A DNA stretch of 43,368 nt. Source: Candidatus Berkelbacteria bacterium (GTDB lineage Bacteria; Patescibacteriota; UBA1384; XYA2-FULL-43-10; CAINNR01). The position numbers and the translations under genes are program-made. This document shows positions 1 through 43,368 of the stretch, one piece after another. The notes beneath the pieces were generated by a model. It saw only the letters and a program-made list of their open reading frames with translations. It did no database searches and was not told where the DNA came from. The first letter of the stretch is position 1. Every line of letters begins with the position of its first letter. The DNA lies in NCBI GenBank assembly GCA_026397205.1, contig JAPLVH010000004.1:1-43368 (forward strand), given 5' to 3'.

Positions 1-66
1 CGAAAAGTCAAAGAAAAAGACAAAAACCCAAAAGAAAAACAAGAAACCAACAAAAAAATCACTTGA
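1..66 (+). CDS. C-terminal tail of an upstream gene (partial)
   Basis: Frame 1 is open from the window edge to a TGA at 64-66 and encodes a very Lys/Glu/Asn-rich tail ending NKKIT. A hairpin with a T run directly overlaps the stop, which supports a true gene end. In many bacteria mraY lies just before murD, but this charged tail cannot identify the gene. Only 21 codons are visible, so the product is unknown. Confidence 0.4.
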   Translation, partial: RKVKEKDKNPKEKQETNKKIT

Positions 67-80
67 AAAGTGAGGTTTTT
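58..80 (+). terminator. Rho-independent terminator
   Basis: The stem TCACTT/AAGTGA around a short GA-rich loop is followed by GGTTTTTAATTT. It overlaps the TGA stop of the partial gene at the left edge. Confidence 0.6.
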
Positions 81-153
81 AATTTAGAAGACCATTTTTT
101 TCAAAAATTAATCAATTTAGAGGTTTGGCGACAGCGCCAAGGAAGGCAACCCG

Positions 154-558
154 ATGTTGGAAATCAGATTGATGTATTTGCGAGCGATTGGAAAATCTGA
201 CAAAACTAATGTTTTGCGGCATGATTTGCTAAAACTTCGAGTTATCCCAATATTTACAACACAGGGCTGGACTCCATCTTTTACTTGGAGAACTCTGGGG
301 GATGATATTGAAAGTGCCGGTTGGATAATTCTCGACGGTTCTGAATATGCCAAGTATTTTCTTGACACAATTTCGGATGATTACAAAGGTCAGATTATCG
401 TAATTGCTGACGGAGAATTTGAACACGAGAAAGCAAATTTCGTTCTGCAGCGCGAAGAGTTTGTTTGTTGTAATGTTGCTATTACAATTCACCGTTGCGA
501 AGCGGAAAAAGTCAGAACGGCTGCTATCTCTCACGACTTTGCAACGCATGACAATTAA
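154..558 (+). CDS. Hypothetical protein, 134 aa
   Basis: I do not recognise a family. The ATG at 154 has an SD-like AAGGAAGG about seven bases upstream. Just before the SD there is a small perfect hairpin, TTGGCG-ACAG-CGCCAA (124-140), which could affect initiation. The protein is soluble, has no membrane segment, and carries three Cys (a CC pair near residue 105 and one about ten residues later) and mixed alpha/beta composition. It is monocistronic, with terminators before and after it. Codon use is like that of its neighbours. Confidence 0.6.
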   Translation: MLEIRLMYLRAIGKSDKTNVLRHDLLKLRVIPIFTTQGWTPSFTWRTLGDDIESAGWIILDGSEYAKYFLDTISDDYKGQIIVIADGEFEHEKANFVLQREEFVCCNVAITIHRCEAEKVRTAAISHDFATHDN

Positions 559-570
559 ATTACCCTTATT

Positions 571-597
571 CCCGCTTTTCCGGCGGGTTTTTTCTTT
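571..597 (+). terminator. Rho-independent terminator of the 134-aa gene
   Basis: The GC stem CCCGC/GCGGG with a T-rich loop is followed by six T and TCTTT. It lies 13 bases after the stop at 558. Confidence 0.8.
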
Positions 598-624
598 GTA
601 AAATCGGCAAATTTGCGGTAGAAT
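596..624 (+). promoter_or_regulatory. Candidate promoter of the mur/fts run
   Basis: TTGTAA at 596-601 and TAGAAT at 619-624 are 17 bases apart. The start of murD lies about 65 bases beyond the predicted start point. The leader carries a repeat (about 640-686) that ends CTCGTAATGACAAA and recurs at 20365-20410 and 20515-20545. Confidence 0.5.
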
Positions 625-694
625 AAGAAGAGGGAAAGATAACGATTGCCGCGTCGCTCGCTGGTTGGCGGGCTCCTCGTAATGACAAAAAAAT

Positions 695-2122
695 ATGAAT
701 TTAGAAAAATTTAGGGGGAAAAAAATTGCCCTCATTGGTTTTGGGATTGAGAATATCTCTTTGGCCAAGTTATTCCTCAAACATGGAATTGATTTTACAA
801 TTCTCGATCGTGCCGATGATAAATTCGGAAATTCCGTTGGTCAAAAATTAATTGACGAGTATCATTTGAAATTCATCGCCGGCGAAAACTATTTGTCTGA
901 TCTATCAAAATATGATTTTGCCTTTCGCTCGCCAGGGGTTCGATTCCTCACCCCAGAAATCCAAGCGGCTAAGTCGTCAGGCACGGAAATCACCTCATCA
1001 ACAAAACTGTTTTTTGATATTTGTCCCTGCCCAATAATCGGCGTCACCGGAACCAAGGGGAAGGGAACAACAGCTTCTCTAATATCGAAGATATTAAAGA
1101 AGAAATCAAAAATCAAAAATCAAAAATCAAAATTGTGGAAGGTTTATTTGGTTGGCAATATTGGTGTTGCGCCGTTTGATGTTGCGGAGGAAATTACCAA
1201 AGACGACATCGTTGTTTTTGAACTTTCGAGTTTTCAGCTTCAGGACGCAGAAATTTCGCCACATATTGCCGTTGTTGTTAATTTGTCCGATGATCATTTG
1301 GATTATCACCAATCGCTTGAAGAATATCGTTTGGCAAAATATTCGATTTTAAAATATCAAAATGCCGGCGATTTTGCCGTTTTAAATTTTGATTATCCGG
1401 AGTCAAGAAAATTAGAAAATATCGGCAAAGGAAAAAAGTTTTTCTTTTCCGCCGAAAATAAGATCGAAAATGGCGCTTATGTCAATCAATCAGGCGAAGT
1501 TATTTCGACTTTCTCCGGCGAGGAGAAAATTTGTGATTTGTCGGAGATAAATCTAATCGGTCGGCATAATTTGGAAAACATTGCCGCCGCCACAATCGTC
1601 GCCAAGATATTAAATGTCGAAACCGAAATAATCCGCCAAGCGGTTTTAGATTTCAAGGGCTTGCCACATCGTTTGGAATTTGTCAGAGAAATTAACGGCG
1701 TTGAATATTACAATGATTCCTTTTCGACCAATCCGACGCCGACAATCGCGGCGGTCAAATCTTTTTCGGTGCCGATCACTTTAATTCTCGGTGGTTCGTC
1801 AAAGGGCGCCGATTTTTCCCAGTTGGCAGAGGAGATCAAAAAATCACCAGTCAAAAATATTATCACTATTGGTGCCGAAGGACCAAAAATTGCCGAGGCG
1901 ATAAAGTCAACAAAAAACGACGCCAAAATTACCACCGGCGCTGATAATATCAATAAAATCGTCAAGCAAGCGGAGGAAGTGTCGCCGTTGGGATCAGTCA
2001 TCCTTTTTTCCCCGGCTTGTGCCAGTTTCGACATGTTTAAAAATTACAAAGAACGAGGAGAGAAGTTCAAAAATTCAGTAAATCAAAATGCAAATATCAA
2101 AAATCAAAATGACAAAGAATAA
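695..2122 (+). CDS. murD: UDP-N-acetylmuramoylalanine--D-glutamate ligase MurD
   Basis: Adds D-glutamate to UDP-MurNAc-L-Ala in the cytoplasm, using ATP. The N-terminal Rossmann-like domain begins with KIALIGFGIENIS. The ATP loop GTKGKGTT is near residue 118, followed by the Mur-ligase central motifs (FELSSFQL, NLSDDHLDYH) and the C-terminal domain with LPHRLEFV, YNDSFSTNPTPT and FSPACASFDMF. At 475 aa it is slightly long. Two oddities are visible. Residues about 137-147 (KSKIKNQKSK) come from a seven-base AAATCAA repeat (1103-1134), which lengthens a loop before VGNIGVAPF. The last 14 or so residues (ending NIKNQNDKE) are encoded by an intergenic-type repeat. There is no clear SD. Confidence 0.96.
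   Translation: MNLEKFRGKKIALIGFGIENISLAKLFLKHGIDFTILDRADDKFGNSVGQKLIDEYHLKFIAGENYLSDLSKYDFAFRSPGVRFLTPEIQAAKSSGTEITSSTKLFFDICPCPIIGVTGTKGKGTTASLISKILKKKSKIKNQKSKLWKVYLVGNIGVAPFDVAEEITKDDIVVFELSSFQLQDAEISPHIAVVVNLSDDHLDYHQSLEEYRLAKYSILKYQNAGDFAVLNFDYPESRKLENIGKGKKFFFSAENKIENGAYVNQSGEVISTFSGEEKICDLSEINLIGRHNLENIAAATIVAKILNVETEIIRQAVLDFKGLPHRLEFVREINGVEYYNDSFSTNPTPTIAAVKSFSVPITLILGGSSKGADFSQLAEEIKKSPVKNIITIGAEGPKIAEAIKSTKNDAKITTGADNINKIVKQAEEVSPLGSVILFSPACASFDMFKNYKERGEKFKNSVNQNANIKNQNDKE
1103..1134 (+). repeat. In-frame AAATCAA tandem repeat inside murD
   Basis: Four copies of the heptamer AAATCAA run into AATT. The same sequence makes up the arms of the intergenic elements elsewhere in the window. 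Here it is read in frame as KIKNQKS and adds about eight residues to MurD. Confidence 0.8.
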
Positions 2123-2196
2123 AGATAAAAAGGACAATCCAGCCATGGAATGGCTACCATAATTTTGATTTTTGCATTTTGATCTTTGATTTTTCG
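2080..2196. repeat. Intergenic hairpin element, copy 1 (murD/ftsW)
   Basis: AT-rich inverted arms (AAATCAAAATGC type on the left, its complement on the right) flank a central hairpin at 2137-2159: ATCC, AGCCAT, GGA, ATGGCT, ACCA. The left arm encodes the end of murD, and the right arm stops three bases before the ftsW ATG, so no SD remains. Confidence 0.75.
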
Positions 2197-2198
2197 CT

Positions 2199-3293
2199 AT
2201 GAATTCATCCTACAAAAACCGAAAATCGGCTGATTACTTTTTGGCTTTTTTGGTTTTTGGTTTGATCGCTTTTGGTCTGGTGATGATATATTCGGTTTCG
2301 AAATATTTATCGCTTCAAATCACAAATCAAGCGTCAGACAAATATTTTCTGATTCGCCAGTTGATTTCTCTCGGAATTGGAGTTGTAATTTGGCTGGTGT
2401 TTCAGGCAATTGATTATCGCTTATGGCAAAAAAATACAACTAAAATGTTAATTGTGACCCTTGTTTTGTTGTCCAGTGTTTTTCTTTTTCGTTCCGATTC
2501 CAACCGCTGGTTAAATCTTTTCGGTTTCGGTTTTCAGCCGTCGGAATTGGCAAAACTCTCAATGATTTTCTACCTCGCCGGTTGGTTTTCTGGCAAAATG
2601 AAAAGTCAAGAAATCAATGAATCATTTGTCCCATTTTTATTTTTTATCGGCGCAATTTCACTTTTAATGCTTTTGCAAAAAGATCTGGGAACGCTGTCAA
2701 TTATTATTGTCATCGCCGGCGCAATGTATTTCGCAGCTGGAGCAAAAATTTCCAACCTGTTTGTTGGTGGCGGACTTCTCGTTTTTTTGGTTTGGCTGGC
2801 GGTAAAAATTGAGCCGTATCGAATACAGCGATTAACTTCATTTTTAAATCCGGGAGCCAACGCCAGTTCCGCCGGCTACCAAATTCACAACGCCTTGATT
2901 GCCATCGGTTCCGGTGGTTGGTGGGGACTTGGTTTTGGCCAGAGTCGGCAAAAATATTTATATCTGCCGGAGGCGCAAACCGATGCGATTTTTCCGATTA
3001 TCGGTGAAGAGCTGGGATTTCTCCGAGCAAGTGCTATTATAATAGTATATGCGATTATCGCTTATCGCGGATTTTCCATCGCCAGGCGGGCACCTGATGA
3101 TTTTTCCCGTCTTGTGGCGATCGGAGTCACCACCTGGATTATCTGGCAAACCTTTGTCAATCTGGCGGCGATGATGGGCGTTCTGCCACTAACTGGTGTG
3201 CCGTTGCCGTTCATCAGTTATGGCGGAACTTCGCTAATTGCTTTTTTGGCGGCGGTTGGAGTTTTACTAAATATTTCAAAACAAACGGTATAA
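2199..3293 (+). CDS. ftsW: Septal peptidoglycan polymerase FtsW (SEDS family)
   Basis: Integral membrane glycosyltransferase that polymerises lipid II at the division septum, with a partner class B PBP that is not in this window. The 364 residues form about ten hydrophobic segments. SEDS signatures are visible: NRWLNLFGFGFQPSELAKL, the loop IHNALIAIGSGGWWGLGFG, and the C-terminal GVPLPFISYGGTS. RodA has the same fold, but the position between murD and murG favours FtsW. The ATG at 2199 has no SD because a repeat element reaches to within a few bases of it. Confidence 0.93.
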   Translation: MNSSYKNRKSADYFLAFLVFGLIAFGLVMIYSVSKYLSLQITNQASDKYFLIRQLISLGIGVVIWLVFQAIDYRLWQKNTTKMLIVTLVLLSSVFLFRSDSNRWLNLFGFGFQPSELAKLSMIFYLAGWFSGKMKSQEINESFVPFLFFIGAISLLMLLQKDLGTLSIIIVIAGAMYFAAGAKISNLFVGGGLLVFLVWLAVKIEPYRIQRLTSFLNPGANASSAGYQIHNALIAIGSGGWWGLGFGQSRQKYLYLPEAQTDAIFPIIGEELGFLRASAIIIVYAIIAYRGFSIARRAPDDFSRLVAIGVTTWIIWQTFVNLAAMMGVLPLTGVPLPFISYGGTSLIAFLAAVGVLLNISKQTV

Positions 3294-3296
3294 ACA

Positions 3297-3345
3297 AATC
3301 AAAGATCAAAAGTCAAAAATCAAAATGACAAATCAAAAAAGTTAA
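3297..3345. repeat. AT-rich half-arm between ftsW and murG
   Basis: The stretch AAATCAAAGATCAAAAGTC followed by AAAAATCAAAATGAC is the left-arm type of the intergenic elements, but no central hairpin or right arm follows. It looks like a solo or decayed copy. It lies immediately before murG. Confidence 0.6.
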
Positions 3346-3352
3346 AATATCA

Positions 3353-4468
3353 ATGGCAAAAAGAAAAACAATTTTCTTAGTTGGGGCTGACACCGGTGGA
3401 CACGTCGTGCCGATTTTTGCTTTGGCAAAAGATTTTTTAGAGAAAAGCGATTATCAAGTCGTTGTCATCGGCGTTGGCTCAAAAATTGAAAAAGAATTTT
3501 ACGCGAAAATTCCGGAGGCAATATACATCAAAATCGTCGCTGGAAAATTTGGAAAGAATTTTTTTTCAAATATTCTTTCGGTTTTGAAAATGGTTGTCGG
3601 GTTTGTCCAATCAAAATTTCTGGTGTTGAAATACCAGCCGGAATTCATTTTTCTCAAAGGAAATTATGCGACAATTCCGATTGCTTCGGCCGGCCGACTT
3701 TTTGGAATTCCGGTTTATTGCCACGAATCAGATGCGGTCATCGGCCGAAGCAATCAAATAATTTCCCGCTTCGCCGTGAAAATATTTTTTAGCTACCCGA
3801 TGGAGATTTACGGTTACAAAAAAGAAAATGGAATTTATTCCGGCGCAATTTTGCGCCAAGAGTTTGAAAATGCTGGTGAAAAAAAGTATGATAAAATCAT
3901 ACAAAACCAGAAATTAAGCACGATTTTAGTCGTTGGTGGCAGTCAGGGCGCCCATTCGATAAATCAGGCGGTTTTTGAAATACTGCCAGCATTAGTTAAC
4001 AAATTCCGAATTATCCATCAAACCGGTCGTTTTGATTTCGAATCGGCAAAAAAAATCGAAGAAAATTTGTCGGCGGAAATCAGGGAACGCTATCAGCCGA
4101 AATTATTTATCGAGAAAATTGACGAGGTAATTTCATCGGCCGATCTAATAATTTCTCGCGCCAGTTCAGCAATTTTCGAGTTTGCCGCTTTTCAAAAACC
4201 GCTGATTCTGATACCATATCCTCATGCTTACAACCACCAAATGGCAAACGGCAAATATTTCGAAAAACTTGGCGCCGCCGTTGTCATCGCTGACCACGAT
4301 TTGCCCGGAAAAAAGTTGATCGAAGAAATCAATAAATTATTTTCCGATCAGAAAAAATTGAAAGAACTGGCGGAAAATTTACAAAAATCGGCAAAAACTG
4401 ATGGGCGAAAGATCGTATTTGAAGAGTTGATGCAAAAATCAAATATCAAAAATCAAAATGACAGATAA
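3353..4468 (+). CDS. murG: UDP-GlcNAc:lipid I transferase MurG
   Basis: Peripheral membrane GT28 enzyme that adds GlcNAc to lipid I to make lipid II. The N-terminal loop GADTGGHVVPIFALA binds the lipid acceptor. Further on are NYATIPIASAGRLFGIPVYCHESD, VVGGSQGAHSINQAV, and the donor-site region SRASSAIFEFAAFQKPLILIPYPHAYNHQMANG. At 371 aa the size is normal. The last ten or so residues (SNIKNQNDR) are encoded by the left arm of the next repeat element, so the native C-terminus was probably shorter. There is no SD at the ATG. Confidence 0.95.
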   Translation: MAKRKTIFLVGADTGGHVVPIFALAKDFLEKSDYQVVVIGVGSKIEKEFYAKIPEAIYIKIVAGKFGKNFFSNILSVLKMVVGFVQSKFLVLKYQPEFIFLKGNYATIPIASAGRLFGIPVYCHESDAVIGRSNQIISRFAVKIFFSYPMEIYGYKKENGIYSGAILRQEFENAGEKKYDKIIQNQKLSTILVVGGSQGAHSINQAVFEILPALVNKFRIIHQTGRFDFESAKKIEENLSAEIRERYQPKLFIEKIDEVISSADLIISRASSAIFEFAAFQKPLILIPYPHAYNHQMANGKYFEKLGAAVVIADHDLPGKKLIEEINKLFSDQKKLKELAENLQKSAKTDGRKIVFEELMQKSNIKNQNDR

Positions 4469-4545
4469 AAAAGATTCAAAGAAAAAATCCAGCCACGGAG
4501 TGGCTACCAACATTTTGACTTTTGACTTTTGATCTTTAATTTAAT
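4436..4545. repeat. Intergenic hairpin element, copy 2 (murG/murC)
   Basis: The left arm is of the AAATATCAAAAATCAAAATG type and the right arm of the CATTTTGACTTTTGACTTTT type. The central hairpin at 4487-4509 reads ATCC, AGCCAC, GGA, GTGGCT, ACCA. Relative to copy 1 one stem pair has changed on both sides (T:A to C:G), which preserves pairing. Confidence 0.75.
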
Positions 4546-4548
4546 TTT

Positions 4549-5820
4549 ATGTGGTATCATTTTGTCGGAATTGGCGGTGTTTCAATGCGAGCGATCGCTG
4601 CGATTTTAGAATCGCGCGGCGGAAAAGTCACCGGCTCCGATTTGAAAACCGGTGGTCACTCGGCGGAAAATATCAAAGATGGAATTGACGCTCTGGTATA
4701 TACTTCGGCGGTGACAGAAAATTCTCCCGGCTGGGTGGAGGTTGAGGAAGCTCGTCGTCGCGGAATCAAACTAATAAAACGCGGTGAAATGCTGGCGAAA
4801 ATCGTCGGAAAAAATAAAGTCATCGCAATTTCCGGAACTCACGGCAAAACGACTACGACGGCGATGATCGGACTAACTCTAAAAAACGCCGGATTTGATC
4901 CCTTAATAATCGTTGGCGAAGAGGTGCCGGAACTTAGTGGCGCTGTTAGCTTTGGCAAAGGCAAATGGGCGGTGATCGAGGCCTGCGAATACGACAAAAA
5001 TTTTCTTCACTTGCACGCCGACATAATAGTTGTCACCAATGTCGAGGAGGAACATTTAGATCACTACCCCGGCGGACTGCCGGAAATTATTGAGACATTT
5101 GCCCAGTTTGTGTCACAGATGAAATCTGGTGGAAAATTGATTTACTGTGTCGATGATGAAAATGCCAGCATTGTGGCTGAGTTGGCAAAAGAAAAAAATC
5201 CTCAAATCGAAATAATCGGCTACGGCATGAATCAGCCGAAGGATTTTGAGCAACTTGATTTTCCCTTAGCGATTCCCGGTGATCATAATCGGCGAAATGC
5301 CTTGGCGACACTCTCTGTGGCAAAAATTTTGGGAATCGAAAAATCCAGTGTCGAAGCGGCAATTTCTGATTTTCGTGGCGCCAAACGACGATTTGAAATA
5401 AAGGGCGAAAAAAATGGTGTGTTGGTAATTGACGATTACGGTCATCATCCGACGGAAATCGTCGCACTACTCGCCGGGGTCAAAGAAAAATATCCAGAAA
5501 AAAAATTTACGGCGATTTTTTGGCCGCACCAATTTCGGCGAACAAAATCGCTTCTGCCGAAATTTCCGGCTGCCTTCAAAATCGCCGACAAGGTTATCAT
5601 CAAGGAGATTTTTCTCGTCCCCGGTCGTGACGAGAAGCTGGAAGTTAGCGGTCGAGACATCGTCAATTTGATAAATCAGGAAACTTCCGGTAAAGCCGAA
5701 TTTATTGATGACGACAACAAAATTTTAGCCTATTTGCGAAATAATTTATCAGACAAAGATGTTTTAGTCACGGTTGGAATTCCGCCGGTTTACAAAATCG
5801 CCGAAAAATTTCTTAAGTGA
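4549..5820 (+). CDS. murC: UDP-N-acetylmuramate--L-alanine ligase MurC
   Basis: Cytoplasmic ATP-dependent ligase that adds the first amino acid, L-Ala, to UDP-MurNAc. The N-terminal motif YHFVGIGGVSMRAIA is the Rossmann glycine loop, GTHGKTTTTAMIG near residue 100 is the ATP loop, and VTNVEEEHLDHY and DDYGHHPTEI are typical of MurC. The segment EACEYDKNF replaces the EADESD-type stretch of well-studied MurC proteins. The length is 423 aa, slightly short for the family (usually 450-490). It ends in a run of CTTAAG repeats that spans the gap to murB. Confidence 0.94.
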   Translation: MWYHFVGIGGVSMRAIAAILESRGGKVTGSDLKTGGHSAENIKDGIDALVYTSAVTENSPGWVEVEEARRRGIKLIKRGEMLAKIVGKNKVIAISGTHGKTTTTAMIGLTLKNAGFDPLIIVGEEVPELSGAVSFGKGKWAVIEACEYDKNFLHLHADIIVVTNVEEEHLDHYPGGLPEIIETFAQFVSQMKSGGKLIYCVDDENASIVAELAKEKNPQIEIIGYGMNQPKDFEQLDFPLAIPGDHNRRNALATLSVAKILGIEKSSVEAAISDFRGAKRRFEIKGEKNGVLVIDDYGHHPTEIVALLAGVKEKYPEKKFTAIFWPHQFRRTKSLLPKFPAAFKIADKVIIKEIFLVPGRDEKLEVSGRDIVNLINQETSGKAEFIDDDNKILAYLRNNLSDKDVLVTVGIPPVYKIAEKFLK

Positions 5821-5845
5821 CTTAAGTCGCTTAAGATACTTAAGC
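5812..5845 (+). repeat. CTTAAG tandem repeats at the murC end
   Basis: CTTAAG occurs four times at intervals of about nine bases, starting in the last codons of murC and filling the 32-base gap to murB. Each unit is itself a palindrome. Confidence 0.7.
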
Positions 5846-5852
5846 TGAAAAA

Positions 5853-6803
5853 ATGATTATTGATCAAGAACTTCGCGAACAATTTGGTGACCGGCTCGAA
5901 GAGAATGTTCTACTTCGTGATTTCACCTCGATCGGTGTCGGCGGGATTGCCGACGGCTTTTTTCGTGCCGAGAGGGTTGACGACCTGGTTGAGATCGTTT
6001 CCTTTTTGTCGCGGCGAGAAATTCCCTATTTTATCTTGGGCGGTGGTTATAACATCGTCGTCTCCGATGTCGGATTCCCCGGCGTCGTGATCAAGAATGA
6101 AGTTCGGGACATTGTTTTTTCCGCCGGCAGTGCCGAAGTTATCGCCTCGTCTGGTGTCGAAATCGCCCGGCTTTTAATGGATTGCGCTTCGCGCGATTTC
6201 GGCGGATTGGAGTTTCTGTTCGGAATTCCTGGGACGATCGGTGGCGCGGTTTACGGAAATGCCGGCGCTTTCGGTCACGCGATTGGTGACTTTGTGAAAT
6301 CAGTGACAATTTTGCTCCCTGGAAACAAGGATCGCGAAACAAAAATTATTCGTCACTCCGGTCGTTGGCTGGAATTTCAAAATCGCTCATCAAAAATCAA
6401 AGAATTTTCTCGCTTGCATCCAAACGAAAACAAACCGGTAATTTTGTCGGTAAAACTCCAGTTGGCGCAAAGCAAAAAGGGGGTGATTTTGGCCAAGATG
6501 CAGGAAAATTTTCGGCAAAAAAAAATCAGCCAGCCGCTTGAGGCAAAAAGCGCCGGCTGTTTTTTCCTCAATCCCGGTGAACAAAAGGAACAGTCAGCCG
6601 GCTATTTACTTGACGGCGCCAAAGCAAAAAAACTTCATATTGCTGATGCTGTTGTCTCAAAAAAGCACGCAAATTTCGTCATCAACAAAAATAAAGCTAC
6701 AGCCGAAGATATCCGTCGGCTGGCAAATCTGATGAAAGATCTCGTTCGGGCCAAATTTCGAACTAATTTGGAGGAGGAGATTGAGTATGTGGGAAAGTGG
6801 TGA
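5853..6803 (+). CDS. murB: UDP-N-acetylenolpyruvoylglucosamine reductase MurB
   Basis: FAD- and NADPH-dependent reductase that makes UDP-MurNAc from the enolpyruvyl ether. FAD-binding motifs are visible: ILGGGYNIVVSD (usually GGGSN) and FLFGIPGTIGGAVYGNAGAFG. The catalytic segment reads SAGCFFLNP, with Cys where the well-studied enzymes have the proton-donating Ser; HANFVIN follows. At 316 aa the size is normal. The ATG at 5853 was chosen because it begins a normal N-terminus (IDQELREQFG...LRDFTSIGVGG). It lies 32 bases after murC. Confidence 0.94.
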   Translation: MIIDQELREQFGDRLEENVLLRDFTSIGVGGIADGFFRAERVDDLVEIVSFLSRREIPYFILGGGYNIVVSDVGFPGVVIKNEVRDIVFSAGSAEVIASSGVEIARLLMDCASRDFGGLEFLFGIPGTIGGAVYGNAGAFGHAIGDFVKSVTILLPGNKDRETKIIRHSGRWLEFQNRSSKIKEFSRLHPNENKPVILSVKLQLAQSKKGVILAKMQENFRQKKISQPLEAKSAGCFFLNPGEQKEQSAGYLLDGAKAKKLHIADAVVSKKHANFVINKNKATAEDIRRLANLMKDLVRAKFRTNLEEEIEYVGKW

Positions 6804-6811
6804 AATCTAGC

Positions 6812-6925
6812 GTAAAACTGAAAGCGAAAAGTGTAAAACTGTGGTCGGCACTCCGTGCCGGGATCGATTTGGAAGTTTTAAATTTTAAGTTATCGCTTTG
6901 CGTTTTTCGCTTTACGCTTTAAGTT
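6812..6925. repeat. Intergenic hairpin element, copy 3 (murB/ftsQ)
   Basis: The hairpin at 6842-6864 (TGGT, CGGCAC, TCC, GTGCCG, GGAT) is the same frame as copies 1 and 2 read on the other strand. The arms differ completely: GCGTAAAACTGAAAGCG on the left and CGCTTTACGCTTTAAG on the right, still inverted relative to each other. Confidence 0.75.
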
Positions 6926-6931
6926 TTTGTT

Positions 6932-7750
6932 ATGCTTCCCAAAGAAAAATACTCATATTCCAAATATCGCAACCAAAAATCCCAACCGGCTGGTCGGGCG
7001 CGGGTTTTTGTCGGACCGAAAATAAAATTCTCCTTCAATCCGATCATCAATTTACCAGCAAAATTTTTGGGCAATCTTTTTATTTTTATTTTAATTTTAG
7101 CAGCGGCATGGACAGTATTTTACTCGAAATATTTTCAAATCAAAGATGTCGTTGTCGAAGGAAATAATCTAATTCCAGCCGAACAAATCTCGACGCAAAT
7201 AAAAACCGGCGGCAACATTTTTCGCTTTAACATCTCTGCCGCGAAGGCAAAAATTTTAGCTAGCGAGCCGGCGATTGCCGATGTTGAAATTTATCGAGGT
7301 CTCCCCGATACCTTAAAAGTCATAGTTTTGGAACATAAGCCGACTTTAGTTTGGCAGAGCCAGAGCCGATATTTTCTGCTTGACGAATCCGGCGTTGCCA
7401 GCAAAGAAATTTCTGCCAATGATTTTGCTGATTTAGTTCATGTATTCGATCAAAAAAATTTGCCGGTCAAAGTCGGAGATAAAATTGTCGCCCCGAGTTT
7501 TATTAATTTTGCTGACAAAATTAATTTGACTTTTTTCGATCAAACCAATATCCACCCCACCGGCTTTCAAGTGCCGGAAACCACTTTAGATTTATATGTT
7601 ACAACCGACGCCGGATTTTATATTAAATTTGACACAACTCGGTCATTTGACACACAAATCGAGAACCTAAAAAAAATTCTCATCGCCTTCCGCCCAAACA
7701 TTCACGAATATGTTGATGTTCGGATAAACGGTTGGGGATACTATAAATAG
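6932..7750 (+). CDS. ftsQ: Cell division protein FtsQ (DivIB type)
   Basis: Bitopic division protein that links the cytoplasmic ring to the septal synthase. A basic cytoplasmic tail of about 45 residues is followed by one membrane segment (GNLFIFILILAAAWTVFYS) and then a POTRA domain starting FQIKDVVVEGNNLIPAEQI, with the typical PDTLKVIVLEHKPTLVWQ. The C-terminal half resembles the FtsQ/DivIB beta domain. The length is 272 aa. No ftsA or ftsZ follows, so the division cluster ends here. The start has no SD, because a repeat element lies directly upstream. Confidence 0.88.
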   Translation: MLPKEKYSYSKYRNQKSQPAGRARVFVGPKIKFSFNPIINLPAKFLGNLFIFILILAAAWTVFYSKYFQIKDVVVEGNNLIPAEQISTQIKTGGNIFRFNISAAKAKILASEPAIADVEIYRGLPDTLKVIVLEHKPTLVWQSQSRYFLLDESGVASKEISANDFADLVHVFDQKNLPVKVGDKIVAPSFINFADKINLTFFDQTNIHPTGFQVPETTLDLYVTTDAGFYIKFDTTRSFDTQIENLKKILIAFRPNIHEYVDVRINGWGYYK

Positions 7751-7800
7751 TGGCTGTCATCCTGAGCGAAGTCGAAGGATCTTTTGAATTTTTTTTCACC

Positions 7801-7829
7801 AAAACAAAAACCGCCGCGGATGCGGCGGG
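7801..7829 (-). terminator. Terminator of the 43-aa membrane protein gene
   Basis: Read on the minus strand, CCGCCGC-ATCC-GCGGCGG is followed by TTTTTGTTTT, a strong Rho-independent terminator. It may also stop readthrough from ftsQ. Confidence 0.8.
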
Positions 7830-7846
7830 CGAAGTAAGTTGTTGAG

Positions 7847-7978
7847 TTAGTGAGCGATCCATTGGAGATTGTCAACAGGCGGATCGCTGGCGAGGAATTC
7901 CTTGGAAAATGTTCCGGAAAAGTGAAGTGCCAGCATCAATCCAATGGTGACGGCGGCACCAAGTAGCCAGTTTCTCAT
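7847..7978 (-). CDS. Small single-span membrane protein, 43 aa
   Basis: A short protein starting MRNWLLGAAVTIGLMLALHF, with one hydrophobic span and a short outer tail (SKEFLASDPPVDNLQWIAH). The ATG at 7978 was chosen over one farther upstream because GGAGGG stands six bases before it. It has its own promoter and terminator. No family is recognised. A secreted or membrane micro-protein with a signal anchor is the most that can be said. Confidence 0.6.
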   Translation of the reverse strand: MRNWLLGAAVTIGLMLALHFSGTFSKEFLASDPPVDNLQWIAH

Positions 7979-8006
7979 TTGTATCCCTCCGAGATTTGAT
8001 AAAGTC

Positions 8007-8035
8007 ATTTTAGCATATACTAGCCAAAAAGTCAA
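8007..8035 (-). promoter_or_regulatory. Promoter of the 43-aa membrane protein gene
   Basis: On the minus strand TTGACT (8030-8035) and TAAAAT (8007-8012) are 17 bases apart. The -10 box is preceded by TATGC, as in other minus-strand promoters of this window. Confidence 0.7.
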
Positions 8036-8065
8036 TACTAGAAATGAAAATTAGTATTTTTTCCC

Positions 8066-8100
8066 AACAAAAACCACCAACCGATATGGCTGGTGATGGT
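8066..8100 (-). terminator. Terminator of the 123-aa membrane protein gene
   Basis: On the minus strand CACCAGCC and GGTTGGTG pair around a short loop, and the 3' side runs into GTTTTTGTTGGG. It lies about 30 bases after the stop of the gene at 8127. Confidence 0.65.
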
Positions 8101-8126
8101 TCTTGTTTGGGCGGTTGTGGTTAAGG

Positions 8127-8498
8127 TCATTCGACCTTTTGCCACGGACCGTCCATTGTGACAATCTTCCCACGGATTGGTGCATCTGTCGTGACAAACC
8201 ATCGGTGATCAGATGAATCGTGCACCACCCACGGGCCGACACCCGCATATGGGACGCCGTTTGGGTATACAGTCAGGCCGAGAGCTGGTAAGTAATCATC
8301 GGCTTGTTTCCCAATCAGCTCTTGTCCCCAAAGTTTCTGGTCGAGAGCGGCGATGCGGGTGGTGTCAGAGGCGATGGCAATCTTGGTCTGGGCTCTATCC
8401 TTTTTCACTGCAGGATTGGCCCAGAAAATGAGAAACGCGGCGAAACCGACAAACACAAACGATGACACAACAATATATGTTCTGATGCTTCGCGGCAT
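8127..8498 (-). CDS. Membrane-anchored hypothetical protein, 123 aa
   Basis: One N-terminal membrane anchor (residues about 8-28, TYIVVSSFVFVGFAAFLIFW) is followed by a short helical stretch with heptad-like Ala/Ile spacing (residues 33-58) and a small Trp/Pro-rich outer domain (GVGPWVVHDSSDHRWFVTTDAP). No family is recognised. GGAGG lies about ten bases before the ATG. It has a strong promoter of its own and its own terminator. The base composition is richer in GC than that of recJ beside it. Confidence 0.65.
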   Translation of the reverse strand: MPRSIRTYIVVSSFVFVGFAAFLIFWANPAVKKDRAQTKIAIASDTTRIAALDQKLWGQELIGKQADDYLPALGLTVYPNGVPYAGVGPWVVHDSSDHRWFVTTDAPIRGKIVTMDGPWQKVE

Positions 8499-8540
8499 GA
8501 TTCATCAACCTCCATCTCAAGCTTTCAGTTTGACTTTTAC

Positions 8541-8569
8541 ATTATATCATACATTTTTTATAATGTCAA
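8541..8569 (-). promoter_or_regulatory. Consensus promoter of the 123-aa gene, overlapping the recJ start
   Basis: On the minus strand a perfect TTGACA (8564-8569) and a perfect TATAAT (8541-8546) are 17 bases apart. The -35 box overlaps the start codon region of divergent recJ (ATG at 8563 and 8569). Confidence 0.85.
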
Positions 8570-10254
8570 TGCATAAAAAAACTTGGGAAGTCAAGCCAAA
8601 AAAGTATGATGATGTCATACTTCAGCTTTTATATAATCGCGGAATTATTGGTGAAGTTGTTGACGAAGAAAAAATTCAAAAGTTTTTGAATCCGAATTTT
8701 GAAACCGATTTTCATAATCCGAAACTTTTGCCGGATTTTGGAAAGGCGATCGATCGTTTGAAAATCGCAGTCGAAAAAAAGGAGAAAGTCGGAATTTTTG
8801 CCGATTACGATGCAGACGGAATTCCTGGTGCCGCACTTTTATATAAAACATTTTTTGCCTTGGGAATCAAACCGGAAATTTTTATTCCGACGCGGAGCGA
8901 CGGCTACGGATTTAACGAGTCAGGAATTGACTATTTGATTGATCGCGGTTGTAAAATAATCATCAGTGTTGACCTAGGAATTCGCGATTTTTCCGGTGCC
9001 AATTACATTAAATCAAAAAAAATTGACTTAATAATTACCGATCACCACCTACCGGATGAAAAATTACCGAAAGCGTTGGCGGTCGTAAATCCAAAAATCA
9101 AATCGTCGAAATATCCATTTTCTGACTTGGCCGGCGGTGGTGTCGCTTACAAAATTGTTCAAGGACTAGCGGAAATATACCCGAAAATTCTGACTGAGAA
9201 ATTTCTCAAATGGAATTTGGATTTGCCGGCAATTTCAACAATGACCGATGTCGTTCCACTGAAAGGTGAAAACCGTTTGATTGCCAAATTTGGGCTAAAA
9301 GTTTTGGCCAAAAGCCGAAATGCCGGTATTGCCGAAATTTGCCGCCGAGCGGGAATTGATTTGTCAAAATTAAATTCTTACTCCGTTGGCTTTCAAATCG
9401 GCCCGCGAATAAATGCGCCCGGACGAATTGATCAGGCGACCGGTTCGTTTGAGATTCTGATTTCTGGCGATGAAAAAGAAGTTGCGAAACTCGCTACGGA
9501 GCTCGAGGAAAAAAATTTAACACGACAAAACTCGATGGAGAAAATTTTTCAAGAAGCGTCAAGAAAAATTGACAAAGAAAATCTGATCAAAAATAAAATC
9601 ATAATTTTGGCAAATCCAAAATGGCCAAAAGGTGTCATTGGTCCGGTTGCCAGCCGATTAGTCGAAAAATATCTGCGACCGGTAATTTTGTTTAAAGAGG
9701 AAAGTGAGAGCTTTTCCGGTTCGGTCAGAAGTATAAACGGCTTTAATATTGTCGAAGTGCTGGAATCAATTAAAAAATATCTCTTGAGTTTTGGCGGACA
9801 TGCCGGAGCCGCCGGTATTCGAGTGACTAAAAAAAATTATCATACTTTTTATGATAAAATCATACTTTTTGCCAAGCGAGTTATTTCCGATGAAATGTTG
9901 CAACCAAAATTAAAAATCGATTTGGAACTATCATCAAATAAAATTTCTGTCAATCAATTTAAGGAAATCGAAAAACTTGAGCCGTTTGGAATGGGAAATC
10001 CGCGACCGGTTTTTTTAACCCCCGACTTAATTTTACGATCACACCGATTTGTCGGCAAGGAAAACAAACATTTACAACTTCGGTTTTTTGATGGGAAAAA
10101 GGAAATAAAAGGAATAGTTTTTAGTCATGAAAAAGACAGCGTCGAATTAAATGCCGGCGAAAAATATGATATAGTTTACACAACCTCACTTAATTTTTGG
10201 AACGGCAAGTGGTGGCCAGATGTTCAAATCATGGATTTGAAAATTTCTAATTAA
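8563..10254 (+). CDS. recJ: Single-strand-specific exonuclease RecJ
   Basis: DHH-family 5'-3' single-strand DNA exonuclease in recombination and mismatch/base-excision repair. Motif I is ADYDADG near residue 80, the DHH motif is ITDHHLPDE near residue 160, and the DHHA1 region has FGGHAGAAG near residue 410. A C-terminal OB-like part follows (PFGMGNPRPVFLT). The open frame extends upstream to 8353, but that part encodes nothing RecJ-like. The ATG at 8563 (MSMHKK) or 8569 (MHKK) is the likely start, giving 563 or 561 aa. There is no SD, and the start sits in the divergent promoter, so the mRNA may be nearly leaderless. Confidence 0.9.
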   Translation: MSMHKKTWEVKPKKYDDVILQLLYNRGIIGEVVDEEKIQKFLNPNFETDFHNPKLLPDFGKAIDRLKIAVEKKEKVGIFADYDADGIPGAALLYKTFFALGIKPEIFIPTRSDGYGFNESGIDYLIDRGCKIIISVDLGIRDFSGANYIKSKKIDLIITDHHLPDEKLPKALAVVNPKIKSSKYPFSDLAGGGVAYKIVQGLAEIYPKILTEKFLKWNLDLPAISTMTDVVPLKGENRLIAKFGLKVLAKSRNAGIAEICRRAGIDLSKLNSYSVGFQIGPRINAPGRIDQATGSFEILISGDEKEVAKLATELEEKNLTRQNSMEKIFQEASRKIDKENLIKNKIIILANPKWPKGVIGPVASRLVEKYLRPVILFKEESESFSGSVRSINGFNIVEVLESIKKYLLSFGGHAGAAGIRVTKKNYHTFYDKIILFAKRVISDEMLQPKLKIDLELSSNKISVNQFKEIEKLEPFGMGNPRPVFLTPDLILRSHRFVGKENKHLQLRFFDGKKEIKGIVFSHEKDSVELNAGEKYDIVYTTSLNFWNGKWWPDVQIMDLKISN

Positions 10255-10375
10255 CCTAATTGCTCTAATTATTCTAAACAAATCCCAATGACTCAAATCC
10301 CAATTTTAAGACATTGGTGCCTGGAGCTTTTTTAGGTCAATTAGAATAATTAGAACAATTAGAATAATTTATCGC
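10255..10375. repeat. AT-rich inverted-repeat element between recJ and radA
   Basis: Inverted arms of about 22 bases (CCTAATTGCTCTAATTATTC at 10255 and its near complement at 10342-10366) enclose a core with CCAATG/CATTGG. The architecture matches the hairpin elements but the core differs. TTGACA follows at 10376, before radA. Confidence 0.65.
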
Positions 10376-10400
10376 TTGACAACAAGATAGTAGTAATATT

Positions 10401-11687
10401 ATGAAAAAACCTAATGGAAAATCAGTGTTTGTTTGTTCGAATTGTGGCAATGAATCTCCGACTTGGGCCGGAAAATGTTCGGCTTGTGGAGAATGGAATT
10501 CGCTGAAAGAATTTTCGCCGGCAGTAGAAAAATCAAGTGCTGGAGCGAAAATCTTATTGTCAAAACTTTCTGATTTTACAAACAAAAAATCTTTTCGGAC
10601 ACAATCAAAATATTCGGAAATTGATCGGGTTTTTGGCGGCGGAATTGTAGAGGGCGCGGTGATGCTGGTCGGCGGTGAGCCAGGAATCGGAAAGTCAACT
10701 TTGGTTTTGCAGCTAATAGAAAAAATGGCGCCGGCGATTTATCTTTCCGGCGAAGAATCGCCGGCGCAAATCAAATTGCGCGCTGACCGGCTGAAATTAA
10801 AAACGGAAAATATTTTTATTACCGACGGCGCTGATATTTCCGGCTTGGAAAATATTTTAGATGAAATTAAGCCGAAAATTTTGGTTGTTGATTCGATTCA
10901 AACGGTCTACGACTCGCGAATTTCCGGTTCGGCCGGAAGCCAGATGCAAGTCAAGGAATCCGGTTTGGTTTTGCAACAGTTGGCGAAAAAATATAATGTC
11001 GCCGTCATCATCATTGGCCATGTGACAAAGGAGGGTTTGGTTGCTGGACCGCGAACACTGGAGCATCTGGTTGATGTTGTGGTTTATTTGGAAGGCGAAC
11101 GGAATCGCGACGCCCGGATTTTGCGAACGGTGAAAAATCGTTTCGGGACGACTGATGAAATCGCCGTTCTTGTGATGTCGGAAACCGGACTTAAGGAAAT
11201 TACCAATCCCGGAGCGATATTTTTGTCGGAAACCGAAAATGCTCCCGGCAGTGCTATCTGCGTTTTGCTCGAAGGAACGCGACCGCTGTTGGTCGAAATT
11301 CAGGCGCTAACGACTCCGACATCATTCGGCTATCCGCGTCGAACTTCCTCCGGATTTGATTTAAATCGTTTAAACATTTTAGTCGGTGTTTTGATTAAAC
11401 GAGCCGGATTAAATCTCGGGGGTCAGGATATTTATTTGAATGTCGTCGGTGGAATTTCCGCCAACGAACCGGCGGCCGACCTGGCGGTTTGTTTGGCGAT
11501 TGCGTCATCAATGAAAAACAAAACTTTGCCGAAAATGTCGGCGTTTTTTGCTGAGGTTGGTTTAACCGGAGAGCTTCGAAATGTTGCCGGTGCAGATAAA
11601 CGAAAAAAAGAAGCCAAAAATCTCGGTTATACACCGTTAACAAATTTCAAAAACGTCCGCGAAGCAATTGACAAAACTTTGGTCTAG
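10401..11687 (+). CDS. radA: DNA repair protein RadA (Sms)
   Basis: RecA-like ATPase that promotes branch migration in recombination. An N-terminal zinc finger has Cys at 12, 15, 26 and 29 (CSNC...CSAC). The Walker A motif is GGEPGIGKST near residue 90, and the RadA signature KNRFGTTDE follows. The C-terminal domain is Lon-protease-like (GGISANEPAADLAVCLAIASS, FFAEVGLTGELR). At 428 aa it has normal size. The ATG at 10401 is the only start that keeps the zinc finger complete. It follows recJ on the same strand, a plausible repair pair. Confidence 0.95.
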   Translation: MKKPNGKSVFVCSNCGNESPTWAGKCSACGEWNSLKEFSPAVEKSSAGAKILLSKLSDFTNKKSFRTQSKYSEIDRVFGGGIVEGAVMLVGGEPGIGKSTLVLQLIEKMAPAIYLSGEESPAQIKLRADRLKLKTENIFITDGADISGLENILDEIKPKILVVDSIQTVYDSRISGSAGSQMQVKESGLVLQQLAKKYNVAVIIIGHVTKEGLVAGPRTLEHLVDVVVYLEGERNRDARILRTVKNRFGTTDEIAVLVMSETGLKEITNPGAIFLSETENAPGSAICVLLEGTRPLLVEIQALTTPTSFGYPRRTSSGFDLNRLNILVGVLIKRAGLNLGGQDIYLNVVGGISANEPAADLAVCLAIASSMKNKTLPKMSAFFAEVGLTGELRNVAGADKRKKEAKNLGYTPLTNFKNVREAIDKTLV

Positions 11688-11732
11688 TATTACACTTTTT
11701 ACACTACACGGAATAATATTTAAAATAAAAAA

Positions 11733-11770
11733 GTTACAAGATTTTAAATACGTATTTAAAATCTTGTAAC
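11733..11770. repeat. TACGTA-centred perfect palindrome, module 1 left
   Basis: A 38 bp perfect palindrome. The left half is GTTACAAGATTTTAAATAC and the right half its exact complement, with the centre TACGTA at 11749-11754. It lies 21 bases before the start of the Cas2-like/PaaX-like gene. It could be an operator, a 5' UTR hairpin or an element end. Confidence 0.95.
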
Positions 11771-11791
11771 AAATTTTAGCACCAACAAAGT

Positions 11792-12364
11792 ATGAAAAAA
11801 AGTACAAAAAGAAAAATTGTAAGAAAATTTGGTGAAATTACAATTGATCTTTTGGAATTAATTGCAAACATTCCGGTTGGGATTATTGGTGGTTTTGTTG
11901 ATCACCACGGTGTTTACAGTTATGTCCAAAGGGACGACAACATTCTCGATAATTTTTTCATTCGGCTTCGTTCCCTACAGGAACGAGGTTATATTGAAAT
12001 AAAAAGTGATGGTAAAAACAAAAGTGTTCGATTGACAAATAAGGGCAAAATAAAGGTTTTAGAAGGTAAAAAATCAAAAATCAGAGATGGAAAATGGCGA
12101 ATTTTATCATTTGACGTACCGCGCGAAAAAAATAAACTTCGCGATCAATTTCGTCGGTCGATCAAAAGAATCGGTTTTAAACAAGTGCAACAAAGTTTAT
12201 GGGTTTCGCCATTTATTAATGCTGATGAGATTGACTTAATAATAGACGAATTAAAAATTCGTGAATATGTTGCTTATTTTATTATTGACAAAACTGACAT
12301 CGAGGAGCATTTGGAAATCATGTTTGAAAAGGAATTTCGAACTCCTAAACCCGAGAGATGGTGA
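11792..12364 (+). CDS. HTH plus Cas2-like (PaaX-like) protein, copy 1
   Basis: 190 aa. The N-terminal 95 residues are basic and look like a winged helix (GEITIDLLELIANIPVGI, then LRSLQERGYIEIKSDGK and SVRLTNKGKIKVLEG). From residue 99 the protein has the ferredoxin-like Cas2/PaaX-central fold: WRILSFDVP, with the conserved Asp, KLRDQFRRSIKRIGFKQVQQS, WVSPF and YVAYFII. Such proteins are often annotated Cas2 in CPR genomes, but there is no cas1 or CRISPR array here, so a transcription factor or a nuclease-like mobile-element protein is more likely. Copy 2 (19123) is almost identical in the C-terminal domain but only about two-thirds identical in the N-terminal part. A palindrome lies on each side. 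Confidence 0.8.
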   Translation: MKKSTKRKIVRKFGEITIDLLELIANIPVGIIGGFVDHHGVYSYVQRDDNILDNFFIRLRSLQERGYIEIKSDGKNKSVRLTNKGKIKVLEGKKSKIRDGKWRILSFDVPREKNKLRDQFRRSIKRIGFKQVQQSLWVSPFINADEIDLIIDELKIREYVAYFIIDKTDIEEHLEIMFEKEFRTPKPERW

Positions 12365-12374
12365 TCTGATTGAT

Positions 12375-12430
12375 AAAAAATTTACTTAGGGATTTTCAAT
12401 ACGTATTGAAAATCCCTAAGTAAATTTTTT
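12375..12430. repeat. TACGTA-centred perfect palindrome, module 1 right
   Basis: A 56 bp perfect palindrome centred on TACGTA at 12400-12405. The inner arm reads GGGATTTTCAA before the centre and its complement after it, ending in A6/T6 tails. It starts ten bases after the stop of the Cas2-like gene and faces the convergent acetyltransferase/PBP genes, so it could also serve as a two-way terminator. Confidence 0.95.
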
Positions 12431-12459
12431 TGGAACGAAGCGCCGGCTGGTTAGCTCAT

Positions 12460-12926
12460 TCATTTCTTCAAATTGTCCAAAATTTCTTTTGCGTTGCCTT
12501 CAACATGAACCCATCCAGTAGGATTTAATCTAATTCTTTTGTACCAACTTAGAGGGTATTCCACACGACCGTCGGCGATTCCCTGAATGTCGACGATTTG
12601 ATATTTTTCAATCGCTATTTCGAGTATTTTAATAAATAATTTTTTTCGATGTTTTGTCTTTGGTGACGGTTGTCAACAAAAAGATCGGTTTCGTAAAGAT
12701 TGTTTCCCATCCAGCAAGGTTCGATTGAACCAACAAAACCGCCGACGATATTTTTGTCATCTTCAGCCAAAATGAAAATGTTTGGCTGTTTCTTAAATCG
12801 ATCTTCTAAATATTTTTTGGCGGAAGTAGCATCCCAATTTTCATCTGGGTTTGCGGCATTAAAAGAACTGGCGTAAATTTCGCCTAGCTTTGATAGATCA
12901 CCTTTATTTACGTTTCTAATTATCAT
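12460..12926 (-). pseudogene. GNAT-family acetyltransferase with a frameshift
   Basis: The first frame gives MIIRNVNKGDLSKLGEIYASSF and continues through ILAEDDKNIVGGFVGSIE and YETDLFVDNRHQRQNI, as in GNAT N-acetyltransferases, then stops at 12615. Continuing in the next frame from the seven-base A run (plus-strand T run at 12640-12646) gives KKLFIKILEIAIEKYQI and on to GRVEYPLSWYKRIRL and DNLKK with a stop at 12460. One added A (or two lost) would restore a protein of about 155 aa. The start ATGA overlaps the stop of the PBP gene. It is a recent pseudogene, a homopolymer sequencing error, or a slippage site. The substrate is unknown. Confidence 0.8.
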
Positions 12927-15733
12927 GTGCCGGTTTTGAATGAATAATCGGAGGAGGAAGTAAGCGAGCCGTTGTTGTCGACGGAAACGACGCGGAAGTG
13001 ATAAGTTGTGTTCGGTAAAAGCGAGGAAATTGCAATCGAGTGATTTGTCGCCAGGCCGTTATTTTTGTCCGACGAGCCGACGTAATCATTATAATTTCCG
13101 TGCGTTATTGTGTCGTAGAAAACTTGGCCAGTCGCGCCGGTGGAAGTTGTCCAAGAAATTGTCGCTGTCGTCGCGCCGATCCCTGAAGTGCCAACAGCGG
13201 AAATTGACAAATTATTTTGTAGGGCAAAGAAAGAAATCTCTGCGCTTGCCGTTTGCCCGTAATTGTCGGTTGCTTTGGCGCCCAGAACATGCCGGCCGGT
13301 CGAAAGCGCGTCAAAATTGTAATTCAAACTAAACGGCGAACTACTGGAAGAGCCGATGCCGGTGCCATCAATCGAATATTCAACTTTGGAAATATTGCCG
13401 GGATTATTCAGCGTTACGGAAATTGTTTGTGTGCCGGAAACGGTGTTATTTTCCCCAGGATAATTGAAAGCGATTGTTGTTGCTGGAGCAATATTATTGA
13501 TGTCACAGCTTCCAGTTGGAGTCGGATTATAAAGCCCAGCGCCGATTGCCCAGTCGCGAACCGGTCCTTCCCAAAGTGGGTTGGTCGGCATTTCTGAATG
13601 AATAATTGAAAAAACTTTGGTTTCGGTCACCGAGTTCGGTGCGTTGTCCGGTGCCGGTAATCCGTTGGCGCGACAAACCCTAACAGGAACATTAACATCG
13701 TCGTGGTCGGTCGGCACTTGCCAGCTGGCAAAAATATCGGTTGTTGTTTCCTTTGAGTACTGCGTCGGAAGTTTATTTGACCACTTCTCAACGGTTACCG
13801 TTTGAATCCCAGCCGGTGCGACAAACTGCTCAACTGGTTTGCCGGCTGTTTCTGCCGCCATAAATTGATGAAAGATTGGCGCGGCAACAACAACGCCGTC
13901 AGCACCGGAGGACATCGGGTGATTGTCATCATTTCCGACCCAAACGCCGACAGCCAAAGACGGAGTGTAACCGAGCGTCCAGGCGTCGCGGAAGTCGGTT
14001 GTCGTTCCGGTCTTTGCTCCAACCGGTCGGTCGGCAAAATAAAGCGGTGTTCTTGTACCGAAAACCATCGCCCGGGAGTTATTATCTGACATGATATTTT
14101 GCAACTCATAGGCAATTTGCGGATCAACTGCCTGCTTGCCTTTGTCGTCGTCCGGTTTGTATTCGAAAATAGTTTTATTGCTCCTGTCAACGACTTTGAG
14201 CATCGTTTCAATGTCGTGATGATTTCCATTGTTGGCGAAAGTCGCAAAGCCGTTGGTGTGTTCTAAAAGCGAAACTTCGCCGACGCCAAGTCCAAGCGAT
14301 AACCCGTATCTAGACCTTTGGGTTAAACTAGAGATTCCCATGTCAGAGGCAGTGGTTAGGACATTATCAATTCCTGAAAGCGCCGTGGTTTTAACCGCCG
14401 GAATATTCAAGGAGTTATCCAATGCCAGCCGTGCCGTCACCGGACCATGAGATTTGCCATCGTAATTATGGGGAGTATAGCCGCCACCGAAATCGGTTGT
14501 GAAGTCATATAGAATTTTGCTTGGCGAAAAATCTTTCTGTTTATAGGCGGTGGCGTAAACATAGGGCTTAAAAGATGATCCCGGTTGGCGCAAAGCAGTC
14601 GCGACATTAAAATTACCCTGATTTTTAGTATCGAAGAAATCTCGGGAACCGACCATCGCCAGGACCTCACCGGCTTTCGGATCAATTGAAACCAGAGCGC
14701 CGTTTGAGCCACCGTATTTTTGAACTTTTGCCATACCATCATCAACCGCTTTTTCCGCCACCTTTTGGGCGTTGTAATCCAATGTTGTGTAAATAGACAA
14801 ACCCTCTTTTTCCACCGCTTCGGTGCCGAATTTTGCGTCGGCAAGTTCCAAAACATAAAGTGAAAAATGTGGCGCCAGGATTGACATTTTTCGTGGTTGA
14901 ACTGTTGTGCCGACAGTTGTCGCATCCTCCTTTTTCGCCGCATCGGCCTGATCCTTGGTGATATATTTCATGCCGACCATCTGGTCGAGGACATAATTTC
15001 GGCGGATAATCAGCCGGTCTGTGTGAAGACCATAAGGTGAATAGTAAGTCGGGGCTTGGGGAATCGCCGCCAATGTTGCCGCTTGGGCCAGATCCAGATC
15101 CTTGGCTGATTTATTGTAGTACATTTGTGCCGCCGCTTCGACACCGGCCGCCTGGCCGCCATAGGGAATTTCATTCAAATACATGGTTAAAATTTGATCT
15201 TTTGAATACATAAACTCGAGTTCGATTGACAGGATCACCTCCTTAATTTTTCGGCTGATCGTTCGGTTAGAATAGAGCAGGGCGTTTTTGACATACTGCT
15301 GAGTGATTGTCGAGCCGCCCTGAGTGCCGGAGCCGATGTGAAAAATATCGTGAAAAGCCGCCCGGGCGATTCCCTTAAAATTGATGCCGTAATTTTGGTA
15401 GAACGATTGATCTTCGGTTGCGACTGTCGCGTCCTTGATATTTTGCGGGATTTGATTTGATTCAACCAAAGTTCGTTTCAAGTCGCCGGTTTCGTAGAGC
15501 AGAGTTCCGTTTCGATCAAATATTTTTGTTGATTGTGATGGTTGAGTGGCGGCGATTTTTGCCGGTGTCGGCAGATCCTTGGCATACCAAGCAAAAAGCA
15601 GTGCGGTAACAAAAACGAAGCCGAGAGCAATGTAGGCCAAAACTCGGATGATTTTCTTTTTATTCCACTTTTTCAAATTCTTTCGGCGCAATGTCTGTTT
15701 CAGATTGACCGGATTTAGGAAGCCAAGTTTCAT
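12923..15733 (-). CDS. Bifunctional class A penicillin-binding protein with C-terminal Ig-like and FN3 domains
   Basis: Polymerises and crosslinks peptidoglycan outside the membrane. Residues 29-50 are the membrane anchor. The GT51 transglycosylase follows, with catalytic Glu107 in ATEDQSFY and GSGTQGGSTITQQYVKN at 136-150. The transpeptidase has SSFK (386-389), SLN (441-443) and KTGTT (574-578). After about residue 755 come an Ig-like part (YPGENNTVSGTQTISVTL) and a fibronectin type III domain (TTATISWTT... TTYHFRVVSVDNNG), probably for wall or surface contact. At 936 aa it is long because of these domains. AAGGAT precedes the ATG. The GNAT frame overlaps its stop by four bases. Confidence 0.93.
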   Translation of the reverse strand: MKLGFLNPVNLKQTLRRKNLKKWNKKKIIRVLAYIALGFVFVTALLFAWYAKDLPTPAKIAATQPSQSTKIFDRNGTLLYETGDLKRTLVESNQIPQNIKDATVATEDQSFYQNYGINFKGIARAAFHDIFHIGSGTQGGSTITQQYVKNALLYSNRTISRKIKEVILSIELEFMYSKDQILTMYLNEIPYGGQAAGVEAAAQMYYNKSAKDLDLAQAATLAAIPQAPTYYSPYGLHTDRLIIRRNYVLDQMVGMKYITKDQADAAKKEDATTVGTTVQPRKMSILAPHFSLYVLELADAKFGTEAVEKEGLSIYTTLDYNAQKVAEKAVDDGMAKVQKYGGSNGALVSIDPKAGEVLAMVGSRDFFDTKNQGNFNVATALRQPGSSFKPYVYATAYKQKDFSPSKILYDFTTDFGGGYTPHNYDGKSHGPVTARLALDNSLNIPAVKTTALSGIDNVLTTASDMGISSLTQRSRYGLSLGLGVGEVSLLEHTNGFATFANNGNHHDIETMLKVVDRSNKTIFEYKPDDDKGKQAVDPQIAYELQNIMSDNNSRAMVFGTRTPLYFADRPVGAKTGTTTDFRDAWTLGYTPSLAVGVWVGNDDNHPMSSGADGVVVAAPIFHQFMAAETAGKPVEQFVAPAGIQTVTVEKWSNKLPTQYSKETTTDIFASWQVPTDHDDVNVPVRVCRANGLPAPDNAPNSVTETKVFSIIHSEMPTNPLWEGPVRDWAIGAGLYNPTPTGSCDINNIAPATTIAFNYPGENNTVSGTQTISVTLNNPGNISKVEYSIDGTGIGSSSSSPFSLNYNFDALSTGRHVLGAKATDNYGQTASAEISFFALQNNLSISAVGTSGIGATTATISWTTSTGATGQVFYDTITHGNYNDYVGSSDKNNGLATNHSIAISSLLPNTTYHFRVVSVDNNGSLTSSSDYSFKTGT

Positions 15734-15734
15734 A

Positions 15735-15855
15735 ACATATCCTTACCAATTTACGAATAAATCTAAAATCGAAATTACTAATAAGAAATGCATTTTTAGA
15801 TTCGTTTTATTCGTAATTTCGTTCTTGGTGTTATCGGTAAATTAGTAAGGTCTTA
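15735..15855. repeat. AT-rich inverted-repeat element between PBP and tyrS
   Basis: CCTTACCAATTTACGAATAA near 15737 is mirrored by a near complement ending at 15853, with an inner pair around ACGAAATTAC. The same end sequence (CCTTACCAATTTA, then ACGAAATTACCAATAAATC) recurs in reverse orientation at about 20575-20650. Confidence 0.6.
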
Positions 15856-15986
15856 TTTACATTGTAGAACTTTTGAAATATGATGTAAATATAAATAAGT
15901 CAAAAATCAAAATTCAAAAGTCAAAAGTGAAAACAGGGGACGAGAAAAAGTTTTATTCAAATTTAAAATATTATCAAGAGGTGAAG

Positions 15987-17186
15987 ATGAACAAAGTAAA
16001 AATTCAAGAAGTTTTAAGTCGATCAATTGACACGATTTATCCCAGCCGACAGGATTTGGAGAAACTTTTGGAGTCGGGAAAGAAATTGCGGATTTATATG
16101 GGAATTGATCCGACGGCAACTTATGTTCATCTCGGCCACGCGACCAATTACATTATTTTAAAAAGATTTCATGAACTTGGTCACAAAATAATTGTTGTCG
16201 TCGGTGATTTTACCGCCATGATTGGCGATCCGAGTGATAAAAAATCGTTTCGAAAACGGTTGACAAAAAAAGAAGTCGCCGAGAATTTGAAAACCTACAA
16301 AGATCAAATCGGCAAAATTCTTGATTTCTCCGACAAGAAAAATCCGATCGAATTCCGCTTCAATTCACAATGGTTGTCAAAACTGAAATTCGAAGATATT
16401 ATCAACATTGCATCTCATTTTACTGTCCAGCAAATGATCGAACGCGACACATTTGAAAAACGAATCAAGGAAAGGAAACCGCTTTTTGTCAGCGAATTTT
16501 TCTATCCGCTGATGCAAGGTTACGATTCGGTGGTACTGGACGCCGATGTTGAAGTTGGCGGAACCGATCAAACTTTCAATATGTTGGCTGGTCGCAGTTT
16601 GGTCAAATCATATTTGGACAAGGAAAAAATCGTTGTTTCAACAACACTTTTGGAAAATCCATTGACCGGCGAAAAATTGATGAGCAAATCTTTAGGGACT
16701 GGGATTGCTTTGAACGAAAAACCGAATGAAATGTTTGGTAAAGCTATGTCATTGCCGGACGAAGCAATCATTCAAGTTTTTATTGACTGCACTTATTTGT
16801 CGATGACGCAAATTGACCAATATCGTGGTGAAATGTCGGAGGGAAAAAATCCCAGGGATATCAAATTGATTTTGGCGCGGAAAATCGTCAGTCAATTTCA
16901 CGGTCAACACGAAGCGGAAAAAGCCGAAGCCAATTTTATCCAAATTTTTCAGAAGAAAGAGTTGCCGGATGAAATTCGGGAATTCAAACTTGACGGAACT
17001 TTTAATTTGCCGCAACTTTTGGTCGAAGTCGAGTCGGCCGATTCGATGTCTGATGCCCGGCGGTTGATAAAAGCCGGCGCGGTTGAAGTTGATGGCGCAA
17101 AAATCACCGATGTCAGCGCCAAAATTTCAACTCACAAAGACATGATTATTAAAGTTGGGAAGAGAAGATTTGCAAAGATAAAATGA
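15987..17186 (+). CDS. tyrS: Tyrosyl-tRNA synthetase
   Basis: Class I synthetase that charges tRNA-Tyr. The HIGH-type motif is HLGH at residues 48-51 after YMGIDPTATYV, and the KMSKS-type motif is LMSKSLG. The GDFTAMIGDPS and FYPLMQGYDSVVL segments form the tyrosine pocket. A C-terminal S4 RNA-binding domain is present (MSDARRLIKAGAVEVDGAKI). The frame is open back to 15873, but the upstream part is made of AAATCAAAATTC-type repeat. The ATG at 15987 has AGAGGTGAAG just before it, so 399 aa is the right length. Confidence 0.96.
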   Translation: MNKVKIQEVLSRSIDTIYPSRQDLEKLLESGKKLRIYMGIDPTATYVHLGHATNYIILKRFHELGHKIIVVVGDFTAMIGDPSDKKSFRKRLTKKEVAENLKTYKDQIGKILDFSDKKNPIEFRFNSQWLSKLKFEDIINIASHFTVQQMIERDTFEKRIKERKPLFVSEFFYPLMQGYDSVVLDADVEVGGTDQTFNMLAGRSLVKSYLDKEKIVVSTTLLENPLTGEKLMSKSLGTGIALNEKPNEMFGKAMSLPDEAIIQVFIDCTYLSMTQIDQYRGEMSEGKNPRDIKLILARKIVSQFHGQHEAEKAEANFIQIFQKKELPDEIREFKLDGTFNLPQLLVEVESADSMSDARRLIKAGAVEVDGAKITDVSAKISTHKDMIIKVGKRRFAKIK

Positions 17187-17290
17187 AGAGTTAAGATCTC
17201 AGAATTAAGAATTATGGAAGGGGATTTTGTTCTAAAAAAATTCTCAATTCTAAATTAAATTCTGAGATCTGAATTCTTAATTCTTAATTT
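17187..17290. repeat. AGATCTCAGAATTAAG-type inverted element before argS
   Basis: The left arm contains TTAAGATCTCAGAATTAAG and the right arm TTCTGAGATCTGAATTC with further AATTCTTAATTC. The core reads ATGGAAGGGGATTTT. A close relative lies at 40688-40796 before pilB. The element runs to the first possible argS start codons. Confidence 0.75.
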
Positions 17291-17300
17291 GCCTGGTGAG

Positions 17301-18995
17301 ATGCATGAGAAATTAAAACAAATTCTTATTAGTGCGATCGGAAAAGCTGGCTATAAAGTTCCGGCTGGTTTTGATTTTGGGCCTGCGGAAAACGAAAAGT
17401 TTGGGGATTTTTCGACCAACGCGGCGCTGATCATCGGCAAAAAAGCCGGCGAAACTCCGAAAGATGTTGCGGAAAAAATCGTCGCCAATATTAAAGATAA
17501 AAATATCAAAAACACCGAAATTGCCGGTCCGGGATTTATTAATTTTCACATGTGTCCGGAATTTTTTTGGCAAGAGTTATCAGAAATCCTAAAATCAGGA
17601 CAGGAATTTGGTCGTGGGGATAAGAATCATCGTCAAAAAATTCTCGTCGAATTCATCTCGGCCAATCCAACTGGCCCACTTCACATCGGCAATGCTCGCG
17701 GTGGCCCGATCGGTGAGACACTGTCAAATGTTTTGTCTTGGCTTGGACACGAGGTCGGTCGGGAATTTTATGTCAACGATGCTGGCAGCCAGATTGCTAA
17801 GTTTGGCAAAACCCTCGCTTACTATTATATAGTCAAAACCGACCCGAATTTTCGCTTTCCGGAGGACGGTTATCCCGGCGATTATCCGAAAGAAGTTTCC
17901 GAGGATATTCAAAAAGAACACGCGGTGGAAATCGAAGCGCTAAAAGATGAACTGTTGCCGGAGTTCTTCATTAAACACGGTCTAGAGTTGACGACGCGCC
18001 GAATCAAGGATGATATTGAACTTCTCGGCATCAAATTTGACAATTTCGTTTATGAGAGCGACTTTTTGTCGTCGGGAAAAAGCCAAGCGATTGTCAATCA
18101 ACTAAAAGAAATCGGAAAGACGACAGACAAAGAGGGTGCGGTTTGGTTTACCGCTGACGAATCCGCCAGCCGGCGGATTGACGGCGACGACAAAGAAAAT
18201 GTTTTGGTTCGTTCGGACGCCGAAAAGTCGTTGACCTATTTCGCTAGTGACATCGCTTATCACAAAGACAAGTTTGATCGCGACTTTAAAAAATTAATTG
18301 ACATCTGGGGACCGAATCATCACGGTCACATCGCCAGGTTGAAATCAGCAATGGCGGCGTTGGGATATGACCCGAAAAATTTGGAAATTATGCTTTACCA
18401 GAATGTCAAATTAAAAAAAGACGGCGAGGTCAAGCAGATGGGCAAGCGGCTGGGAAATTTTATTAACATTGCCGATCTGGTTAATAAACTCAAAGTTCCG
18501 GCAGATGTTTTCAAGTTTATGATCATTTCTCACTCGTCGTCATCAATTCTTGATTTTGATTTGGACCTAGCGCTAGAGCAGTCGGAAAAAAACCCGGTTT
18601 ACTATTTGCAATACGCTTACGCTCGAATTTGTAGTATTTTGCGCAAGGCCGACAAAAAAGTTGTTGAAGAGTTGGAAAAAATTGCCAGGGGAGAGGTGAG
18701 TGCTGGGATGTCAGAGTTTACCAATTTGACCGACAAAAAAGAGATTTATTTGATTCTTAAGCTAGCGGAATTTCCCGAGGTGCTGAAAAAAATCGAAAGC
18801 GATTTTCAAATTCAGGCGCTCCCCCATTTCGCGACAAAAATTGCCGGGGGATACCACGATTTTTATAGTTCAAATATTGTTTTGTCCGATGATAAAAAAC
18901 TCACCCGCTCTCGCCTTTTGTTAATTTTAGCAACTCGAAATGTTCTAAAAATTTGTTTGACTTTGATGGGGATCTCGGCACCGGAGAAAATGTAA
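17301..18995 (+). CDS. argS: Arginyl-tRNA synthetase
   Basis: Class I synthetase that charges tRNA-Arg. The N-terminal Add-1 domain has FGDFSTNAAL. The catalytic signature is SANPTGPLHIGNARGG, with HIGN as the HIGH motif. KQMGKRLGNFINI takes the place of KMSKR. The C-terminal anticodon-binding domain is DALR-like (YLQYAYARICSIL). The frame also allows TTG at 17289. I prefer the ATG at 17301 (564 aa) because it begins with the usual MHEKLKQIL, although GGTGAG abuts it without a spacer. The upstream repeat has displaced any normal SD. Confidence 0.94.
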   Translation: MHEKLKQILISAIGKAGYKVPAGFDFGPAENEKFGDFSTNAALIIGKKAGETPKDVAEKIVANIKDKNIKNTEIAGPGFINFHMCPEFFWQELSEILKSGQEFGRGDKNHRQKILVEFISANPTGPLHIGNARGGPIGETLSNVLSWLGHEVGREFYVNDAGSQIAKFGKTLAYYYIVKTDPNFRFPEDGYPGDYPKEVSEDIQKEHAVEIEALKDELLPEFFIKHGLELTTRRIKDDIELLGIKFDNFVYESDFLSSGKSQAIVNQLKEIGKTTDKEGAVWFTADESASRRIDGDDKENVLVRSDAEKSLTYFASDIAYHKDKFDRDFKKLIDIWGPNHHGHIARLKSAMAALGYDPKNLEIMLYQNVKLKKDGEVKQMGKRLGNFINIADLVNKLKVPADVFKFMIISHSSSSILDFDLDLALEQSEKNPVYYLQYAYARICSILRKADKKVVEELEKIARGEVSAGMSEFTNLTDKKEIYLILKLAEFPEVLKKIESDFQIQALPHFATKIAGGYHDFYSSNIVLSDDKKLTRSRLLLILATRNVLKICLTLMGISAPEKM

Positions 18996-19069
18996 CAGCG
19001 TCGAATGAGGCCGAGTTTTGTATCGGCGTGAACCGAATGAATTATATTCGCAGCACAAATATAAATTAA

Positions 19070-19105
19070 ACTGGGATTATTCAATACGTATTGAATATCT
19101 CCAGT
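19070..19105. repeat. TACGTA-centred palindrome, module 2 left
   Basis: 36 bp, centre TACGTA at 19085-19090. It is palindromic except for three adjacent positions in the outer arm (GAT where AGA would pair). The inner arm GTATTGAATATCTCCAGT is identical to the arm of the right-end palindrome. It lies 17 bases before the start of the second Cas2-like gene. Confidence 0.92.
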
Positions 19106-19122
19106 AAAGTTGGGTAAAAAGG

Positions 19123-19686
19123 ATGAAGAAAAAAACGAAACAAAAAATAAAAAGAAAGTTGGGAGAAATTTCGATCAATTTATTGGAGCTGATTGCCAAT
19201 GTTCCAGTCGCGATCGCTGGCGGTTTTTTGGATCCATACTCGGTATATCGAAGTGCGCCGAGAAACAGCAATATTCTGGATGATTTTTTTGATCGGCTTC
19301 GAACATTAAACGAAGGCGGATATATCGAAATTGTTAAAGACGGTAAACGTAAAAGTATTCGCTTAACCAATAAAGGCAAAATTAAATTGCTTGAAGGGAA
19401 AAAATCTGAGCAGACAGATGGTAAATGGCGAATTTTATCATTTGATGTCCCTAGGGCAAAGAATAAGCTTCGCGACCAATTTCGTCGTTCGATCAAGAGA
19501 ATCGGTTTCAAGCAAGTTCAGCAAAGTTTGTGGGTATCACCATTTATAAATGCCGACGAAATTGATTTAATAATCGATGAGCTAAAAATTAGAGAATATG
19601 TTGCGTATTTTATTATCGCTAAAACCGATATTGCCGAGCATTTGGAAGTGATGTTTGCCAATGAATTTCGAAATATCAATTTTTAA
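19123..19686 (+). CDS. HTH plus Cas2-like (PaaX-like) protein, copy 2
   Basis: 187 aa, paralogue of the protein at 11792. The N-terminal part (GEISINLLELIANVPVAI, then NEGGYIEIVKDGKRKSIRL) is the presumed winged helix and differs from copy 1 at about a third of positions. From WRILSFDVP on the two are nearly identical for some 65 residues, although many codons differ by synonymous changes. The start follows AAAAAGG closely. The conserved Asp of the Cas2 fold (SFD) is present. There is no cas1 or CRISPR nearby. I infer DNA binding to the flanking palindromes as regulator or recombinase-like factor; the biochemical role is unknown. Confidence 0.8.
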   Translation: MKKKTKQKIKRKLGEISINLLELIANVPVAIAGGFLDPYSVYRSAPRNSNILDDFFDRLRTLNEGGYIEIVKDGKRKSIRLTNKGKIKLLEGKKSEQTDGKWRILSFDVPRAKNKLRDQFRRSIKRIGFKQVQQSLWVSPFINADEIDLIIDELKIREYVAYFIIAKTDIAEHLEVMFANEFRNINF

Positions 19687-19724
19687 TCTTAGGTAATTGT
19701 AACAACTCGTCTTAAGAAAAATTT

Positions 19725-19760
19725 ACTGGAGATATTCAATACGTATTGAATATCTCCAGT
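19725..19760. repeat. TACGTA-centred perfect palindrome, module 2 right
   Basis: A 36 bp perfect palindrome, ACTGGAGATATTCAATAC followed by its complement, centre at 19740-19745. The inner flank AAATTTACT matches that of the right palindrome of module 1. It lies 38 bases after the stop codon. The next gene is on the same strand, so a simple convergent terminator role fits less well here. Confidence 0.95.
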
Positions 19761-19943
19761 TTATTATTTGTGACAAAATATTTGAAAAAGTATTTTCTGG
19801 AGCGGAGAATTTAATCACTAAAGAAAAACTTTCCCAGAAATACTTGACTACTACTACTACTATGTAAGACAGAAACTAGATTTGCAAATTTCTAATTTCT
19901 AATTACAAATGTCAAATAAGAAATTAATTAATTGAAAGGAAAA

Positions 19944-20234
19944 ATGGGAGAGAAAATTGGGCCGAGTGAGGAAGATTTGCAAATTCGTGAAGGTGAACCG
20001 GAGGGTCGGGTGGATGATGTTGATTTAGCTAATGATCGCGCTAATTTATCAGAATCTTATCGTGAAAAGAGGAATGTTTACTTAAAAGGTCATGAGCAAT
20101 ATCGAGAGGCGCACTCAGAACATCAAACTTCAATGGACACAGTCAAGAAAATCGACGACGAAGGTGGATTTGGCAAAATGGCTAAAATGGCGGAAGAGGG
20201 TGAACTAGACAATGAATTGACCGATAAAAAATAA
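19944..20234 (+). CDS. Hypothetical acidic protein, 96 aa
   Basis: A very hydrophilic, Glu/Asp-rich protein (MGEKIGPSEEDLQIREGEPEG) without membrane segments; the middle is helical (LSESYREKRNVYLKGHEQYREAHSEHQTSMDTV). No family is recognised. The ATG at 19944 has AAAGGA four bases before it, better than the in-frame TTG at 19932. A terminator hairpin follows. It starts 183 bases after module 2. Confidence 0.6.
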   Translation: MGEKIGPSEEDLQIREGEPEGRVDDVDLANDRANLSESYREKRNVYLKGHEQYREAHSEHQTSMDTVKKIDDEGGFGKMAKMAEEGELDNELTDKK

Positions 20235-20650
20235 CTATCATATAACCAGAGAATCAAGAAAACCAGCTTTAATGGCTGATTTTCTTTGCCAAATTAATAA
20301 ATTGTAGATTTCTCCTCGAGTCGAAATGACCCAACTTCGCCCCGATATTCTTCGGGACTTCGCTGGGCAAGCTGAAAAGATTGCTTCGTTCCTCGCAATG
20401 ACAAAACAATTTAGTTCTCACTTAGTCGTTCGAACAATAAACTATTGTGGATTCCCGACCAAGTCGGGAATGACCCCAACTTCGCCCGCCCTGGGCGGGC
20501 TTCGCTGGGCAAGCATGGATTGCCGCGTCCCTCGTAATGACAAAACAATTTAGTTCTCACTTAGTCGTTCGAACAATAAGATTTATTGGTAATTTCGTTC
20601 TCTGAATTATTCGCCCACAGGGTCAGCTTTGCAAGATAAATTGGTAAGGA
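20235..20650. repeat. Gene-free 416 bp with diverged tandem repeats
   Basis: No gene was seen. Two 49-base copies (20392-20440 and 20531-20579, one mismatch) of a unit containing AATGACAAAACAATTTAG and GTCGTTCGAACAATAA are 139 bases apart, and both are preceded by CTTCGCTGGGCAAG. The upstream parts of the units differ by inserted hairpins (CCCGATATTCTTCGGG, CCCGACCAAGTCGGG, GCCCGCCCTGGGCGGGC). The right part (about 20575-20650) matches, in reverse, the element at 15735-15855. Confidence 0.7.
20257..20290 (+). terminator. Terminator of the 96-aa gene
   Basis: AGAAAACCAGC pairs with GGCTGATTTTCT around a short loop, and TTTTCTTT forms the tail. It lies about 25 bases after the stop at 20234. 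Confidence 0.7.
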
Positions 20651-22813
20651 CTAAATTGTTTCTTCAAAAACCTTACTCCCGGAAATCAACCAGAGTTTGC
20701 CGAGTTTGCCGTTGACTGCGAAATCAGAGAGTGGCAAAGATGAATCGGCGACGAATTGTTTCAAATAATTTCCACTTTTGGAAAATTCTAAAACTCGATT
20801 TGCTGTTTTGTCCAAAATAAAGATCGCACTCGAATCGGCGCTGGCGTAAATTTTTGCTGGGCTGGAAATTGTTGCGTCCGGCGTCGGAATCGCACCAAGG
20901 GCAAAAGTCGTATCAACTGCGCCTTTTCTAATTCGTAACACTTTTCCGTCGGAAGTCAAAACATAAATGTCGCCGTCGATTGAAATGCCGACGGCATTTT
21001 TAATACTGTCATTTGCTTTTGCTAAAACCGAAGTTCCGGCGGAATAGGTCGAATCAGACAAAGTGTGTTTCCAAATTTTGCCACTGCCAGAATCCAAAAG
21101 ATAAATGTTGGTCGAGAAAACCGCGATCGCCGTCGCATCTTCCCAAGTTGCGCCACTGGCCAGCGAAACATCAGCCAAGGAGTTGTCCGAAGTCGAAAAT
21201 TTGACAACTTTTTTCGCCTCAACATAAAGATAAAAAATTCCGGCCGAGGTTGAAAAATCAGGCGACTTGATTTTGCCGTCAGCGCTTCCAAGTGTTGCCA
21301 GTTTGCTGACATTTTTAGTTCTAGTGTCGTAGCTTCGAACCCAGCCATCACCAGCAAAGGTATATATCACAGCGCCGACGGCGTAGGAAATTTCATCGCT
21401 CGAAGTTAGCGTCAAACTCGGCGCCTGACCGGCGGAAATCCGCGTCGCTAAATTCATCTCATCCAACTTTGCCTGAATTTGATTTTCCAAATTGATCGCC
21501 TCGTCGTGAATCGCGGCCGAGCTTTCGGCATTTTTCGCCATACCGAAAGCGTCAACCAGCTCCTGCTTACCGGTTGATTTTTTTAAGCCAATGTCGGTTA
21601 GCGCTTGCTGATAAGTCGAACGGGCGGAATCCAAACTGGTAAGTCCTTGACTTTGATCAACAACGGAAACATTATGCCGGTTATTAATTAAAATTTTGAT
21701 AAAACCGACTGCCAACAAAATTACAATTAAAGTGATATATAAATATCGGCGCTTTTCCGGTTTGATCATTTCCTTGAACCAAAAACCGAGATTGGTGAAA
21801 AAACTACCGCGACGATTTTTTTTGCCGGAAAAATAATTGACTCGCGGCGCGCCAAATTTATTCGATACCGGTTTGATTGCCGCGCCACCGAATTCGCGAG
21901 CCCGACTGCCGACTTTTTTTGCGCTGGAGGAGAGTTTTGGCGAAATATTTCTCGCCCAAAACTCGGCCAGTTTTTTGCCGCTGGCAACGGTCGCTCGGCC
22001 GGAAACTTTTGCCCCAGCTTTGACGCCGCGATAAATTACTTTTGAATAATGTAAAAGCGGTGAGTCGGGGATATCATCCAAAATAATAATTTCCGGGCGA
22101 TCGTCAATCCGCCGGTTGGCGGATCCATCATCAGTTTTTGTGTCATCAGCTAGAGTGCCAGAAAAATTTATCACAATTGAGTTAATGTCCTTGACTTTTG
22201 AGCGACGGAGAATTTTCACCATTTCGGCGATGGCGATTCTGTGATCGCCGGAGTTGACCAGATCGCGAATTTTGTCCAGAGTCAGCCGGGAATACAAATT
22301 AGAATTTCCGATGACGATTTTATCGTCGGCGTCAACATTGCCATCAATCAAACTGACAAAAGTTTTTAGCGGATGAACCTCGTCGGCGGAGATCGGTTTT
22401 TCCGTGATGTGGCTGATTTTGTTGCCGCGGAAAAGATAGCCGGAAATTTTGCCGGTTTGAGAGAATACCAGCTCATCGCCGTCAACAACGCCGACAATCG
22501 CATTCAATTTCCCGATCCACTCGTGTTCGCCGGATTGCGAGAGATCGCCGAGGGCAAGATTGATATTTTTTATTGTCTCCTCAAAATCATCAGTGGGATT
22601 TTTTTTATCATCTGAAAGACCGGAAGTTAGCGCGTCCAAAATTGTATCGCGAATTTTTTCGCCGGCAACCCAGGGTGATTCAATTTCAATTAGATAGAAA
22701 AACCTCGCCGGAGTATTTTCCGGTTCTATTGTGCCGATGAACAGGAAACCGTCCTTGTGTTTCCCTTTCGTGGCGACTTGCCCGATTTGCGCAACAAGGT
22801 TTTTAGCAGACAT
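20651..22813 (-). CDS. Membrane protein with PP2C-like cytoplasmic domain and outer beta-propeller
   Basis: 720 aa. Residues 1-215 resemble a PP2C-type phosphatase fold (DGFLFIGTIEP, AIVGVVDGDELVFSQTGKISGYLF, LIDGNVDADDKIVIGNSNLYSRL), but the usual metal-binding DGxG pair is not evident, so it may be inactive. A basic linker leads to one membrane span at about 355-375 (YITLIVILLAVGFIKILI). Then come a helical stretch (SARSTYQQALTDIGLKK) and six or so propeller-like repeats (IFYLYVEAKKVVKFS, IYLLDSGSGKIWKH, IYVLTSDGKVLRIR, IFILDKTANRVLEF). Signalling or surface sensing is inferred. An extended -10 (TGCTAAAAT, 22826-22834) leaves a very short leader. Confidence 0.75.
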   Translation of the reverse strand: MSAKNLVAQIGQVATKGKHKDGFLFIGTIEPENTPARFFYLIEIESPWVAGEKIRDTILDALTSGLSDDKKNPTDDFEETIKNINLALGDLSQSGEHEWIGKLNAIVGVVDGDELVFSQTGKISGYLFRGNKISHITEKPISADEVHPLKTFVSLIDGNVDADDKIVIGNSNLYSRLTLDKIRDLVNSGDHRIAIAEMVKILRRSKVKDINSIVINFSGTLADDTKTDDGSANRRIDDRPEIIILDDIPDSPLLHYSKVIYRGVKAGAKVSGRATVASGKKLAEFWARNISPKLSSSAKKVGSRAREFGGAAIKPVSNKFGAPRVNYFSGKKNRRGSFFTNLGFWFKEMIKPEKRRYLYITLIVILLAVGFIKILINNRHNVSVVDQSQGLTSLDSARSTYQQALTDIGLKKSTGKQELVDAFGMAKNAESSAAIHDEAINLENQIQAKLDEMNLATRISAGQAPSLTLTSSDEISYAVGAVIYTFAGDGWVRSYDTRTKNVSKLATLGSADGKIKSPDFSTSAGIFYLYVEAKKVVKFSTSDNSLADVSLASGATWEDATAIAVFSTNIYLLDSGSGKIWKHTLSDSTYSAGTSVLAKANDSIKNAVGISIDGDIYVLTSDGKVLRIRKGAVDTTFALGAIPTPDATISSPAKIYASADSSAIFILDKTANRVLEFSKSGNYLKQFVADSSLPLSDFAVNGKLGKLWLISGSKVFEETI

Positions 22814-22825
22814 CTTTATATTTAT

Positions 22826-22834
22826 ATTTTAGCA
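22826..22834 (-). promoter_or_regulatory. Extended -10 of the PP2C-like gene
   Basis: TGC-TAAAAT on the minus strand lies 12 bases before the ATG at 22813, which predicts a leader of about six bases. No SD is present. Confidence 0.45.
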
Positions 22835-22852
22835 CTTTTTTTTGGTCGGGGC

Positions 22853-22874
22853 GATCCGCCCGAGGCGGACGACC
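22853..22874. repeat. Short CCGCC/GGCGG hairpin next to tRNA-Pro
   Basis: GATCCGCCCGAGGCGGAC followed by GACCT. A near copy, GATCCGCCACTGGCGGAT with GACCT, lies at 33629-33651 next to the tRNA-Thr(GGT) gene. Confidence 0.6.
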
Positions 22875-22886
22875 TTCCACTGTCGC

Positions 22887-22964
22887 TGGTCGGAGAGAGA
22901 GGATTCGAACCTCCGATCTTCGGACCCCCAGCCCGACGCATTAACCAAACTATGCTACTCTCCG
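22887..22964 (-). tRNA. tRNA-Pro (anticodon GGG)
   Basis: 78 bases including an encoded CCA. The acceptor CGGAGAG pairs with CTCTCCG, the D stem is GCAT/ATGC, and the anticodon loop CTGGGGG gives GGG. The T arm carries GGTTCGAATCC. It reads the CCC and CCU proline codons. Confidence 0.93.
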
Positions 22965-23012
22965 CTGATTTAATCGTATCAATTTGATAGAGTTTGTAAA
23001 GATTAGATGACC

Positions 23013-23040
23013 ATTCTCATATTCTGCAGAATTAGAGAAT
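23013..23040. repeat. 28 bp near-perfect palindrome
   Basis: ATTCTCATATTCTG is mirrored by its complement with only two mismatched pairs. It lies between tRNA-Pro and the L28 terminator. Its function is not evident. Confidence 0.6.
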
Positions 23041-23051
23041 AGCTGTCAAAT

Positions 23052-23078
23052 CAAAAAATTCCGAAATTGATCCGGAAT
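23052..23078 (-). terminator. Terminator of the L28 gene
   Basis: On the minus strand ATTCCG and CGGAAT pair and are followed by TTTTTTGATTT. It lies about 27 bases after the L28 stop. Confidence 0.6.
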
Positions 23079-23104
23079 ATCACAAAAGAAGAAAAACAAT
23101 TGTA

Positions 23105-23263
23105 TTACTTGATTTTTTTTACCGATGTCCTCAGGCAACGAGTACACAAAACAACGCCGTTAACTTTTTGCAAATTCGGCAAAAACTTGCGCTTGGAGTG
23201 GCGTTGTGAATGGGAAACATAGTTCCCGGAAATTTTCTTTTTTTCGCAAACGGAGCAAATCAT
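23105..23263 (-). CDS. rpmB: 50S ribosomal protein L28
   Basis: 52 aa starting MICSVCEKKKISGNYVSHSQ, then KRKFLPNLQKVNGVVLCTRC and LRTSVKKIK. The Ser-His-Ser / Lys-Arg / PNLQ pattern and the C-terminal CTRCL are the L28 signature. The four Cys (CSVC and CTRC) can bind zinc. The gene is compact, like most CPR ribosomal proteins, and has its own terminator. Upstream lies a hairpin element. Confidence 0.93.
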   Translation of the reverse strand: MICSVCEKKKISGNYVSHSQRHSKRKFLPNLQKVNGVVLCTRCLRTSVKKIK

Positions 23264-23271
23264 AATAGATC

Positions 23272-23412
23272 AAAAATTAAATATCAAAAATCAAAATGAC
23301 AAATTAAATCTCAAAAAGACCCCAGCACAGAGTGCTGACCTACATTTTGATCTTTGTCTAGCTTTAGCTGACCCTGCGGGCACTTTGTTTTTTGCATTTG
23401 AAATGCTACAAT
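23272..23412. repeat. Intergenic hairpin element, copy 4 (L28/protease)
   Basis: The left arm is AAATATCAAAAATCAAAATG-like and the right arm CATTTTGATCTTTG-like. The core at 23323-23340 is CAGCAC, AGA, GTGCTG, ACC. A second hairpin-like stretch follows (GCTGACCCTGCGGGCAC), which recurs in reverse at about 20609-20630 (GCCCACAGGGTCAGC). Confidence 0.65.
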
Positions 23413-23553
23413 ACTTTTATACTTTATCAAACTTTTCCAGGTTTTACAAGTGTTCCATCACTGACTTTTGTTTCACTGACTTATTGTGATGCTGGTCGCA
23501 TTATTCGTTTTTAGCCATTAGGAATATTCGTTATCCGTTCTTGAAAGATTACT

Positions 23554-24201
23554 ATGTTCATACTAAATTTTTTCAACCAGCCACTTTTCGGGCTCATCGC
23601 AATTATTGGGCTGTTGATTGCAATTACGGTTCATGAATTTGCCCATGCTTGGATGGCGAATCGCCTTGGTGACCCGACGGCAAAATTGATGGGGCGATTG
23701 ACTTTAAATCCGCTGAAACATTTGGATCCGGTCGGAACTTTGTTTTTATTGGTCGCCGGTTTTGGCTGGGGTAAACCGGTGCCGTATAATCCGAGCAATT
23801 TGAAATCCGACGGCGACGAAATCAAAGTTGCTTTGGCCGGCGTTTCTGCAAACTTTATCCTGGCGTTAATTCTCGGCATTCCGCTACGAATTATTACTTT
23901 GATGCACATTCCGACCGACTCAAATATCATTTATCAAATTTTAGAATTTCTACTGGAAATGAATTTGCTTCTGATCGCTTTCAACATCATTCCGATTCCG
24001 CCGCTTGACGGCTCAAAATTAATTTTCCCTTTCATCAGTTTCGAAGCTCGTCAAACTTACGAGCGAATCGGTCCGATCCTGCTCTTCGGACTAATAATTT
24101 TAACCGCCTTTTCTGGCACTTCAATCCTCGTCCAGTTTATGGATCCAATCATCCGCTTTCTCTCCTTCGTCGTCAAAGGAACATATACCTCTATCTTTTA
24201 G
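23554..24201 (+). CDS. Site-2 protease family (M50) membrane metalloprotease
   Basis: 215 aa, a small intramembrane zinc protease. The catalytic HEFAH is at residues 27-31 (HExxH), in the first hydrophobic helix. NPLKHLDPVGTLFLLVAGFGWGKPVPYNP is typical of the Rip/YwhC-like subgroup. The third zinc ligand is in PIPPLDGSK near residue 150. There are about six hydrophobic segments and no PDZ domain. Substrates are unknown, probably membrane-bound anti-sigma factors or signal-peptide remnants. The TAG stop at 24199-24201 lies inside the left inverted repeat of the RAYT unit, so the native C-terminus may have been changed by the insertion. Confidence 0.9.
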   Translation: MFILNFFNQPLFGLIAIIGLLIAITVHEFAHAWMANRLGDPTAKLMGRLTLNPLKHLDPVGTLFLLVAGFGWGKPVPYNPSNLKSDGDEIKVALAGVSANFILALILGIPLRIITLMHIPTDSNIIYQILEFLLEMNLLLIAFNIIPIPPLDGSKLIFPFISFEARQTYERIGPILLFGLIILTAFSGTSILVQFMDPIIRFLSFVVKGTYTSIF

Positions 24202-24219
24202 GGGACGGTTCTCTTTTGA
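24200..24219. repeat. Left inverted repeat of the RAYT unit
   Basis: AGGGGACGGTTCTCTTTTGA, a perfect inverted match of 24949-24968. Confidence 0.9.
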
Positions 24220-24262
24220 GCACGCTTTTTGCAACTTTCTCAATGTTTGGTATAATTATTTT

Positions 24263-24916
24263 ATGCCAAGGCAACCACGATTGCTTCTTTCAAAAAGTTT
24301 TTATCACATCATGACTCGTGGAAATAATCGAAACGAGATTTTTAAGTCCCAAACGGACTATTTTTATTACTTGAAACTTCTTCGTCGTTTCAAGGACGAA
24401 CTTGATTTTGATCTCTATCACTACTGCTTGATGCCGAACCATGTCCATCTACTTATCCAAACGAAAAAATCAAATGATTTTTCCTTGTTCATGAAAAAAA
24501 TCAATCTGGCATATTTTCACCACTTTCGTCAGGAATACGGTTGGGTTGGACATTTTTGGCAGGATCGTTTCAAAAGTCAGCCGGTTGGCAAAGATAATTA
24601 TTTTATCCAGTGTGGAAAATATATTGAGCTAAATCCGGTGCGAAAAGGGCTGACAAAAAAGCCGGAAGAGTGGCGTTTTTCAAGCTATAATTTTTATGTT
24701 GATGGCGCTAAAAATAATTTGTTGACCGAAGATTTCTTGTATCGGGATATTGGCAAAAATACTGAGGAGAGAAAGAAAAAATATCGCGGAATGGTTATCA
24801 GTGAAATTGTTTTAGACGATTACAAGAAAAATGTTTGGGGATCTCCAAATCAAAGATACAACGAGAAGCACAAGGAAAATCAGTATTTTACCAGGCATAA
24901 TCGAGATAAAAGTTGA
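24263..24916 (+). CDS. REP-associated tyrosine transposase (Y1/HUH, RAYT)
   Basis: 217 aa, IS200-like single-strand DNA transposase of the TnpA-REP group. The N-terminus has FYHIMTRGNNRNEIF, the metal-binding HUH motif is HVH at 60-62 (MPNHVHLL), GHFWQDRFKS follows, and the probable catalytic Tyr is Tyr120 in KYIELNPVRKGL. C-terminal residues 190-217 are polar. RAYTs are usually domesticated single genes that move short hairpin repeats. The hairpin elements of this window are possible substrates, but that is inference. A TATAAT-like box precedes the ATG. Confidence 0.94.
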   Translation: MPRQPRLLLSKSFYHIMTRGNNRNEIFKSQTDYFYYLKLLRRFKDELDFDLYHYCLMPNHVHLLIQTKKSNDFSLFMKKINLAYFHHFRQEYGWVGHFWQDRFKSQPVGKDNYFIQCGKYIELNPVRKGLTKKPEEWRFSSYNFYVDGAKNNLLTEDFLYRDIGKNTEERKKKYRGMVISEIVLDDYKKNVWGSPNQRYNEKHKENQYFTRHNRDKS

Positions 24917-24948
24917 TATTGATTTATGCAGTTGTGCGAAAGTCGTAT

Positions 24949-24968
24949 TCAAAAGAGAACCGTCCCCT
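24949..24968. repeat. Right inverted repeat of the RAYT unit
   Basis: TCAAAAGAGAACCGTCCCCT, the exact complement of 24200-24219. Confidence 0.9.
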
Positions 24969-25023
24969 AGAGCGATAGCGGAATCAAAAGAAGTTTTAAT
25001 TTTGAAATATGGTTTGGAAAAGG

Positions 25024-25063
25024 AAAAAGAGCCACGGTGACCTTTCGGTCGTTGTGACTCTTT
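25024..25063 (-). terminator. Terminator of the 262-aa gene
   Basis: On the minus strand AAAGAGTCACAACGACC pairs with GGTCACCGTGGCTCTTT around GAAA, followed by TTCC. This is a long stem with a GNRA-type loop. Confidence 0.75.
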
Positions 25064-25157
25064 GGCTTTCCTTACGAATGTCTCTGGATCCCGATGTGTT
25101 GGGGTCCGGTGTTTCTCGCGTGAGTGAGACATTCTCACGGAGGCGCCGAAGCGCGGG

Positions 25158-25946
25158 TTAGATGGCGAGATCCTTGATCTCGACACCAAAGGCAGATAGG
25201 ATGTCATCCGTCCGAGTGCCAAGCTGATCAACGAAGGTGTCCTGCTTCTCGAGCGGGATCAGCGCATCCTCGACTTCAGTCATCGCTTCGTAGACCGGAG
25301 CCGTGTCCGGCCTCTGGTTACGGTTGCTGGTCAGCTCTTTGTACGCAGCCAGCAACTTGTCGGCTGCTTCCTTGACTCGCGTGTTGCTTTGCGCTGGGTC
25401 GAGTCCCTTCCACTTCTTGCCGAGCTCGACGATCGCGTCGGCGAAGCGGTCGGCCGCATGGGTTGTCTGGTTCTTGGCAACTTCCGTCGCCGAAGGCGGC
25501 GGAACGATGACGTTTCGCTCGTCATCCCAGTAGATCCAGATCCCGTTCCAGATTCGTCCCCGAACCCTGTTGATCTCGTTCTCCATCTTAATGATCCCAA
25601 TGACCAACTTGCTGCCCTTGCCGTAGAGCTTCTTGTTGGGGCCTTGAGGGACACTCATCAGCTGACATATTTTGAACCCCATCTGGCCACGATCGCCGAC
25701 GGCCGGGATTCCGGAACCCATCGCGTCCACTGCGGCCTCGAACTCGTCCTCGCCGGTGTTGCCATCAGTTGGCGGATTGGTACCACCGCCGAAGTTGTCC
25801 GGGACGGCAAGCACTTCGAGGACGTGGAACGAAATCTTGGTATCTTCAGGTTCGAAGTGATCAATCTGAACCAAGACGTCCGCTATTGGCGGCTTCTCAG
25901 CTGCGAGACCGTTGCTTTTGAGGCCATCTGCCAGCGTGTTTCCCAT
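25158..25946 (-). CDS. Hypothetical protein, 262 aa, GC-rich
   Basis: No family is recognised. The protein is soluble and acidic. The N-terminal half is beta-like (VLVQIDHFEPEDTKISFHVLEV, GSKLVIGIIKMENEINRVRGR), with a Gly/Asn/Pro loop (FGGGTNPPTDGNTGEDEFE). The C-terminal half is helical (HAADRFADAIVELGKKW, VKEAADKLLAAYKELTSNR, FVDQLGTRTDDILSAFGVEI). Codon use is strikingly GC-rich (GAG, CTC, GCC, CGT) compared with the AAA/GAA/ATT bias around it. GAAGGA lies about ten bases before the ATG. It has a consensus promoter and a strong terminator, so high expression is likely. It is either a transferred gene or one optimised for expression. Confidence 0.7.
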   Translation of the reverse strand: MGNTLADGLKSNGLAAEKPPIADVLVQIDHFEPEDTKISFHVLEVLAVPDNFGGGTNPPTDGNTGEDEFEAAVDAMGSGIPAVGDRGQMGFKICQLMSVPQGPNKKLYGKGSKLVIGIIKMENEINRVRGRIWNGIWIYWDDERNVIVPPPSATEVAKNQTTHAADRFADAIVELGKKWKGLDPAQSNTRVKEAADKLLAAYKELTSNRNQRPDTAPVYEAMTEVEDALIPLEKQDTFVDQLGTRTDDILSAFGVEIKDLAI

Positions 25947-26014
25947 TTCACATCATTCCTTCTACTTCAGATTTGTTTTTGGTACGTTGATTGATATTTC
26001 AATCTAACAAAGAC

Positions 26015-26043
26015 ATTATAGCATATAATAAAAAAAATGTCAA
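26015..26043 (-). promoter_or_regulatory. Consensus promoter of the 262-aa gene
   Basis: On the minus strand a perfect TTGACA (26038-26043) and a perfect TATAAT (26015-26020) are 17 bases apart, and the -10 is preceded by TATATGC. The -35 box is part of the terminator stem of the preceding gene. Confidence 0.9.
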
Positions 26044-26062
26044 TACTTTTTGTATTGACATT
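26031..26062 (-). terminator. Terminator of the RNase J-like gene, fused to the next promoter
   Basis: On the minus strand AATGTCAATAC-AAAAA-GTATTGACATT is followed by a T run. The 3' stem arm contains the TTGACA of the downstream promoter, so stop and start signals share bases. Confidence 0.8.
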
Positions 26063-26071
26063 GTGAAGTTA

Positions 26072-27415
26072 TTAAAACTTAATTGATTGTCCGTCGCCGA
26101 CCATAACGGTCTGAATTCCTGAACCGACGAATCTATCACAAAATGCTTGACGGCTGAAATCGGGCGAGTGCTGTGGAATCAATACTCGTGGTACAAGAAC
26201 ATCTCCCATCTCTTTTAGCCCGTCTCCTTTTTCGTGTCCGGAGACATGCAACTCTGGGTTTGTCTCTGAAGTTATAACTTCTGCACCAAACGAACGGATC
26301 TTTCTGACCATTGTGGCAATTCTTGTTTTATTGTTTGGGATAATCTTTGCTGCCAAAACAAACACTTTGTCTGGCCCAATGGTCAGATACCGATTATCTC
26401 CGTTAATTGCTCGGTCTATGGCTGATCCGGATTCATACTGGCTTCCGGTAACCACCCCTACAGGCTTTCCGGTACATCCGCTCTGTCTTTGGTGATCAAT
26501 GATCCCGAATGCGTCAAAGAAAAAACGCATCGATGAACCAAGGCAATAAACCGGACGGTTAGCGACTTGGTTGGCGATCATTGTAAGGTCTGCCGCGAAT
26601 TCGGTTTCAGACGCGAAGTTTAGGACAACGAATTCTCTATCGCGATATTTTTCGGCCGTCAGTAAATCAGCGAACGCCGCTTCCATCGTGACGACTGACG
26701 GTGTGTAACCATCTTCAGTGGCATAAGTTGAATCAAGCAGAGCAACATCGAGGCCAGTGTCTTTTATCGTTGCGATTTCGGTCAGTGTTTTCTTTGTCCG
26801 CGCTTTTTCCGACCAGTTACTTCTTAACCACTTGCAGTCGGGAATATACGCGACATCTTTTCCACAAGCAGACGTCACAAAACAAACACATTCGGGAATC
26901 GAATGAATTGTCGGATATGCACGGACTGTGAAATCGCCAATCTGCTGGACATTGTCTAACAACCGAAAGTCGAAAAATCTTTTTAGTTCGGCAGACATCT
27001 GTCGCTCCGCTACCAGAAGTGTTGTAGCTGTGCCGTAAACCGGAATTTGATAGTTCAATGAATCTGGATCATCTGATATTAGTTTTGCCAATGCTGGTAG
27101 CCCTTTCACATGATCTAAATGTCCATGAGAAAGTCCAATTCCGGCAAGTTTCCTTTTTTTCAGATTAACTGCTCGAAAATCTGGGACTCTTGTTGATTCT
27201 TCATCCGATTCATCAATGATGCCTCCACAGTCAAACATTAGTTGCTGACCGTCTGGCAGGGTCTCGAGCCAACAATTAGGACCTATAAATCTTTTTTTCT
27301 CTGATTGTCCACCTAGAGCTGTTAGTTTTATTCCAGCCGGTCTATTTGGTTTTAATGCTCGTGCCACCGCAATTGAATTACGATGGTCCATGTCAAAAGA
27401 CGTTTGTCTAATCAA
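26072..27415 (-). CDS. RNase J-like metallo-beta-lactamase-fold hydrolase
   Basis: About 447 aa. The metal site is SHGHLDH (residues about 96-102), followed by PTIHSIPECVCF, LLDSTYATEDGYTP (compare DSTNA of RNase J), VVTGSQYESGSAIDRA (compare TGSQGEP) and HVSGHEKGDGLKEM, the beta-CASP motif of RNase J. It is shorter than classical RNase J (about 550 aa) because a C-terminal domain is missing. RNA 5' exo- or endonuclease activity is inferred. The frame opens at GTG 27424, but AAGGAAGTGAT, almost a perfect SD, overlaps that codon. The TTG at 27415 then has ideal spacing, so I prefer it. Consensus promoter; its terminator is fused to the promoter of the next gene. Confidence 0.82.
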   Translation of the reverse strand: MIRQTSFDMDHRNSIAVARALKPNRPAGIKLTALGGQSEKKRFIGPNCWLETLPDGQQLMFDCGGIIDESDEESTRVPDFRAVNLKKRKLAGIGLSHGHLDHVKGLPALAKLISDDPDSLNYQIPVYGTATTLLVAERQMSAELKRFFDFRLLDNVQQIGDFTVRAYPTIHSIPECVCFVTSACGKDVAYIPDCKWLRSNWSEKARTKKTLTEIATIKDTGLDVALLDSTYATEDGYTPSVVTMEAAFADLLTAEKYRDREFVVLNFASETEFAADLTMIANQVANRPVYCLGSSMRFFFDAFGIIDHQRQSGCTGKPVGVVTGSQYESGSAIDRAINGDNRYLTIGPDKVFVLAAKIIPNNKTRIATMVRKIRSFGAEVITSETNPELHVSGHEKGDGLKEMGDVLVPRVLIPQHSPDFSRQAFCDRFVGSGIQTVMVGDGQSIKF

Positions 27416-27480
27416 CTCTATCACTTCCTTTTTTTATTTGTACTCGAATATCTATTAGTATAGAGATACTCGTCTGTTGA

Positions 27481-27509
27481 ATTATAGCGCAATGTAAAGA
27501 GTTTGTCAA
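27481..27509 (-). promoter_or_regulatory. Consensus promoter of the RNase J-like gene
   Basis: On the minus strand a perfect TTGACA (27504-27509) and a perfect TATAAT (27481-27486) are 17 bases apart. The start codon is about 65 bases downstream. Confidence 0.9.
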
Positions 27510-27535
27510 TAGGTTGCGGGAGAAAAAAAATTGAA

Positions 27536-27561
27536 CTAAAAAATCTCTTGTGTTTAAGAGA
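27536..27561 (-). terminator. Terminator of the TruD-like gene
   Basis: On the minus strand TCTCTT and AAGAGA pair around a six-base loop and are followed by TTTTTTAG. It lies about 16 bases after the stop at 27577. Confidence 0.7.
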
Positions 27562-27576
27562 AATCGAAAAAATATT

Positions 27577-28992
27577 TTAATATTCTGAGATCAAAGAATT
27601 CGGTTGATTTTCGTCATCTTTTGGAAATTTGTTTTGGGTTTGCGAGATTGATGTTTCGCCTAAAACTGCTTTAACATCACATTTTGTTTTATCTACCCAA
27701 GACGGAACAGGTTCGCCTTGAAATAAATCAAAAAACTCTGCTAAAAATGTTGTTGCGTAGGCGCCCTTACCTAGTGAAAAAGAAATAACATAACCAACTG
27801 GGAGCTCGTATATTTTATGAATTTCCGGGAAAATTTTAGTTGGGTTTTGCCGAATCTTGGTCATTGTCATTGTTGGGAAAGCCGGTTGTTGAAAGATCAA
27901 AGTTTTGAGCTCTTCTTCAGAAACCACTTTTTTATAGAGTTCCAGAACTTTCGAAACGTCGGCCAATATTGGCAATGATTCTGGTATTTGTTCGCCGGAT
28001 TTTGCGTACAGCGAAAGCAATTTATTAAAACAAAAACTTCCATAAGCATAAACAAACATTTTTGATTGGTCTTCGATTGTTTTCAATCCTAATAGATATT
28101 TTCCATCGTTTTTTTGAAGTGATTCGAGTAAAGTTAATTCGTAATAAAATACAGACGGGAACTTCGAAAATACTTCGGTCATTTTTTCCCAATTACCCCA
28201 AGATTTTCCGGCTTCGGTTCGAATATTGCAAATTATTCGATTTTCGCACAGAGTAGTCGAGGTCAAAAATGTTTTAACGGCCTGCTCGTAATTCCCTTGC
28301 AAAATTAATCGACCAAGCTCGGTGTTTATTAGTCGCGATCCAAAACGTTGAAGCGAAAAGAAATTATAAAAACCTTCGGATTTTATTTTTTTTAATTTCG
28401 AAACCAATTTTTCAGTATCAATTTTGTCGGTGCGAATTAAAATTGAAAATTTGTTTCCTTTTAAGTTTCCGATTTCTCTGACACCTTTTCGTTGATGGAT
28501 ATTTTTCAAAAAAATATTTGGAATAACAATTTCCTGAATTTTCTCTGGTGCGGTTCCGCTGATAGTTATTGTCTGTGCGGTTATTGCTCGACTGTCTTTG
28601 AACCCGGCATAGTGAATGTCACTGGGATTTATGTCGAGTGTCAAAGAAATTTTTTCTACCGCTTCAAGCGTTCCAATTCCTCGTTTCACCATGTCAGCAT
28701 CAACTTGTGGCCGGGAGTTGCTAATTTCTTCGGGCAAATTTATCTCTTCCGGAGAAATATCAATAATTCGACTATCATTGGCGATTTCTTCGACAATAAA
28801 ATCTTCCGGGAAAAGTTTAATAAAACCGTCGGAAATTTTGCCAGGATTATAATCAATCCCAATTTTTGACAAAAATTCAGCTGTAAATTGTGCCGGTTTT
28901 TCTGCCAAAATCAAATTCGGATCGGTTTTTGCGATCTCTGCAAGTTTTTCTTGGTCCAAAGCTTTTTGATTGAAACTTCTGTCGGCTATCAT
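27577..28992 (-). CDS. truD: TruD-family tRNA pseudouridine synthase
   Basis: 471 aa. TruD makes pseudouridine 13 in some tRNAs. The catalytic Asp is Asp133 in YAGFKDSRAITAQT (family GxKDxxAxT). FYNFFSLQRFGSRLINTELGRLI is the second hallmark, and QSKMFVYAYGSFCFNKLL and LGKGAYATTFLAEFF are typical of TruD C-termini. It is much longer than E. coli TruD (about 350 aa), with an N-terminal extension of 50 residues and a tail of about 35, closer in length to archaeal forms. There is no SD; TATGAT at 29004-29009 suggests a leader of only a few bases. Confidence 0.87.
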   Translation of the reverse strand: MIADRSFNQKALDQEKLAEIAKTDPNLILAEKPAQFTAEFLSKIGIDYNPGKISDGFIKLFPEDFIVEEIANDSRIIDISPEEINLPEEISNSRPQVDADMVKRGIGTLEAVEKISLTLDINPSDIHYAGFKDSRAITAQTITISGTAPEKIQEIVIPNIFLKNIHQRKGVREIGNLKGNKFSILIRTDKIDTEKLVSKLKKIKSEGFYNFFSLQRFGSRLINTELGRLILQGNYEQAVKTFLTSTTLCENRIICNIRTEAGKSWGNWEKMTEVFSKFPSVFYYELTLLESLQKNDGKYLLGLKTIEDQSKMFVYAYGSFCFNKLLSLYAKSGEQIPESLPILADVSKVLELYKKVVSEEELKTLIFQQPAFPTMTMTKIRQNPTKIFPEIHKIYELPVGYVISFSLGKGAYATTFLAEFFDLFQGEPVPSWVDKTKCDVKAVLGETSISQTQNKFPKDDENQPNSLISEY

Positions 28993-29035
28993 AATCTAAT
29001 TTTATCATATTGTCGTTTTTTTATCTTCTAAATAG

Positions 29036-29062
29036 CAAAAGGGCGCGACTGCGGTCGCGCCC
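29036..29062 (-). terminator. Terminator of the 204-aa gene
   Basis: On the minus strand GGGCGCGAC-CGCA-GTCGCGCCC is followed by TTTTGC, a nine-pair GC stem. It lies 24 bases after the stop at 29086. Confidence 0.85.
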
Positions 29063-29085
29063 GTGATACCCCTTCTCGTTGGCTG

Positions 29086-29700
29086 TCACTTGTACTGTTG
29101 TGGTTTCTGGAGCTCGAGGGTGGAGCCAAGCATCGGCCGTTCGTCGTCCTCGCTTCCGGATGTGAAGTTGAGCTGAGCTTCCGTTGCGGCCGGAAGATCC
29201 GGCTCGTGCGGCGAGCTAACAACGATGTTGGCGAACTCGGTGCCGGGGTTCGCGTAGTCGGGGTTGACCCAGATGTTGCGAATTGACATCGAGTGCTTGC
29301 CGAAGATTCTGAACAGCTCGGAGAGCACATCTGCCGGGACGATGCCGTCGGTGCCGGGCAGAGGAGTTCCGAAGCGGATCTCGAGCTTGTCGCCCCGCTC
29401 GGAGCTGACGAACCTCGCCCAGACCTTCGTGCCACTCTTGGCCGCCGGGATGAGGACGTCTCCGATCTTGAGCGTTTTTCGGCGCAAGCCGGTGAGTTCC
29501 ATGCCGGTATGCACTACTCCACCGGCTTTGATTGTTTCGGCACCAACCGCAATCGCGCGAATTTCGCGGTTGAGGTTCTGAACCTTGCGGTCCGCCGTTG
29601 CCGGAACGACATCGCGAGTCTTCAGGATGTCGTGCTCAACATTGCTGTGGCCCAACGGCAAGAAGCATGTGATTAGTGTGACCGGGACTTTTCGTTCCAT
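29086..29700 (-). CDS. Hypothetical protein, 204 aa, GC-rich
   Basis: No family is recognised. The composition is beta-rich (VPVTLITCFLPLG, REIRAIAVGAETIKAGGVV, GDVLIPAAKSGTKVWARFV, DKLEIRFGTPLPG), followed by a helix (PADVLSELFRIFGKHSMSIRN) and a disordered acidic tail (TSGSEDDERP). There is no signal peptide. Codon use is GC-rich like that of the gene at 25158 and unlike that of TruD beside it. GAGGG lies eight bases before the ATG. It has a consensus promoter and a nine-pair terminator, so a well-expressed single gene is likely. Confidence 0.7.
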   Translation of the reverse strand: MERKVPVTLITCFLPLGHSNVEHDILKTRDVVPATADRKVQNLNREIRAIAVGAETIKAGGVVHTGMELTGLRRKTLKIGDVLIPAAKSGTKVWARFVSSERGDKLEIRFGTPLPGTDGIVPADVLSELFRIFGKHSMSIRNIWVNPDYANPGTEFANIVVSSPHEPDLPAATEAQLNFTSGSEDDERPMLGSTLELQKPQQYK

Positions 29701-29744
29701 GGCAGTTTCCCTCTTGCAGCGAAGTGGTGTGACTGTGTAATGAA

Positions 29745-29773
29745 ATTATAGCATACAATTTATATTTTGTCAA
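29745..29773 (-). promoter_or_regulatory. Consensus promoter of the 204-aa gene
   Basis: On the minus strand a perfect TTGACA (29768-29773) and a perfect TATAAT (29745-29750) are 17 bases apart. The -10 is preceded by TATGC, as at 26015. Confidence 0.9.
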
Positions 29774-29856
29774 TAACAAAAAATCGGGGAATGTTTAAGC
29801 GCCGAATGTTTACGGCGGGTCGACATCCTACCCGACTTCTTGAATATATTGTAGCA

Positions 29857-29935
29857 AATTGGCGGAGATTTTGTCAAGTCCGCCAAAATAAATGTAAGCC
29901 CACGGATTTTGACGCGGAATTAACACGGCCAAACG
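29857..29935. repeat. Hairpin and CACGG-type repeat before the zinc-ribbon gene end
   Basis: TTGGCGGA and TCCGCCAA form an inverted pair at 29859-29887. The following ATGTAAGCCCACGG and GCGGAATTAACACGGC recur with changes at 30380-30420 (ATGTAAGCACGCGG, ACGGAATTAACACGGC). Confidence 0.55.
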
Positions 29936-29940
29936 AAATC

Positions 29941-29971
29941 AAAAAAAAGATCCTGAAACAAGTTCAGGATG
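29941..29971 (-). terminator. Terminator of the zinc-ribbon gene
   Basis: On the minus strand ATCCTGAA and TTCAGGAT pair around a short loop and are followed by CTTTTTTTTG. It starts 28 bases after the stop. Confidence 0.8.
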
Positions 29972-29998
29972 ACAAACCAAAATTTCTAATGCTAATTT

Positions 29999-30316
29999 TT
30001 ATTCCGGCAGTTTTTCGCCGCTGGCCAAAATCAGATCGTTGCGCTTTTTTAGTTCCGAGTGGAAGCAATCTTCGCAAAGAATGTCATCGCTTTTCGGCTC
30101 GAAAGGGACTTCGGCTTTTTTCTTGCAGATTTTGCAGGTGATCCAGTGTTGCGGATGTTTTTCATTTAGTTGAGCTTTGTAAACGGCCGAGCAACTTTTG
30201 CAGCGCTTGGGAATATTTTTCAAACCTTTGTCAATAAAAAACTTCTGCTCACCTTCAGTCCAGATGAATTTATCGCCACAATCTTTGCAAACCAGAACTT
30301 TGTCCGTTAATTCCAT
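29999..30316 (-). CDS. Zinc-ribbon protein with four CxxC pairs, 105 aa
   Basis: Four Cys pairs are visible: CKDC (residues 10-13), CKSC, CKIC and CEDC, in two zinc-ribbon units. The first unit, VCKDCGDKFIWTEGEQKFF followed by RCKSC, matches the probable zinc-binding domain found in many bacterial proteins. The second (ITCKICKKKAEVPFEP, then LCEDCF) is a CxxC-type ribbon. It is small, basic and cytoplasmic. RNA, DNA or protein binding is inferred only. It is divergent from holB. Confidence 0.8.
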   Translation of the reverse strand: MELTDKVLVCKDCGDKFIWTEGEQKFFIDKGLKNIPKRCKSCSAVYKAQLNEKHPQHWITCKICKKKAEVPFEPKSDDILCEDCFHSELKKRNDLILASGEKLPE

Positions 30317-30427
30317 GTTATATATATAGTATAATGCCCAAGGGCGGTTGTCAAATTGGCGGGGATTTGATACAACTTGAATGTAAGCACGCGGAAAAGA
30401 AACACGGAATTAACACGGCAAGAAAAA

Positions 30428-30479
30428 ATCAAAGATCAAAAATCAAATATCAAAATGACAGATCAAAAATCAAAAATAT
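30428..30479. repeat. AAATCAAAGATC-type repeat covering the holB start
   Basis: Repeated AATCAAAGATC/AAATATCAAAATGAC units, of the same type as the arms in the mur cluster. The likely holB start codon is the ATG of the unit AAAATGACA. Confidence 0.65.
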
Positions 30480-31150
30480 CGGAAAAAAATACTGGCTCGT
30501 CGTTCATTTTTTACGGTGGCGATCAGGAGGAATTATATCGCGAGGCGATCCTGTTTGCCGACTCGCAGAAAATCTCGAAATTTGATATTGTAGAAGTGCA
30601 GCCGGAAGCGCCGGAAAAAACATCCAAATTTGAAATTCGAATCAAGCAAATTCGCGAACTCATATCCGGTTTATCGCGAACGCCGAGTCAGGGCAAAAAA
30701 AAGTTGGCGATAATTCATGATGCCGACAAAATGAATGAACAGGCCCAGAACGCGCTGCTTAAAACTTTGGAGGAGCCGGCGAAAAGCGTTGTGATTATTC
30801 TTTTGTCGTCGAATCTCAAATTGTTGCCGACGATAATTTCCCGTTGTCAAATTGTCAAATTTGCCGCTGACAAAGACCAAATCGAAAGTAATTATTTTGC
30901 CGAACTTGGGTTAATCAAAAACGGAAATATCAAACAATTTTTCGCCTTGGCGGAAAAAATGACTAAGGATGAAAATTTGCCGGAGATTTTAGAGTCGTGG
31001 CTTGGAGAATTTAGCCGGAGGATGATTAAGTATCCGTCAGTAGAAATTGTTGACAAGATAAAAATAGTTTTCGAAGCGAAAGATCGGCTGGAGAAATCAA
31101 CAAATAAGAAATTAATCATCGAGAATATGCTGATAAAAATCATCGGATAA
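30455..31150 (+). CDS. holB: DNA polymerase III delta' subunit (HolB-like)
   Basis: Clamp-loader subunit. DADKMNEQAQNALLKTLEEP (residues 89-108) is the AAA+ delta'/tau signature, followed by ILLSSNLKLLPTIISRCQ with the sensor/arginine-finger SRC. Walker A is degenerate (YGGDQEELYREA), as expected for delta', which does not hydrolyse ATP. The frame opens at TTG 30377, but that part is repeat-derived (KIKDQKSNIKM). I take the ATG at 30455 inside the repeat (231 aa), which leaves no SD. ricT follows 70 bases later, as in Firmicutes, where holB and yaaT are neighbours. Confidence 0.88.
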   Translation: MTDQKSKISEKNTGSSFIFYGGDQEELYREAILFADSQKISKFDIVEVQPEAPEKTSKFEIRIKQIRELISGLSRTPSQGKKKLAIIHDADKMNEQAQNALLKTLEEPAKSVVIILLSSNLKLLPTIISRCQIVKFAADKDQIESNYFAELGLIKNGNIKQFFALAEKMTKDENLPEILESWLGEFSRRMIKYPSVEIVDKIKIVFEAKDRLEKSTNKKLIIENMLIKIIG

Positions 31151-31159
31151 CCAAGGATG

Positions 31160-31210
31160 ACAAAGGGAAATTAGGGGAGATAAGGGGAGATTAAGGGAGT
31201 TTAGGGGTTA
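31160..31210 (+). repeat. G-ladder repeat upstream of ricT (possible G-quadruplex)
   Basis: Runs of three or four G at 31165, 31174, 31184, 31195 and 31204 are separated by six or seven A/T-rich bases. Four consecutive runs fit the GGG-N1-7 quadruplex pattern on the coding strand. A related ladder lies at 34277-34310. Confidence 0.6.
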
Positions 31211-31220
31211 GTGGAGTATT

Positions 31221-32015
31221 ATGAATAAAATTACAATTAAAATAAAAAGCACCGGGCAGGTGATGGAACTTGATGCCGGGCGACTGGATTTTAATCCGGG
31301 CGACTGGATTTTGGTTGAAACGCCGGCTTGCAAAGAGATCGCGATTGTTGCCCAGGACGGTCAAAAAAGTGAAGAGGAAAGTGAGGGACAGGAAATTCCC
31401 GAAGCCGAGGTTGAAATTATCCGTAAACTTGGCGAAAAAGATTTGGCCGAATATCAAAATCTGAAAAAAATTGCCCAAGAGATGATTTTAGAGTGCCAGA
31501 AAAAAGTCGAGTATCACGGTTTGCCGATGGAGATTATTGACGCCGAACTCTCCTTCGACGAGAAGAAATTAACCTTTTACTTTTCCGCCGCCGGTCGAGT
31601 TGACTTTCGGATTTTGGTCTCCGATTTAGCCTCGACTTTTCGCCGCCTGATTCGTCTGCAACAGGTTGGCGTTCGTGATGAAGCGGCGTTTTGCGGTGGC
31701 CACGGCCGTTGTGGGCAGGAGCTCTGTTGCCGGCGGTTTAAGAAAGATGATTTGGATTCGATTACTATTGATATGGCGCAAATTCAGGGCTTGGCGACGA
31801 TGGGATCAAACCGGATTACCGGCTGTTGTGGCAAGCTGATGTGCTGTTTGGCCTATGAAAATGACGAGTATAAAAAAACCCTGGCGCGTCTGCCAAAAAT
31901 CGGTGAGAAATTAAAAACCAAAAACGGCGTCGGTGAAATTGTCGGCCAAAATCTTTTTAAGGGCAGTGTTACCGTTGAATTTGAGGATAAAACCAAACTG
32001 GAGCAACAGTGTTAG
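31221..32015 (+). CDS. ricT: RicT/YaaT-family protein (PSP1 C-terminal domain)
   Basis: 264 aa. The family signature is complete: RRLIRLQQVGVRDEAAFCGG, HGRCGQELCCRRF, then IDMAQIQGLATMGSNRITGCCGKLMCCLAYE. These Cys residues bind iron-sulfur clusters in the RicAFT complex of Bacillus subtilis, where RicT promotes RNase Y-dependent mRNA processing. No RicA or RicF is visible here. GGAG with four spacer bases precedes the ATG. The position after holB is conserved in other bacteria. The last seven bases overlap the GTG start of the TPR gene. Confidence 0.93.
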   Translation: MNKITIKIKSTGQVMELDAGRLDFNPGDWILVETPACKEIAIVAQDGQKSEEESEGQEIPEAEVEIIRKLGEKDLAEYQNLKKIAQEMILECQKKVEYHGLPMEIIDAELSFDEKKLTFYFSAAGRVDFRILVSDLASTFRRLIRLQQVGVRDEAAFCGGHGRCGQELCCRRFKKDDLDSITIDMAQIQGLATMGSNRITGCCGKLMCCLAYENDEYKKTLARLPKIGEKLKTKNGVGEIVGQNLFKGSVTVEFEDKTKLEQQC

Positions 32016-32716
32016 AAATTGCGATTTTAATTTGTTTTGCGGCGATTTTTATCATCCTGACTTTTCGCTTTCCGAAAACGGCGAAGAAAGATTTTGTCGT
32101 TGAAAGTCGGTCGCTGGATGATAAGGACTTGATTGAGGCGCGAAAAATATTGGCGGCAAAAGACGAAGTTCCAAGCGTCATGGAAATCGAAAATCAGCCG
32201 GTTGATGAGTTGGATCGCTACGACAAAGAGCTTAGCGAACTTTTGAAGTCGGCGCGGGAGAAAATTGCTGACGGTAAATATGCAACCGCAGAAAATTTGC
32301 TGATTGATGCCGTCTGCCGTGATAAAAAATGTTCTTGGGCTTACGAACAGCTTGGAGTGATTTATTTAGCGATGGAAAAAAATATCTCCGACGCTGCCGA
32401 GTCATTCCAAATGGCGATTAAACTTGCGCCAGAGGGCCCGGTTTCCTGGTTCGGGCTGGGAAAAATTTACTTTTCGGAAAATAAATTTAACAAATCGATT
32501 GAGGCCTTGCAAAGGGCGGTCAATTTGGATCGAAGCAACGCCGAATATCAAGCGACTTTGGGCAAGGCCTATTTGGAAGTTCGGCAGTACGGCAAAGCGG
32601 CAAAAGCGCTGAAAAGGGCATCGTCGTTGGATATTTCCAATTTGGAATATAAAAATTTAGCTTCGGTTGCCGAAGACAAGCATCGCGAACACTCCCGAGC
32701 ATCAAAGTTGAGTTGA
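32009..32716 (+). CDS. Membrane-anchored TPR protein, 235 aa
   Basis: An N-terminal membrane anchor (LEIAILICFAAIFIILTF) is followed by a charged linker and about four tetratricopeptide repeats (residues 75-225): ADGKYATAENLLIDAVCRD, AYEQLGVIYLAMEKN, SWFGLGKIYFSENKFNKSIEALQRAV, YQATLGKAYLEVRQYGKAAKALKRA. TPRs mediate protein contacts, so a scaffold at the inner face or outside the membrane is inferred. It starts at GTG 32009, overlapping the ricT stop, so translation is probably coupled. It is the last gene of the holB-ricT run. Confidence 0.85.
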   Translation: MLEIAILICFAAIFIILTFRFPKTAKKDFVVESRSLDDKDLIEARKILAAKDEVPSVMEIENQPVDELDRYDKELSELLKSAREKIADGKYATAENLLIDAVCRDKKCSWAYEQLGVIYLAMEKNISDAAESFQMAIKLAPEGPVSWFGLGKIYFSENKFNKSIEALQRAVNLDRSNAEYQATLGKAYLEVRQYGKAAKALKRASSLDISNLEYKNLASVAEDKHREHSRASKLS

Positions 32717-32745
32717 TTTTTTATAGATGATGTTTTGTGATTATA

Positions 32746-32787
32746 ATTTTAGTAAAAATGAAACGATCGTTAAAGTTTTACTAAAAT
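32746..32787. repeat. 12-bp inverted repeat after the TPR gene
   Basis: ATTTTAGTAAAA at 32746-32757 and its exact complement at 32776-32787 enclose an 18-base loop that contains AACGATCGTT. It may act as a terminator or as an operator; no T run follows. Confidence 0.6.
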
Positions 32788-32953
32788 GGTGCCAAATAGT
32801 ATTTACCAGAGCGAGAAATTTTTTTGGCAAAAAATATCGGAATACTTTGTAATAAAAAACCTGAACTTTTGTCTTACTTCGCTAAAGCCCAATGGGTCAC
32901 CTTCGGAAGACTTCGCGGGACATCCCGCATAGCCTTTTCGGGGCGATGTGAGA

Positions 32954-33028
32954 TGGCAGGGGTACGAGGAGTCGGACCTCGATCTACGGTTTTGGAGACC
33001 GTCATAATAACCGCTATACGATACCCCT
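32954..33028 (-). tRNA. tRNA-Trp (anticodon CCA)
   Basis: 75 bases with encoded CCA. The acceptor AGGGGTA pairs with TACCCCT, the anticodon arm is ACGGT-CTCCAAA-ACCGT, and the T stem is CGAGG/CCTCG with the loop TCCGACT. The D stem is only about three pairs (GTA/TAT), as in some other tRNAs beginning TATCG. Confidence 0.9.
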
Positions 33029-33072
33029 AAAAAAAATTATAATTTAAAAGTCAAAACTCAAAAGTTCAAACT

Positions 33073-33234
33073 TTATTTCGTTTCTTTGTGAAGCGTATTT
33101 TTTTTGCACTTCTTGCAGTATTTTTTTAACGAAAGTCGCTCTTTTTGAAGTTTGGTGTTTTTTTCCGTCTGATAATTTCGCGACTTACAAACTTCACACT
33201 CAAGTGTTACAATCACCCGCGCATCTTTGGCCAT
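33073..33234 (-). CDS. rpmG: 50S ribosomal protein L33
   Basis: 53 aa starting [20 protein letters not shown], then [20 protein letters not shown] and [13 protein letters not shown]. This is the L33 pattern: a beta start, two CxxC pairs (CEVC and CKKC) for zinc, and the C-terminal H-K-E-T-K. GAAAGGA precedes the ATG by five bases. It lies between tRNA-Trp and tRNA-Thr on the same strand, a translation-gene cluster. Confidence 0.93.
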
Positions 33235-33259
33235 AAAAATCCTTTCTATAATAAATTAA

Positions 33260-33336
33260 TGGAGCCAATGGAGGGAGTCGAACCCACGACCTTCGCTTTA
33301 CAAAAGCGTTGCTCTGACCAACTGAGCTACATTGGC
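33260..33336 (-). tRNA. tRNA-Thr (anticodon TGT)
   Basis: 77 bases with encoded CCA. The acceptor GCCAATG pairs with CATTGGC, the D stem is GCTC/GAGC, the anticodon loop TTTGTAA gives TGT, and the T arm is GTGGG-TTCGACT-CCCTC. The outer pair of the anticodon stem is A-A. Confidence 0.92.
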
Positions 33337-33415
33337 AAAGATAATGTCCAACTTCGCTCAAGCTTCGCATAGGATGGCTCGCTAAGCGAAGCCGCATTTT
33401 AATGGCGGCGAAGTT

Positions 33416-33501
33416 TGGTGCTGGGAGTAGGATTCGAACCTACGAAGGCGTGAGCCGTTAGATTTACAGTCTAATGCGTTTGACCACTTCGCTATCCCAG
33501 C
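33416..33501 (-). tRNA. tRNA-Tyr (anticodon GTA)
   Basis: 86 bases with encoded CCA. It is class II with a long variable arm (CGGCTCACGCCTTCG). The acceptor GCTGGGA pairs with TCCCAGC, the anticodon loop CTGTAAA gives GTA, and the T arm is TAGG-TTCGAAT-CCTA. Confidence 0.93.
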
Positions 33502-33504
33502 GAG

Positions 33505-33618
33505 GATAATTAAAAGTGAAAAGTGAAAAGTTTAAAATATTGGTCGGCACTTCGTGCCGGGATTTTTATTTGAAATTTTGAATTATAATTTTTAACTTTA
33601 AACTTTAAATTTTAAACT
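33505..33618. repeat. Intergenic hairpin element, copy 5 (between tRNA genes)
   Basis: The core at 33541-33563 is TGGT, CGGCAC, TTC, GTGCCG, GGAT. The arms are of the AAAGTGAAAAGTTTAAAAT and AACTTTAAACTTTAAATTTT type, different from those of the other copies but still inverted. Confidence 0.75.
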
Positions 33619-33677
33619 GTCTGGAGCCGATGATCCGCCACTGGCGGATGACCTCATTCTTACCCGTTCGCCGATTG
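33619..33677 (-). pseudogene. tRNA-Thr(GGT)-like relic
   Basis: CTGGAGCCGA (CCA end plus acceptor), TGACCTCATTCTTACC (variable and anticodon arm) and CGCCGATTGCC repeat parts of the adjacent tRNA-Thr(GGT) in the same order. The T arm is replaced by the hairpin GATCCGCCACTGGCGGAT, and most of the D arm is missing. It cannot fold as a normal tRNA. Confidence 0.6.
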
Positions 33678-33679
33678 CC

Positions 33680-33755
33680 TGGAGCCGACAACCGGAATCG
33701 GACCGGTGACCTCATTCTTACCAAGAATGCGCTCTGCCAACTGAGCTATGTCGGC
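33680..33755 (-). tRNA. tRNA-Thr (anticodon GGT)
   Basis: 76 bases with encoded CCA. The acceptor GCCGACA pairs with TGTCGGC, the D stem is GCTC/GAGC, the anticodon arm is CATTC-TTGGTAA-GAATG, and the T arm is ACCGG-TCCGATT-CCGGT. Confidence 0.93.
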
Positions 33756-33824
33756 AATCCCATGGAAAAACATTAATCTAGAAATAATAATATCACCTTG
33801 CGTCATTTTTTTCAAGAATTTTTT

Positions 33825-33832
33825 GTTATAAT
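33825..33832 (+). promoter_or_regulatory. Extended -10 of the PEBP gene
   Basis: TGT-TATAAT at 33824-33832 lies seven bases before the ATG at 33839, which predicts a leaderless mRNA. No clear -35 is seen at normal distance. Confidence 0.5.
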
Positions 33833-33838
33833 AAAATT

Positions 33839-34258
33839 ATGAAACTAATTTCCGAGAGTTTTGTTGATGGTGGCGAGATGCCACCGGAGTTTTCTTGCCA
33901 AGGCGATGGTCGGCGTCCGGATTTATCTTGGTCGGAAATCCCGGCCGGAACGAAAGGTCTGGCGATCTCCGTCGTTGATCCCGACGCGCCGGGCGGTGAT
34001 TTTGTTCACTGGCTGGTGGCAAACATTCCGGCATCGGTCGGGAAAATATCAGCTGGTGACCAAATCGGTCAAGAAATGCCTAATTCAACCGGTCAAAATC
34101 AGTATATCCCGCCATGTCCGCCGAGCGGTCGGCACCGCTATATTTTCACTTTATATGCGCTTGACAGCGAAAATATCTCTGGCGAGGATTTTTTTGCCGA
34201 AATCGAAAATCATCTAATCGAGAAATCAACTTTAACCGGATTGTATCAGAAGTCCTAA
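33839..34258 (+). CDS. PEBP family protein (YbhB/YbcL type)
   Basis: 139 aa, phosphatidylethanolamine-binding-protein fold. The family hallmarks are SFVDGGEMPPEFSCQGDG near the start, VVDPDAPGGDFVHWLVANIP at residues 46-65, and PPCPPSGRHRYIFTLYAL. The bacterial members are cytoplasmic or periplasmic ligand-binding proteins of poorly known role. There is no signal peptide, so it is probably cytoplasmic. It appears leaderless: there is no SD, and a TATAAT stands just upstream. Confidence 0.92.
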   Translation: MKLISESFVDGGEMPPEFSCQGDGRRPDLSWSEIPAGTKGLAISVVDPDAPGGDFVHWLVANIPASVGKISAGDQIGQEMPNSTGQNQYIPPCPPSGRHRYIFTLYALDSENISGEDFFAEIENHLIEKSTLTGLYQKS

Positions 34259-34269
34259 TTTTTGTGATA

Positions 34270-34398
34270 TAATTAAGGGAGATTAAGGGAATTTAGGGGA
34301 GATTAAGGGGAAAACCGAAATCCAATATAAGGGAATTTTAGGGGAAATCCAAAATCCGAAATAAGGGATATCAAGGGGAAAATCCAAATCCAAAATAA
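34270..34398 (+). repeat. G-ladder and CCAAAT repeats before the giant surface protein
   Basis: G runs at 34277, 34287, 34296 and 34307 with loops of six or seven bases fit a quadruplex pattern. Three CCGAAATCC/CCAAAATCC/CCAAATCC units alternate with further AGGGGAAA units up to the gene start. It is related to the ladder at 31160-31210. Confidence 0.6.
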
Positions 34399-34407
34399 GT
34401 GAGGGAA

Positions 34408-37400
34408 ATGGGAGTAATTGATATTTTTGGCAAAATTCGTCGCCGACGTATTTTTTACGCCGTAGTTTTTGGCGTCATTTTTGTCGCAATCGGCATTGGT
34501 GTCGGTTACAACATTTACAAAACGGCGAAAAAAATCAAAGCTGGTATTACGATCTCCTCAAGTGGCCAGTCAGTGACTTTTGGTAGCGGTTATTATACAG
34601 TTGACGGCAGCGGCGGTGTTTATCAAAAAACCGGTAGCCCGATCGCCACAACGCCGGACGAAATTTATCCCTTCGTTTCCTACCTGAGTTCTCCGTTTCT
34701 GGTTTTCGGCAGTCAGTTAAATATCTCCGGCAAGAACATTACTATTGCCTCTGGTGCGACGGTTTTAATCGAGGGAACGCAGAATTTAAACTCTCTTGAT
34801 GTCCAAACCGGCGGGTTGATCTCTCAGCCGCAACCGGACCGCAACGGCTACATCAACCGCTACCAATATTCTGATCAGGAGTGGGCAATGGTTTTTCAGG
34901 GTTATCTTAAAGTTGATGCCGGCCAAAAACGGAAGCTGGTTTGTCCGAGCGATTATTACACCAACCCGACAACGACCAGAGGCAACGGTTGCTCGATCTC
35001 TTATTCGCCGACTTATGACGGCTCGAAAAAAATTAGCGACCTGACTGACTGGATCTCGCTGGATCAAATCTGGCAGACCGGAGCGGCGGTGTTTAATGTC
35101 GCCAGATATACCGATCCCGGCGCCAATTTTATAAACAATACGACCGCCTCGACTCAATATTATCCGATCAAATTTGAATTTAAGAACGATAATCGCGACA
35201 ATCGGCTTGAACCGTACCAAGTTATTTTGCGCGACGACGCCAACGCTCTGGTCGGCTCGGCCGATGGTGTTGATGAATCGTTAATTTACGGCATCAACTC
35301 CGGTGGCTTGGTTGACGCGACCAAGTCGGCGGCGATGAACTTTCAATATTATCTCGCCAATCAGTATCTGCCGACACCAGCGTCGCCAACTCTCGGCTGG
35401 ATTCTTGAAGATTTATCAAATGCTTATCAAACATTCTCCCTGGACAATATAAATCTCTTGACTTTTTTTACCGGCAGTTACGGCCAAAAAGTCAACAATG
35501 TTTTTGATTTAGAGTTTGACGACCGAAATGCATATGATCCAACAGTCGCTTCCACTCCGTTTGCCAAAGGAACTTCAGGCGCTGTTTATGACGAAGAGGT
35601 CTACAAAACTTATACTGCCAGCGCCAAAGTTATCAATCCAAATATGGCATTGGGTCCGTCGGCGCGCTTTATTCCGGCCGGTTTGACGCTGAATGTCAGT
35701 GGCGAAGTGATAATGTCCGGCGGTAATATTGATCTTTCCGGCAAAGGTTATGCCGGTTATAACATGGAATTGCGAAGTGAAAATGACGACGCTGCGCTTT
35801 TGACCGTCCGTGGCGGTGGCGACCCAAGTGTTTCCGGCAATTCCGGGGGATTGTCGTCGAACAACATTCCCCAGTCAGCGGCTCACGCTGGAAACGGCGG
35901 CGGTGGCAAGTATAAAAATAATGTTGTCATCGCTGATAATTCCAGTATTTACGATCTGAAAAATATTGCGACAACACTCGGTTCCGGCGGCGGCGGCGCG
36001 TCGCAAGCGGCGGCGATTCCGTCGCACGGCGGAAACGGCGGCGGCTATGTTTTTGTTCGGGCCAATATTTTGCGTTTTATAACCAACATCGGCGGCATAA
36101 TCGCCGACGGCGGTACTGGATATCAGATCGCCGGTGGTTGGGGCGGTTCAAGCGGCGGTTCAGGTGGGACGATCGCTATTTCGGCGGTCAACGCCTATTA
36201 TCCGACAATTTACTCGCACTATTTTCAGTCGCAAGGTGGCGTCGGTTTTCAAACAAGTTCAAGTAATTTGCCCTCCGGCGGCGGCGGCGGTTATGTCCGA
36301 CTGGCATTTTCTAATTTTTATCAAAATGGCACAGCGACGGCGTCAACAACCACGGCGATAAATTCAGTCAGCATTAACGGCGGGTTGCCAAGTATTGCCA
36401 CCGGTTTTAACGGATTAGTCGGACAGTACTGGATTGATTTTTCGCCGGTTATTGATATGACTTTTCCGTCTCCCGTTGAGTCGCTGACAATTTCTCGCGC
36501 CTCCGGCGATAATCCGGTTAGTGGCAGCCAAGTTTTGCCCGGCGACACCGTTAATGTTAATTTAAATATCTCCGGCATTCTTGACCCGACGGCCCGGACG
36601 CTTCAGCCGGTTGACATCGTTTTGGTTTTGGATTCCACCGGTACGATGCGCAAAGCCAGAAAACTTGATTATATGAAAAAAGCAGCGATAAGTTTTATCA
36701 ACAGCGCAATTGTTGTCAACGACACTTATCACAACATGATTAATATCGCTGTCGTGAATTTTGATGGATATTACGGTTCCGGCAGTGACACTGAGGGTTC
36801 GCAAGTCATCGGTCAGTTGACTGACGACTCAGACGCTTTATCCGGTTACCAATTTTTAATAAACCTTTTAAGGCCCGGTGGCGGCACACCAGCCGGGTCG
36901 GGACTAAATAATGCGATTAATCTTCTGACCGGTTCTGGCTCAAGAGCCGATGCTCAAAAGTTTGTTGTTTTTGTCACCGACGGAATGGAGAATCTGCCGC
37001 AGTGCATTACCGGGCCGTATGACCGTTCAGGGTGTTACGATAGTATCAGCAATTTTGAAGCCACGGGCAAACCGGCTCAAGGATATCCCCTGGCCAGAAT
37101 GAAAGCCGACGGTATCGGTATGATATCGGTCGGGCTAACTATCGGTCCCGTCCAAGACAACATAAATTACACAAAATATCTGACCGATATCTCCAATTAT
37201 GTTCGGCCGCCAAGCTACGACAAACAGGATTATTACGGCGTCAACGATATTCCGAATTTAATCGACACTTTTCAGCAGATTTTTCAAAACCTGACCAACT
37301 TTCCGGCCGGAGCGGCGATGACGATCAAAAAAACCCTGCCGCCGGGCGCAACATTAAGCGGCACTTTGCCGGTGATGACAATTTCCGGCGACAAAACAGG

Positions 37401-38751
37401 CAAAAAAATTCTGCCGATAAAAACTCTCGATTCACAAAACCGAATTGTTCTGACTTGGAATATTGGATCGAAAGATTATCTACCGGTTACCGTTATGCTG
37501 ATCGCCGATCAACATTTCATTGTCACAATTCCATTTAATTCTGGGAGCATCGGTTCCGGTCAGTTTTACGACTCGGACCAGAACAAGGATTGTCTCTCGG
37601 CCAACGCCAGCGACGCCGTGCCGGTTTATGATCAAAACGGAAATCCGATTATCAGTTCGGCGCTCAACTATCAACCGGCGGGAAATTTCTCCGTCGCCGC
37701 CGGTTCGGCAAATCCCCAGCCGCTGGCGACCAACTGCCTGCAATTTTTTTCCAACACCATCACCGGCGATGTTTACGGTGTTGGCGGTATTTTGCCGTCC
37801 TTCGGTCAGCTCGGTAAACACTTATATCAGTCGTCCGGAAATATTGGCAGTGATTCGACGGCCTATTACAAAGCGCCGAATTATCAATTTAATTCCGCCG
37901 CTCAGGCCTTTTGGGATGCCGGTAATGCCGACAAAAACGTCGCAATGAACGCGACGATAAACCGGCTGGAAAAAGACGCCAAACCGGCGGCACCGACAGT
38001 CGTCAGCGCCGGAAACTGGGCGTCAAATCCATTTTACGGCGTTTGCGGCGTTTCCAGCTCCTGCGGAGTTGAAAATAGTCAATATCCCGAAGGTCGCGTT
38101 TGGCTCTCAACCGGCGGAATAAATATTTCCGGCTCGCTGAATTATTTCGGCAAAGCGACAATCATTATCGAAAACGGCGATCTGACAATTGACGCTGACC
38201 TTTCGCCGCAAACTTCGGCATCAAATCTCGGTTTTATCGTCCGAAACGGCAATGTGTTGGTCAAAAATTCTTCAACTGCCACCCGCCAAGTTAAGGCCTC
38301 AATCTTCGTCCCGAACGGCGCGATCACCGTTGACGGAAACAAAATAAACTTGACCGGCTCCTTTGTCGCCAATAAATTTTATGTCACCGTTACCCCAAGT
38401 CCTTGTCCGCCCTACGGCGATGTTAATGATGACGGCTCGATCACCAAAGCCGATGCCAATTTGATTTTGGGATACGCAATCGGAGCCGCTACTCCCACCC
38501 CCGAGCAAAAAATCAGAGCTGATGTCAATGGCGATGGTTCTATTACAATGACCGATTCAACTTCCGTCCTAATTGTAGCCGATAACGAATCGCGTGATGA
38601 TTATAGCCAAACTTTTAAAATTTGCCACGGAACGAGAAGCAATTTGGTTCCCGGTGGCACCAACATCAATTTCATTGAAAATACGCCGGCGGAAAATTCC
38701 TGGCCGCCGGGCTTTCGCGAATTGGATTTGCCGACGGTCGTCAACCGATGA
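34408..38751 (+). CDS. Giant surface protein with Gly-rich, VWA and dockerin-like regions
   Basis: 1447 aa. A basic cytoplasmic start (IRRRR) leads into one membrane segment (VVFGVIFVAIGIGVGYNIY). Residues about 465-635 are very Gly-rich (GNGGGGKYK, GSGGGGASQ, GGWGGSSGGSGG). A von Willebrand A domain covers about 730-965, with the metal site DSTGT (about 741-745) and VVFVTDGMENL. Near 1336-1395 two EF-hand-like loops (GDVNDDGSITKADANLIL and ADVNGDGSITMTDSTSVL) form a dockerin-like module. Adhesion outside the cell is inferred. The ATG at 34408 is preceded closely by GAGGG; GTG 34399 is an alternative. The pilus genes follow. Confidence 0.85.
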   Translation: MGVIDIFGKIRRRRIFYAVVFGVIFVAIGIGVGYNIYKTAKKIKAGITISSSGQSVTFGSGYYTVDGSGGVYQKTGSPIATTPDEIYPFVSYLSSPFLVFGSQLNISGKNITIASGATVLIEGTQNLNSLDVQTGGLISQPQPDRNGYINRYQYSDQEWAMVFQGYLKVDAGQKRKLVCPSDYYTNPTTTRGNGCSISYSPTYDGSKKISDLTDWISLDQIWQTGAAVFNVARYTDPGANFINNTTASTQYYPIKFEFKNDNRDNRLEPYQVILRDDANALVGSADGVDESLIYGINSGGLVDATKSAAMNFQYYLANQYLPTPASPTLGWILEDLSNAYQTFSLDNINLLTFFTGSYGQKVNNVFDLEFDDRNAYDPTVASTPFAKGTSGAVYDEEVYKTYTASAKVINPNMALGPSARFIPAGLTLNVSGEVIMSGGNIDLSGKGYAGYNMELRSENDDAALLTVRGGGDPSVSGNSGGLSSNNIPQSAAHAGNGGGGKYKNNVVIADNSSIYDLKNIATTLGSGGGGASQAAAIPSHGGNGGGYVFVRANILRFITNIGGIIADGGTGYQIAGGWGGSSGGSGGTIAISAVNAYYPTIYSHYFQSQGGVGFQTSSSNLPSGGGGGYVRLAFSNFYQNGTATASTTTAINSVSINGGLPSIATGFNGLVGQYWIDFSPVIDMTFPSPVESLTISRASGDNPVSGSQVLPGDTVNVNLNISGILDPTARTLQPVDIVLVLDSTGTMRKARKLDYMKKAAISFINSAIVVNDTYHNMINIAVVNFDGYYGSGSDTEGSQVIGQLTDDSDALSGYQFLINLLRPGGGTPAGSGLNNAINLLTGSGSRADAQKFVVFVTDGMENLPQCITGPYDRSGCYDSISNFEATGKPAQGYPLARMKADGIGMISVGLTIGPVQDNINYTKYLTDISNYVRPPSYDKQDYYGVNDIPNLIDTFQQIFQNLTNFPAGAAMTIKKTLPPGATLSGTLPVMTISGDKTGKKILPIKTLDSQNRIVLTWNIGSKDYLPVTVMLIADQHFIVTIPFNSGSIGSGQFYDSDQNKDCLSANASDAVPVYDQNGNPIISSALNYQPAGNFSVAAGSANPQPLATNCLQFFSNTITGDVYGVGGILPSFGQLGKHLYQSSGNIGSDSTAYYKAPNYQFNSAAQAFWDAGNADKNVAMNATINRLEKDAKPAAPTVVSAGNWASNPFYGVCGVSSSCGVENSQYPEGRVWLSTGGINISGSLNYFGKATIIIENGDLTIDADLSPQTSASNLGFIVRNGNVLVKNSSTATRQVKASIFVPNGAITVDGNKINLTGSFVANKFYVTVTPSPCPPYGDVNDDGSITKADANLILGYAIGAATPTPEQKIRADVNGDGSITMTDSTSVLIVADNESRDDYSQTFKICHGTRSNLVPGGTNINFIENTPAENSWPPGFRELDLPTVVNR

Positions 38752-38755
38752 TATA

Positions 38756-38882
38756 ATTAAATCAAAGATCAAAAATCAAAGATCAAAATTTTGGTCGGCA
38801 CTCCGTGCCGGGATTTATCTGGAATGATTTTTGCATTTTTATTTATCATTTTGATTTTTAATATTTGCTTTTTGATTTTTCC
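38756..38882. repeat. Intergenic hairpin element, copy 6 (surface protein/pilN)
   Basis: The core at 38792-38814 is TGGT, CGGCAC, TCC, GTGCCG, GGAT, identical to that of copy 3. The arms are of the AAATCAAAGATCAAAAATC type on the left and the inverse on the right, unlike copy 3. Confidence 0.75.
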
Positions 38883-38930
38883 TTGTTATACTATATATAA
38901 GCTACATTTTTGCTAGATTCTAGGAGGGAA

Positions 38931-39530
38931 ATGCCGGAGGAGTACGGAATTAAAACCGACGAGCCGACACTCGATATCACTCCGAAGTCGGACAACACCA
39001 AGTCGGCGTCAAAGATTTTTTATTTGACGATGGTTTTGGTTGTTGTCGCCCTCGGTCTTTTTGTCTATTTCAAATTTCACGGCGACTCGGTTGCTAATGA
39101 CAAGCAGGCGAATTTGAATTCGCTAACCGATGAACTCAATTCAAGCCAGAACAAAAAAGTACTTGATCAGGTCAATCAGATAAATTCGGCGGCAACGGTT
39201 TTGCAGAGTGCTTCGGCGAGCAAATATCTGTTCAAAAATTTTATTGACGAGTTGACGAAAAAAATTACCAACGATACAAAATTGAACAATCTGGCGATTG
39301 ACTCCAGCGGCAAGGTGACTTTTGACGGCAACGCCGGCTCGTATCGCTCGGTTGCCGATTTGGCACTGTCGCTTCAATCATCAAAAAAATTGAAAAATGT
39401 TCAGATTAGCGCCCTGTCAATGTCAGCCGTCGCCGGCAGTAATTTGGTGACTTTTTCGATGACTGCCGATATCGCCGACTGGAAAACGGCAACAACAGCA
39501 TTATCAAATAGTGGGTCGAGTAATGACTAA
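38931..39530 (+). CDS. PilN-like type IV pilus alignment protein
   Basis: 199 aa. A cytoplasmic tail of about 32 residues precedes one membrane span (IFYLTMVLVVVALGLFVYF), then a coiled region (LNSLTDELNSSQNKKVLDQVNQINSA) and a ferredoxin-like outer domain (KLNNLAIDSSGKVTFDGNAGSYRSVADLALSLQSSKKLKNVQI), the layout of PilN. AGGAGGG lies directly upstream, so I use the ATG at 38931, not TTG 38910. It starts the pilus run and overlaps the next gene by eight bases. The assignment rests on architecture and neighbours. Confidence 0.7.
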   Translation: MPEEYGIKTDEPTLDITPKSDNTKSASKIFYLTMVLVVVALGLFVYFKFHGDSVANDKQANLNSLTDELNSSQNKKVLDQVNQINSAATVLQSASASKYLFKNFIDELTKKITNDTKLNNLAIDSSGKVTFDGNAGSYRSVADLALSLQSSKKLKNVQISALSMSAVAGSNLVTFSMTADIADWKTATTALSNSGSSND

Positions 39531-40074
39531 AAATGACAGAAATTTAGTTTTGCCAATTCTGACTTTGCTTTTTGCCTTTGTCGGTTTTATAATCGTCTAC
39601 AAATTTTTGATGCCGGGAATTGCCGAAAACAGCGCCAAAAGCGTCGCCCATGATGCCGACATCGCCTTGGCGCAAGGAAAGCTCGATTCGCTTTCAACCG
39701 CCAACACAAAAATTAATAATTTGTCCGATCTGGTCTCCTCACTTTTGGTCGCCGTGCCGGCCTCGATTGATTCGCCGAATTTAATTGCCGAGGTCGAAAC
39801 GATCGCCGCTGAAAATCAGGTTGGTCTGTCAAGCATTTCACCGCCAACCGAAGCGATATCAGCCAGTCAAAGCGCTGTCGGCGGGCAAAAAACCTTATCA
39901 GTCACCGTTGCCACCGCTGGCACCTTTGTCAGTCAGGAAAATTTCATCTCTGGCATCGAGTCAAGCATCCGCTTCTCCCGAATCACTAGCGTGACGATGA
40001 CGTCGTCATCTTCGGGACAAATCGCCACCTCAATTACTTTTCAAGTTTATCGCCGCCCGGCAACATCAAATTAA
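39523..40074 (+). CDS. PilO-like type IV pilus protein
   Basis: 183 aa. A short cytoplasmic tail is followed by one membrane span (LVLPILTLLFAFVGFIIVYKFLMP), a heptad-rich stretch (DADIALAQGKLDSLSTANTKINNLSDLVSSLL) and a small alpha/beta domain (NLIAEVETIAAENQVGLSSISPP, then FISGIESSIRFSRITSVTM), the PilO plan. The start ATGACTAA overlaps the stop of the PilN-like gene, which indicates translational coupling. PilN and PilO form the inner-membrane alignment complex that links the PilB motor to the pilus. Confidence 0.75.
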   Translation: MTKNDRNLVLPILTLLFAFVGFIIVYKFLMPGIAENSAKSVAHDADIALAQGKLDSLSTANTKINNLSDLVSSLLVAVPASIDSPNLIAEVETIAAENQVGLSSISPPTEAISASQSAVGGQKTLSVTVATAGTFVSQENFISGIESSIRFSRITSVTMTSSSSGQIATSITFQVYRRPATSN

Positions 40075-40082
40075 GGAGTATT

Positions 40083-40400
40083 ATGGTTGATAAAAACGAC
40101 CAATTGTTAAAAAAAATTGAGAAAAGATTGGCTGACCATGACAAGAAATCTGGGACCACCGAAGAATGGCTTGTGGGTTTCAAAAAAAGAGTCGCTAAAA
40201 TGAAAGCAGATTTATCAGAGAATGACGAGCATTTTGAACGAAATTCCCGGAATATGTTTGAATTAGAACGAAGAATCGGAAAATTGTCTGACTATTTGGG
40301 CAAACCATTCGAAGATCGAATAAAAATGATTTTAGCAAATCCGGGTAATCCAGCTAATTATATGCCAATTTTGAAAACCAAAGCGATTAAAATCGCGTAG
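40083..40400 (+). CDS. Coiled-coil protein of the pilus run, 105 aa
   Basis: A strongly helical, charged cytoplasmic protein (LLKKIEKRLADHDKKSGTTEEW, VAKMKADLSENDEHFERNSRNMFELERRIGKLSDYL) without a membrane span. No family is recognised. AAGGAG stands five bases before the ATG. It lies eight bases after the PilO-like gene and 15 before the next small gene, so it is in the same operon. A role with the pilus motor is inferred from position only. Confidence 0.6.
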   Translation: MVDKNDQLLKKIEKRLADHDKKSGTTEEWLVGFKKRVAKMKADLSENDEHFERNSRNMFELERRIGKLSDYLGKPFEDRIKMILANPGNPANYMPILKTKAIKIA

Positions 40401-40415
40401 AAATTTAGGAGTTTT

Positions 40416-40688
40416 ATGGCACAGGAGCAGGAACAAAATAGATCATATTTCATCGGCTCGATTGTAATTTTAATTTTAACGGTCGGAGCTTTTATTTGGC
40501 TTATTATCGCTTTTCCCCGACCGGACTCCTCGAGTTATCGCTCAACCGCCAATCTGACGCCGGTAAACATTGATCGCCTGGAATCGCAGGTCAAACCGCT
40601 CCTTTCCGGCCTAACCAACAACTCCGGCATTCCGATCGCCGAGCCGGTTTCCAAAGAAGGCCGGGCAGATCCGTTCGCTAGTCTATAA
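40416..40688 (+). CDS. Single-span pilus-associated protein, 90 aa
   Basis: A short N-terminal tail is followed by one membrane span (YFIGSIVILILTVGAFIWLIIAF) and a Pro/Ser/Asn-rich outer tail that ends GRADPFASL. The GRxDPF-type ending resembles the GRxNPF stretch of PilP-like or related pilus proteins, a weak hint. AGGAG precedes the ATG by five bases. It lies between the pilus alignment genes and pilB. Confidence 0.6.
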   Translation: MAQEQEQNRSYFIGSIVILILTVGAFIWLIIAFPRPDSSSYRSTANLTPVNIDRLESQVKPLLSGLTNNSGIPIAEPVSKEGRADPFASL

Positions 40689-40796
40689 AAAATTAAGAAT
40701 TAAGATCTCAGAATTAAGAATTGTGGAAGTGGAATTTTAAGAATACTAAATTCTAAATTAGATTCTGAATTCTTAATTCTGAATTCATAATTCTAT
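40688..40796. repeat. AGATCTCAGAATTAAG-type inverted element before pilB
   Basis: The left arm contains AATTAAGATCTCAGAATTAAG-like units, the core GTGGAAGTGGAATTTT, and the right arm TTCTGAATTCTTAATTCTG. It is homologous to 17187-17290. It reaches to five bases before the GTG start. Confidence 0.75.
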
Positions 40797-40800
40797 TTTT

Positions 40801-43215
40801 GTGGCAAGTCAAAAAAAAAATTTTACTCCGCAAACTTCTCTTATTGGCGATTTGACCCAAGCGCTGTCGTCGCAATCAATAATTGATGTTTTTGTAATTC
40901 AAGGGTTGGTAACGCCGGCTGATGCCGAAAAGATTAAAGCGAAATACAAAAACAATCTGGCGATCGAGCGTTTTTTGTTGTCAAATAAATTATTGTCGCG
41001 CGAAGCGATAAACAAGGCCTACTCGATAATCCTCAAATTACCGTTTATTTCGCTTGCCGGTTTGGCAATTCCTGACGAAATCAAAAATTTGATTCCGGCA
41101 AATGTCGAGAGGAAGTTTTTTCTCGTCCCATTCGCCAAGAAAAATAACCTCGTCAGCGTCGCGATCGGCGCTCCGGGCGAAATTTTTCTTGCCGGCAATC
41201 GAAATTTGTCAGATTTGAATCTTGACGGCAAAAATAGCATTGAACTTTTCATTTCAACGCCGGAGGATATCGCCGCCGTTCTGGCGCAAAAATCCGCCGG
41301 GGATTTGCGCTTGTCGCAGGGAAGTTTACCGGTGATATTTTTGCGCAACCGAAATTTCGAAATGAAAAATTTGAAACTTCTGCCCCTCGATTTCATAATT
41401 AAAAACCGAGTTGCGATCTTTGACCAAGTTTCGGAGAAGGTTTTCCGTTTGGCCGAGGAGGATCCGGAGAGTTCGAAAACGAAAAAGATCGTCGAATTCC
41501 TAAAATCAAACAACAAAATTGATTTTGAGGAGTTTTCGACCTCCTCCGCCGATATTGATTACATCATTTCTCTTTACAGCCGAGAGCAGCAGCCGCCGAC
41601 ATCATCAACAGAATCCGAGCCGGAAGACAATCGGGAGCCGGGAACTTTGTCGGAGATTTTCGGTTCGCTGTCAAAAGGTAATCAGCCGGAGATTACGATC
41701 GAAAAATTGTCCTCAAAAGAGACCACTCCGTTGCTGGAAATGCCAAAACCAAAGCCTAAGTCAGTGGAAATTATCTCCGATGATTCGCCATCCGGCGAAC
41801 AACCCGAGACGACCGAGGAGAGGACGCGAGCGGAAATTTCAGCGGCGCGAAAAGACGACGAAGAGGAGCGCGACATCGGCCGGCTTTTGGGCGCCGATAT
41901 CAAGGATCTGCCGACACTGGAAAATATCATCAAAGAAAATTCAATTCCGAAACTGGTCGCCGCTACCATTAGTTACGCTTTGTATCTTGGCTCCTCCGAC
42001 ATCCACATTGAGCCGGAGACCAAACGGCTACGGATCCGTTTTCGAATTGACGGCGTTCTAAAAGATATTTTTGAGCTACCAATCGAATTTCTGTCGCAAG
42101 TCGTTTCTCGGGTAAAAATTCTTGGGCTGATGAAATTGGACGAAACCCGAATTCCCCAAGATGGCCGTTTTTCGGTCAACTTTCGCGGCCGGGAAGTTGA
42201 TGTCCGCGTCTCGATGTTGCCGACGGTTTTCGGCGAAAAAGTCGTTTTGCGTATCCTCGATAAATCGCAGGGAATTTTATCGCTCGAGGATCTCGGATTT
42301 GTCGGTTCAAGTTTCAAAATAATTATGGAGGAGATTCGCCGACCGTATGGCATTATTCTCGCCACCGGCCCGACCGGTTCGGGAAAATCAACAACGCTTT
42401 ACGCCATCCTCAATCGTATCAATCAGCCTGGCGTTAATGTCGTCACACTTGAGGATCCGGTTGAATATGAAATTCCCGGCGTCAACCAGTGCCAGATCAA
42501 ACCGAAAATCGGCTTCACTTTTGCCGAAGGGCTTAGAAGTGTTTTGCGCCAGGATCCGAATATTATTATGGTCGGCGAAGTTCGCGACTCCGACACAGCG
42601 GCGATGGCGACTCACGCCGCGCTGACCGGACATTTAGTTTTAACCACACTTCATACTAATGACGCCGCAACTGCCCTGCCGCGATTTATCAATATGGGAA
42701 TCGAGCCCTATCTAATCACCTCGTCAGTAAATTTGATAATTGCTCAGCGACTAATTCGCCGAGTTTGCGTCAAATGTCGGGAGAAAACCGAAATTCCGCC
42801 GGCATTAAAAGCGGCGATCGAAAAAGAGTTAGTAATGATTCCGAAAGTTGACGAACTTGATTTGGCAAGGGCAAAAAAACCCGTCCAGTTTTACAAAGGT
42901 CGTGGTTGCGCCGAGTGCTCCGATGGCTTTCGGGGTCGAATTGGAATTTATGAACTTCTGCGGATGAACGAAGAGATCGAAAATCTCGCCGTCTCCAAAC
43001 GGCCGGCGGCGGAAATCAAAGAGTCGGCGATCAAAAGTGGTATGCTGTCAATGCGCCAAGACGGAATTTTGAAAGCTCTCGACGGGCTAACGACAATTGA
43101 CGAAGTGATGCTGGCAACCGGCGAATTCGAAGTCGGCGGAAATTTATTGACAGAAAATCAACCGGCGGAAAATTCAACAACTGAAAAAATATCAGCCGAA
43201 AAACCGGCAGTTTAA
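40801..43215 (+). CDS. pilB: Type IV pilus assembly ATPase PilB
   Basis: 804 aa, cytoplasmic hexameric motor for pilus extension. The N-terminal MshEN/GSPII_E-like domain covers residues 10-125 (DVFVIQGLVTPADAEKIKAKY, then LKLPFISLAGLAIPDEI). An acidic disordered linker lies at about 255-365. The C-terminal ATPase has Walker A GPTGSGKSTT near 523-532, the Asp and His boxes, Walker B VGEVRDSDTA near 595 and a tetracysteine site (CVKC near 656, CAEC near 703). The tail after about 770 is Glu/Pro/Thr-rich. It starts with GTG at 40801 and has no SD; a repeat element lies just upstream. pilT and pilC are not in the window. Confidence 0.94.
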   Translation: MASQKKNFTPQTSLIGDLTQALSSQSIIDVFVIQGLVTPADAEKIKAKYKNNLAIERFLLSNKLLSREAINKAYSIILKLPFISLAGLAIPDEIKNLIPANVERKFFLVPFAKKNNLVSVAIGAPGEIFLAGNRNLSDLNLDGKNSIELFISTPEDIAAVLAQKSAGDLRLSQGSLPVIFLRNRNFEMKNLKLLPLDFIIKNRVAIFDQVSEKVFRLAEEDPESSKTKKIVEFLKSNNKIDFEEFSTSSADIDYIISLYSREQQPPTSSTESEPEDNREPGTLSEIFGSLSKGNQPEITIEKLSSKETTPLLEMPKPKPKSVEIISDDSPSGEQPETTEERTRAEISAARKDDEEERDIGRLLGADIKDLPTLENIIKENSIPKLVAATISYALYLGSSDIHIEPETKRLRIRFRIDGVLKDIFELPIEFLSQVVSRVKILGLMKLDETRIPQDGRFSVNFRGREVDVRVSMLPTVFGEKVVLRILDKSQGILSLEDLGFVGSSFKIIMEEIRRPYGIILATGPTGSGKSTTLYAILNRINQPGVNVVTLEDPVEYEIPGVNQCQIKPKIGFTFAEGLRSVLRQDPNIIMVGEVRDSDTAAMATHAALTGHLVLTTLHTNDAATALPRFINMGIEPYLITSSVNLIIAQRLIRRVCVKCREKTEIPPALKAAIEKELVMIPKVDELDLARAKKPVQFYKGRGCAECSDGFRGRIGIYELLRMNEEIENLAVSKRPAAEIKESAIKSGMLSMRQDGILKALDGLTTIDEVMLATGEFEVGGNLLTENQPAENSTTEKISAEKPAV

Positions 43216-43227
43216 TCGCATACTATT

Positions 43228-43368
43228 GGGTAAAGTCTAAATAGAGACACCTAGAAAGCAAAAAATGTGCTATTCTGGGTGTATGAAAAATGTTTGTCGT
43301 CGTTGTGGTGAAACTAAAACTTGGAAGTTGAAAAGTGGTCGTTTGCGTTGTTCGTCTTGCGGAACAAC
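43228..43368 (+). mobile_element. Left end of an insertion sequence (IS1595-like, partial)
   Basis: From GGGTAAAGTCTAAATAGAG at 43228 the sequence leads into a transposase start. It begins 13 bases after the pilB stop. The right end is outside the window. Confidence 0.6.
43283..43368 (+). CDS. IS1595-like transposase, N-terminal zinc ribbon (partial)
   Basis: 29 codons are visible: MKNVCRRCGETKTWKLKSGR, then LRCSSCGTT. The two CxxC pairs and the T-x-x-L-K-S-G-R-x-R-C pattern match the zinc ribbon at the start of IS1595-type DDE transposases. A -10-like TGCTATTCT ends seven bases before the ATG, so the mRNA is probably leaderless. The catalytic part is beyond the window. Confidence 0.65.
   Translation, partial: MKNVCRRCGETKTWKLKSGRLRCSSCGT

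Follow-up and report, generated by a model that had tools for sequence, protein, structure and literature searches.

Insertion sequences of the IS200/IS605 type are about 0.7 kb long and carry one small gene, with palindromes near both ends and ends that are not mainly inverted. In REP/RAYT systems, or REPtrons, a gene persists slowly and partly by vertical descent between private palindromes, and lone related palindromes are found in intergenic regions, often near gene 3′ ends (PMC3733652). A Cas2-like ferredoxin domain is found in CRISPR Cas2 and also in the PaaX repressor (PF20803 and PF08223; structure 8a39), where it is joined to a winged helix. The repressor binds an inverted-repeat operator and is released from it by phenylacetyl-CoA. 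PaaX represses its own expression through inverted half-sites that stand far apart (PMC9493321), and the E. coli protein was reported to bind TGATTC-N27-GAATCA (PMC9493321). Here we describe a single-gene unit that resembles each of these systems in part and that is probably mobile.

We analysed a 43,368-nucleotide stretch of DNA from a Candidatus Berkelbacteria bacterium (contig JAPLVH010000004.1 of assembly GCA_026397205.1; hereafter the window) and found two such units, each with a single gene on the forward strand between palindromes that are assigned to neither strand. Unit 1 (positions 11733–12430, 698 bp) comprises a perfect left palindrome of 38 bp (GTTACAAGATTTTAAATACGTATTTAAAATCTTGTAAC, 11733–11770), a gene at 11792–12364 and a perfect right palindrome of 56 bp centred on TACGTA (12375–12430). 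Unit 2 (19070–19760, 691 bp) comprises a 36-bp left palindrome (ACTGGGATTATTCAATACGTATTGAATATCTCCAGT, 19070–19105), a gene at 19123–19686 and a perfect 36-bp right palindrome (ACTGGAGATATTCAATACGTATTGAATATCTCCAGT, 19725–19760). The original prediction, made from the letters of the window, of two units of nearly equal size with a gene between TACGTA palindromes was therefore borne out. All four palindromes are present and three are perfect, but the one to the left of the unit 2 gene is only 86% symmetric, with a perfect inner 20 bp. Allowing up to two mismatches, TTNAATACGTATTNAA occurs at four sites in the window against 0.57 expected, all of them exact and all at the unit palindromes. In the window's own genome (821,591 bases) there are only seven copies of the decamer AATACGTATT, four of which bracket the two genes, and none of its backwards control. 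Homology between the units stops 28–49 bp from the palindrome centres; in other paralogous unit pairs these limits were more variable. Other repeats lie nearby. Just beyond unit 2, at 19838–19868, is a promoter-like TTGACT(ACT)nTATG sequence in which a trinucleotide repeat separates the two hexamers. Similar copies at L010, L039 and L041 differ greatly in repeat number and lie upstream of a paralogous small-protein family (..GPSEEDLQIR..GEPEGR..); the sequence has the appearance of a phase-variable promoter. Two further places, 17172–17292 and 40696–40794, carry similar inverted repeats around AAGATCTCAGAATT and AATTCTTAATTCT, with arms about 50 bp apart; they are perhaps a small dispersed repeat.

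The unit 1 gene encodes a truncated PaaX of 190 aa, with an N-terminal winged helix and the Cas2-like PaaX_M domain at the C-terminal end, and without PaaX_C; the unit 2 protein (187 aa) belongs to the same family and is 78–79% identical. PaaX_M (PF20803, ‘central Cas2-like domain’) matched both proteins at about 1e-19, and the cas2 model TIGR01573 gave them 23.3 and 21.4 bits, under its curated cut-off of 24.5. An AlphaFold2 model of the unit 2 protein had a mean pLDDT of 85.9, with the Cas2-like domain more certain than the winged helix, and in structure comparison its top PDB match was E. coli PaaX, followed by Cas2 of Cas1–Cas2 complexes, at modest TM-scores. PaaX_C was not found in any short form scanned, whereas the one long member scanned (L091) has it and the full PaaX architecture, so that long forms could serve as an internal control. 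The aspartate D108, at the metal-binding position of Cas2, was invariant among the 57 short forms compared, whereas only 7 of 19 long forms have it. This difference suggests, without proving it, that the short forms kept a nuclease-like function that their full-length relatives lost. Third codon positions had diverged far more than first and second positions in every pair compared (identities of 0.82, 0.87 and 0.51 at the three positions in the window pair), which places the unit gene under purifying selection acting on the protein. The unit proteins carried no recognised transposase or integrase signature, and those scanned matched only PaaX_M-type and winged-helix models and no Y1/HUH transposase domain. 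PADLOC returned only weak Cas2-like and winged-helix matches, and PHROGs nothing useful.

The units share with CRISPR Cas2 conserved aspartate, arginine and Q-x-S positions as well as the ferredoxin domain, but they differ in the winged-helix fusion, the sub-cut-off cas2 score and the lack of Cas1 and of an array. A search for Cas1 that detected it in 9 of 14 controls found no copy in the class (0 of 54 genomes). We therefore rejected a role in CRISPR adaptation, and the likeness of palindrome–gene–palindrome to repeat–spacer–repeat, which had been pointed out for the window, did not extend to membership in that system.

We then asked how far the bracket extends among homologues. Short and long homologues together were patchily distributed, with 0–12 per genome in the class, where 37 of 54 genomes had at least one and the window's own genome had 9; across the phylum (Patescibacteria, or CPR), 126 of 381 sampled genomes had one. 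We scored each homologue by its two palindromes and their mutual similarity, with a threshold of 44; a null of mismatched pairs had a mean of 32.6, a 95% point of 44 and a 99% point of 49, and this null is raised because it was built from real palindromes. In the class, a matched pair was found at 61 of the 77 short homologues with enough flank, but at none of the 29 long homologues (232 aa or more; Fisher p 7e-15), and 50 of the 77 passed the stricter threshold of 49. Several of the short homologues below threshold have visible pairs with one side decayed (L040, L068 and L106). Among 17 fresh loci from distant members of the phylum, 12 reached 44, as did 1 of 42 neighbouring control ORFs. The bracket is restricted to the short protein form, and the prospect that homologues would mostly lack palindromes did not materialise for that form. 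The expected size near 700 bp also held, with a median of 657 bp between palindrome centres, and the matching right palindrome lies about 14 bp past the stop codon. What recurs, however, is the arrangement and not the TACGTA sequence, which is specific to the window pair; homologues have palindromes of their own. No homologue was found in the viral contigs and phages searched, and plasmids gave one weak match to a PaaX-family regulator. Two arrangements elsewhere in the window's own genome deserve mention. A CGATCG-centred unit appears to be split between the end of contig C16 (L172:1104–1463) and the start of contig C22 (L019:1–629), with a matching palindrome on each end, possibly as a result of an assembly break at the unit. 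On contig C8 (L020:2811–4181), three GCTCCAGC-type palindromes stand in a row, with a GrpB-family gene between the first two and a PaaX/Cas2-like gene between the last two, as if the palindromes were able to carry another gene.

The two palindromes of a unit match each other privately. Across the units, CGATCG was the most frequent centre (65 of 122), followed by CGTACG, CGGCCG, TGGCCA, GCTCCAGC and others; in the window's own genome, the paralogues are mostly flanked each by its own type, with CGATCG, TGGCCA, TGATCA-like and GCTCCAGC centres. The CGATCG core had been considered as the T. thermophilus PaaR site CNAACGNNCGTTNG, an idea that we dropped since PaaR is a TetR-family protein (PMC9493321). 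In genomes with at least three units, each left palindrome, in all 40 cases, was most similar to its partner on the right. Similarity between left and right palindromes was 30.3 within a unit versus 8.7 between units of one genome, in a set of 61 units picked by the joint score, which inflates absolute symmetry and left–right similarity. Within genomes, palindrome similarity tracked protein similarity (rho 0.53, 114 pairs). Two near-identical palindromes of 38 bp flank the gene of the unit at C8:35691, and the palindromes of the unit at C8:24295 differ from each other at several positions while each is perfectly symmetric. In the same 61 units, symmetry and left–right identity peaked at 1–4 bp and at about 12–18 bp from the centre and collapsed at 19 bp, which defines a palindromic site of 36–38 bp. 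The half-sites of TGATTC-N27-GAATCA fall about 14–19 bp from the centre and resemble the outer arms of the unit palindromes in spacing only. Together, the covariation of protein and palindrome and their private pairing are consistent with a protein that likely recognises its own palindrome.

An alternative is that the palindromes insulate the gene, as bidirectional terminators or as hairpins in RNA. Their stems are long, and there is some A/T enrichment alongside, with T at 0.39 after the right palindrome versus 0.29 in the background. RNA stems should favour G–U pairs, but mismatches read on the coding strand showed no excess of G–T over A–C (31:39 in left palindromes, 24:24 in right palindromes and 55 versus 63 in total), which suggests that the palindromes act as double-stranded DNA or as a DNA hairpin and not as RNA. 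Moreover, at least five T in the following eight positions were found after only 5 left and 11 right palindromes (n = 61), the centres are symmetric with zero loop, the left and right copies share a sequence peculiar to their unit, and ordinary looped hairpins occur separately in the same genomes. We thus regard this alternative as very unlikely, and the behaviour as plain terminators that had been set against the mobile unit was not seen. Rfam matches to miRNAs, all below threshold, were discarded as mere reflections of a perfect stem.

Copy number varies among genomes, and genomic slots that are occupied in some are empty in others. radA and PBP1A are adjacent across the order. The slot between them is filled in the window's own genome by unit 1, on the forward strand, and in G001 by a different unit on the opposite strand, whereas in G002, G006, G007 and G009 it is empty, without a palindrome and spans a few tens of base pairs or less (about 20 bp in G002). 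Similarly, almost nothing separates trxB from rarA in G002 and G003, whereas G001, a member of the same genus as G002, has a unit and one other gene between them. The empty sites foreseen for close strains were thus found, in comparisons at the level of the genus or more distant; the genomes compared, one per species, contained no clean pair of insertion and empty site within one strain. Presence and absence at orthologous sites, as in insertion sequences, were observed at both slots. In G001, the unit at trxB–rarA has intact rarA on one side and an orphan 5′ fragment of it on the other; at L079, an orphan 5′ end of rnhA lies across the unit from intact rnhA; and in G001, the duplicated 3′ end of a gene neighbouring argS lies across a unit from the intact copy. 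Long local duplications of this kind accompany only 3–4 of the 61 units, without abutting the palindromes. Six units of G001 form a single clade in a quick tree (99% SH-aLRT support). No near-identical gene copies were found within one genome, the closest pair being 79% identical, so that movement does not appear to be recent. An apparently orthologous unit in G004 and G005 (protein 93% and DNA 77% identical) has compensated differences in its palindromes, and some units therefore seem to have been inherited vertically for long times. On these comparisons, we favour a unit that is mobile.

One feature that argues against mobility is the orientation of the palindromes: among orientable pairs, 12 are direct and 3 inverted, unlike the ends of classical transposons. 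The excess of direct pairs would suit a model in which the palindrome is the target, the gene homing into a pre-existing palindrome and duplicating it as a CRISPR repeat is duplicated, with a lone palindrome being an empty target. Lone copies on contigs C14 and C24 of the window's own genome, which are identical to the right palindrome of unit 2 and have right flanks resembling its own, would fit this model as well. The empty radA–PBP1A and trxB–rarA slots of relatives have no palindrome, however, the class has no Cas1 and the three inverted pairs are clearly inverted, and we consider the model highly improbable.

Long palindromes also occur outside known units. In the window's own genome, there were 16 per 327 kb sampled, nearly all intergenic and several between convergent genes; elsewhere we counted 3 per 313 kb in G001, 1 per 241 kb in G002 and 7 per 387 kb in G009. 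Shuffled sequence of the window's own genome (143 kb) yielded no palindrome of comparable arm length. The lone palindromes could be remnants of units or palindromes that moved independently. Part of their spread may stem from ordinary duplication, because some of them have paralogous right flanks and paralogous genes downstream. On contigs C12, C14 and C15 of the same genome, four CTCCCTCACTTYGATACRCTAGYGTATCRAAGTGAGGGAG-like palindromes (L183:7894, L184:10785, L185:1 and L185:11203) have no known PaaX/Cas2-like gene adjoining them. The queA coding sequence on contig C8 contains an in-frame palindrome of 56 bp (L021:3286–3341), which recalls palindromic elements inserted into genes.

These lone palindromes also bear on a different explanation, that the proteins are lineage-specific transcription factors. 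A truncated PaaX would repress itself through matching upstream and downstream operators by DNA looping, and lone palindromes would be operators of its regulon. This explanation is in line with the autorepression by PaaX through widely spaced inverted half-sites (PMC9493321), with the peaks of palindrome symmetry at distances similar to those half-sites, with purifying selection and with vertical inheritance in some pairs. However, a repressor is not expected to have a matching operator about 14 bp after the stop codon, nor slots that are empty or differently occupied among relatives; several lone palindromes lie between convergent genes and not before promoters; and genomes below 1.3 Mb have as many as 12 homologues with a private palindrome apiece. 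The options originally offered for the window were a mobile unit, a toxin-like or regulatory cassette and an autoregulator with operators at both ends. We favour the mobile unit, found no evidence for a toxin and judge the autoregulator unlikely, although it is a rival to be reckoned with.

Relative to PaaX repressors, the units lack PaaX_C, are often multicopy and are bracketed, and they keep the aspartate throughout; their long relatives in the class are unbracketed. As in REPtrons, the window's own genome has both a palindrome family belonging to the gene and dispersed lone copies. Unlike REPtrons, however, the units encode a PaaX/Cas2-like protein in place of a Y1/HUH transposase, the symmetry of their palindromes runs right to the centre, no GTAG tag was noted, and lone copies are few outside the window's own genome and rare in G001. 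The units share their size, single small gene and palindromic, not mainly inverted ends with IS200/IS605, but they have no Y1 transposase and their palindromes are loopless. In its workings the unit comes closest to REPtrons and IS200-type elements, yet it belongs to neither, because the defining Y1 transposase is missing. At 24263–24916 the window encodes a REP-associated tyrosine transposase (Y1_Tnp), with inverted ends AGGGGACGGTTCTCTTTTGA and TCAAAAGAGAACCGTCCCCT a few tens of base pairs outside the gene; this is a separate single-gene element. Mobilisation of the units by such a resident transposase is unlikely, as units are present in genomes without any Y1_Tnp match (G025, G046 and G052) and the ends of the window's Y1 gene are unrelated.

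Taken together, we consider it probable that the unit is a minimal, self-contained and mobile single-gene DNA element whose protein recognises the palindromes at its own ends. In the mechanism that we propose, a protein dimer would bind the palindrome as double-stranded DNA, its winged helices contacting the outer inverted arms 12–18 bp from the centre, and would make another contact at the symmetric core. In this way the protein would both repress its own promoter and mark the ends of the element. We are less sure that the unit protein drives excision and insertion, or copying, perhaps through the invariant D108, and catalysis by the Cas2-like domain is speculative. Insertion would duplicate some tens of base pairs of the target, and lone palindromes would arise where the gene was lost or where the palindrome moved alone, as REPs do in REP/RAYT systems. 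More tentatively, the units might form a new class of mobile element: autonomous, about 0.7 kb long and without a classical transposase, in which a winged-helix/Cas2-like nuclease would recognise private symmetric ends and move the unit without Cas1. The novelty lies in the combination of private matched palindromes, a PaaX/Cas2-like protein and no transposase. We found no description of such units in the open-access literature searched. The case for novelty would weaken if the autoregulator explanation were right.

If the proposed reading is true, a Cas2-type protein would act in DNA mobility outside CRISPR, and action of the Cas2-like domain on the palindromes would bear on the roles of Cas2-type proteins outside CRISPR. 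Sequence alone makes it easy to label the homologues ‘Cas2-like’ or ‘PaaX family’, and the bracket offers them a testable function. A gene with a private palindrome pair is a plain signature that can be searched for, and it can be tested with one protein and one oligonucleotide, while the many natural protein–palindrome pairs provide a ready data set on DNA recognition. The phylum is huge and mostly uncultured, and the mobile content of its small genomes is little known. The protein family, short and long forms together, occurs in about one-third of the species sampled, with up to a dozen copies in genomes smaller than 1.3 Mb.
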